Below, piece by piece: positions 1 through 33,699 of a stretch of 33,699 bases of DNA. Below the pieces are notes generated by a model. It saw nothing but the letters and a program-made list of their open reading frames with translations. It ran no database searches and was not told where the DNA came from. The position numbers and the translations under genes were made by a program. Origin of the DNA: an uncultured Chloroflexota bacterium (GTDB taxonomy: Bacteria; Chloroflexota; Chloroflexia; Chloroflexales; Chloroflexaceae); NCBI GenBank assembly GCA_937120965.1, contig CAKZKA010000069.1, positions 1 through 33,699 of the forward strand, written 5' to 3'. Position 1 is the stretch's first letter. Each line of letters opens with the position of its first letter.

Positions 1-78
1 CGTCTTGCCGTGGTCCACGTGTCCAATCGTCCCGATGTTGACGTGCGGCTTGGTGCGCTCAAATTTCTGCTTGGCCAC
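1..78 (-). CDS. tuf: Elongation factor Tu, N-terminal fragment (runs off the window)
   Basis: The first 26 codons of EF-Tu, the GTPase that delivers aminoacyl-tRNA to the ribosome. The translation starts [19 protein letters not shown] and continues into the G1 P-loop GHVDHGKT, which is diagnostic. The start is GTG at 76-78, preceded by an AAGGAG Shine-Dalgarno at 86-91. The gene continues beyond the left edge. It is the last visible member of a tRNA-tuf unit read from a promoter near 538-566, with three tRNA genes upstream, so tRNA and EF-Tu are probably co-transcribed and the mRNA released by tRNA processing. Confidence 0.97.
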
Positions 79-112
79 TCCCGTGCTCCTTAAACTCTCA
101 ATAAAATGCGCC

Positions 113-139
113 GCTCGTGCCGGAAAAGCCGGCACGAGC
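113..139 (-). promoter_or_regulatory. Perfect 11-bp hairpin between tRNA-Thr(GGT) and tuf
   Basis: The arms GCTCGTGCCGG and CCGGCACGAGC pair perfectly around a 5-nt loop. In the direction of transcription the hairpin is followed after a few bases by a short TTTT run, then the tuf Shine-Dalgarno. It could be a partial terminator/attenuator that sets the tRNA to tuf ratio, or an RNase processing hairpin. The sequence does not decide between these. Confidence 0.6.
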
Positions 140-174
140 ATTTCAGCGCGGCACCCTCTCGGCCGCGCCACGTC

Positions 175-250
175 TGGAGCCTACGACGGGACTCGAACCC
201 GTGACCTCGTCTTTACCAAAGACGTGCTCTACCGGCTGAGCTACGTAGGC
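175..250 (-). tRNA. tRNA-Thr (anticodon GGT), CCA encoded
   Basis: On the minus strand the acceptor arms GCCTACG (244-250) and CGTAGGC (179-185) pair fully. The anticodon loop TTGGTAA gives anticodon GGT, reading ACC/ACU threonine codons. The T-arm is GGGTTCGAGTCCC. The CCA tail is encoded (175-177). It is the third tRNA of the cluster, closest to tuf. Confidence 0.97.
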
Positions 251-329
251 GCATGGCGAAGTGATCATCACAGGGGCCGGAGACGTGGACACACCGCTCC
301 GGTTTCTACCCTGTACGCTCACTTCGTTC

Positions 330-415
330 TGGTGGGCCGGGCAGGATTCGAACCTGCGAAGGCGTTAGCCAGCGATTTTACAGACCGCCCCGTTTGGCCA
401 CTTCGGTACCGACCC
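330..415 (-). tRNA. tRNA-Tyr (anticodon GTA), class II, CCA encoded
   Basis: The acceptor arms GGGTCGG (409-415) and CCGGCCC (334-340) pair with one G-U. The anticodon loop CTGTAAA gives GTA. A long variable arm (class II) is present between anticodon and T arms, as expected for bacterial tyrosine tRNA. The CCA is encoded at 330-332. Its 5' end lies only 8 bases from the 3' end of the upstream tRNA-Thr(TGT). Confidence 0.97.
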
Positions 416-423
416 AGAGCACC

Positions 424-499
424 TGGAGCCGACGCAGGGACTTGAACCCTGAACCGACGGTTTACAAAACCGTTGCTCTGCCAATTGAGCTACGCCGGC
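424..499 (-). tRNA. tRNA-Thr (anticodon TGT), CCA encoded
   Basis: The acceptor arms GCCGGCG (493-499) and CGTCGGC (428-434) pair with a single G-U. The anticodon loop TTTGTAA gives TGT, reading ACA/ACG. The D-arm AGCTCAATTGGCAGAGC and T-arm are intact and the CCA is encoded (424-426). It is the promoter-proximal gene of the tRNA-tuf unit. Confidence 0.97.
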
Positions 500-537
500 A
501 GCGGGCGCGCGGGAGCGCGCTGTTGTTCAGCCTGCTT

Positions 538-566
538 ATTGTAGCACGGAGGGGCGCTTTCTGCAA
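538..566 (-). promoter_or_regulatory. Promoter of the tRNA-tuf unit
   Basis: On the minus strand, TTGCAG (561-566), a 17-bp spacer and TACAAT (538-543) form a good sigma70-type promoter. The predicted start is near 531, about 30 bases before the first tRNA. A GC-rich inverted stretch (about 512-526) lies in the short leader. Confidence 0.75.
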
Positions 567-590
567 ATGAGCCGGACCCGCGCAACGTTC

Positions 591-620
591 TTGCGGCGGG
601 CAGGCGAATCCTGCTATGAT
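591..620 (+). promoter_or_regulatory. Promoter for the 658-2018 genes
   Basis: TTGCGG (591-596), an 18-bp spacer and TATGAT (615-620) form a sigma70-like promoter on the plus strand, divergent from the tRNA-tuf promoter. The predicted transcription start falls at about 627, which coincides with an ATG opening an 8-codon reading frame (627-653). Confidence 0.6.
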
Positions 621-657
621 GAACCTATGGCGCTGACCATCATCAGAATCTAAGCGT

Positions 658-993
658 ATGGATCTGCTGCGTCGCCTGTTCGCTGGTCGTGGCCGCACCG
701 GCCCGGATGACCACGCGCTGCACCTCTACGTGCGCTGCAGTCGCTGCGGCGCTCCGGTGCACGTGCGCATTCATCTGCTGAATGACTTCACCGTCGAGTA
801 CGACGACAACGAGCAGGTCAGCGGGTATCGCCTGCGCAAGGAGATTATGGACGCGCGCTGTTTCCGGCTGATCTACGCCGAACTGACCTTTGATGCCCAC
901 CGTCGTGAAGTGAGCCGCTCGATCGAGGGCGGCGAGTTTATCAGCCAGGAAGACTACGCGCGCCTGAGCGCGCCTTCCGCAGGAGCATCGTAA
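658..993 (+). CDS. Conserved hypothetical protein with a CxxC pair
   Basis: A 111-residue soluble protein of unrecognised function. An N-terminal basic segment (MDLLRRLFAGRGR) is followed by LYVRCSRCGAPVHVRIHLLNDF, with a CSRC pair that looks like half of a zinc or redox site. A third Cys occurs later (DARCFRLIY). Acidic and basic residues alternate in the C-terminal half, and the ending is rich in Ala and Ser. There is no clear Shine-Dalgarno before the ATG. It sits 3 bases upstream of a small membrane protein, so the two are probably translated from one mRNA and may act together. No function is proposed. Confidence 0.75.
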   Translation: MDLLRRLFAGRGRTGPDDHALHLYVRCSRCGAPVHVRIHLLNDFTVEYDDNEQVSGYRLRKEIMDARCFRLIYAELTFDAHRREVSRSIEGGEFISQEDYARLSAPSAGAS

Positions 994-995
994 GT

Positions 996-1376
996 ATGTC
1001 ACTCGCCTTTATTGTGTCGCTGTCCGTCAGCGCCATCCTTGGGGTTATCGGCGGGGCAGCCTTCCGCTGGACGTTTCCGGAACAGGCCTGGAACATTTTT
1101 ATCGCTACCTTTCTATGGACGCTGATGTCCGCTGCCGGCACGGCGATCGGGCGCTGCTCGCTGGAGCGCGTGCGCCGTGGCCAGTGGCGCCGGGGGCTCT
1201 GGATCGCCAATGTTCAGACCTTTCCCCTGACCACCGCCTTTTTGATCACCTCCGCCGTGGTCTCGGCGGGGAAGATCTTCGTTCCTGAGTTGCTGCCGAT
1301 CCTCTATGGTTGTACCCTGGTGGTAGCCCTTACCGCGGCGGTGCTGGGCGTGCTGGCTTCTCCGTATCGGAAGTAG
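996..1376 (+). CDS. Small integral membrane protein, hypothetical
   Basis: 126 residues with about four hydrophobic segments: roughly residues 3-24, 33-52, 72-92 and 97-120. A short basic loop (LERVRRGQWRRG) after the second segment suggests a cytoplasmic loop there. AGGAGC lies about 10 bases before the ATG at 996, overlapping the end of the upstream gene, so translation is probably coupled. The family was not recognised and no catalytic motif is visible. Confidence 0.75.
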   Translation: MSLAFIVSLSVSAILGVIGGAAFRWTFPEQAWNIFIATFLWTLMSAAGTAIGRCSLERVRRGQWRRGLWIANVQTFPLTTAFLITSAVVSAGKIFVPELLPILYGCTLVVALTAAVLGVLASPYRK

Positions 1377-1424
1377 CCTCCACGGTCGCATAGAGGAATC
1401 TCTCTGAGCGAGGGTTCGTTCTTC

Positions 1425-2018
1425 TTGCCCTCGATGGCGCGCAACCAGGTCGGGATGCCTATGGCACTGCTATCACTGGCCGAGTTAGTGGCGTTGCGCG
1501 AGACCTGGCAGGCCAGCGGGTTGCGCCTGGTGCTGACCAACGGGGTGTTCGATGTGCTCCACGCCGGGCATGTCGGCTACCTGGAGCAGGCGCGGGCGCT
1601 CGGCGACGTGCTGGTAGTGGCGCTCAACTCCGACGCCTCGACCCGGGCGATCAAAGGGCCGCTGCGCCCCATCATGCCGCAGGCCGAGCGCGCCGCAGTT
1701 CTCGGCGCCCTCCGGGTCGTGGATCACGTGACCCTCTTCGACCAGCCCACGGCTGAGGCCATCGTCAGGGCGCTGCGCCCCGACGTGTACGTCAAGGGCG
1801 GCGATTATGCCGCCTCTGACCACGCGCCCGACCTGGCGCGCCTGCCCGAAGCGCGAATCGTTGCGGCCCAGGGCGGACAGGTGGTTCTGCTGCCCTATGC
1901 CGCGGGGTTGTCAACCAGCGCGATTATTCAGCGCATTGTGGAGCGGTATGCGCACCAGGATGGCGACTTCAACCCCGAGGCGCACCCGGGGGAACCCGGG
2001 TTTCCCCACCTGCGGTGA
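1425..2018 (+). CDS. rfaE2: RfaE2-like nucleotidyltransferase (HldE C-domain type)
   Basis: This belongs to the cytidylyltransferase-like HxGH nucleotidyltransferases and is closest to the adenylyltransferase domain of HldE/RfaE, which activates D-glycero-beta-D-manno-heptose 1-phosphate with ATP. The signature LTNGVFDVLHAGHVGYL gives the HAGH nucleotide-binding motif near residues 47-50. VYVKGGDY and the GLSTSAIIQRI ending (equivalent of the ISTT motif) follow. The sugar substrate is not certain. In-frame ATGs at 1425, 1434, 1455 and 1461 are all possible starts; the conserved domain begins after 1461. The last ten or so codons and the TGA stop lie inside a dispersed palindromic repeat, so the C-terminal tail GEPGFPHLR is repeat-derived. 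Confidence 0.85.
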   Translation: MPSMARNQVGMPMALLSLAELVALRETWQASGLRLVLTNGVFDVLHAGHVGYLEQARALGDVLVVALNSDASTRAIKGPLRPIMPQAERAAVLGALRVVDHVTLFDQPTAEAIVRALRPDVYVKGGDYAASDHAPDLARLPEARIVAAQGGQVVLLPYAAGLSTSAIIQRIVERYAHQDGDFNPEAHPGEPGFPHLR

Positions 2019-2032
2019 GCCTGTCGAGCCGC
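1989..2032. repeat. Family A palindromic repeat overlapping the rfaE2 3' end
   Basis: Contains the 19-bp palindrome core (1989-2007) followed by the common tail ACCTGCGGTGAGCCTGTCGA. The tail carries the TGA used as stop codon by the nucleotidyltransferase gene. The same core-plus-tail is present at 4849, 30355 and 33327, and reversed near 33530-33576. Confidence 0.9.
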
Positions 2033-2053
2033 GTTTCTCCCAATAGAGGGTGT

Positions 2054-2072
2054 GGGAGGGAACAACCCTCCC
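2054..2072. terminator. Hairpin between convergent genes
   Basis: GGGAGGG-AACAA-CCCTCCC forms a perfect 7-bp stem between two convergent genes (stops at 2018 and 2118). There is no T-run, so it would be a weak or bidirectional terminator at best. Confidence 0.4.
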
Positions 2073-2117
2073 CTCTGACCTCTCGCATCGTTGTGCGGCA
2101 AAGCTGCACAGCATCTG

Positions 2118-3158
2118 CTAGAAAAACACCTTGGCCAGTTTCAGCACACCCTGGTTCCAGGGTACGCGGTGGGAGACGCCGGTGGCGTGCTTGAACTCGT
2201 CGAGGTGCTCGATGTACCAGCGGTAGTTGCGCACCAGAGCCTCTTTGTTTGAATACTTCGGCTTGAAGCCCAGCACCCGTTCGGCCTTCTCCACCGAGAC
2301 GAACGAGTCTTCGGTGACCGTGCCATAGGCCCATTTGTAGACCGGCGAGAGTTTGAGCCGCTCCAGTATCATCAGGGCCGCGGTCATCGGCGCGGCGGGA
2401 AAGGTGATGATCTTCTTGCCGAACCCTGCCGCATCGAGAACAGCCTGGAAGTCTTCTTTAATCGTCGTAAACTCTCTGGCCCCAATGTTGAAGGTGTCGT
2501 TGACCCGCTCGCGGTCGAGGGTGGCGCAGAGGTAGATGGCCTCGCAGAGATCTTCAACGTCGAGCAACTGGTAGCGGTTCTTACCGTTGCCGGGCAGGGG
2601 AAAGTGTTTGCCGTCCCTGGCCCAATCGTAGAGCATGGCAAAGATGCCGAGCCGTTCCGGGCCGATGAATGACTTCGGGCGGATGATCGGCACGCACATA
2701 CCCCGCGCGCGGTAGCTGAGGCAGAGTTCTTCGGCCCGTACTTTGGCCTCGCCGTAGGGTCCCACCCCGTCGAGCCTGTCGGTCTCAAGGAGCGGATGGT
2801 GGTCCGGAATGCCGTAGACGGCGGTAGTGGAGATATGGATGAAGCGTTCGACGCCATGCTCCAGGGCCGACTGGAGCACGTTGCGGGTGCCGTCAATGTC
2901 GGTGGAAAAGATGTCGGCAGGTTTGTAGAGCGGCAGGGCCGCCGCGGTATGCACCACCTGGTCCACCCCTTGCATAGCCCGGTCCACGGCTGCGCGGTCG
3001 CGGATGTCGCCGGTGTGCACGTCAACGCGGGCGCGTTCGGGGTAGTCGAAGGGGGCGATATCGAGGGAGCGGACACGGTGACCACGGTTGAGGAGGTAGC
3101 GCGCGAGGTTGATACCCAGGAACCCGGCGCCGCCGGTGATCAGGAAGGTTTTACTCAT
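2118..3158 (-). CDS. NAD-dependent epimerase/dehydratase family protein
   Basis: 346-residue extended short-chain dehydrogenase. It starts [19 protein letters not shown] with the Rossmann GxxGxxG motif at about residues 9-15. A Thr/Ser-rich strand ISTTAVYG and the catalytic pair YGEAK (Tyr-x-x-x-Lys) follow, which is typical of sugar-nucleotide epimerases and 3-beta-hydroxysteroid-dehydrogenase-like enzymes. The substrate cannot be read from the sequence. The start at 3156-3158 is chosen because the Rossmann fold begins there; upstream in-frame codons are low-complexity and not protein-like. The Shine-Dalgarno is weak. It is convergent with the RfaE2-like gene, and both could serve surface-glycan synthesis, though that is only inference. 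Confidence 0.88.
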
Positions 3159-3255
3159 TGTTCGGGTCGCAGTGCTATGAATGGCGTATCTGGTTGAGCC
3201 CATAGGGGCAGGGTTCAGACGGGTGGAGGGCTTCGCTCGCCCCGCACCCTTTCCA

Positions 3256-3318
3256 CGGCGTGGGCGGCTGAGGGCTGCCTCCTCCGGCTGCCGGGTGGGC
3301 GACGCCTGCCCCACGCCG
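3256..3318. other. GC-rich stem-loop in the 3159-3359 gap
   Basis: CGGCGTGGGC (3256-3265) can pair with GCCCCACGCCG (3308-3318) with one bulge, enclosing further short stems. It lies between two minus-strand genes and may be a transcript-end structure. No other feature was seen in this 201-bp gap. Confidence 0.3.
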
Positions 3319-3359
3319 CGCGGACGGTTGGCTGTTGACTATGGGCAGCAGATGCTGCG

Positions 3360-4616
3360 CTACTCACTTTGCTGGAGGAGGGCGCGCATCATTCCGCCGC
3401 GCCCAATTATACCCAACAATCGCTGCTCTGCATCCACGACGGCGAGACGGTCCACGCGGGCTTCAAGGAGACGCCGGGCGGCCTCGATCAGGCTGGTTTG
3501 GGGCGTAATCGCGGGGGGAGGGGGGGTGCACAGGTCGGCGCAGCGGCGTCCGGCGCCGGGCAGGGGCGCCACCGGCGGCGCGGGTTGGCTCAGCGCCGCG
3601 ATGAGGGCGGCGCGTTCGGCGCCGGCCAGGTGCTGCAACGCGCTGGCGAGGTCGAGCGCGCCGACGATACGGCCATCGTCCACCACCAGGAGCGGTTGCT
3701 CTGGAGTGGCCAGCAGGTGAGCCAGGGCCTGGTCGAGGCTCAGGTCGGCGGGAACGCTGGGGGCGGGTTGGAGCATGAGCGCGACACTGGTGGGCGGCTC
3801 AACATCGCGCACGCCGGAGGACGCGCTGGCGGCGTGCTCAACCGCAGCGCGGAGGATCTCACTCTGGCCGATGAGGCCGACGAGCATCCCGGCGCGGTCG
3901 ATCACCGGCAGGTGCTCGTGCCCCCACTCCACCAGACTGACAATCGCCTGGGGAACGGCCACGCTGATGCTGACCCCGCAGGGGTCAACGCGCATAACCT
4001 GACGGGCAGTGCGCGTGTCGAGGGGGGCGAGGGTCAGGTCACGCTCCTCGGGGGTGAGCAGGTCGAGGAGGCCGAGGGGCAGGCGCAGCCCGGCGCGGTA
4101 GCGCAGATCGGACGCGGCGATCACCCCGGCGAGGCGTCCGGCGTCGTCACGCACCGGCAGGGTCGCAATACCGGCGGCGCGCATCGTCGCCAGGACCTGG
4201 CGCAGCGGCGCGTCAGCGCCAACCGCGGGGGCAGGGCGGCGCATCACATCGCCAACCGTGCGGTCGGCGGCAAAGGGGCCGCCAGCGCGCAGCCCGCCGC
4301 GGTAGACGGTGACCTCCTCCAGAGTAACCAGGGCCTCGCCGATCAGTTCCTCGAGCAGCGGCAACAGCCGCGCGACGCGCTCGGCGCGATCCACCCACTC
4401 CACTACCACGGGTTGATGGCGATCGGGGCGCTCGGGAACGGCGGGACGGAAGCGCTGGCCCGGCCCGAAGCCCCCCAACCCCTGAAGAGCCGTAGCGCCG
4501 GTAGCGCCCAGGTGGCGCAACTCTTCGAGCAACGCCAGATAGCGCGCCTCGCCTTTCCACAGGTCATCGCGCCGCATGTAGATGCGCACGCGCTGGACGC
4601 TATCGCCGCCGGCCAT
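3360..4616 (-). CDS. DUF190 domain fused to four CBS domains
   Basis: 418 residues. The N-terminal ~105 residues match the DUF190 pattern, a PII-like ferredoxin fold: RVRIYMRRDDLWKGEARYLALLEELRHLGATGATALQG, then VVVEWVDRAERVARLLPLLEELI and a VTVYRGG strand. Two clear CBS repeats follow at about 118-178 (GDVMRR...LPVRDDAGRLAGVI) and 200-260 (RQVMRVDP...LPVIDRAGMLVGLI). Two more divergent CBS units lie at about 285-335 and 358-415. CBS pairs usually bind adenine nucleotides, so this is probably a cytoplasmic nucleotide-responsive regulator; the target is unknown. The ATG at 4614-4616 is preceded by GGAGGAAGG. The free-standing DUF190 genes known next to crcB fluoride channels are similar, but no crcB is in this window. 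Confidence 0.88.
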   Translation of the reverse strand: MAGGDSVQRVRIYMRRDDLWKGEARYLALLEELRHLGATGATALQGLGGFGPGQRFRPAVPERPDRHQPVVVEWVDRAERVARLLPLLEELIGEALVTLEEVTVYRGGLRAGGPFAADRTVGDVMRRPAPAVGADAPLRQVLATMRAAGIATLPVRDDAGRLAGVIAASDLRYRAGLRLPLGLLDLLTPEERDLTLAPLDTRTARQVMRVDPCGVSISVAVPQAIVSLVEWGHEHLPVIDRAGMLVGLIGQSEILRAAVEHAASASSGVRDVEPPTSVALMLQPAPSVPADLSLDQALAHLLATPEQPLLVVDDGRIVGALDLASALQHLAGAERAALIAALSQPAPPVAPLPGAGRRCADLCTPPPPAITPQTSLIEAARRLLEARVDRLAVVDAEQRLLGIIGRGGMMRALLQQSE

Positions 4617-4786
4617 CGCCTTCCTCCTGGAGGCGTTTATGCCAACTGAAACTGCCGGATACGCGCCGTGGCCGGAGCGCTCCAGAACGCCACAGCTCTC
4701 CTATGTGCCTGCACCGCCGGCGCAGGGAGAGGTGAGGCAGCCAGGCCCCTGTGCCCCTCGCCGGCAACCGGACGGCAGCGCCGATC

Positions 4787-4818
4787 GGCAGTCCGAAATC
4801 TACGATCCGCAATTATAG
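4787..4818. repeat. Family E 'AAATCTAC' element, copy 1
   Basis: GGCAGTCCGAAATCTACGAT followed by CCGCAATTATAG. It matches the copies at 16069-16103 and 24912-24956. It lies in the 593-bp gap 4617-5209, which holds this element, two family A palindromes and the promoter and leader of the FHA gene. Confidence 0.6.
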
Positions 4819-4848
4819 CACGGCGAGCGCCGCGCCCGTCCTGCTATC

Positions 4849-4975
4849 GGGGAAACCGGGTTTCCCCACCTGCGGTGAGCCTGTCGAACCGCGCCCCTGC
4901 CTGCTGGGGCGCCAGGCGCCCCCAACAGTGGTGGGGGGAGGGGGAAACCAGGTTTCCCCACGCCCCCGCCCACGG
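4849..4975. repeat. Family A repeat pair
   Basis: Two 19-bp palindromes (4849-4867 and 4941-4959). The first is followed by the tail ACCTGCGGTGAGCCTGTCGA. The spacer between them, CCCCTGCCTGCTGGGGCGCC and following bases, resembles the spacer in the 30355-30465 and 33485-33558 copies. So the composite is a mosaic unit of about 115 bp rather than an isolated palindrome. Confidence 0.85.
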
Positions 4976-5019
4976 GAGTGGCAAGCCCTCCCATTTCGGG
5001 GCATCGGGGCGATCCCGAC

Positions 5020-5049
5020 TTGACATACAGGGGTAAAGAGTGTTACAAC
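5020..5049 (+). promoter_or_regulatory. Promoter of the FHA gene
   Basis: TTGACA (5020-5025), an 18-bp spacer and TACAAC (5044-5049). It predicts a transcript start near 5056 and a 5' leader of about 150 nt before the ATG at 5210. Confidence 0.55.
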
Positions 5050-5084
5050 AGACGCAACATCAATTATCCCGAGGTAAAAATGAA

Positions 5085-5134
5085 GGAAGGCCGGGTCCCC
5101 CAACCTCTGCCTGAGGGGAGGACCAGACCCTTCC
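5085..5134 (+). promoter_or_regulatory. Nested hairpin in the FHA gene leader
   Basis: Three nested helices: GGAAGG/CCTTCC (5085-5090 with 5129-5134), GGTCC/GGACC (5094-5098 with 5120-5124) and CCTC/GAGG (5104-5107 with 5113-5116). The structure lies in the predicted 5' untranslated leader. No known riboswitch class was recognised. Confidence 0.35.
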
Positions 5135-5209
5135 GTGGGTACTCCACTGCATCCGGGTGGTGTGCGGCAGCGTCGCATGCCGATTTTCTAACAGCACACA
5201 GGCACGCGT

Positions 5210-5587
5210 ATGACAAAGTCACTCTCGCTGATCGGGATCTCCGGCTCCCGCGTGGGCCAGTCCATCGTCTTCTCGGCGCGCAGCACAATCCTGGGCACCG
5301 ATCCAGAGTGCGGGGTGGTGTTCCAGGATCGGCTGATCCTCCCCCGCCACGCAGAGTTCCGCGCAGCCCTGGGACGCTGGTTCGTCGTCTCTCTGGACCC
5401 GCGGGCGGCGATCTTCGTCAACGGCCAGCCGGTCACCGGGCAGCAACGGGTAGAGCACGGCAGCCTGATCACCCTGGGGGCCACGACCTTCAGGGCCGTG
5501 ATCGGGGAGCTTGAGCGTGCCGTTGGTGAGACACACGTCCACACTCCGACCGAGTCACAGGGCCGCGAGGACTGGTGGCGGGATTAG
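5210..5587 (+). CDS. FHA-fold protein with altered phosphothreonine-site residues
   Basis: 125 residues, almost entirely one forkhead-associated (FHA) domain. Visible landmarks are the strand LSLIGISGSRVGQSIVFS, then TILGTDPECGVVF, LPRHAEFR, RWFVVSLDPRAAIFVNGQPV and GSLITLGATTFRAV. In a standard FHA domain the first motif reads G-R and the second S-x-x-H. Here the Gly is followed by Thr (LGT), and the Ser position of SRxHA is Pro (PRHA). Phosphothreonine binding may therefore be lost or changed. It is a stand-alone FHA without a fused effector. A kinase partner is not nearby. Convergent with the SRPBCC gene across a tandem repeat. Confidence 0.85.
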   Translation: MTKSLSLIGISGSRVGQSIVFSARSTILGTDPECGVVFQDRLILPRHAEFRAALGRWFVVSLDPRAAIFVNGQPVTGQQRVEHGSLITLGATTFRAVIGELERAVGETHVHTPTESQGREDWWRD

Positions 5588-5826
5588 AGGGTCGCTGCCA
5601 GGCCACGCTGATCTGTTAGAACGAAAACAGGCGCGGGGAGGGCAGCGCCCTCCCCACAATTTCCTGTTTCTTCGCAACGCTGCATGCCGGGCGCGCAGCG
5701 GCGTGAGGGTCGTCACCGGGCCACGCTGATCCGTTAGAACGAAAACAGGCGCGGGGAGGGCGCCGCCCTCCCCGCAACTTTCCGTTGCTTCGGAACGCTG
5801 CACGCCGGGCGCGCAGCGGCGTAAGG
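5587..5826. repeat. 118-bp tandem duplication with two terminator-like hairpins
   Basis: Two near-identical units start at 5587 and 5705. Each carries CCACGCTGATC-GTTAGAACG, then GAAAACAGGCGC, a hairpin and a CGCGCAGCGGCGT end. The hairpins are perfect 9-bp stems, GGGGAGGGC/GCCCTCCCC, at 5635-5655 and 5753-5773. The repeat fills the gap between the convergent FHA and SRPBCC genes and could terminate both transcripts, although a T-run is lacking. Confidence 0.85.
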
Positions 5827-5831
5827 TTGGC

Positions 5832-6407
5832 CTATCCAGCCCCGACGGCCCAGGTGTAGAAATCGCGGGCGATGTTGCGGGTAAAGCCGTTGATCATATG
5901 CGTCATCTTGAACTCCATCGAACGCTCGCCGAGCGTTTGAAGGAAACTGGTCGGCATGAACCGCAGCACGCTGGGGATGGGAATACTCAGTTCGATCTCC
6001 ACACTGTATTCGACCATGGTCCCGCCGGGTTCGGGGAAGAAGGCGGCCTCGGCGCAGAGCGCGCCGGGAAAGGCCAGCCCTGACAGGGAGTGTTTCGGGC
6101 CGTCGCTGGCCGGGACAATGCGGATTACCTGCCCGGGGTCAGCCTGCAAGTGCAGGTCAAAGATCGCCGCCATACTGTGCCCGTGGCCATCGGTGGCGCC
6201 GACGATCAGCCGGTACCGCTCAGGGCCGTACCCGTGGCAATCCAGAGCATCGGGCAGCAGGCGGAAGACTGCTGGCACATCGAGGAAGTACTCGTAGGCC
6301 AGGTCGAGCGGCGCCGCAAAATGGAAAGTGTGGCTCACCTGCCCGCCCAGGTCAATGTATCGCTGCTCTGTGGTGATTGCTGGATTGGCAGAGCGCAACG
6401 GCTGCAT
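5832..6407 (-). CDS. SRPBCC/START-like protein (DUF1997 type)
   Basis: 191 residues with the layout of a helix-grip lipid-binding fold: VSHTFHFAAPLDLAYEYFLDVPAVFRLLPD at the N-terminal side, beta strands such as YRLIVGATDGHGHSMAAIFDL and MVEYSVEIELSIPIPSVLRF, and a long C-terminal helix (FLQTLGERSMEFKMTHMINGFTRNIARDFYTW). This resembles DUF1997 proteins of phototrophs. A ligand is not identifiable. The ATG at 6405-6407 follows GAGGAG. Its promoter (6493-6521) faces away from that of the coiled-coil protein gene and has a perfect palindrome over the start site. Confidence 0.75.
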   Translation of the reverse strand: MQPLRSANPAITTEQRYIDLGGQVSHTFHFAAPLDLAYEYFLDVPAVFRLLPDALDCHGYGPERYRLIVGATDGHGHSMAAIFDLHLQADPGQVIRIVPASDGPKHSLSGLAFPGALCAEAAFFPEPGGTMVEYSVEIELSIPIPSVLRFMPTSFLQTLGERSMEFKMTHMINGFTRNIARDFYTWAVGAG

Positions 6408-6472
6408 ACGAGACTCCTCGCTAGCCCGGGCAGCGCAGAAACACTGGCCCTGGAAGGAACTCTTGCATATAT

Positions 6473-6485
6473 GTCACCGGGTGAC
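6473..6485. promoter_or_regulatory. 13-bp palindrome over the predicted start site of the SRPBCC gene
   Basis: GTCACC-G-GGTGAC is a perfect palindrome. It lies just downstream of the minus-strand -10 hexamer, where a repressor would block initiation. The cognate regulator is unknown. Confidence 0.45.
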
Positions 6486-6492
6486 CGATTTG

Positions 6493-6521
6493 AGTATAGC
6501 ACCCGCGGCGCTGTTTTGCAA
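6493..6521 (-). promoter_or_regulatory. Promoter of the SRPBCC gene
   Basis: On the minus strand TTGCAA (6516-6521), a 17-bp spacer and TATACT (6493-6498). The start site is predicted near 6486, giving a leader of about 80 nt. Confidence 0.65.
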
Positions 6522-6537
6522 CATAAGCAATGATGCG

Positions 6538-6566
6538 TTGACTTTTCTCCATTCAGGACATACAAT
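6538..6566 (+). promoter_or_regulatory. Promoter of the coiled-coil protein gene
   Basis: TTGACT (6538-6543), exactly 17 bp, then TACAAT (6561-6566): a near-consensus sigma70-type promoter. The leader to the ATG at 6713 is about 140 nt. The 305-bp gap 6408-6712 is otherwise only this divergent control region. Confidence 0.75.
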
Positions 6567-6712
6567 AGCAACAGTGTGGCTCTGCCACCAGGGTTTAGAG
6601 GGATGCTCAGCCACCCGGCAGGGAGGGTTTAGCGTGTTCCGCCCCCCTTCCAGCCGCCCCCCACTGGGGGATGTCCGTGACCCTTGCGAAGACGTTGTCC
6701 AAGGAGCGTACC

Positions 6713-6985
6713 ATGAGTGACCGGCCGGTTGGCAATACTAACGGGATTTTCTCCCTGTTCTTTCGCGAGGCCGGGCTCTTCTGGGAGCAGGCCTTCCGGT
6801 GGGCCAATGAACAGGCGAAAGAGGACCGGTTGCTGACGGTGGAGGAGGATCGGCGCCGTGTGGCCGAGGCTGAGGCCCGGCGCGCTGAGGCCGAGGCCCG
6901 CCTGCTGGAACAGGCGCGTCTGGCCCGGCAGGCCGGCGTGGACGTGGATGCGCTACTGAAGGAGTTCCGCCGCCAGGAACGCTAG
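6713..6985 (+). CDS. Small coiled-coil protein, hypothetical
   Basis: 90 residues. After a short Phe/Trp-rich N-terminal part (IFSLFFREAGLFWEQAFRWANEQ) comes a long charged helix with Glu/Ala/Arg heptads (RRRVAEAEARRAEAEARLLEQARLARQ), ending in LLKEFRRQER. The ATG at 6713 has AAGGAGCG upstream; a longer reading frame starting at 6671 has no such support. The gene has its own strong promoter and its own terminator, so it is a monocistronic, probably well-expressed gene. The amphipathic front part may contact the membrane. Function unknown. Confidence 0.8.
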   Translation: MSDRPVGNTNGIFSLFFREAGLFWEQAFRWANEQAKEDRLLTVEEDRRRVAEAEARRAEAEARLLEQARLARQAGVDVDALLKEFRRQER

Positions 6986-7086
6986 TGTGACTCCAGGTGG
7001 CCCGTTCACGCATCAGCGGGTAGCGCCGCGCAAAGCTACTGACTACCATCGCACCGGGCATTGCCGGGGCATCGTGGCCGCAGGAC

Positions 7087-7125
7087 CGCTTCGGGGAGGG
7101 TTGGCCCTCTCCGAAGCGTTTATTT
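7087..7125 (+). terminator. Rho-independent terminator after the coiled-coil gene
   Basis: Arms CGCTTCGGGGAGGG (7087-7100) and CCCTCTCCGAAGCG (7105-7118) form a 14-bp stem with one G-U around a 4-nt loop. They are followed by TTTATTTGTT. This is the clearest intrinsic terminator in the window. Confidence 0.85.
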
Positions 7126-7128
7126 GTT

Positions 7129-7406
7129 GGGGGTGCGTGGAGTGCAGCGCACGCCGCAGAGATGAGCAGACGTGTTCCTGGATGGCCTGCCCCCGCTCGC
7201 CGGGGAGCTTTCAGAGACACCGTATCCACCAGCAGCCTGGAGCGAGGATTGGCGAGCGAGCGCTCAAACGACTCGCGGGCCCAGGCTCACGCGAAGCGGT
7301 CGCAGCCAGCCCCGGCGCCAGGCGCTCGCCAGAGTGGCGTGCTCGAACGACGATGTGTGCCGCTCTGGCTCAGGTCCGGCGCGGCCAGGCCAGAGCGTCT
7401 CTGCGT
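7129..7406. other. Gap without a recognisable gene
   Basis: About 280 bases between the terminator and the stop of the permease gene. Open frames cross it on both strands, but their translations are Arg/Ser/Pro-rich and unlike protein. It may contain decayed coding sequence; nothing specific is supported. Confidence 0.4.
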
Positions 7407-8528
7407 TCACCGCGCGAAGATGGCGTTCAGGGCCAGGCCAAGCAGGATCACATAGATGGCGAACCAGCTTACCACCTTAATTGTGCTCCACCGCCCGATC
7501 AGCTTATTGAGCATGGCCCACTCGGGGATGGATGAGACGGTCGTGGCCATCATCGCCGCCACCAGCGTGCCAATCGGCACGATATCGACCAGGGCCACCA
7601 GGATCGGCGCGGTCGAGGCTGCATTGATATCCAGCAGCAGGCCAATACCTGCGGCCACCAGCGGCCCCCACCAGGCCGCCCCGGCCTGCTGCAGGCTCGC
7701 CACAAGCGTCAGGTTGAAGTTGATCAGGAGACCGGCCAGCGCCCCGCTGAGCAACACCACACCGAACAGGCGCTTGAAGAGGCGCCAGGCTTCACGATGG
7801 GCGCGCACGAGCAACGATTCAGGCTGCGCCTGGCGCGCGGGCTGCAATGGGATCACGTCACCCACGAAACGTTCGGGCGTAAGCCCCAGCAGCGGGGCTG
7901 CGTAGGCAGTGATCAAGGCGGCAACGACTCCGGCCAGCAGGTAGATGCTCCCACCAGATGGGCCGGCGATTACGAACATAAAGATGATCGCGAACTCGTT
8001 CAGAGCCGGACTGGCGAAGAGAAACGCCGCCGATGAGCGCTGGCTGGCCCCCCCCGCCACGATGCCCGCATAGAGGTTGACCACCGTGCATGAGCAGACC
8101 GGGGTGAGCATGCCCAGCAGTGCGCCGCCCCCGGCGCCGATGAGGTCGTTCCGCCCAAGAGTGCGCTCGATCCATTTCGTGCCTACCCGCAGGCGCAGCA
8201 GGGTCATTCCGAACGTCGTCAGGAAGAGAATAATTGGCAGCTTGAACCACTCGTAGATAATGTAGGCCGCCGTTTTCTGCACGTCGATCGGCCCAACGGG
8301 TGTGGGGACGCTCCAGGCGGGGATCCAGGCCGTGAGCGCAGCGCCGAGCGCCTTGCCGGCGTTGGCGATGGGCGCTTCGAAGACCGGGATCATATTTTTC
8401 AGCTCTGCGCCGGAGAGCCAGGCGCTCAAGCTCTGGAACAGCGCCTGGCCGACGATCAGGGCGAGCATGACGAGCGCGGCGATCGGCACGAGCCGTTCGT
8501 AGTCGCCTGTCAGTAGCTTACGGAGCAT
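7407..8528 (-). CDS. Predicted permease, COG0701/UPF0718 (YraQ/ArsP-like)
   Basis: 373-residue polytopic membrane protein with about eight to ten hydrophobic segments. The family signature is GMLTPVCSCTVVNLYAGIVAGGASQRSSAAFLFASPALNEFA, containing the CSC motif and the SPALNE half-motif. A second related half follows (GLLLDINAASTAPILVALVDIVPIGTLVAAMMATTVSSIPE). COG0701 members include ArsP organoarsenical efflux proteins and permeases found beside COG0523 GTPases in zinc-repressed operons. Here it lies downstream of a COG0523 GTPase and a zinc-ribbon gene on the same strand, with 81 bp to the preceding gene. Metal transport is therefore the favoured guess; arsenic is the alternative, but no ars genes are present. 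Confidence 0.85.
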   Translation of the reverse strand: MLRKLLTGDYERLVPIAALVMLALIVGQALFQSLSAWLSGAELKNMIPVFEAPIANAGKALGAALTAWIPAWSVPTPVGPIDVQKTAAYIIYEWFKLPIILFLTTFGMTLLRLRVGTKWIERTLGRNDLIGAGGGALLGMLTPVCSCTVVNLYAGIVAGGASQRSSAAFLFASPALNEFAIIFMFVIAGPSGGSIYLLAGVVAALITAYAAPLLGLTPERFVGDVIPLQPARQAQPESLLVRAHREAWRLFKRLFGVVLLSGALAGLLINFNLTLVASLQQAGAAWWGPLVAAGIGLLLDINAASTAPILVALVDIVPIGTLVAAMMATTVSSIPEWAMLNKLIGRWSTIKVVSWFAIYVILLGLALNAIFAR

Positions 8529-8609
8529 ACCATCCTCGCAATGCTGCGCGCGGGGGATTCACGCGGCCCTGGTATGACTTCATCGAGAGCAACGGCTGTC
8601 GGCTATGGG

Positions 8610-9092
8610 CTAAGATTCGACCCAGAGAGAGCGAGCGCGCGGGCCGCGGTCGCTGGCCTCCACCAGCAGACGTACCCGGTCGCCTTCGCGGATGCCCGCG
8701 TCGCGGAAGAGGCTGTGGTGCACGTAGACATCAAAGCCCTCGGGCTCGACCCGGGCGAAGAGGAAGCGCCCGGCGGGGTCGATGCGCAGCACCCGCGCCG
8801 ACACCGGGTCACTCGGCATCGGACCGGCGTATGGCTTGCGTGGGACGCGACGGGGTACAGTGGACTCGTCGCTGTCAGCGACGGTGGGGGCTACAACGCC
8901 CGCTCCGCTCACATCGTACTGACACGGGCCGGGCGGGAGTGGGACGCCGTGCTTGCGGGCGCGGCGCTGGGCAGGGCAGCGGGTTGGCTCGTTGATGAAG
9001 CCTTTGCTCGCGTAAAACGCCTGCTCTCCCGCAGTGAACACAAAGCGACCTCCGCACTCCCGGCAGGCGATCTCTTTATCGGTGTAGTTCAT
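8610..9092 (-). CDS. Zinc-ribbon plus OB-fold/cold-shock-like protein
   Basis: 160 residues. Residues 1-40 resemble the short zinc-ribbon domain found in many cold-shock-like proteins (IACRECGGRFVFTAGEQAFYASKGF ... PTRCPAQRRARK). The first CxxC is intact (CREC). The second is CPAQ where the family normally has CPxC, so one ligand is missing. The C-terminal ~70 residues (VSARVLRIDPAGRFLFARVEPEGFDVYVHHSLFRDAGIREGDRVRLLVE) look like a cold-shock/OB nucleic-acid-binding fold. The start at 9092 is chosen over an in-frame ATG at 9116 because GGAGGCGCC precedes it. It lies between a COG0523 GTPase and a COG0701 permease, possibly in one operon. Confidence 0.8.
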   Translation of the reverse strand: MNYTDKEIACRECGGRFVFTAGEQAFYASKGFINEPTRCPAQRRARKHGVPLPPGPCQYDVSGAGVVAPTVADSDESTVPRRVPRKPYAGPMPSDPVSARVLRIDPAGRFLFARVEPEGFDVYVHHSLFRDAGIREGDRVRLLVEASDRGPRARSLWVES

Positions 9093-9219
9093 TGGCGCCT
9101 CCGGCGCTCCAGGCACTGGTCAGGCTACAGCGGTCAGGGTTCAGGGTTCAGGCCGAGCGCATTAGAGCGCACTGCGTGACCCCGAACGGTCACACGGTCA
9201 CTCACCGATAAGCCCGGGC

Positions 9220-10473
9220 TTAGTGATGGTGACCGATGTGGTCATCGTCGTCCTCGTCGTCGGGCATAAGCACCCAGTCCCCGAAGGGGTCATCAAATGC
9301 GGCCCAGCCCGCCGGCCCGAGTGCCAGCTCGGCGTCGGTGAGCAGGCAGGCGTCGAGGCGCGCCCGCAGGTCGGCCTCGTCCATATCTTGCCCGATCAGC
9401 ACGATCTCCTGACGCCGATCGCCCCAGTCGGGGTGCCAGAGGCTCGCCAGCAGGGCCTCCTCCGCCGGGTCGTCGGGCACTGCATCTTCAGGCATGGCCG
9501 CCCACCAGCGCCCGCCTGGCTCAACCCGACAGGCCCTGCCAGCCTGCGACCAGACGCCGTTCAGTTCCATACGTGTGGCCAGCCAGAACAGGCCCTTCGA
9601 ACGCAGCACGCCGGGCCACTCCTCGTTAATCAGCTCCCAGAAGCGCTGCGGGTGAAAGGGCCGCCGCGCCCGGTAGACGAAGCTATGAATGCCGTACTCT
9701 TCGGTCTCGGGCACATGCTCGCCGCGCAGCTCCTTCAGCCAGCCGGGTGATTGGGCCGCTCGCTCGAAGTCGAAGCGTCCGGTATTGAGGATCGCGGCGA
9801 GGGGTACCTGGCCGAAACTGGCGCGGATGATCCAGGCCTCAGGGTTAAGCTTGCGCAGCAGCGCCTCCAGGCGCTCAAGCTCCTCCGCCTCCACCAGGTC
9901 GGCCTTGTTGATCACCAGCACATCGGCGAACTCCACCTGGTCGACGAGCAGGTCAACCACCGTGCGCTCGTCCTCGTCGCCAGCGGCCAGGTCGCGATCG
10001 CGCAGCTCGTCGGGCGAGAAGAAATCCTGAGGAAAGTTATAGGCATCGACGACCGTGACCATTGTATCGAGGCGCGCAACATCGCCCAGAACCGGTCCAT
10101 CGGAGGTAGCGAAGGTAAAGGTCTCGGCCACGGGCAGCGGCTCAGAGATACCGGTCGACTCGATCAGTAGGTAGTCGAAGCGGCCCTCGCGCGCCAGGCG
10201 GCTGACCTCAACGAGCAGGTCCTCTCTAAGCGTACAGCAGATGCAGCCATTGGTCATCTCGACCAGGCGCTCCTCGGTGCGGCTGAGAGCCGCCCCGCCA
10301 CTGCGCACCAGATGGGCGTCGATATTGATCTCGCTCATGTCATTGACGATGACGGCCACGCGCAGGCCCTCACGGTTGGACAGCACGTGGTTGAGCAGGG
10401 TGGTCTTACCCGCTCCCAGGAAGCCTGAGAGCACCGTCACGGGGAGCCGGCGGGTTGAGGTCATGGTTTGCAT
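9220..10473 (-). CDS. COG0523 (CobW/ZigA-like) metal-chaperone GTPase 1
   Basis: 417 residues. G1 P-loop GFLGAGKTT (17-25), the family's metal-binding CICC motif in [11 protein letters not shown] (77-80), [12 protein letters not shown] (189-192), and a CobW C-terminal domain (residues about 255-395). The tail is Asp/Glu-rich and ends DHIGHHH, a probable metal-binding end. It is long for the family, as in the ZigA/YciC zinc-starvation subgroup. Such GTPases insert or deliver zinc under limitation. The promoter 10551-10579 is overlapped by a Fur-family-type box, consistent with repression by Zur in zinc sufficiency. A 14-bp palindrome TAAGCCCGGGCTTA covers the stop codon. Confidence 0.92.
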
Positions 10474-10550
10474 CTTAGATGAGACGTGCTATCAATGCTT
10501 CAGGACAAAAAAGAAACAGATCTGGAATAACGCCACAGCGAACGATATTA

Positions 10551-10579
10551 ATGATAGATTATATCAATAATGTTGTCAA
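10551..10579 (-). promoter_or_regulatory. Promoter of COG0523 GTPase 1
   Basis: On the minus strand TTGACA (10574-10579), a 17-bp spacer and TATCAT (10551-10556): an almost ideal sigma70 promoter. The leader to the gene at 10473 is about 70 nt. Confidence 0.8.
10552..10566. promoter_or_regulatory. Fur/Zur-type operator, box 1
   Basis: TGATAGA-T-TATATCA is a 7-1-7 palindrome with 6 of 7 arm pairs matching. It sits inside a 23-bp near-palindrome (10548-10570, arms TTAATGATA and TATCAATAA). It overlaps the -10 hexamer and spacer of GTPase 1, the expected position for a repressor. The layout and TGATA...TATCA pattern resemble Zur boxes. Which Fur-family protein binds is inference. Confidence 0.65.
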
Positions 10580-10713
10580 GAGCAGTACGAGAGCGCCCTC
10601 GGGGCTGCGCCTCCGGAAACCCTGCACCTGAGAGACCCTCCCCCTTTTTCCGCGGCGACAGTGGCGGCGCGCCTGTGCGCCGCACATCCGCCACACAGGT
10701 TACTACGACCAGA

Positions 10714-10728
10714 TGAGAGCATCTCTCA
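10714..10728. promoter_or_regulatory. Fur/Zur-type operator, box 2
   Basis: TGAGAGC-A-TCTCTCA is a second 7-1-7 palindrome (6 of 7 pairs) just upstream of the -35 hexamer of the plus-strand promoter. Its right half recurs exactly in box 3, 39 bp downstream. Confidence 0.5.
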
Positions 10729-10731
10729 GTA

Positions 10732-10759
10732 TTGACAATATCTCGATATGAATGATACC
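10732..10759 (+). promoter_or_regulatory. Promoter of the FmdB-like / GTPase 2 pair
   Basis: TTGACA (10732-10737), a 16-bp spacer and GATACC (10754-10759). The -35 is perfect and the -10 is weak, which fits a regulated promoter. It lies between box 2 and box 3. Confidence 0.5.
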
Positions 10760-10767
10760 ATCTCTCA
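10753..10767. promoter_or_regulatory. Fur/Zur-type operator, box 3 (degenerate)
   Basis: TGATACC-A-TCTCTCA combines a left half like box 1 and a right half identical to box 2. It covers the -10 of the plus promoter. The 28-bp stretch from 10744 to 10771 matches 10543-10570 (box 1 region) at about 22 positions, so the two operators probably share an origin. The rest of the gap 10474-10807 holds only a GC-rich hairpin near 10662-10695. Confidence 0.5.
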
Positions 10768-10807
10768 ATAAATAATCGGTACGTTGTATCAACTGGAGGC
10801 GCGCACG

Positions 10808-11047
10808 ATGCCGCTGTACGTTTATGACTGTCCCGAGTGCGAGATTGAGCTGGAAGAGTTGCGCCCCGCCTGGCGGGCCGATGACCCGGTCGAGTGCCCG
10901 GTCTGCCACGGGCTCTGCACCCGGGCGCTCAGCATGTTCAGCACGCGCTCGCGCAGCCCTCAGTCGCCCATCTATGCCTCGCCGCAGCAGGTGGCGCGCG
11001 CCTTTCACGGCTTCGACTGTGACTGCTGCCGCGCGCGCCGAAGGTAG
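10808..11047 (+). CDS. FmdB-family zinc-ribbon protein
   Basis: 79 residues. It begins MPLYVYDCPECEIELEELR, the FmdB/CxxC zinc-ribbon pattern, with a second pair VECPVCHG about 20 residues later. A Cys/Arg-rich end (CDCCRARRR) adds potential metal ligands. FmdB-type proteins are small putative regulatory or assembly zinc ribbons of unclear role. The ATG at 10808 follows GGAGG; an in-frame ATG at 10784 is rejected because it lacks a Shine-Dalgarno and would add residues absent from the family. It is the first gene of the plus-strand side of the metal locus and shares the boxed promoter region. Confidence 0.82.
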   Translation: MPLYVYDCPECEIELEELRPAWRADDPVECPVCHGLCTRALSMFSTRSRSPQSPIYASPQQVARAFHGFDCDCCRARRR

Positions 11048-11178
11048 CACAGTGACCGGGCGCGGGGCTGGCCCACTGGCTCGACGCCTGTGTCTACCGG
11101 ACGATTGGCGAGCGGCTGCGCGAAACGTTTGAGCTGCTGCACATCGCCTGAACGCCCGTTTCAGTGGAGGAGATCACC

Positions 11179-12255
11179 ATGTCTGCTGAGGCTCCTGTGA
11201 CGCCCGTCCCGCTCACTATCCTGACCGGCTTTCTTGGCGCGGGAAAGACCACGCTGCTTAACCGCATCCTGCACGCTGACCACGGTCTGAAAGTGGCAGT
11301 GATGATCAACGACTTCGGCAGCATCAACATTGACACCCAGTTGGTCGTCGGCGTCGAAGGTGAAGCCGTCTCGCTAGCCAATGGCTGTATCTGCTGCACC
11401 ATCCGCGGCGATCTGCTCAATTCGGCGCTCCAGCTCCTGGCCCGGCCTGAGCCGCCTGAGTACCTGATTATAGAGACGAGCGGGGTGAGTGACCCCTGGG
11501 CAGTGGTGGACACCTTCGAGCTGCCCGAGCTGCGCCCCTACTTCCGCCTCGACGCGGTGATTACCGTCGTCGACGCCGAGTATGTGCGTCAGCAGCGGCA
11601 CTACGAGGATCTGATCGTCGACCAGGTGAGCGCGGCCGACATCGTCGTGTTGAGCAAGGTTGACCTGGTGGACGAGAAGCAGCGAGCCGAGGTGGAGGAG
11701 TGGGTGCGCCGGATCGTGCCGCGAGCGCGCATCCTGCCGGCGGTTCATGGCCAGGCGCCAATCAATCTGCTGCTCGGCGTCGGGCGGTACAGGATCGAGC
11801 TTGCGCCACTATCCGTGCCGGGCCACGCTCAGCACGGGCGCGAGCATCACGACCATCACGAGCACGGGCCGGACTGCGATCACGCTCATACCCATGACCA
11901 CGGTGCAGCCTTCAGCAGTTGGAGCTACACCAGCGCGCAGCCGTTCGGGCTGAAGGCCCTGCGCGAGGTGGTGCTGAACCTGCCGGTGGCGATCTTCCGC
12001 GCCAAGGGCCTGATCTATCTGGCCGACGTGCCCCATCGCCGCGCGATCCTCCAGGCCGTCGGCCCGCGGGTCAATGTTACCCTGGGCGAACCCTGGGGCG
12101 ACGAGCCGCCTCAGACCCGGCTGGTCTTCCTGAGCACGCCGGGCGGCCTCAACGAGGCTGAACTCCAGGCAGCCTTCGACCGCTGTCGCACCGAGTTGTC
12201 GCTGGAGCAGACCGTTGCGGTCCGGCAAACCTGGATGCGGGGGGAAAGCGCGTGA
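11179..12255 (+). CDS. COG0523 metal-chaperone GTPase 2 with His-rich loop
   Basis: 358 residues. P-loop GFLGAGKTT (17-25), CICC motif (70-73), ETSGVSDP, and a G4 motif reading SKVD (159-162) instead of the usual NKxD. A His/Asp-rich stretch at about 216-241 (GHAQHGREHHDHHEHGPDC, then DHAHTHDH) separates the GTPase from the CobW C-terminal domain, as in zinc- or nickel-handling members (UreG/HypB-like loops). It is shorter than GTPase 1 and lacks the acidic tail, so the two are paralogues from different subgroups. The ATG at 11179 has TGGAGGAGA upstream. Probably co-transcribed with the FmdB-like gene, 131 bp away. Confidence 0.92.
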   Translation: MSAEAPVTPVPLTILTGFLGAGKTTLLNRILHADHGLKVAVMINDFGSINIDTQLVVGVEGEAVSLANGCICCTIRGDLLNSALQLLARPEPPEYLIIETSGVSDPWAVVDTFELPELRPYFRLDAVITVVDAEYVRQQRHYEDLIVDQVSAADIVVLSKVDLVDEKQRAEVEEWVRRIVPRARILPAVHGQAPINLLLGVGRYRIELAPLSVPGHAQHGREHHDHHEHGPDCDHAHTHDHGAAFSSWSYTSAQPFGLKALREVVLNLPVAIFRAKGLIYLADVPHRRAILQAVGPRVNVTLGEPWGDEPPQTRLVFLSTPGGLNEAELQAAFDRCRTELSLEQTVAVRQTWMRGESA

Positions 12256-12404
12256 GTGAGGACGGGAGCCTGGTCGAAGGATCAGGACATCCGGGCCTTG
12301 TACGGCGCAGCCGCACGAACACGAATGCGGACGGGGCGCCCGCCTTCGCGGTTGGTGGATGACCCGGAGAGTGAGCACCTGCCCACCACCCTTCCGGCAG
12401 GACA

Positions 12405-12527
12405 GGTATCGCACCGACAGTTCCACACCTCCACAGCTCTCCAGCTCCACAAAGCCCTGGATGGAGGCGTGGAGCTGGAGAGACGAACTGAACCACGCGG
12501 GCGTCTCGGTGTTCATCTGGTATTACG
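12405..12527. repeat. Family D GTGGAG palindromic element, copy 1 (inverted)
   Basis: Core CCACACCTCCACAGCTCTCC plus AGCTCCACAAAGCCC, then GTGGAGCTGGAG. The right end reads CTGGTATTACG and includes the dinG stop codon region. It matches the elements at 16569, 18952 and 32180. It fills most of the 267-bp gap between the convergent GTPase 2 and dinG genes. Confidence 0.75.
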
Positions 12528-15345
12528 CGGGGTCGAGAAAGCGGGCCACAAGGGCCGGCAGTTGCTTGAGCGGGCCGGTACGCACGCGGGTATGGGGGAG
12601 CGAGGCGAGAAACTGCTGACCGTAGCGCTTGGTTAACAGGCGCCGGTCGAGGCAAACGACGACACCTCGATCATCGGCGCTGCGGATCAGGCGCCCGAAC
12701 CCCTGCTTGAAGCGCAGAATGCTCTGCGGCACGGCGTACTCGCCAAACGGGTCGGAGCAACGCTCGCTCCGCGCGGCGAAGATCGGGTCGCTGGGCACGC
12801 TGAAGGGCAATTTGGCGATTACCAGCACCGAGAGCGCTTCGCCAACCACGTCCACTCCTTCCCAGAAACTGGTGGTGCCCAGAAGCACGGTGCGCGGCGA
12901 GTCTTTGAAGCGTTCCAGCAGCGTGCGCCGGCTTCCATCGGTCCCCTGGCCAAGGACGGCAATTTCGTGCTCCTCCAGCGGTTCCTGGATGGCGGTGTAG
13001 GTCTGTTTGAGGGCGCTGTTGGCGGTGAAGAGGGCCAGGGTACGACCGCCAGCGGCGAGGCTCACGTCGATCAGCGCCTGCTCGACGGCCTGCTGGTAGC
13101 CGCGCTGGTTCGGCTCGGGGATGTCGTCGGGGATGTACACCAGGGCCTGGCGCTGGTAGTCGAAGGGCGACTCAAGGATCAACTCGTCGGCTTCGCTCAG
13201 CCCGACCCGACTGCCCACGAAGTCAAAGGAGCCTTCGACCGTCAGGGTAGCCGAGGCCAGCACACTGGTCTGTTTCTGGGCAAAAAGCTGGGCCTGGAGA
13301 ATCTCGGCGACGCTGAGGGGCGCGGCGGTGAGAGTTAAAGCGTCACGCAGGCGCTCGTGAGTGAGCCAGGTGATGCTCTCCTCGTCGCCGAAAATGACGT
13401 GGCCGGTGCGCACGCGGGCATCGGTGGCAAAGCGGCGCAGGTGTTCCACCCGCAGGAGCAGTTCGTCGTAGCCAGGCAGGTCGTCAGGCTCCAGTTCGCG
13501 CAGCAGGCTCTCGATCTTGCCAAGGCCATCGCCGATGACGGTGAGCGTATCGGTAAGGTTGGACCAGGCCGCTTCGATCTCCTGCCAGACCGGGCGCTGC
13601 CGTATCTGCGGCGTGATCCGCAGGCGCGGGTCGTACTGGGTGTCGTTGCCTTCGCCGGCCACAAAGGCGCTGAGGCGGTTGAAGCAGTCGTAGACGGCGG
13701 CGCGGGCGCGGTCGAGGCTGGGGCGCAGGTGAACCGCGATCTGTTCAACCTGCTGCTGGACGCGCTCATCGGCGAACCCCTCGCGCAGCCGGGCGGGCAA
13801 ATCGGCGAGCAGGCCGCTGACCAGTTGCGCTCCGCCTTCCAGAAAGACATCGTCGAGAAACGTCAGCAGGGCGGCCTGATCAACACTGAAGCTGAGTTGA
13901 TCGGTGGCGACATCTTCGAGGTTATGGGCTTCGTCAATAATCAGGTGATCGTAGGGTGGCAGCACATTGGTTGGCGCGGCCAGATCGGCGATCAGCAGGG
14001 CGTGGTTGACCACAACGATGTGTGCGGCCTCAGCCATGCGGCGGGCTTTGAAGAAGAAGCACTCGCGAAAATGGGCGCAGCGCGGGCCGGTACAGGTCTC
14101 AGGCGTGACGTTGATCCGGCCCCAGGCAGCGTTTTCGCGTTCCACCAGCAGCAATTCGGCCCGATCGCCGGTGCTGGTGGTGGGCAGCCAGAGTTGCACC
14201 TTGAGCAGCGCGCGCACTTCATCGGGGGTAAGGTTCTCGTGGCGGCGCAATTCGTGGTAACGTTTGAGGCACAGGTAGTTGCCCCGGCCCTTGAGCAGCG
14301 CGGCGGTAAAGGGCGGATCGCGACGAGCGCCGGCGCGGGCGTCGGTCCCGGCGGCCATGATTCGTTGGAGAGCGGGGATGTCCTTGAAGAAGAGCTGATC
14401 CTGGAGATTGATGGTATTGGTCGAGACCACCACCCGTTCACCGCGGGCGACGGCAAAGAGCGCCGCCGGCACCAGGTAGGCCAGGCTCTTACCGGTACCC
14501 GTACCGGCCTCGACCAGCAGCGGGGCGCTCTGGTTGAAGGCCCGGGCCACGCTGCGGGCCATATCAACCTGTGACGGGCGCGGCTCGTAACGCGGGAAGT
14601 GCTGGCCCAGCGGGCCATCAGGGGCGAAGAAGGCGCTGATCTGCCCAGCGTCCAGCGGGCGCGTGCTCCCCGTAGGCTTCAGGGGCGCCGGCTCATCGGC
14701 AGGCTCGCGCTGCTGGCGGGGGCTGCGCGGGGCGTCACTGAAGGCGTGCTTCGTGCGCGCCTTCAGCGCCTCCACAAACAGTTCGCGCATAGGAAAGGCG
14801 ATGGGCTGGGTCAGTCGCACGATCTCGCCGAGGTCATCGAGGCCGAGGGCGCTGATGCGCTCAAGCAGATGGGTGAAGACCTGCGCGGCAACCAGCGCAT
14901 CGTTGAGGGCGCGATGATCCTCGGGATGGGGGATGCCCAGGTGATCGGCCAGGGCGCCCAGGCGGTAGATCGGCGCCTGGGGCACCAGCAGGGTCGCCAG
15001 TTCAAACGTATCGTAGACCGGCTGGGCAAAGTTCATGCCCTGGGCGCGGAGCATGCCCAGGTCGAAGTTCACAGAGTGCCCAACAATCGGATGGCGACCG
15101 ATGAAGCTGGCCAGCTCGGCGCCGATGGCATTGAAGTGCGGGGCGCGAGCCAGATGCTCCGGCGTGATGCCGGTCAGCCGGGTGATCTTGAGGGGAAGCG
15201 ACTGGCGGGGGCGCACGAACTGGCTGTAGGTCTCCAGCACCTCAGCACCCCGAAAGCGCACAGCGGCAACCTCGATGATCTCATCCACGCCGGCGACCAG
15301 ACCGGTGGTTTCGACATCGAGGGCAACGTAGATGCGATCGTTCAT
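12523..15345 (-). CDS. dinG: DEDDh 3'-5' exonuclease fused to DinG-type helicase
   Basis: 940 residues. Residues 5-165 are a DnaQ-like exonuclease with D10/E12 (ALDVETTGL), HSVNFDLGML and the HRALNDA His/Asp pair. Residues about 250-935 are an XPD/DinG superfamily 2 helicase: Walker A EAGTGTGKS (279-287), four cysteines (359, 418, 423, 429) that should hold the 4Fe-4S cluster, DEAH (471-474), and C-terminal motifs LLGTTSFWEGVDV and FGRLIRSADDRGVVVCLDRR. This is the known exonuclease-DinG architecture of Gram-positive bacteria, acting on DNA with 5' overhangs in repair. The ATG at 15345 is chosen because the exonuclease fold starts there; no Shine-Dalgarno is visible. Confidence 0.95.
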   Translation of the reverse strand: MNDRIYVALDVETTGLVAGVDEIIEVAAVRFRGAEVLETYSQFVRPRQSLPLKITRLTGITPEHLARAPHFNAIGAELASFIGRHPIVGHSVNFDLGMLRAQGMNFAQPVYDTFELATLLVPQAPIYRLGALADHLGIPHPEDHRALNDALVAAQVFTHLLERISALGLDDLGEIVRLTQPIAFPMRELFVEALKARTKHAFSDAPRSPRQQREPADEPAPLKPTGSTRPLDAGQISAFFAPDGPLGQHFPRYEPRPSQVDMARSVARAFNQSAPLLVEAGTGTGKSLAYLVPAALFAVARGERVVVSTNTINLQDQLFFKDIPALQRIMAAGTDARAGARRDPPFTAALLKGRGNYLCLKRYHELRRHENLTPDEVRALLKVQLWLPTTSTGDRAELLLVERENAAWGRINVTPETCTGPRCAHFRECFFFKARRMAEAAHIVVVNHALLIADLAAPTNVLPPYDHLIIDEAHNLEDVATDQLSFSVDQAALLTFLDDVFLEGGAQLVSGLLADLPARLREGFADERVQQQVEQIAVHLRPSLDRARAAVYDCFNRLSAFVAGEGNDTQYDPRLRITPQIRQRPVWQEIEAAWSNLTDTLTVIGDGLGKIESLLRELEPDDLPGYDELLLRVEHLRRFATDARVRTGHVIFGDEESITWLTHERLRDALTLTAAPLSVAEILQAQLFAQKQTSVLASATLTVEGSFDFVGSRVGLSEADELILESPFDYQRQALVYIPDDIPEPNQRGYQQAVEQALIDVSLAAGGRTLALFTANSALKQTYTAIQEPLEEHEIAVLGQGTDGSRRTLLERFKDSPRTVLLGTTSFWEGVDVVGEALSVLVIAKLPFSVPSDPIFAARSERCSDPFGEYAVPQSILRFKQGFGRLIRSADDRGVVVCLDRRLLTKRYGQQFLASLPHTRVRTGPLKQLPALVARFLDPA

Positions 15346-15694
15346 GTGTTTCGCGCTGCAGAGACACTGCCCGGATTGCGCCACGTCCCCGCGACGCAAC
15401 TTGCCGCAGGGCATGGGGTGCATTATACCCGAATCGTGGCCGGTGAGGAGCGCGGGATGTGTTCAGAGTCGGGGTAACCACGCAAGCCCGGAGTGCAGGC
15501 GGCCTGCCCTTGTCGGCATTCGCGGGCAGCCGTAGAGCCGGACCGCCGGGCCGGCTCCCCCCGCCACCCCGGCCCGGAGGCCACACTGAACCAGGCCGGG
15601 CGGGGCGCAGCCCGTGCAGGAATATGTGTCACACCCTGCCCCCTGCCACCCTTCAGGTGTAACGTTTCTGGCGGATGGCGCCCGGATGGGCTGC

Positions 15695-15978
15695 TGGTCC
15701 TCACCCCTCTGTCCCCCCCTCTCCTGCTCAGGGCAGGCCTCTCCCTGAGCAGGAGAGGGGGGGGACGTGGTTGGGGTTACAATGCGCCGGCTCCGCTGAC
15801 GTACCGCAATGCCAGATTCTGCCCCCCTCCCCTGCCAGTTTAAGGACGGACAGAACATCCGAGCCAACGTGGCTTGTACCGCATTGGAACACCCCCGCGC
15901 GCGGCGCTGGCCTCCCCGCTTCGACAGGCTCAGCGCAGGCTCTCCAGCGAAGCTGGAGAGGGGAGGGGGTGAGGACCA
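15695..15978. repeat. MITE-like element with 13-bp terminal inverted repeats
   Basis: TGGTCCTCACCCC at 15695-15707 is exactly inverted at 15966-15978. Similarity continues inward (CCTCTCC on both sides). Inside are a 21-bp perfect inverted repeat (15713-15733 with 15743-15763, core CTCTCCTGCTCAGGG) and the hairpin CTCTCCAGC-GAA-GCTGGAGAG (15940-15960). There is no coding capacity. No target duplication is evident at the ends. Confidence 0.6.
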
Positions 15979-16068
15979 ACCAGCGCATCCTAACCCCATA
16001 ATACCAATTTCACTTGAACGCTCCGCAAGCAGCGTTGCGTCAAAGCCCACCTGGACGCCTTGCGCGAC

Positions 16069-16103
16069 AATCTGCAATCCAAAATCTACAATCTGAAATG
16101 ATA
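16069..16103. repeat. Family E 'AAATCTAC' element, copy 2
   Basis: CAATCTGCAATCCAAAATCT followed by ACAATCTGAAATG and ATATAG, preceded by GCGCGA. It closely matches the copy at 24912-24956. Confidence 0.65.
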
Positions 16104-16286
16104 TAGCGCCCGTCGGCGCCCATACGTTCTGTCTGCCCCTGAACCTGCCAGGGGAGGGAGTAGCAGGGGCGGGGTATGCGGGACCCGGGGGTTGCGCCCC
16201 CAAAAACGCTCTACCTGAGCCCCTTGCCACACTCTCCCGCCGGTGGGGTAGTTGCTGAGAGGGGCAACGGGCACTGGCGGTTCGTC

Positions 16287-16535
16287 TTAATCGCTCAGGC
16301 GACGCGCAAGCTCCAGCACTCGCGCGCGTTCGCGGCGGTAGACCACGATGAAGACCAGCAGCAAGAAGGGGATCAGCACCGACCAGTGCTCGCGCTCGTA
16401 GCGAAGCTGGCGCGCAACCGCGCGCATCTGGAACAGAAAGGGGCGCCGGGCGATCTGGGTCTCGATCACCGCCTTCAACTGGCGGAGCCAGCGGCGCTCC
16501 TGCCCGCTGTCTTCTGGCTCAGGGCGTTTGAACAT
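16287..16535 (-). CDS. Small single-pass membrane protein, hypothetical
   Basis: 82 residues from the ATG at 16535. A charged N-terminal part (MFKRPEPEDSGQERRWLRQL) leads into an amphipathic helix, then one transmembrane segment HWSVLIPFLLLVFIVVY near residues 53-70 and a basic C-terminal end (RRERARVLELARRLSD). Longer upstream starts would translate repeat sequence. AGAGGA lies about 11 bases upstream, a weak site. The basic tail after the membrane segment suggests a cytoplasmic C-terminus. Function unknown. Confidence 0.6.
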   Translation of the reverse strand: MFKRPEPEDSGQERRWLRQLKAVIETQIARRPFLFQMRAVARQLRYEREHWSVLIPFLLLVFIVVYRRERARVLELARRLSD

Positions 16536-16568
16536 GGGTATTGGGTATCCTCTGGCTGAAAGGTCGCC

Positions 16569-16693
16569 TTGTACCTGATGGAGCCGGCGACACCGCATTG
16601 TCCGGCGTATCCCCCAGCGCTCTACTACCACACAGGCCCTTGTGGAGCTGTAGAGCTGTGGAGGTGTGGAGTTGAGCTTATGCGATGCCATCA
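16569..16693. repeat. Family D GTGGAG palindromic element, copy 2
   Basis: Left part ATGGAGCCGGCGACACCGCA, core CTTGTGGAGCTGTAGAGCTG followed by TGGAGGTGTGGAG, right part GCGATGCCATCA. The order matches copy 3 at 18952-19067. Confidence 0.8.
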
Positions 16694-16778
16694 AGCAGGG
16701 GTGAAGGGTTGCGAATCGGGTTGGCCCTGCGCCGCAACGTGAGGCGGACTGTGCCTCTCATCACTCGTATTATACTGA

Positions 16779-16794
16779 GGTTTCACGTGAAACA
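16779..16794. promoter_or_regulatory. parS-like ParB binding site
   Basis: GGTTTCACGTGAAACA matches the bacterial parS consensus TGTTTCACGTGAAACA at 15 of 16 positions. The 14-bp inner part (16780-16793) is a perfect palindrome. It lies 5 bp past the rqcH stop codon, in intergenic DNA. parS sites normally cluster near the chromosome replication origin and load ParB for segregation. No parA/parB gene is in the window. Confidence 0.8.
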
Positions 16795-16798
16795 GGCG

Positions 16799-18586
16799 TC
16801 ACTCCCGCGGCGCGCGCGGCGTTACGCGCAGCGTGCGCTCGGCGCGGTAGGTCACCAGGCCAGGCGGGCCGCCGGGCGCTTTACGCACCAGAGCGCGCCG
16901 GCAGACATCCACCTCGACCGCCAGCTCGGCGCGGGCCGGGCTGAAGTAGGCCGCCAGGCCAGCCGCTTCGAGCAGGGTCGTCTCGGGCACAGGGCGCCCG
17001 CCGCTGCGCACAATCACATGGCTGCCGGGGATTGCGCGCACGTGCAGCCAGAGATCATCGCTCTGCGCCAGGCGAAAGGTGACATACTCATTTTCGCGGG
17101 CGCTGCGGCCTACTGCAAGCTCCAGGCCGTCAGCAGAGACAAGCTGCAAGGGCCGCAGTCGGACCGGGCGCCCCGCGCGACGGGCGGGGGTCGCGGCAGC
17201 GGGCTCGTGGAGATAGCCAAGCTCCTCGGCCTCACGAGCGAGTTGCTCGATCTGCGCAAAGCTGTCGCTGATCTGCACCAGCGCCTGGAGTTCATCGAGG
17301 CCCCGGATGCGGTTGGTTACTGCTTCGAGCCGCTCCGGAAGGCCGCTGAGGGCGCTGCGGGCCTTGTCGTAGGCGCGGAAGCGGGCCTGCGCCTGCTCCA
17401 CCGGATTCTGGCGCGGGTCGAGGGCAATGCGGCGTCCCTCCACCTCAAGCGCCTCCTGGTCGGGACGCAGGGTGTGCATGAAGGCGAAGATCATCTCGCC
17501 CTCCCAGCGCAGAGTTTCTACCTCCCGGGCCTTCTCCAGCTCTCCGGCGATCTGGTCACGCTGGCGTTCGAGACGCACCCGCGCCGCTTGTAGTTGATCG
17601 CTCAGGGCCTGTCGCCGCTGCTGGTGGTCGGTCACACGCTCGCGGGCCAGGTAGAAGCGCTCTAGCGCCTCGCTCATGCTGGCGACCGCGAGGGTGCGCG
17701 GCAGATGGGTGAGGGCATAGGGCGCGTAGGCCACAGGCTGCCCGTGCTCGTCGAGGGCCAGGGTTGGCTCCGGGGGGGCGGTAAACAATTCACGCAGCCG
17801 CGCGGCCAGGGTGTAGTGCGGCAGCGGCTCATCCACCGCGGCCGTGGTGCGCCCCAGGGCGCGGAAGATCGCCTCGCGGGCCACCTGTGGCGACACTCCG
17901 CGATAGGTCGCCACCAGCGCGCGGGCCAGGTCGCGCTCGCTGCCACTGGCCAGCGCAGCAATGCCAGCGGCAGTAACGCGGGTCGGGTCGCGCTTTTCGG
18001 GCGGCGGCGGCAATTCGTAGACGTGGCGCGGCAACACCACCCGGCTGCTCATCCGCGGCGTGACGCGCTTGACGCTGTCGAGAATGCGGTTATCATCGTC
18101 AACCAGAATAATGTTACTGCGCCGGTCCTGCGGCTCGATCACCAGCTCGCAGCGCAGCGTCTCGGACGTGTCCGGGGGAGCGGCATCAGGCTCGTCGGCG
18201 TCAGGCGCGACCCCTTCTTCATCAGGATCGCTGGCGGGCAAATTGCTGTTGCGCAGGCGCACCGGTTTGACTATACTAAGCACAAGCACACGTTCGAGCA
18301 CTGGCTGCTCGACGCCTACAATTCGCCCGCCCAGCACATATTTGCGTAACAACAGGAGCAGCGGTGTCTCCTGATCGACTCCCCGTGTGAGCCGCCCGTG
18401 GACCAGATGGACGCGGGCGAGTTGCGGATGGGCCGACGCGATCACCTGCACGCGCTGGCGGTGGGCGTAGACCTCCAGGCCCAGGCTGAGTGGACCGGTA
18501 AGGATCACCCGCTGCACGCGCCCACCGAGCACGGTCTCGCGCAGTTCATCGGCAACAGCGGCAAGGGTTAGAGCGTCGAAGTACAT
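16799..18586 (-). CDS. rqcH: RqcH/NFACT ribosome quality control protein
   Basis: 595 residues with the NFACT layout: an N-terminal glycosylase-like fold (MYFDALTLAAVADELRETVLGGRVQRV), an HhH region, a coiled coil (about 310-440) and the C-terminal NFACT-R/DUF814 domain with FRLAQSDDLWLHVRAIPGSHVIV. RqcH binds stalled 60S-like/50S subunits carrying peptidyl-tRNA and adds alanine tails that mark the peptide for degradation. At the position of the conserved Asp-Arg pair needed for tail addition, this protein has Glu-Arg (LERVLV, residues 98-99), a conservative change. The protein is older-annotated as fibronectin-binding. Single-gene unit with a parS site at its 3' end. Confidence 0.92.
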   Translation of the reverse strand: MYFDALTLAAVADELRETVLGGRVQRVILTGPLSLGLEVYAHRQRVQVIASAHPQLARVHLVHGRLTRGVDQETPLLLLLRKYVLGGRIVGVEQPVLERVLVLSIVKPVRLRNSNLPASDPDEEGVAPDADEPDAAPPDTSETLRCELVIEPQDRRSNIILVDDDNRILDSVKRVTPRMSSRVVLPRHVYELPPPPEKRDPTRVTAAGIAALASGSERDLARALVATYRGVSPQVAREAIFRALGRTTAAVDEPLPHYTLAARLRELFTAPPEPTLALDEHGQPVAYAPYALTHLPRTLAVASMSEALERFYLARERVTDHQQRRQALSDQLQAARVRLERQRDQIAGELEKAREVETLRWEGEMIFAFMHTLRPDQEALEVEGRRIALDPRQNPVEQAQARFRAYDKARSALSGLPERLEAVTNRIRGLDELQALVQISDSFAQIEQLAREAEELGYLHEPAAATPARRAGRPVRLRPLQLVSADGLELAVGRSARENEYVTFRLAQSDDLWLHVRAIPGSHVIVRSGGRPVPETTLLEAAGLAAYFSPARAELAVEVDVCRRALVRKAPGGPPGLVTYRAERTLRVTPRAPRE

Positions 18587-19130
18587 ACACGGTCCAGAAT
18601 TGCCGGTCCGTAACCTGAGTTTTCTGATCGCTGCCCGCCCCCTCCCCAGCCCTGCCCCGCTGGAGGTGGGGGATGGATGCCGCCCGGCGGGTGGTGGGAG
18701 GGCGCGACACTCCCGGAGAAAGGGTGTGAGAGGACCGCGCCCTTCCCGGAAGCCCCCGTTTCGCCCCGACGCCGGGCCGCAAGGCCGCCCGGGGAGTTGA
18801 TGGTATCATACCGCAGGAGCAGCGAACCCACGGTCGTAGCGGGCTTCGCGCAGGCGCCGAAGCCGGCTGCGGCACACCTGCCACTGGTGACGAATGATGC
18901 GTAACGAGCCGCGCCGTCCGCATCAGACTGCGGAGCGGACCTCACTTATACCACATGGAACTGGCGACGCCGCACGGTCCAGCCCATCTCCACCGCCACA
19001 CCAGCCCGTTTGCGGAGCTGGGGCGCCGCGGAGGTGCGGAGCTGCGAGCATGTGATGCCATCACGCAGAACTGGTATGACTTCGCAACGCCTCATCCGAA
19101 TCTGGCAAGAAACGAGGACGCGCGCTACTG
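18587..19130. other. 544-bp gap with hairpins and a family D repeat
   Basis: No gene is visible. The part next to rqcH is C/G-rich with short inverted repeats (for example GGGAGGGCGCGACACTCCC). The middle has a GGTAT-C-ATACC palindrome near 18800 and a GCTTCG/CGAAGC stem. Positions 18952-19067 are a family D element. The gmk promoter was not identified. Confidence 0.6.
18952..19067. repeat. Family D GTGGAG palindromic element, copy 3
   Basis: Left part ATGGAACTGGCGACGCCGCA, core GTTTGCGGAGCTGGGGCGCC followed by GCGGAGGTGCGGAGCTG, right part GTGATGCCATCACGC. The outer flanks ATACCA and TGGTAT are inverted with respect to each other. It lies in the leader of gmk. Confidence 0.8.
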
Positions 19131-19763
19131 ATGTCACCACTTCTCCGCAATCCACAACTCGATGGGAAACCGCCTGTGCCGCTGCTGGTCGTGATCTCGG
19201 GGCCATCGGGGGTTGGGAAGGACTCGGTCCTGATGCGTATGCGCGAACTGGCCTTCCCCTTTCACTTCGTGGTCACGGCAACGAGCCGGCCCATCCGTCC
19301 GGGCGAGATTGACGGCTACGACTACCATTTTGTCTCGGTGGAACGCTTCGAGCAAATGATCCGTGACAATGAGCTCCTGGAGTGGGCGAAGGTCTACGGG
19401 CAGTACAAAGGCATTCCGAAGTCGGAGGTGCGCCAGGCGATGGCCAGCGGGCGCGACGTGCTGCTGCGGATCAACGTTGACGGAGCGGCGACCATCAAGC
19501 GGCTGGCGCCAGAGGCGGTGTTCATCTTCCTGGCGCCCGCCAGTGCCGAGGAGTTGCGCCGGCGCCTGACGGTGCGGCGCACCGAGAGCCCTGCGGAGAT
19601 CGAGCGCCGCCTGGCGATGGCAAGCCAGGAGATGGAGCAGGTGCAGTATTTCGACTACGTGGTGATCAATCGGGAAGACCGGCTGGATGAGGCGGTCGGC
19701 CAGATCCGGGCGATCATCATTGCCGAGAAGCAGCGCGTATTTCCGCGTCAGGTTACGTTGTAG
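19131..19763 (+). CDS. gmk: Guanylate kinase
   Basis: 210 residues. It phosphorylates GMP/dGMP with ATP, an essential step in GTP supply. P-loop ISGPSGVGKDSVL (about 22-34), GMP-binding TSRPIRPGEIDGYDYHFVS, then WAKVYGQYKGIPKSEV and FIFLAPASAEELRRRLTVRRTESPAEIERR (lid). The P-loop reads GKDS where most Gmk have GKST/GKS; this Asp variant is a mark of the Chloroflexota as far as recalled. The ATG at 19131 includes a 15-residue extension before the core. A GTG at 19176 (residue 16) is an alternative start. The Shine-Dalgarno is weak for both. Followed 10 bp later by the yqeY-like gene. Confidence 0.95.
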   Translation: MSPLLRNPQLDGKPPVPLLVVISGPSGVGKDSVLMRMRELAFPFHFVVTATSRPIRPGEIDGYDYHFVSVERFEQMIRDNELLEWAKVYGQYKGIPKSEVRQAMASGRDVLLRINVDGAATIKRLAPEAVFIFLAPASAEELRRRLTVRRTESPAEIERRLAMASQEMEQVQYFDYVVINREDRLDEAVGQIRAIIIAEKQRVFPRQVTL

Positions 19764-19773
19764 AGGTAGGGCC

Positions 19774-20325
19774 ATGACGATCGACGACCAACTGGCAGCC
19801 GATCTGAAAACAGCAATGAAAGCGGGCGACAAGGTGCGCGTCGAAGCGATCCGCAGCGCGCGCGCGGCCCTGCAAAGCGCCCGGCTCGAAGCGGCGCGGG
19901 CGCGCTACGAGGCAGCCGCGCGAGCCATCGAGCAGCAGTTTGCCCACGATGCCGCAGCCCGCGATGCGGCCCTGGCAGCGATTGAGACTGGCGGGCAGGA
20001 GGCCCTCGATCCGGCCGAGCAGGTGGCCGTGATCGCCAGAGAGGTCAAGCGTCGCCAGGAGGCCGCCGAGATGTACCGCAAGGGGGGCCGGATCGATCTC
20101 GCTACCCGAGAAGAGGCTGAGATCGCCGTCCTCGAAGCCTACCTGCCGCGCATGCTGAGCGCCGACGAACTGCGCCCCGAAGTGGCCGCGATTATTGCGG
20201 AACTGGGACTGAGCGGCCCCGCCGCCATCGGCAAACTCATGCCGGTGTTGATGGAGCGTTTCAAGGGCCGCGCCGAGGGTCGCACCCTCAACCAGGTAGC
20301 TCGCGAGTTGCTTGCGGGAGCGTAA
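19774..20325 (+). CDS. GatB/YqeY-domain protein with an internal insertion
   Basis: 183 residues. The YqeY family resembles the tRNA-binding tail domain of GatB. It starts MTIDDQLAADLKTAMKAGDKVRVEAIRSARAAL and ends with the typical AIGKLMPVLMERFKGRAEGRTLNQVARELL. Between these, an Ala/Arg-rich helical stretch (about 38-75) exceeds the usual ~150-residue length by about 30 residues. EVKRRQEAAEMYRKGGRIDLATREEAEIAVLEAYLPRMLS is the conserved middle. The ATG at 19774 has GAGGTAGG upstream. It is 10 bp behind gmk and is probably co-transcribed with it. The biochemical role of stand-alone YqeY is not settled. Confidence 0.88.
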   Translation: MTIDDQLAADLKTAMKAGDKVRVEAIRSARAALQSARLEAARARYEAAARAIEQQFAHDAAARDAALAAIETGGQEALDPAEQVAVIAREVKRRQEAAEMYRKGGRIDLATREEAEIAVLEAYLPRMLSADELRPEVAAIIAELGLSGPAAIGKLMPVLMERFKGRAEGRTLNQVARELLAGA

Positions 20326-20403
20326 CCCTGTTGCCTGTGAACGCGGCCCACGCGCCGCCATCTGCCGGAGAGGGCCCGCGCCCGCGACCGGCGACACGGG
20401 ACT

Positions 20404-22593
20404 ATGAATATCACGCGACGACGCTGGGTTTCCAGCCTTCCACGTCTCCGGCCCCTCCAGCCGGTTGAAGCGTTCTCCCGTCGGTTGCGTCTGATTATGA
20501 CCCTTGAGGGTCTGCTGTTGTTCGTTGGGATCTGGGCGGCGTTGACGCTCAGCCTCCCCGGCGAGTACGGGCGTCTTGAAGTGGGCCAGCCCAGCCCGAT
20601 GAGCATCTGGGCGCCTAAAGAAGTAACCTATGTCAGTGAGGTGCGCACCGGCGAACGCCAGGCGCAGGCCGAGAACAATCCCGATAACCTGGTGTACGTC
20701 TTCGATCCGCTGATCCCGGTGCAGCAACGCCTGAATCTCAGCGCCTTGCTCGAGACGATCACCAGTGTGCGTGACGATCCCTCGCTCCTGCGCACCGATC
20801 AACTGGCCCGATTGGTGGCTCTGCCCAATGCCGCCCTGCAGATCTCGGAGAGCCAGGCCGAGCAGATCCTCGCCCTGAGCGATACCCGCTGGGAACAGTT
20901 GCGCCGGCAGACGCTGGCCCTCTACGACCGGGCGATCGAACGCTACGACTACGCCGTAGACGAACGCGCCCTGACCCAGTTGCGCGAGCGCTGGCTGGCC
21001 TACTGGCTCGCCACCACCGACCTGTCGTCGCCGGAGCGCGATCTGGCTCGCTTCTTTACCGAGGCCTTTCTGCGGGTCAACCGCACCCTTGATGAGGCGG
21101 CCACCGCCGAGCGGCGCCAGCGCGCCCGCGATAGCGTGCCGCCGCAGCAGGTGCGTGTGCTGGCCGGCGAGGCCATTGTGCGTGAGGGCGAGATCATCAC
21201 CCCGGAGATGATCGAGAAACTGCAACAGACCGGCGCGATGCCCGCGCCCCTGAGTTGGGCGGGCATTGCCGGACGGGGCCTGTTCGCCGCCTTGATGAGC
21301 GTGGGCTTCATGGCCTACGTGCTGAGCTTTGAAACCCCGCTGGGCCGGCGCCCACGCGCGTTGCTGGTGATGATCAGCCTGATCATCTTCACACTGATTA
21401 CCGCGCGACTGGTGCTTCCGGCGATTGGCGATTGGCCCTTCTTCTTCCCCCTGGCGGCGGTGGCGATCACCCTGACGGTCGTCTTCAACGGGCGCGTCAG
21501 CCTGAGCGCCGCCATGCTGATGAGCGCCACCATCGGGGTGATGGAACATAACGCCCTGGGGCTGACGCTCACGCTGTTTTCCAGTTGCGTGGCCGCTGTG
21601 CTGATGACCCACGATGCCGAGCGCCTGCGCTCCTTCTTGCTGGCCGGGATCAGTGTCGCCGTAGTGGTGCTGGTAGCCGAACTGGCCTTCTGGCTGATCA
21701 GCCAGCCGGCACTATCCGCCAGGGGCCTGATGACCCACCTGACGCCGGTCGCCCTCTTCTCCGGTATGAACGGCGCCCTTTCGGCGATCCTCGCCATTGG
21801 CGTCTTTAACGTGGTGAGCCGCGCTGCCGGTCAGGTGACGCCCCTGCAACTGATGGAGCTGGCCCACCCCGCCCGTCCTCTGCTGCGCAAGCTGATCCGC
21901 GAGGCTCCGGGTACGTACTACCACAGTGTCGCCGTGGGCAACCTGGCCGAAGCTGCCGCCGAGGCGGTGGGCGCCGATGCACTGCTGCTACGGGTTGCCG
22001 CGTACTACCACGATATCGGAAAAACCATCCGGCCCTATTTCTTCACCGATAACCAGATGGGCCGCGAGAACGTTCATAATGACCTTGACCCCACCACCAG
22101 CGCCCAGATCATCATTGACCACGTGCGCGAAGGCATTAAAATGGCCCGCAGCGCGGGCCTGCCCGAACAGATCGTGGAGTTCATCGCCACCCACCACGGC
22201 ACCGGCCTGATTCGCCAGTTCTACCAGCAGGCCCTACAACAGCAGGACAGCGTCCGCGAGGCCGATTTCCGCTACCCCGGGCCACGCCCACAGACCCGCG
22301 AGCAGGCTATTTTGATGCTCGCCGACTCGGTGGAGGCAACGGTGCGCTCGAAGGCCCAGAATGGGAAACTGATTGCGGCCAACGGGAACGGCGGCCACAA
22401 CGGCGCCCCTGCCGGCGTGCAGGTGCTCGATGACCTGGTGCAGTCGATCATCGAGGCCCGCGTGCGCGAGGGTGAACTCAACGACGCGCCCCTCACTATG
22501 CGTGAATTGACCCAGATCAAGCAGGCCTTCGTGAATAGCCTGCAATCCATCTACCATCCACGGGTGGACTACGCGCCGCAACTGGTCAGGTAG
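20404..22593 (+). CDS. 7TM-HD receptor/HD phosphohydrolase (PgpH-like)
   Basis: 729 residues. An N-terminal membrane anchor (about 30-52), a large extracytoplasmic 7TMR-HDED-type domain (about 55-275), seven hydrophobic segments (about 285-480) and a cytoplasmic HD domain. HD landmarks are YYHSVAVGNLAEAAAEAVGA, AYYHDIGK (His-Asp near 536) and THHGTGL. This is the PgpH architecture, and PgpH hydrolyses cyclic-di-AMP to pApA; the same activity is likely but not proven here. A Gly/Asn-rich insert (ANGNGGHNGAPAG) sits in the C-terminal part. The gene overlaps tsaD tail-to-tail by 8 bp. In many bacteria the neighbour is ybeY/phoH; that context is absent here. Confidence 0.9.
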   Translation: MNITRRRWVSSLPRLRPLQPVEAFSRRLRLIMTLEGLLLFVGIWAALTLSLPGEYGRLEVGQPSPMSIWAPKEVTYVSEVRTGERQAQAENNPDNLVYVFDPLIPVQQRLNLSALLETITSVRDDPSLLRTDQLARLVALPNAALQISESQAEQILALSDTRWEQLRRQTLALYDRAIERYDYAVDERALTQLRERWLAYWLATTDLSSPERDLARFFTEAFLRVNRTLDEAATAERRQRARDSVPPQQVRVLAGEAIVREGEIITPEMIEKLQQTGAMPAPLSWAGIAGRGLFAALMSVGFMAYVLSFETPLGRRPRALLVMISLIIFTLITARLVLPAIGDWPFFFPLAAVAITLTVVFNGRVSLSAAMLMSATIGVMEHNALGLTLTLFSSCVAAVLMTHDAERLRSFLLAGISVAVVVLVAELAFWLISQPALSARGLMTHLTPVALFSGMNGALSAILAIGVFNVVSRAAGQVTPLQLMELAHPARPLLRKLIREAPGTYYHSVAVGNLAEAAAEAVGADALLLRVAAYYHDIGKTIRPYFFTDNQMGRENVHNDLDPTTSAQIIIDHVREGIKMARSAGLPEQIVEFIATHHGTGLIRQFYQQALQQQDSVREADFRYPGPRPQTREQAILMLADSVEATVRSKAQNGKLIAANGNGGHNGAPAGVQVLDDLVQSIIEARVREGELNDAPLTMRELTQIKQAFVNSLQSIYHPRVDYAPQLVR

Positions 22594-23647
22594 CTCCGAG
22601 ACGCAGTCCGGGGATGACATCGAGATCCCAGTCGCTCTGCACCCCGGCGGCAAAGCGGTAGAACGCGGCGCCGGCGACCATCGCCGCGTTGTCGGTGCAG
22701 AGCGCCAGGGGCGGGTAACGAACCGGGACGGGCGCGCGGCGCGCCAGTTCCTCGCGCAGGCGCAGGTTAGCTGCAACGCCTCCCGCCAGCAGGATCTCGG
22801 CGGCGCCGTAACGCCGGGCCGCATCTACCGTCTTGGTGACCAGCACATCCACCACCGACTCCTGAAAGGCCCAGGCCATCTGGCGCACGAACTGCGGGTC
22901 GAGCGCGGGGGCGGGGGCGGCCCCCGGCGCGCGCGGAAGTCGAGCCTCCCGCGCTTGCCGCTCCTGCACCCGATGCAACACCGCCGTTTTCAGGCCACTG
23001 AAGGAGAAGTCGAAGCTGTCGCGCAACCAGGCGCGGGGCAGCGCGGGCGCGCCGGTCACCCCCGCAGCCGCCTGCTGGATAGCCGGCCCGCCCGGGTACC
23101 CCAGACCCAGAATGCGCGCCACCTTGTCAAAGGCCTCGCCCACGGCATCGTCGCGGGTCTGCCCGAGCAAGGTGTAATCGCCGTGGTCGCGCAGCAGGGC
23201 CAGCAACGTATGGCCGCCCGACACCACCAGGGCGACGATGGGGAACTCTGGCGGGGTCGTATCGAGCCAGTTGGCGTAGATGTGCGCCTCGAGGTGGTTC
23301 ACGCCAACGAAGGGCAGGCCCCGCTGCCAGGCGATGGCCTTGGCCGCATTCAGACCGGTGAGGAGCGCCCCGCTCAGGCCCGGACCGTGGGTGGCGGCCA
23401 CAGCGTGCACGCCGCCCCAGCCCCCCGGAAGCGCCTGCAGGGCGGCCTCAACCACCGGTACCAGGGTGCGAATGTGCTGGCGCGAGGCCACCTCCGGCAC
23501 GACGCCGCCGTAGCGCTGGTGCATGTCCATCTGCGAGGCGACGATGTTGGCGATGACCTCGCGGCCGCCGCGCACCACCGCCGCCGCTGTCTCATCGCAC
23601 GAGGTTTCCAGGGCTAGAATGGTAAAGGTAGCGGGAAGTTCATTCAT
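22586..23647 (-). CDS. tsaD: tRNA t6A synthesis protein TsaD
   Basis: 353 residues, the usual length. It starts ILALETSCDETAAAVV, and the metal ligands are in VNHLEAHIYANW (HxxxH). SGGHTLL, GEAFDKVARILGLGYPGGP, FSFSGLKTAVLH and AGGVAANLRLREEL complete the ASKHA-fold pattern. TsaD transfers threonylcarbamoyl from the TsaC product to A37 of ANN-decoding tRNAs, in complex with TsaB and TsaE (not in this window). A Pro/Ala-rich insert (RLPRAPGAAPAPALDP) near 245-260 is low complexity. It follows cobS on the minus strand with a 93-bp gap and ends inside the last codons of the HD gene on the other strand. Confidence 0.95.
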   Translation of the reverse strand: MNELPATFTILALETSCDETAAAVVRGGREVIANIVASQMDMHQRYGGVVPEVASRQHIRTLVPVVEAALQALPGGWGGVHAVAATHGPGLSGALLTGLNAAKAIAWQRGLPFVGVNHLEAHIYANWLDTTPPEFPIVALVVSGGHTLLALLRDHGDYTLLGQTRDDAVGEAFDKVARILGLGYPGGPAIQQAAAGVTGAPALPRAWLRDSFDFSFSGLKTAVLHRVQERQAREARLPRAPGAAPAPALDPQFVRQMAWAFQESVVDVLVTKTVDAARRYGAAEILLAGGVAANLRLREELARRAPVPVRYPPLALCTDNAAMVAGAAFYRFAAGVQSDWDLDVIPGLRLGAT

Positions 23648-23702
23648 TGGACACCTATGCGGCTACGCCGCACAACGCTCAGATGCACCATCAGGTGTTT
23701 TT

Positions 23703-23731
23703 GGGAGGGCCGCGTCGGCCCGCACCCTCCC
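23703..23731. other. Nested hairpin between cobS and tsaD
   Basis: GGGAGGG (23703-23709) with CCCTCCC (23725-23731), and alternatively GGGCCG-CGT-CGGCCC (23707-23721). In the minus direction it is followed by A-rich, not T-rich, sequence, so it is not a standard terminator for cobS. The TTTTTGGGAGGGC pattern is like the GGGAGGG modules elsewhere. Confidence 0.4.
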
Positions 23732-23740
23732 CCATCGCGA

Positions 23741-24532
23741 CTATCCTCCGCCAAACGGTCTGGCAGTCAGCACTGCCAGGGCCACCACCTCGGCGATCTC
23801 ACACAGGGCGCCGTAGGTATCACCGGTCAACCCGCCGAGATCCCGCGTCCACCAGCCGGCAATCAGGTGCGCCGCCCCCCAGACGACCAGCAGTGCCACC
23901 AGACCGGTCGCGCCGGCCACCAGTCCCGCCAGCAGCACCGTTGTCGCCGTGGCGACCACCACATCGGCGCGTCGCACCTGATCGCGAAAAGTGCGCCCCA
24001 GGCCCCCCGCTGCTGCCGCCGGGAAGAAGAAGATCCCGTAGCAATCGGCCCAGCGCCCCAGCACCGGCGCCAGCAGCGCGGCCTGCCACCACGCTGCGCC
24101 GCTGCCCGTAAGCAGCGCCACCTTCAACGCCAGCACGGCGATCAGCGCCAGCGCGCCCATAGCGCCGATGCGGCTATCTTTCATTATCTCCAGTTTGCGC
24201 TCCGGTGAACGCCAGCTTAACACCGCGTCGAAGGTGTCACTCAGACCATCGAGGTGCAGCCCCCCCGTGATCACACCCCAGCTCACCACGATCAGCGTCG
24301 CCACTACCAGTTCGCTCCAGAACCAGCCGGCGATCCAGCCGATCAGCGCAAGCAAGGCGCCAATCAGGAGCCCCGCAGCAGGGAACCAGGGAATGGCCAT
24401 AACCGCACTGCGCTCGTGCATCGGCGGCAGCCACGGCTGCGGAATGATCGTCAAAAAGCGGATGGCCTCGCCGAACCCCACTATCACTGACCAGGGGTTC
24501 CAGCGCCAGTTATGGTGCGGCTCGTGCTGCAT
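23741..24532 (-). CDS. cobS: Adenosylcobinamide-GDP ribazoletransferase (cobalamin synthase)
   Basis: 263-residue membrane enzyme joining adenosylcobinamide-GDP and alpha-ribazole (phosphate) in the last stage of cobalamin synthesis. Signatures are AIRFLTIIPQPW, GGLHLDGLSDTFDAVLSW, EIMKDSRIGAMGA and GGLTGDTYGALCEI. About six hydrophobic segments. A short His/Trp-rich N-terminus (MQHEPHHNWRWNPW) precedes the fold. It lies upstream of tsaD and downstream of a CobC-like phosphatase gene, on the same strand but separated from the latter by 440 bp of repeats. No cobalamin riboswitch was recognised upstream. Confidence 0.95.
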   Translation of the reverse strand: MQHEPHHNWRWNPWSVIVGFGEAIRFLTIIPQPWLPPMHERSAVMAIPWFPAAGLLIGALLALIGWIAGWFWSELVVATLIVVSWGVITGGLHLDGLSDTFDAVLSWRSPERKLEIMKDSRIGAMGALALIAVLALKVALLTGSGAAWWQAALLAPVLGRWADCYGIFFFPAAAAGGLGRTFRDQVRRADVVVATATTVLLAGLVAGATGLVALLVVWGAAHLIAGWWTRDLGGLTGDTYGALCEIAEVVALAVLTARPFGGG

Positions 24533-24584
24533 GTCCGGTCCTTTCGCGCCGGAGATTCCAACGACATCGGCGCCCGGGGCCTCC

Positions 24585-24956
24585 CGCGCTCTGAGGTGAA
24601 CATACGGGGAAACCGGGTTTCCCCAACCCCCTCCCTGCGGGGAGGCGCCCGGTTCCCTCCCCCAGCGGGGGAGGGCCAGGGAGGGGGCGGCCCTCCCAGA
24701 GATACCCCATGTTCATCGCGGCGTTGTGCGCCATGCGCATGACCGTCTGAGGTGAAAATAGCCCGCCAGCGGGGAGGGTTTGGGAGGGCTTCGCCCTCCC
24801 AAGAACAATAATATGTTCATTCTGGCGTTGTGCGCCATGCGCATGGCCGTCTAACGTGAGCACATAGGGAAACCGGGTTTCCCCAACCCCTGCCTGTGGG
24901 GAAGGTTTGAGGCGCGACAACCTGCACTCCGAAATCTACCATCTACAATGGTATTG
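24585..24956. repeat. Mosaic repeat block between the phosphatase and cobS
   Basis: Two 19-bp palindromes (24606-24624; 24866-24884, first base A), two copies of the module ATGTTCAT...GCGTTGTGCGCCATGCGCATG (from 24710 and 24812), GGGAGGG...CCCTCCC hairpins and a family E copy (24912-24956). Positions 24772-24885 are a direct repeat of 25730-25843. It accounts for nearly all of the 440-bp gap 24533-24972. Confidence 0.9.
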
Positions 24957-24972
24957 TTGTGCTCTCCTGGCA

Positions 24973-25593
24973 TTATGAACCCCTGGCGATGCGCGGCACC
25001 TCATTGACCATGCGCACAATCGGTCCAGAGGCATACACATCAATCGCCGTGATGCTACCCAGGTCAATGCGCCAGTGCCAGTGCGCCGCAGGCGAGAGGC
25101 CGAAACAGGCGCAGAGCACGAGCTGGATTGGTGTAGCGTGCGTCACCACCAGCACGCGCCCTCCCCGGTGCTCCTCCAGCAGGCGACGCCAGGCTGCCGA
25201 GACGCGCGCGTGCACCTCGGCCAGGCTCTCGCCGCCCTGGGGGCGCCCGTCCAGACCATCGGCCCAGCGCGCCCGGGCCTCGTCGGGGAAACGCGCCAGC
25301 ACTTCGCGGTACGTCAGGCCCTCCCAACGGCCCTGGTGGGCCTCAGCCCACTGCGCGTCCAGGCGCGCCTCCACCCCGGCTCGACCCGCCAGGATGGCCT
25401 CTGCGGCCAGACGGGTGCGCTCGGTCGGGCTGACCAGGGCGACCCCGAACGGCACCGGGCGCAGCCGGGCCGCCAGCGCCTCGACCTGCAAGCGCCCGTA
25501 ACCGGTGAGCGGGCTGTCGCCGAGGCCCTGGTATCGCTGCTCCAGATTGAAGCGGGTCTGACCGTGACGAACGAGCCAGACACTGGTTCGCAT
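24973..25593 (-). CDS. Histidine phosphatase, CobC-like (alpha-ribazole phosphatase candidate)
   Basis: 206 residues of the phosphoglycerate-mutase superfamily. The catalytic signature is VWLVRHGQTRFN (RHG near residue 9), with ERTRLAAEA, the acid/base region EAHQGRWEGLTYREV and the second His in VVTHATPIQLVL. Its position next to cobS suggests removal of the phosphate from alpha-ribazole-5'-phosphate or adenosylcobalamin phosphate (CobC role). Other small-molecule phosphatase roles cannot be excluded. The ATG at 25593 is preceded by AGGAGG. The AGGAGG abuts the flanking repeat, and near-identical 114-bp direct repeats bracket the gene. Confidence 0.85.
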   Translation of the reverse strand: MRTSVWLVRHGQTRFNLEQRYQGLGDSPLTGYGRLQVEALAARLRPVPFGVALVSPTERTRLAAEAILAGRAGVEARLDAQWAEAHQGRWEGLTYREVLARFPDEARARWADGLDGRPQGGESLAEVHARVSAAWRRLLEEHRGGRVLVVTHATPIQLVLCACFGLSPAAHWHWRIDLGSITAIDVYASGPIVRMVNEVPRIARGS

Positions 25594-25600
25594 GCCGGTT

Positions 25601-25910
25601 TCCTCCTGAGGTGAAAATAGCCCCCCCGCCAGCGGGGAGGGTTTGGGAGGGCGCAGCCCTCCCAGCAAACAACCCGCCAGCGGGGAGGGTTTGGGAGGGC
25701 GCAGCCCTCCCGGGAAACAACCCGCCCGCGGGAGGGTTTGGGAGGGCTGCGCCCTCCCAAGAACAATAATATGTTCATTCTGGCGTTGTGCGCCATGCGC
25801 ATGGCCGTCTAACGTGAGCACATGGGGAAACCGGGTTTCCCCACACCCCCGACGGAGCGCCGGGCGACGCCAACAGCGGTTGGAGTTTGGGGAAACCCGG
25901 TTTCCCCGCT
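25601..25910. repeat. Mosaic repeat block upstream of the CobC-like gene
   Basis: Three tandem 48-bp units start at 25625, 25673 and 25721 (CCCGCCAGCGGGGAGGGTTT, then a GGGAGGGCGCAGCCCTCCC hairpin and AAACAA). Then comes the ATGTTCATTCTGGCG module and two 19-bp palindromes (25824-25842 and 25889-25907). The block lies just 5' of the phosphatase Shine-Dalgarno and ends at the stop codon of the upstream epimerase gene. Confidence 0.9.
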
Positions 25911-25912
25911 GT

Positions 25913-26863
25913 TCACATGAGCTTCACCTCAAGCCCGAGGGCTGCCGGCAAGCCCTCACGGTACGACGGGTAGCGCAACTGCACCCCCAGCTCCTCGCGC
26001 ATGCGCCGGTTCGCCATACGGTGCGATACCAGAGCCATCGCCACAAGATCCACCGGCAGAGGATTGGGGCGGCCACGGAGGCGCCCCATCAATCCGAACA
26101 GCCGAACCAGAACGTGGCCGGCCAGCGGATGCAAGGCGGGCGGAGGCGGTGCGCCGAGGAGATCCGCCAGGTAGCCATAGAACTCGCGAATGGGCGCAGG
26201 TTCATCGTCGGCCAGATTATAGATCCGGCCTGCCTGTCCCCGTTCCGGGAGGGCCAGCAAGGCCGTGGTCAGATCATCGAGGTGGATGTTGGAGGCGTAC
26301 CCCTTCCCGCCGCCGATGAGCGGGAAGCGCCCCTGCCGCACCTGCGCGATCATCAGCGCCGGGCTATCCGGGCCATACACCGCGGCAATGCGGGCGATCT
26401 GCGTTGGCGTGCCATCGCGACGGTACGCCTCGAGCAGCACCAGCTCGGCCTCGGCTTTGGCCCGGGCGTAATGAAAGGCCGGCGCGGGCGGCGTCTCCTC
26501 GGTGAGCCAGCCCGAACCGCTGGGGTAGAGCGCTCCGCTACTGGCGAAGACCAGCGCCCGCAGTCGCCGGTCAGCACAGGCCGCAGACAGGGCCCGCGCC
26601 GCGCCGACGTTGGAACGCATGATCACCGCCGGGCTGCCCAGGGCCGACCCGGCGAGATGGTACACCACCTCCACCCCCGCCAGGGCTGACGCCAGCGCCG
26701 AGGCGTCGCCGGCGTCGGCAACCAGCAGCTCGATGCCAGGCCCCACCAGCGCCTCCAGCGCGGCGCCATCGCGGTCGAGCGCGCGCACCGTCTCCCCGCG
26801 GGCGCGCAAGGCCTGCACGAGGCGCCGTCCAGTGTAGCCGCCTGCTCCGGTGATCAGGATCAC
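25913..26863 (-). CDS. NAD-dependent epimerase/dehydratase family protein
   Basis: 316 residues from a GTG start at 26861-26863, with GGAG nine bases upstream. An in-frame ATG at 26923 is rejected because the added residues come from a repeat. ILITGAGGYTGRRLV is the Rossmann motif (about 3-17). FASSGALYPSGSG and a YARAK triad (Tyr-x-x-x-Lys) follow, then IARIAAVYGPDSP and IHLDDL. It is an extended SDR of unknown substrate. Downstream (25913-25593) are repeats and the CobC-like gene; lysK lies upstream, 109 bp away. Its stop codon TGA falls in the GTGAACAG-type edge of a family A repeat. Confidence 0.85.
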   Translation of the reverse strand: MILITGAGGYTGRRLVQALRARGETVRALDRDGAALEALVGPGIELLVADAGDASALASALAGVEVVYHLAGSALGSPAVIMRSNVGAARALSAACADRRLRALVFASSGALYPSGSGWLTEETPPAPAFHYARAKAEAELVLLEAYRRDGTPTQIARIAAVYGPDSPALMIAQVRQGRFPLIGGGKGYASNIHLDDLTTALLALPERGQAGRIYNLADDEPAPIREFYGYLADLLGAPPPPALHPLAGHVLVRLFGLMGRLRGRPNPLPVDLVAMALVSHRMANRRMREELGVQLRYPSYREGLPAALGLEVKLM

Positions 26864-26892
26864 AAGTGTACGCTCCGTACAATCAACAGGAA

Positions 26893-26975
26893 GGTCGTCC
26901 CCGGGAGGGCGCAGCCCTTCCAAACTCTCCCCTCAGGGAGGGGCGTGGGGAAACCCGGTTTCCCCACCTGTTCAC
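26893..26975. repeat. Family A repeat between lysK and the epimerase gene
   Basis: A GGGAGGGCGCAGCCCTTCC hairpin module, a CCTCAGGGAGGGG motif and the 19-bp palindrome (26947-26965). The TTCACCTCAG edge at 26971-26980 overlaps the lysK stop codon (TGA at 26972-26974). Confidence 0.85.
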
Positions 26976-28036
26976 CTCAGCCCCGCCAGGACCTCGGTCA
27001 GCACCGCGATGGCCCGGCGGTACTCATCGAGATCCAGGTGCTCATCGGGCGTATGGTCCAGTCGCGAATCGCCGGGGCCGTAGGCGACGATGGGGCAGCC
27101 CCAGGCCGGGCCAACCACGTTCATATCGGCGGTGCCAGTTTTGTGGAGAAAGCCCGGCTGCCCCCCCTGGCCACGAATGGCGCGCACGAAGGCGCCGGCC
27201 AGTGGCGTCGTGCGCGGGCTGCGAAAGGCAGGGCACGCCCCCTCGAAGCGCAGGGTGGCCACGCCGGCCAGGGCGCCCAGCGTCTCGGCCAGGGCCGCCG
27301 GGTCCACCCCTTCGGGTAGCCGCAGGCCCACCGTGGCCTCGACCCAATCGCTGAGGCCGTCGCCACCGCTGGCCACACGTCGCAGCGAGGGGATCAACTG
27401 GTCGAAGAGCCGTTCGCGCCCGGCGTTGTAGGCGGCGCAGTGCGCCTCTACGGCCCGCCAGAAGGCTACCATAACCTCGGGCGCGGCGGGCAGCTCACCG
27501 GCGCTGTGGGCCGAAGGTTGCTCCAGCCGGTAGTGGACCAGCAGCCGTCCCTTATAGCCCAGGGTAACCCGATCCCAGCCGCTCGGCTCGCCAATCACGC
27601 AAAACGCGGGGGCATAGCGCTCACGGGCGTAGTGCGCGCCCCGGGAACTGGCCGCCTCCTCCTCGGTGGCGCCGATGACGGCAACGCGGCAGCCCAGACG
27701 TCCGGACAGTTCGGCGCGGCGCGTCGCGGCGATGAACGCAGCCAGCGGCCCCTTGGCGTCCACCGCGCCGCGCCCGTAGAGCCTGCCCGCCTCGATCCGC
27801 ACCGGGATGGCGCCAGGCACCGTGTCAATGTGCCCTAACAGCGCCACCAGCGGCCCCGTCGCGCCGGCCAGCCCCACCGCGTTGCCCGCCGCATCAACGA
27901 ACGCCTCCCAGCCGTAGGAGCGCATCTGCTCCACCAGAAAGCGGGCCGCCGCCTCCTCCTGCCCCGAGGGCGAAGGGATGCGCAGCAGTGTCTCCAGTAA
28001 ACCGATCTCGTCCAAATAGTGATGATTGTCGCGCAT
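26972..28036 (-). CDS. lysK: [LysW]-lysine/ornithine hydrolase
   Basis: 354 residues, M20 peptidase family. Key blocks are [36 protein letters not shown] (first metal ligands), [12 protein letters not shown] (catalytic Glu), [28 protein letters not shown] and a final [16 protein letters not shown]. The [15 protein letters not shown] block is typical of LysK, which frees lysine or ornithine from the carrier protein LysW in the AAA/LysW pathway. No other lysW-pathway gene is in the window, so the pathway would be dispersed. A generic deacetylase is the alternative. Its divergent neighbour is the etfD-like gene. Confidence 0.88.
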
Positions 28037-28055
28037 TTCGTTAACAAACCTCGCT

Positions 28056-28084
28056 TTGACGCTCTATGCACGAAATGCTATGAT
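28056..28084 (+). promoter_or_regulatory. Promoter of the EtfD-like gene
   Basis: TTGACG (28056-28061), 17 bp, TATGAT (28079-28084). The transcript start is predicted near 28091, about 40 bases before the ATG at 28132. Confidence 0.7.
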
Positions 28085-28131
28085 ACGCAAGAATTCCACG
28101 GCCCGAAGCTCTAGAAAGGTGCAGCGGCACC

Positions 28132-30327
28132 ATGCAGCAAGAGCAAGTCATTGCGCTCCGCGAGATCTACTGGAACATCCCCCAGCCGTTCGGCTCGCTC
28201 TTCCTCTACAGCATCATCATCATCACCACAGTTGTGATGTCCTGGGGCATTATCCGCGACATTGGCCGCTGGCGCAAAGGGCGCCCCGATCCCCGGCTCG
28301 ATCAGATGCCATCCCGGGCAGCGGAGTTTCTGGTGCAACTGTTTGGCCAGAAGAAGGTTCTGCGCGACCGCCGGCCCGGCTCGATGCACGCGCTGATTTT
28401 CTTCGGCTTCCTCACGCTCTTCATCGGTACCGACATTATTGCCGTGGAAGAGGATTTTACCGTGCCGCTGATGGGCGAGGAAGCCGGCAAGATCCTGGTT
28501 GGGGGATTCTACCAGGCCTACGAGATCATTCTCGATACGCTGGGCCTGGTCTTTGTGTTGGGGTTGCTCTGGGCGGCCCTGCGACGCTACCAGCGCAAGG
28601 AGCCGCGCCTCGACAGCCGCCGCACCGACGTCTGGGTGCTCGGCGTATTGCTGTTCCTCGGTATCGGCGGGTTCCTGATCGAAGGGCTGCGGATCGCCAA
28701 CCAGTGCTGGCCCAGCCACGAGCAGTGCCTGACGTACACCTACGAGCAGAGCTGGGCGCCTCTGGCCTTTGTCGGCTTCGCGCTGGCGGCGCTGTTCCGT
28801 GGCATTGGCCTGGGTGACGGCAGTCCCGTGGCCCTGGGGTTGCACCAGTTGCTCTGGTTCACCCACGCCGGCGCCACCGCCGCCTTTATCGCCACCCTGC
28901 CGTTCAGCAAGTTCAAACACATCTTCTACACGCCGCTCAACACCTTCTTCCGTGACACGACCCCCCAGGGTGCCCTCGATCCCATCCCCGATCTGGAGGC
29001 GGAGATCGAGAAAGACGAGCCGCGCCTGGGTATCGCTACCCTGGCCGACCTGAGCTGGAAGCACCGCCTCGACCTGGATGCCTGTATGCGCTGCGGGCGC
29101 TGCCAGGCCAACTGCCCGGCCCACGCTTCCGGCGCCGACCTCTCGCCGAAGTATATTATCACCAAGCTGCACGACCTGATGCGCCAGGAGCCGATCCGCT
29201 TCAAAGATGGCACGGTGAAGCTGGTCAAGGATCTCGAGGCGGGCGAGGAGCACGGGAAGGGCAACGGGAACGGCAATGGCCACGCTGCGATTGATGTCGA
29301 GACCGTGCCGCTCTACGGCAACCTGTTCACCGAGAACGAACTCTGGAGCTGCACCACCTGCTACGCCTGCGTCTACGAGTGCCCGGCGATGATCGAGCAC
29401 GTGGACGACATTGTGGGCGCCCGACGCCACCTGACGATGATCGCCAGCGAAGTGCCCGCCGGGGTCAAACGGGTACTCGAAGGCATCGAGCGGGCCGGCA
29501 ACCCCTGGCGCCTGCCGCAACGGGAACGCACCGCCTGGGCCGATGGCCTCGATGTGCCGGTGATGGCCGAAAAGGAAGAGGCTGAAGTGCTCTACTGGGT
29601 CGGCTGCGCCCCGAGCTACGATGAGCGCAGTAAGCGCGTCGCCCGCGCCTTCGTCCAGCTTATGCAACTCGCCGGGGTAGACTTCGCTATCCTCGGGGAT
29701 GAGGAGACCTGTAACGGCGACCCGGCCCGACGCATGGGCGAGGAGCTGCTGTATCAGTCCCAGGTGCAGCAGAATATCGAGACGATGAAGCAGTACCGCT
29801 TCAAGCGCGTGGTGACGACCTGCCCGCACTGCTTCAACACGATCAAGAACGAGTACCCCCAGTTCGGCGGCGGGGCCGGCGCCGAGTACGAGGTCGTTCA
29901 CCACACTGAGCTGCTCGATGAATTGGTGAAGAGCGGCAAGCTCAAGCCGGTTCGACCGATCAATCAGACCGTGGTGTACCACGACCCCTGCTACATCGGG
30001 CGCTACAATGATGTGTTCGAACCACCACGCCAGGTGTTGCAGAGCATCCCCGGCATCAACCTGGTCGAGGCGCCGGAGCGCAACCGCGAGCGGGCTATGT
30101 GCTGTGGCGGCGGCGGCGGCAATGTCTGGCTCGAGGGGTGGGGCAAGGAACAGGTTAACTACATCCGCCTGGAGCAACTCACCCGGAACCAGCCCCAAAC
30201 CCTGGCCATGAGCTGCCCCTTCTGCATGGTGATGTTCGAGGACGCCGCCAAGAATACCGGCCGCGACGAGACCCTGCAACGCCGCGATATCGCCGAGTTG
30301 CTACTGGAGGCGGTGAAAGAAGCCTGA
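28132..30327 (+). CDS. EtfD-like membrane Fe-S oxidoreductase (ETF:menaquinone oxidoreductase)
   Basis: 731 residues. The N-terminal ~280 residues form a nitrate-reductase-gamma-like membrane domain (hydrophobic segments near 22-42, 88-105, 140-155, 163-182, 205-225, 240-262). Two 4Fe-4S motifs follow: CMRCGRCQANCP (from about 318) and CTTCYACVYECP (from about 407). Then come two CCG cysteine-rich domains of HdrB type: VGCAPSY/TTCPHCFNTIKNEYP and HDPCYIGRYN/MCCGGGGGNVW. A Gly/Asn-rich linker (GKGNGNGNGHA) separates the two Fe-S sites. The layout matches EtfD, which passes electrons from electron transfer flavoprotein (fatty-acid oxidation) into menaquinone. The etfAB genes are not nearby. A strong promoter precedes it and its own terminator was not found. 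Confidence 0.85.
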   Translation: MQQEQVIALREIYWNIPQPFGSLFLYSIIIITTVVMSWGIIRDIGRWRKGRPDPRLDQMPSRAAEFLVQLFGQKKVLRDRRPGSMHALIFFGFLTLFIGTDIIAVEEDFTVPLMGEEAGKILVGGFYQAYEIILDTLGLVFVLGLLWAALRRYQRKEPRLDSRRTDVWVLGVLLFLGIGGFLIEGLRIANQCWPSHEQCLTYTYEQSWAPLAFVGFALAALFRGIGLGDGSPVALGLHQLLWFTHAGATAAFIATLPFSKFKHIFYTPLNTFFRDTTPQGALDPIPDLEAEIEKDEPRLGIATLADLSWKHRLDLDACMRCGRCQANCPAHASGADLSPKYIITKLHDLMRQEPIRFKDGTVKLVKDLEAGEEHGKGNGNGNGHAAIDVETVPLYGNLFTENELWSCTTCYACVYECPAMIEHVDDIVGARRHLTMIASEVPAGVKRVLEGIERAGNPWRLPQRERTAWADGLDVPVMAEKEEAEVLYWVGCAPSYDERSKRVARAFVQLMQLAGVDFAILGDEETCNGDPARRMGEELLYQSQVQQNIETMKQYRFKRVVTTCPHCFNTIKNEYPQFGGGAGAEYEVVHHTELLDELVKSGKLKPVRPINQTVVYHDPCYIGRYNDVFEPPRQVLQSIPGINLVEAPERNRERAMCCGGGGGNVWLEGWGKEQVNYIRLEQLTRNQPQTLAMSCPFCMVMFEDAAKNTGRDETLQRRDIAELLLEAVKEA

Positions 30328-30349
30328 GCGCGCTCGGCGCTTCTCAGTG

Positions 30350-30520
30350 AAATCGGGGAAACCGGGTTTCCGCACCTGCGGTGAGCCTGTCGAACCGCAC
30401 CCCTGCCTGTGGAGGCGCCAGCCGCTCCCAACCGCGGTTGGGAAATGGGGAAACCCAGTTTCCCCACACCCCTCCCAGCGGGGAGGGTTTGGGAGGGCGC
30501 AGCAGAGGCGCGGCGGTGCC
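30350..30520. repeat. Family A mosaic repeat between etfD and the ligase
   Basis: Two 19-bp palindromes (30355-30373, one base changed, and 30447-30465), the ACCTGCGGTGAGCCTGTCGA tail, CCCAACCGCGGTTGGG and the CGGGGAGGGTTTGGGAGGGC module. It fills the gap between the convergent genes. Confidence 0.9.
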
Positions 30521-30542
30521 GCGCCTCTGCGCGTTGCATCGT

Positions 30543-32147
30543 TTACCCTTTTCCTTCGCTCAACATGCCCTGCACCGTATCAAGGGTATCGGCCTCGTGC
30601 GGCGACTTGTCGCGGCGCCAGCGCAGGATGCGCGGAAAGCGCACCGCGATGCCCGCTTTGTGGCGGGTTGAGGGCTGCAAACCTTCAAAGGCCAGCTCAA
30701 ACACCAGCTCCGGGCGCACCGTCCGCACCGGCCCGAACTGCTCGACAGTGTTGCGACGCACGAAGGCGTCCACCTCGCGGATCTCGGCGTCGGTCAAGCC
30801 GGAGTAGGCCCTGGCGAAAGGCACGAGCAAAGCGCCGTCCCACACCCCGAAGGTGTAATCGGTGTAGAGACTGGCGCGCTTGCCACTGCCGCGCTGGGCG
30901 TAGATCAGCACCGCGTCCACCGTGTAGGGCGCAACCTTCCACTTCCACCAGTCACCACGGACCCGCCCGACCCGGTAGGGCGAGGCGCAGCGCTTGAGCA
31001 TCAGCCCTTCAGCGTTCACCTCGCGGCTGCGCTCGCGCGCCGTGGCCAGCTCTTCCCAGGTGGCGCCCGCCACCAGGGGCGACAGGCGAATCGCGCCGCC
31101 GCCATCGCCGAGTATCGCTTCGAGCCGGGCGCGGCGCTCGCGCAAGGGCGCGGCGCGCAGATCAACGCCGTCCGCCTCTAGCAGGTCGTAGGCAAACAGC
31201 GCTACCGGAACCTCAGCGAGGATCTTGCGAGTGAGCTGCTTGCGCCCGATGCGGCGCTGCAACTGGCTGAAGGACAACACCGCCCCGTCGCGGAAGGGCA
31301 GCACCTCGCCATCGAGCACCGTGCCGTCGGCGAGGTGAACGGCTGCCGCAGCCAGCTCGGGGAAGCGTTCGGTGACCAGCTCCTCGCCGCGCGACCAGAG
31401 GAAGCACTGCCCCCCACGGCGAATGAGCTGGGCGCGGATGCCGTCCCACTTCCATTCGGCCTGCCACTCCTCGGGCGCGCCCAGACTGGCGGGGTCATCC
31501 TCCAGGGGATGGGCCAGGAAAAAGGGGTAAGGCCGGCTCACATTGGTATCGGCGCGTTCGTCGGCGAGCAAGGCGCGGTACCACTCGGCGCCTGGCTCCC
31601 AGTCGCCCATCAGGCGATGGGCAATCACCGTATCTTCCACACCGCTCACCTGGGCCAGCGCCCGGGTGACCAGTCGCTGCGACACCCCCACCCGAAAGCC
31701 ACCGGTAATGAGCTTGTTCCACAGAAAGCGCTGGGGCTGGTCGAGCTCCGACCAGGCTTGCAGTACTGCGGCTCGCTGAGTAGCCTCATCGGCATTGCGC
31801 AGGGGCAGCAGGCGCTCCTCGATCCAGAAGGCCAGACTGTCGGGCAGGGCTGCGGCAGCCGCTGGCGGTGTATCGGCCAGCAGCAGGGCCACGGTTTCGG
31901 CGAAGTCGCCCACCGCGTCGTAACACTCGCTAAAAAGCCAGGCGGGTACCCCGGCAGCCTCGATCGCCCACTCGCTCAAGCGGCGCGTGCTAATCACCTG
32001 GCGCGGCTTGCGCCCGCTGAGGAAGTACAGCGCCCAGGCTGCATCCGCCGGCGGCGCAGCGGCAAAGTAGCGCGCCAGGGCCGCGATCTTCTCATTGGTC
32101 CGCGTCGTCTCGTCGAGCGCGGCGTATAACTCGGCAAAGGCCCGCAT
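30543..32147 (-). CDS. ATP-dependent DNA ligase (LigB-type, ligase-associated system)
   Basis: 534 residues. The N-terminal ~210 residues are the ligase DNA-binding domain (FLWNKLITGGFRVGVSQRLV). The adenylation domain has the active-site lysine K233 in EWKWDGIRAQ (K-x-D-G). Further motifs are LDGEVLPF, FAYDLLEADG, EGLMLKR and DWWKWK. The OB domain follows to the end. It matches the bacterial 'ligase-associated' DNA ligases encoded next to an exonuclease and a helicase, thought to repair DNA damage independently of NHEJ. The ATG at 32147 has GGGAGGTCG upstream. The exonuclease is the preceding gene on the same strand, 131 bp away. The DEXH helicase and phosphoesterase partners are not in the window. 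Confidence 0.92.
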   Translation of the reverse strand: MRAFAELYAALDETTRTNEKIAALARYFAAAPPADAAWALYFLSGRKPRQVISTRRLSEWAIEAAGVPAWLFSECYDAVGDFAETVALLLADTPPAAAAALPDSLAFWIEERLLPLRNADEATQRAAVLQAWSELDQPQRFLWNKLITGGFRVGVSQRLVTRALAQVSGVEDTVIAHRLMGDWEPGAEWYRALLADERADTNVSRPYPFFLAHPLEDDPASLGAPEEWQAEWKWDGIRAQLIRRGGQCFLWSRGEELVTERFPELAAAAVHLADGTVLDGEVLPFRDGAVLSFSQLQRRIGRKQLTRKILAEVPVALFAYDLLEADGVDLRAAPLRERRARLEAILGDGGGAIRLSPLVAGATWEELATARERSREVNAEGLMLKRCASPYRVGRVRGDWWKWKVAPYTVDAVLIYAQRGSGKRASLYTDYTFGVWDGALLVPFARAYSGLTDAEIREVDAFVRRNTVEQFGPVRTVRPELVFELAFEGLQPSTRHKAGIAVRFPRILRWRRDKSPHEADTLDTVQGMLSEGKG

Positions 32148-32179
32148 CGAACGACCTCCCGCTCCCCCTCGTCGGCTTG

Positions 32180-32270
32180 ATGGCATCGCACTGGTCGCCT
32201 CCGCGCCTCCACACCTCCACAGAGGGCTTTGCGGAGCTGAAGAGTTGTGGAGCCGTGGAGCTGTTTACCG
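32180..32270. repeat. Family D GTGGAG palindromic element, copy 4
   Basis: GATGGCATCGCA, GCCTCCACACCTCCACAGAG, GGCTTTGCGGAGCTGAAGAG, GTGGAGCCGTGGAGCTG. The orientation is such that the GATGGCATC end is on the left, opposite to copies 2 and 3. It separates the exonuclease and ligase genes, which are otherwise likely operon partners. Confidence 0.8.
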
Positions 32271-32278
32271 AAGGGCCG

Positions 32279-33313
32279 TCAGCTCCCGGCCATAGACACC
32301 TCATCCTCACCCGCAGCCGCACCCTGCTCGCCCTCAAAGCACGTCGCGACGGCGGAGGCTTCCAGACCCTGCTCCGCCAGCCAGCGCGCCAGCACCGCAC
32401 TGTAGCCATGGGTCACCCAGACCCGTTCGGCGCCGGTGGCCGCAATGGCAGCGAGCAGACCCGGCCAGTCGGCGTGATCGGAGAGCGCGAAGCCGCGGTC
32501 CACGGCCCGGCGCCGGCGCGTTCCCCGGATGCACATCCAACCCGAGGCGAAGGCCGTTGAGACCTCGCCGAAGCGGCGCGTCCAGGCGCTGGCTTGCGCC
32601 GAAGGCGGCGCGAGGATCAACGCGCGCGACCAGTCTACATCGCCTGTGGCCGCGCCAGTGTAGGTAGTGGGCGGCATGCGCGCCCCGGCGGCACGATAGA
32701 CGGCGTTGAAGCGCTCAACCGCCCCGTGGCAGAAGATCGGGCCGATTGCGGGATCAAGACCCGTCAGCAGACGCTGAGCCTTGCCGAGCGCATAGCAGAA
32801 CAGCAGACTGGCGCGCCCGGCATCCTGATTGACCCGCCACCAGGCATGGATGGCAGCGAACAGCTCGGCCTGGGGTCGCCAGCGATAGATCGGCAGGCCA
32901 AAGGTCGCCTCGGTGACGAAGGTGTGGCAACGCACCGGCTCGAAGGGCGTGCAGGTGGGGTCGGCCTCAGTCTTGTAGTCGCCCGAGACGCACCACACCT
33001 CGCCCCGGTAGGCGATGCGCACCTGGGCCGCGCCGAGGATGTGCCCGGCGGGGTGCAGCGAGAGTTCCACGCCATTCAGGCGCAGCGGTTCAGCGTAGGC
33101 CAGCGACTGGATGGCGGCAGCGGAGCCGAGGCGGGCGCGCAGCACTGCTTCGCCCTCGCGCGCGGTCAGGTAGGCCTGCATCCCGGGGCGGGCGTGATCA
33201 CTGTGGGCATGGGTAATGACGGCACGGTGCACCGGCTGCCAGGGATCGACGAAAAAATCGCCCGGCGGGCAGTAGAGGCCCTGGGGGGTGAGTTGGAGCA
33301 GTGCTTCAGCCAT
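32279..33313 (-). CDS. Ligase-associated DNA exonuclease (metallo-beta-lactamase/beta-CASP)
   Basis: 344 residues from the ATG at 33313; the in-frame extension to 33487 is repeat-derived. The metal site ITHAHSDHARPG (HxHxDH, residues 35-40), LHPAGHILGAAQV, VSGDYKTEADPTCTPFEP and ALSDHADWPGLL are the SNM1/Artemis-like and CPSF-like signatures. Gene order (exonuclease then ligase on the same strand) matches the ligase-associated repair module. It probably trims DNA ends or removes damaged nucleotides before ligation. The Shine-Dalgarno before 33313 is poor. The repeat block 33318-33699 abuts its start, so the promoter must lie in or beyond repeat DNA. Confidence 0.92.
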   Translation of the reverse strand: MAEALLQLTPQGLYCPPGDFFVDPWQPVHRAVITHAHSDHARPGMQAYLTAREGEAVLRARLGSAAAIQSLAYAEPLRLNGVELSLHPAGHILGAAQVRIAYRGEVWCVSGDYKTEADPTCTPFEPVRCHTFVTEATFGLPIYRWRPQAELFAAIHAWWRVNQDAGRASLLFCYALGKAQRLLTGLDPAIGPIFCHGAVERFNAVYRAAGARMPPTTYTGAATGDVDWSRALILAPPSAQASAWTRRFGEVSTAFASGWMCIRGTRRRRAVDRGFALSDHADWPGLLAAIAATGAERVWVTHGYSAVLARWLAEQGLEASAVATCFEGEQGAAAGEDEVSMAGS

Positions 33314-33317
33314 ATGA

Positions 33318-33699
33318 TATGAACGTGGGGCAACCGGGTTTCCCCACCTGCAGTGGGCCTGTCGAACCACGCGCCTCTCCGGAGGAGGCGCCATTCGCGG
33401 AGCGCACAACACCGAATGAACATACTTGTTCCTGGGAGGGCTTGCCGCTCCCACCGGCAGGGGCGTGGGGAACCCCGGGTTCCCCATGTCTCAACCGCGG
33501 TTGGGCGCGGCTGGCGCCCCACAGGCAGGGGTGCGGTTCGACAGGCTCACCACAGGTGCGGAAACCCGGTTTCCCCGTCACCTCAGGCCCCATGCGCGGA
33601 GCGCACAACGCCGCGATGAACATGGGGTATCTTTGGGAGGGCTGCCCCCTCCCTGGCCCTCCCCCGCTGGGGGAGGGAACCGGGCTCCTCCCCGCAGGG
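33318..33699. repeat. Family A mosaic repeat cluster at the right edge
   Basis: Three 19-bp palindromes (33327-33345, 33467-33485, 33558-33576), the tail in both orientations (CCTGCAGTGGGCCTGTCGAA and TTCGACAGGCTCACCACAGG), two copies of the GCGGAGCGCACAAC-CCG-ATGAACAT module (33397-33423 and 33595-33621), CAACCGCGGTTG, and GGGAGGG modules. It occupies all 386 bases to the window end and may continue. Confidence 0.9.

Follow-up and report, generated by a model that had tools for sequence, protein, structure and literature searches.

Two divergent gene sets flank a short intergenic region in the window, by which we mean the whole 33,699-nucleotide (33.7-kb) stretch analysed here (Table 1). Family models agree with the gene identities proposed in the initial annotation, i.e., two COG0523 GTPases, an FmdB-like ribbon, a zinc-ribbon/OB protein, and a COG0701 permease, with the OB match being weak. 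The best named relatives of ZigA come from Chloroflexales/Chloroflexota bins. The FmdB-family protein scores 38.9 bits against a curated cut-off of 31.3 bits, and its N-terminal ribbon has the CxxC...CxxC arrangement (CPEC...CPVC). Full-length zf_Tbcl/OB proteins, found in the window (8610-9116) and in L278, L279, L283, L285, and L287, are mostly linked to zigA or to the box described below and have lost the fourth Cys (CPAQ/CPAR/CPAG); short copies keep CPxC (L126:1611-1778 in this genome, L175, L177, and L178). A later conserved Cys-x-[HY]-D in the full-length proteins may replace the lost residue, and this form may or may not be a zinc-sparing paralogue.

Table 1. Genes, promoters, and predicted Zur boxes of the divergent region, with the tRNA genes of the window.
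Feature	Position	Strand	Evidence or remark
Three tRNA genes (Thr-GGT, Tyr-GTA, Thr-TGT)	175-499	-	
ArsP_1/COG0701 permease (arsP)	7407-8528	-	PF03773 7.8e-21
Treble-clef (zf_Tbcl) protein	8610-9116	-	zf_Tbcl and weak cold-shock/OB match
ZigA, COG0523 zinc metallochaperone GTPase	9220-10473	-	NCBIfam NF038288, 659.4 bits (cut-off 600)
Predicted box 4, TGAGACGTGCTATCA	10480-10494		zigA leader, just upstream of start codon; 16.3 bits
zigA promoter, TTGACA-17-TATCAT	10551-10579	-	promoter scan, 11/12 matches
Predicted box 1, TGATAGATTATATCA	10552-10566		over -10 of zigA promoter; 25.8 bits, best in window
Predicted box 2, TGAGAGCATCTCTCA	10714-10728		just 5' of fmdB promoter -35; 17.5 bits
fmdB-cobW2 promoter, TTGACA-18-TACCAT	10732-10761	+	promoter scan, 10/12 matches
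Predicted box 3, TGATACCATCTCTCA	10753-10767		over fmdB promoter -10; 20.2 bits
Probable degenerate fifth box, CGGTACGTTGTATCA	10777-10791		downstream of rightward -10; 12.8 bits with 21-bp motif
FmdB-family zinc ribbon protein, 79 aa	10808-11047	+	PF09723 4.7e-9, TIGR02605 6.5e-10, both above cut-off
Second COG0523 GTPase, CobW-type (cobW2)	11164-12255	+	PF02492 5.8e-53

The region had been taken to begin at 10474, which is consistent with the zigA start codon lying immediately before it (10473). The three 15-bp boxes first described there are present with their sequences and coordinates as written, but the set was incomplete, as it missed the box in the zigA leader, which has no mismatch against TGAKASNNNSTMTCA, and the weak box at 10777-10791 is likely a further member, with a score expected by chance 0.67 times per Mb under the 21-bp motif. 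The promoter scan found two promoters versus 0.3 expected in shuffled sequence, and, as had been proposed, two boxes overlap the -10 elements of divergent TTGACA promoters, one box (10552 and 10753) on each. The boxes at 10714, 10753, and 10777 form an array with spacings of 39 + 24 bp. The same spacings are found upstream of cobW2 in L224 and in the vicinity of zur in L137; an array spaced 38 + 23 bp is found near zur in L148-L150. This recurrence in relatives hints that the spacing matters.

A motif learned independently from other genomes recovers the same boxes. Palindromic motif discovery in the 350 bp upstream of zur, zigA, and cobW2 orthologues, with the window's own genome excluded, returned the same palindrome from each set separately (TGATAGantCTATCA for zur; TGATAcAaTgTATCA for zigA and cobW2), with a log-likelihood of 272 compared to 30 with shuffled zigA sequences. 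At 16 bits, the motif from the zur upstream regions only (TGATAgantcTATCA) matches the 33.7-kb window at exactly 10480, 10552, 10714, and 10753 and has no match across 124 kb of control DNA, mostly cas6 orthologue loci (L253-L271); the zur-derived motif also places boxes upstream of 27 of the 29 zigA orthologues. Motif discovery upstream of L28 genes alone gave no Zur box, because the L28 paralogue (L28b) lies inside the zigA operon in many relatives. The 5.18-Mb genome itself was searched for boxes by patterns rather than by a full motif scan. The pattern TGANA-N5-TNTCA occurs 19 times in it, compared to 9 times for the reversed control, and four occurrences fall within 288 bp here (Poisson P about 5e-14, given the 288-bp stretch and a uniform rate). 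A few 15-mers in coding sequence score equally high (C45, C158, C160, and C259), which counts against the Zur reading; these and further near-match sites (C266, C98, and C244) were rejected as lying within coding sequence.

The other strong intergenic boxes in this genome adjoin zinc genes. Further copies, which the initial annotation had suggested seeking at places such as znuABC or ribosomal-protein paralogues, turned up at two loci: two boxes (C96:3152 and 3227) upstream of the cysteine-poor L28b, in which a single Cys is found, compared to CxxC...CxxC in the housekeeping L28, and one box on C306, located 313 nt 5' of an AztD-like gene. Although full-length, the latter protein scores 58.8 bits against the AztD NCBIfam model, under the cut-off of 400, and it matches PDB 6cmk at 4.7e-9; by sequence it is a relative of AztD and not a filed member. 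The box on C306 first seemed to lie upstream of cas6-cas1-cas2, and Zur control of CRISPR was rejected, as the opposite-strand AztD-like gene fits better and the control DNA without a match consists mostly of cas6 loci. The cas6-cas1-cas2 genes, with a short CRISPR array (L115:10769-13532), are divergent from the AztD-like gene across the box. Directly 3' of L28b lies a gene for an FAD/NAD(P)-binding protein (L114:1603-2775), which also occurs in the zigA clusters of L279, L283, L284, and L290 and is a candidate zinc-starvation enzyme. Many intergenic regions (L112, L115, L117-L126, and others) are filled with GC-rich repeats of a dispersed type (GGGAAACCCGGTTTCCC and similar), which give rise to long spurious open reading frames.

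The genome encodes two Fur-family proteins, and one of them is Zur-like. This protein (L001, contig C49; PF01475, 2.1e-20) is encoded divergently from a gene for a ZnuA/AztC-type zinc-binding protein (PF01297, 1.9e-91; 308 bits against the AztC model, under the cut-off of 350), so that the search for zur proposed earlier does find a candidate, beside a zinc uptake gene. Its nearest solved relatives are Mycobacterium tuberculosis FurB (2O03) and the metal uptake regulator/Zur of Streptomyces coelicolor (3MWM). In an alignment of 30 orthologues, the CxxC pairs are conserved, and every sequence has the Cys of CHRY (30/30). This Cys does not belong to the structural CxxC pairs, the first Cys of which follows 15 residues later, and is the candidate zinc-sensing residue; C88 in Escherichia coli Zur has the same spacing. 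No curated equivalog cut-off, for Zur or Fur, is reached by L001; thus, its typing as a Zur rests on context and residues. Two box-like sites 38 bp apart (C49:8643 and 8681; 14.4 and 12.2 bits) lie between zur and znuA, and they are the weakest in this genome, which counts against the Zur reading. The second protein (L002, contig C70) is a full FUR-domain protein beside an ABC transporter with a periplasmic binding protein, which we read as iron-type.

Conservation across the order supports a shared operator. Among the 82 genomes searched, the box is conserved upstream of orthologous zigA, fmdB-cobW2 (in several genera), and zur. The usual boxes of zigA orthologues lie at about -9 to -22 (most) and about -44 to -104, and by the same measure, those of the window lie at about -21 and -93. 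Across the order, the zigA, treble-clef/OB, L28b, fmdB-cobW2-znuA, zur, and COG0701 permease genes show linkage, either among themselves or with the box. In relatives, zigA, zfTbcl, L28b, and the FAD protein gene form one boxed same-strand cluster, with the zf_Tbcl protein linked to zigA in L278, L279, and L283, and zur is divergent from a boxed fmdB-cobW2-(Fur paralogue)-znuA set, with cobW2 sharing an operon with fmdB and znuA in L277, L283, and L291. In L285 and L287, the permease orthologue lies beside zur and has a box to itself, and the divergent zigA/fmdB-cobW2 layout with boxes on both sides also occurs in another family (L286 and L230). Zinc uptake genes, COG0523 genes, and ribosomal paralogues have the box in common, as in a Zur regulon. 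At zur of Roseiflexus-like and more distant genomes, it is weak or absent, which counts against this reading. A further Fur-family paralogue lies within the boxed cobW2-znuA operon of same-genus genomes (L277:4807-5187, L280:2457-2849, and L283:14522-14917). On the genomic side, the initial annotation would have given way if the genome lacked a Zur and the boxes were unconserved at orthologues, and neither part holds.

Chloroflexus-like loci (L272-L276) keep the two-box zigA arrangement without an orthologue of the window genome's Zur, which counts against the Zur reading. The only or principal Fur-family protein there carries the candidate sensing Cys 10 residues before the CxxC, as in FurB, and not 15, the spacing in the Zur of most genera near the window. 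Two single-contig Chloroflexus-like genomes (G007 and G009) have one Fur-family protein each; in L273 and L274, the gene adjoins an rpsR-like (S18) gene. With an even chance of being right, we suggest that the same operator is read within one order by two differently built zinc sensors, with operators that were retained and a sensor that was replaced or remodelled. This two-sensor pattern is the less expected part of the result.

We propose, with high confidence, that the region serves as a divergent operator-promoter unit within a Zur regulon, in which zinc-bound L001 would repress both operons until zinc is low. Four, probably five, predicted Zur boxes between two zinc-handling gene sets make it very probable that these genes switch on at zinc shortage. 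When zinc is sufficient, zinc-loaded dimers of the C49 protein would sit on boxes covering and flanking both -10 elements and block transcription of the putative operons zigA-zfTbcl-arsP (leftward) and fmdB-cobW2 (rightward). As zinc falls, Zur would be released and both operons made, and the metallochaperone GTPases, zinc-ribbon proteins, and COG0701 permease would redistribute or transport zinc. Elsewhere in the genome, the cysteine-poor L28 paralogue and the AztD-like chaperone would be under the control of this box, as would probably zur and znuA. The zinc/Zur reading first offered for this region is supported in every computational test run, and the suggestion that its boxes may define the Zur motif of the lineage holds computationally.

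Other readings of the boxes explain less of these data. Chance palindromes by AT-rich promoters, with no regulator behind them, would fit the single matches with one mismatch, which are not commoner genome-wide than in the control (46 vs 42), so that the case rests on clustering, score, and conservation and not on any one box. However, four boxes are clustered here, all four score 16-26 bits with the motif from other genomes, a level reached nowhere in 3 Mb of simulated sequence (0 expected), and sequence and placement are conserved across many genera; such an origin is already contradicted and virtually inconceivable. It is also very unlikely that the boxes are read by L002 as an iron, manganese, or peroxide regulator, with the genes answering to another metal or to oxidative stress. 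Boxes of the 7-1-7 type are generic for the Fur family, L002 has a full FUR domain, and same-genus relatives carry a different Fur paralogue inside the cobW2-znuA operon. Yet no box lies in the L002 neighbourhood (L113; best score 5.7 bits), where an iron-type Fur regulon should show one at the iron transport genes and the other fur, although the motif can be learned from zur upstream regions alone, and the targets are zinc-specific (ZigA, ZnuA/AztC, AztD-like, and cysteine-poor L28).

Zur could also bind but act as an activator or dual regulator of the rightward or permease genes, with the five-box array giving graded output, which we regard as improbable. The box at 10714-10728 lies upstream of the -35 and off the core promoter, COG0701 includes exporters, and the best NCBIfam match of the permease, below cut-off, is a Cu/Zn efflux model. 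Such roles have been described at exporter genes, with S. coelicolor zitB activated by Zur and zinc export in Pseudomonas aeruginosa under a dual role of Zur (PMC11077047, PMC9827704). However, each -10 element lies under another box, as is usual for repression, and the permease gene lies 3' of zigA on the same strand, so in such an operon the permease would rise in zinc starvation.

The proposed Zur repression has close counterparts in other bacteria. Zur regulons are well known to include COG0523 genes, ribosomal paralogues, and znuABC (PMC2770081, PMC6103462), and several Zur boxes per promoter occur at Bacillus subtilis yciC and S. coelicolor znuA (PMC6103462). Like the region studied here, yciC, a COG0523 gene, has more than one Zur box, one of them on the -10 (PMC6103462); in contrast, the unit in the window is divergent, has four to five boxes, one of them in the zigA leader, and also includes fmdB, the treble-clef protein, and the permease. 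ZigA belongs to the same NCBIfam equivalog as Acinetobacter ZigA, whose gene is upregulated in A. baumannii when zinc is scarce (PMC11834433), but occurs in another phylum and neighbourhood, with zf_Tbcl and COG0701 alongside. Paracoccus denitrificans likewise has a 15-bp palindromic Zur motif, with zur/znu, azt, and COG0523 genes in its zinc-limitation response (PMC5387054). The region upstream of its aztD has no Zur consensus and was used there as a negative control (PMC5387054), whereas here the AztD-like gene has a strong upstream box and stands apart from the transporter. Actinobacterial Zur regulons also include a cysteine-poor L28 paralogue with Zur boxes, S. coelicolor rpmB2 being listed (PMC6103462); unlike in actinobacteria, L28b is followed by the FAD/NAD(P)-binding protein gene and, in relatives, frequently forms part of the zigA operon.

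RegPrecise 3.0, with curated computational regulons for five Chloroflexi genomes and Zur in more than 25 groups (PMC3840689), was the only source found in our literature search for Zur and Chloroflexi, which returned no experimental Zur paper for the order; its Chloroflexi collection may already hold this motif. The zinc switch is a well-known type of control, mapped here across an order in which it has received little study. The outcome is a Zur box for the whole lineage, cross-validated by computation, together with a list of zinc-response genes for the order. Genes whose role was uncertain beforehand, i.e., those for the FmdB-like ribbon, the zf_Tbcl/OB protein, the COG0701 permease, the L28-linked FAD protein, and the AztD relative, are tied to zinc in a way that is directly testable.
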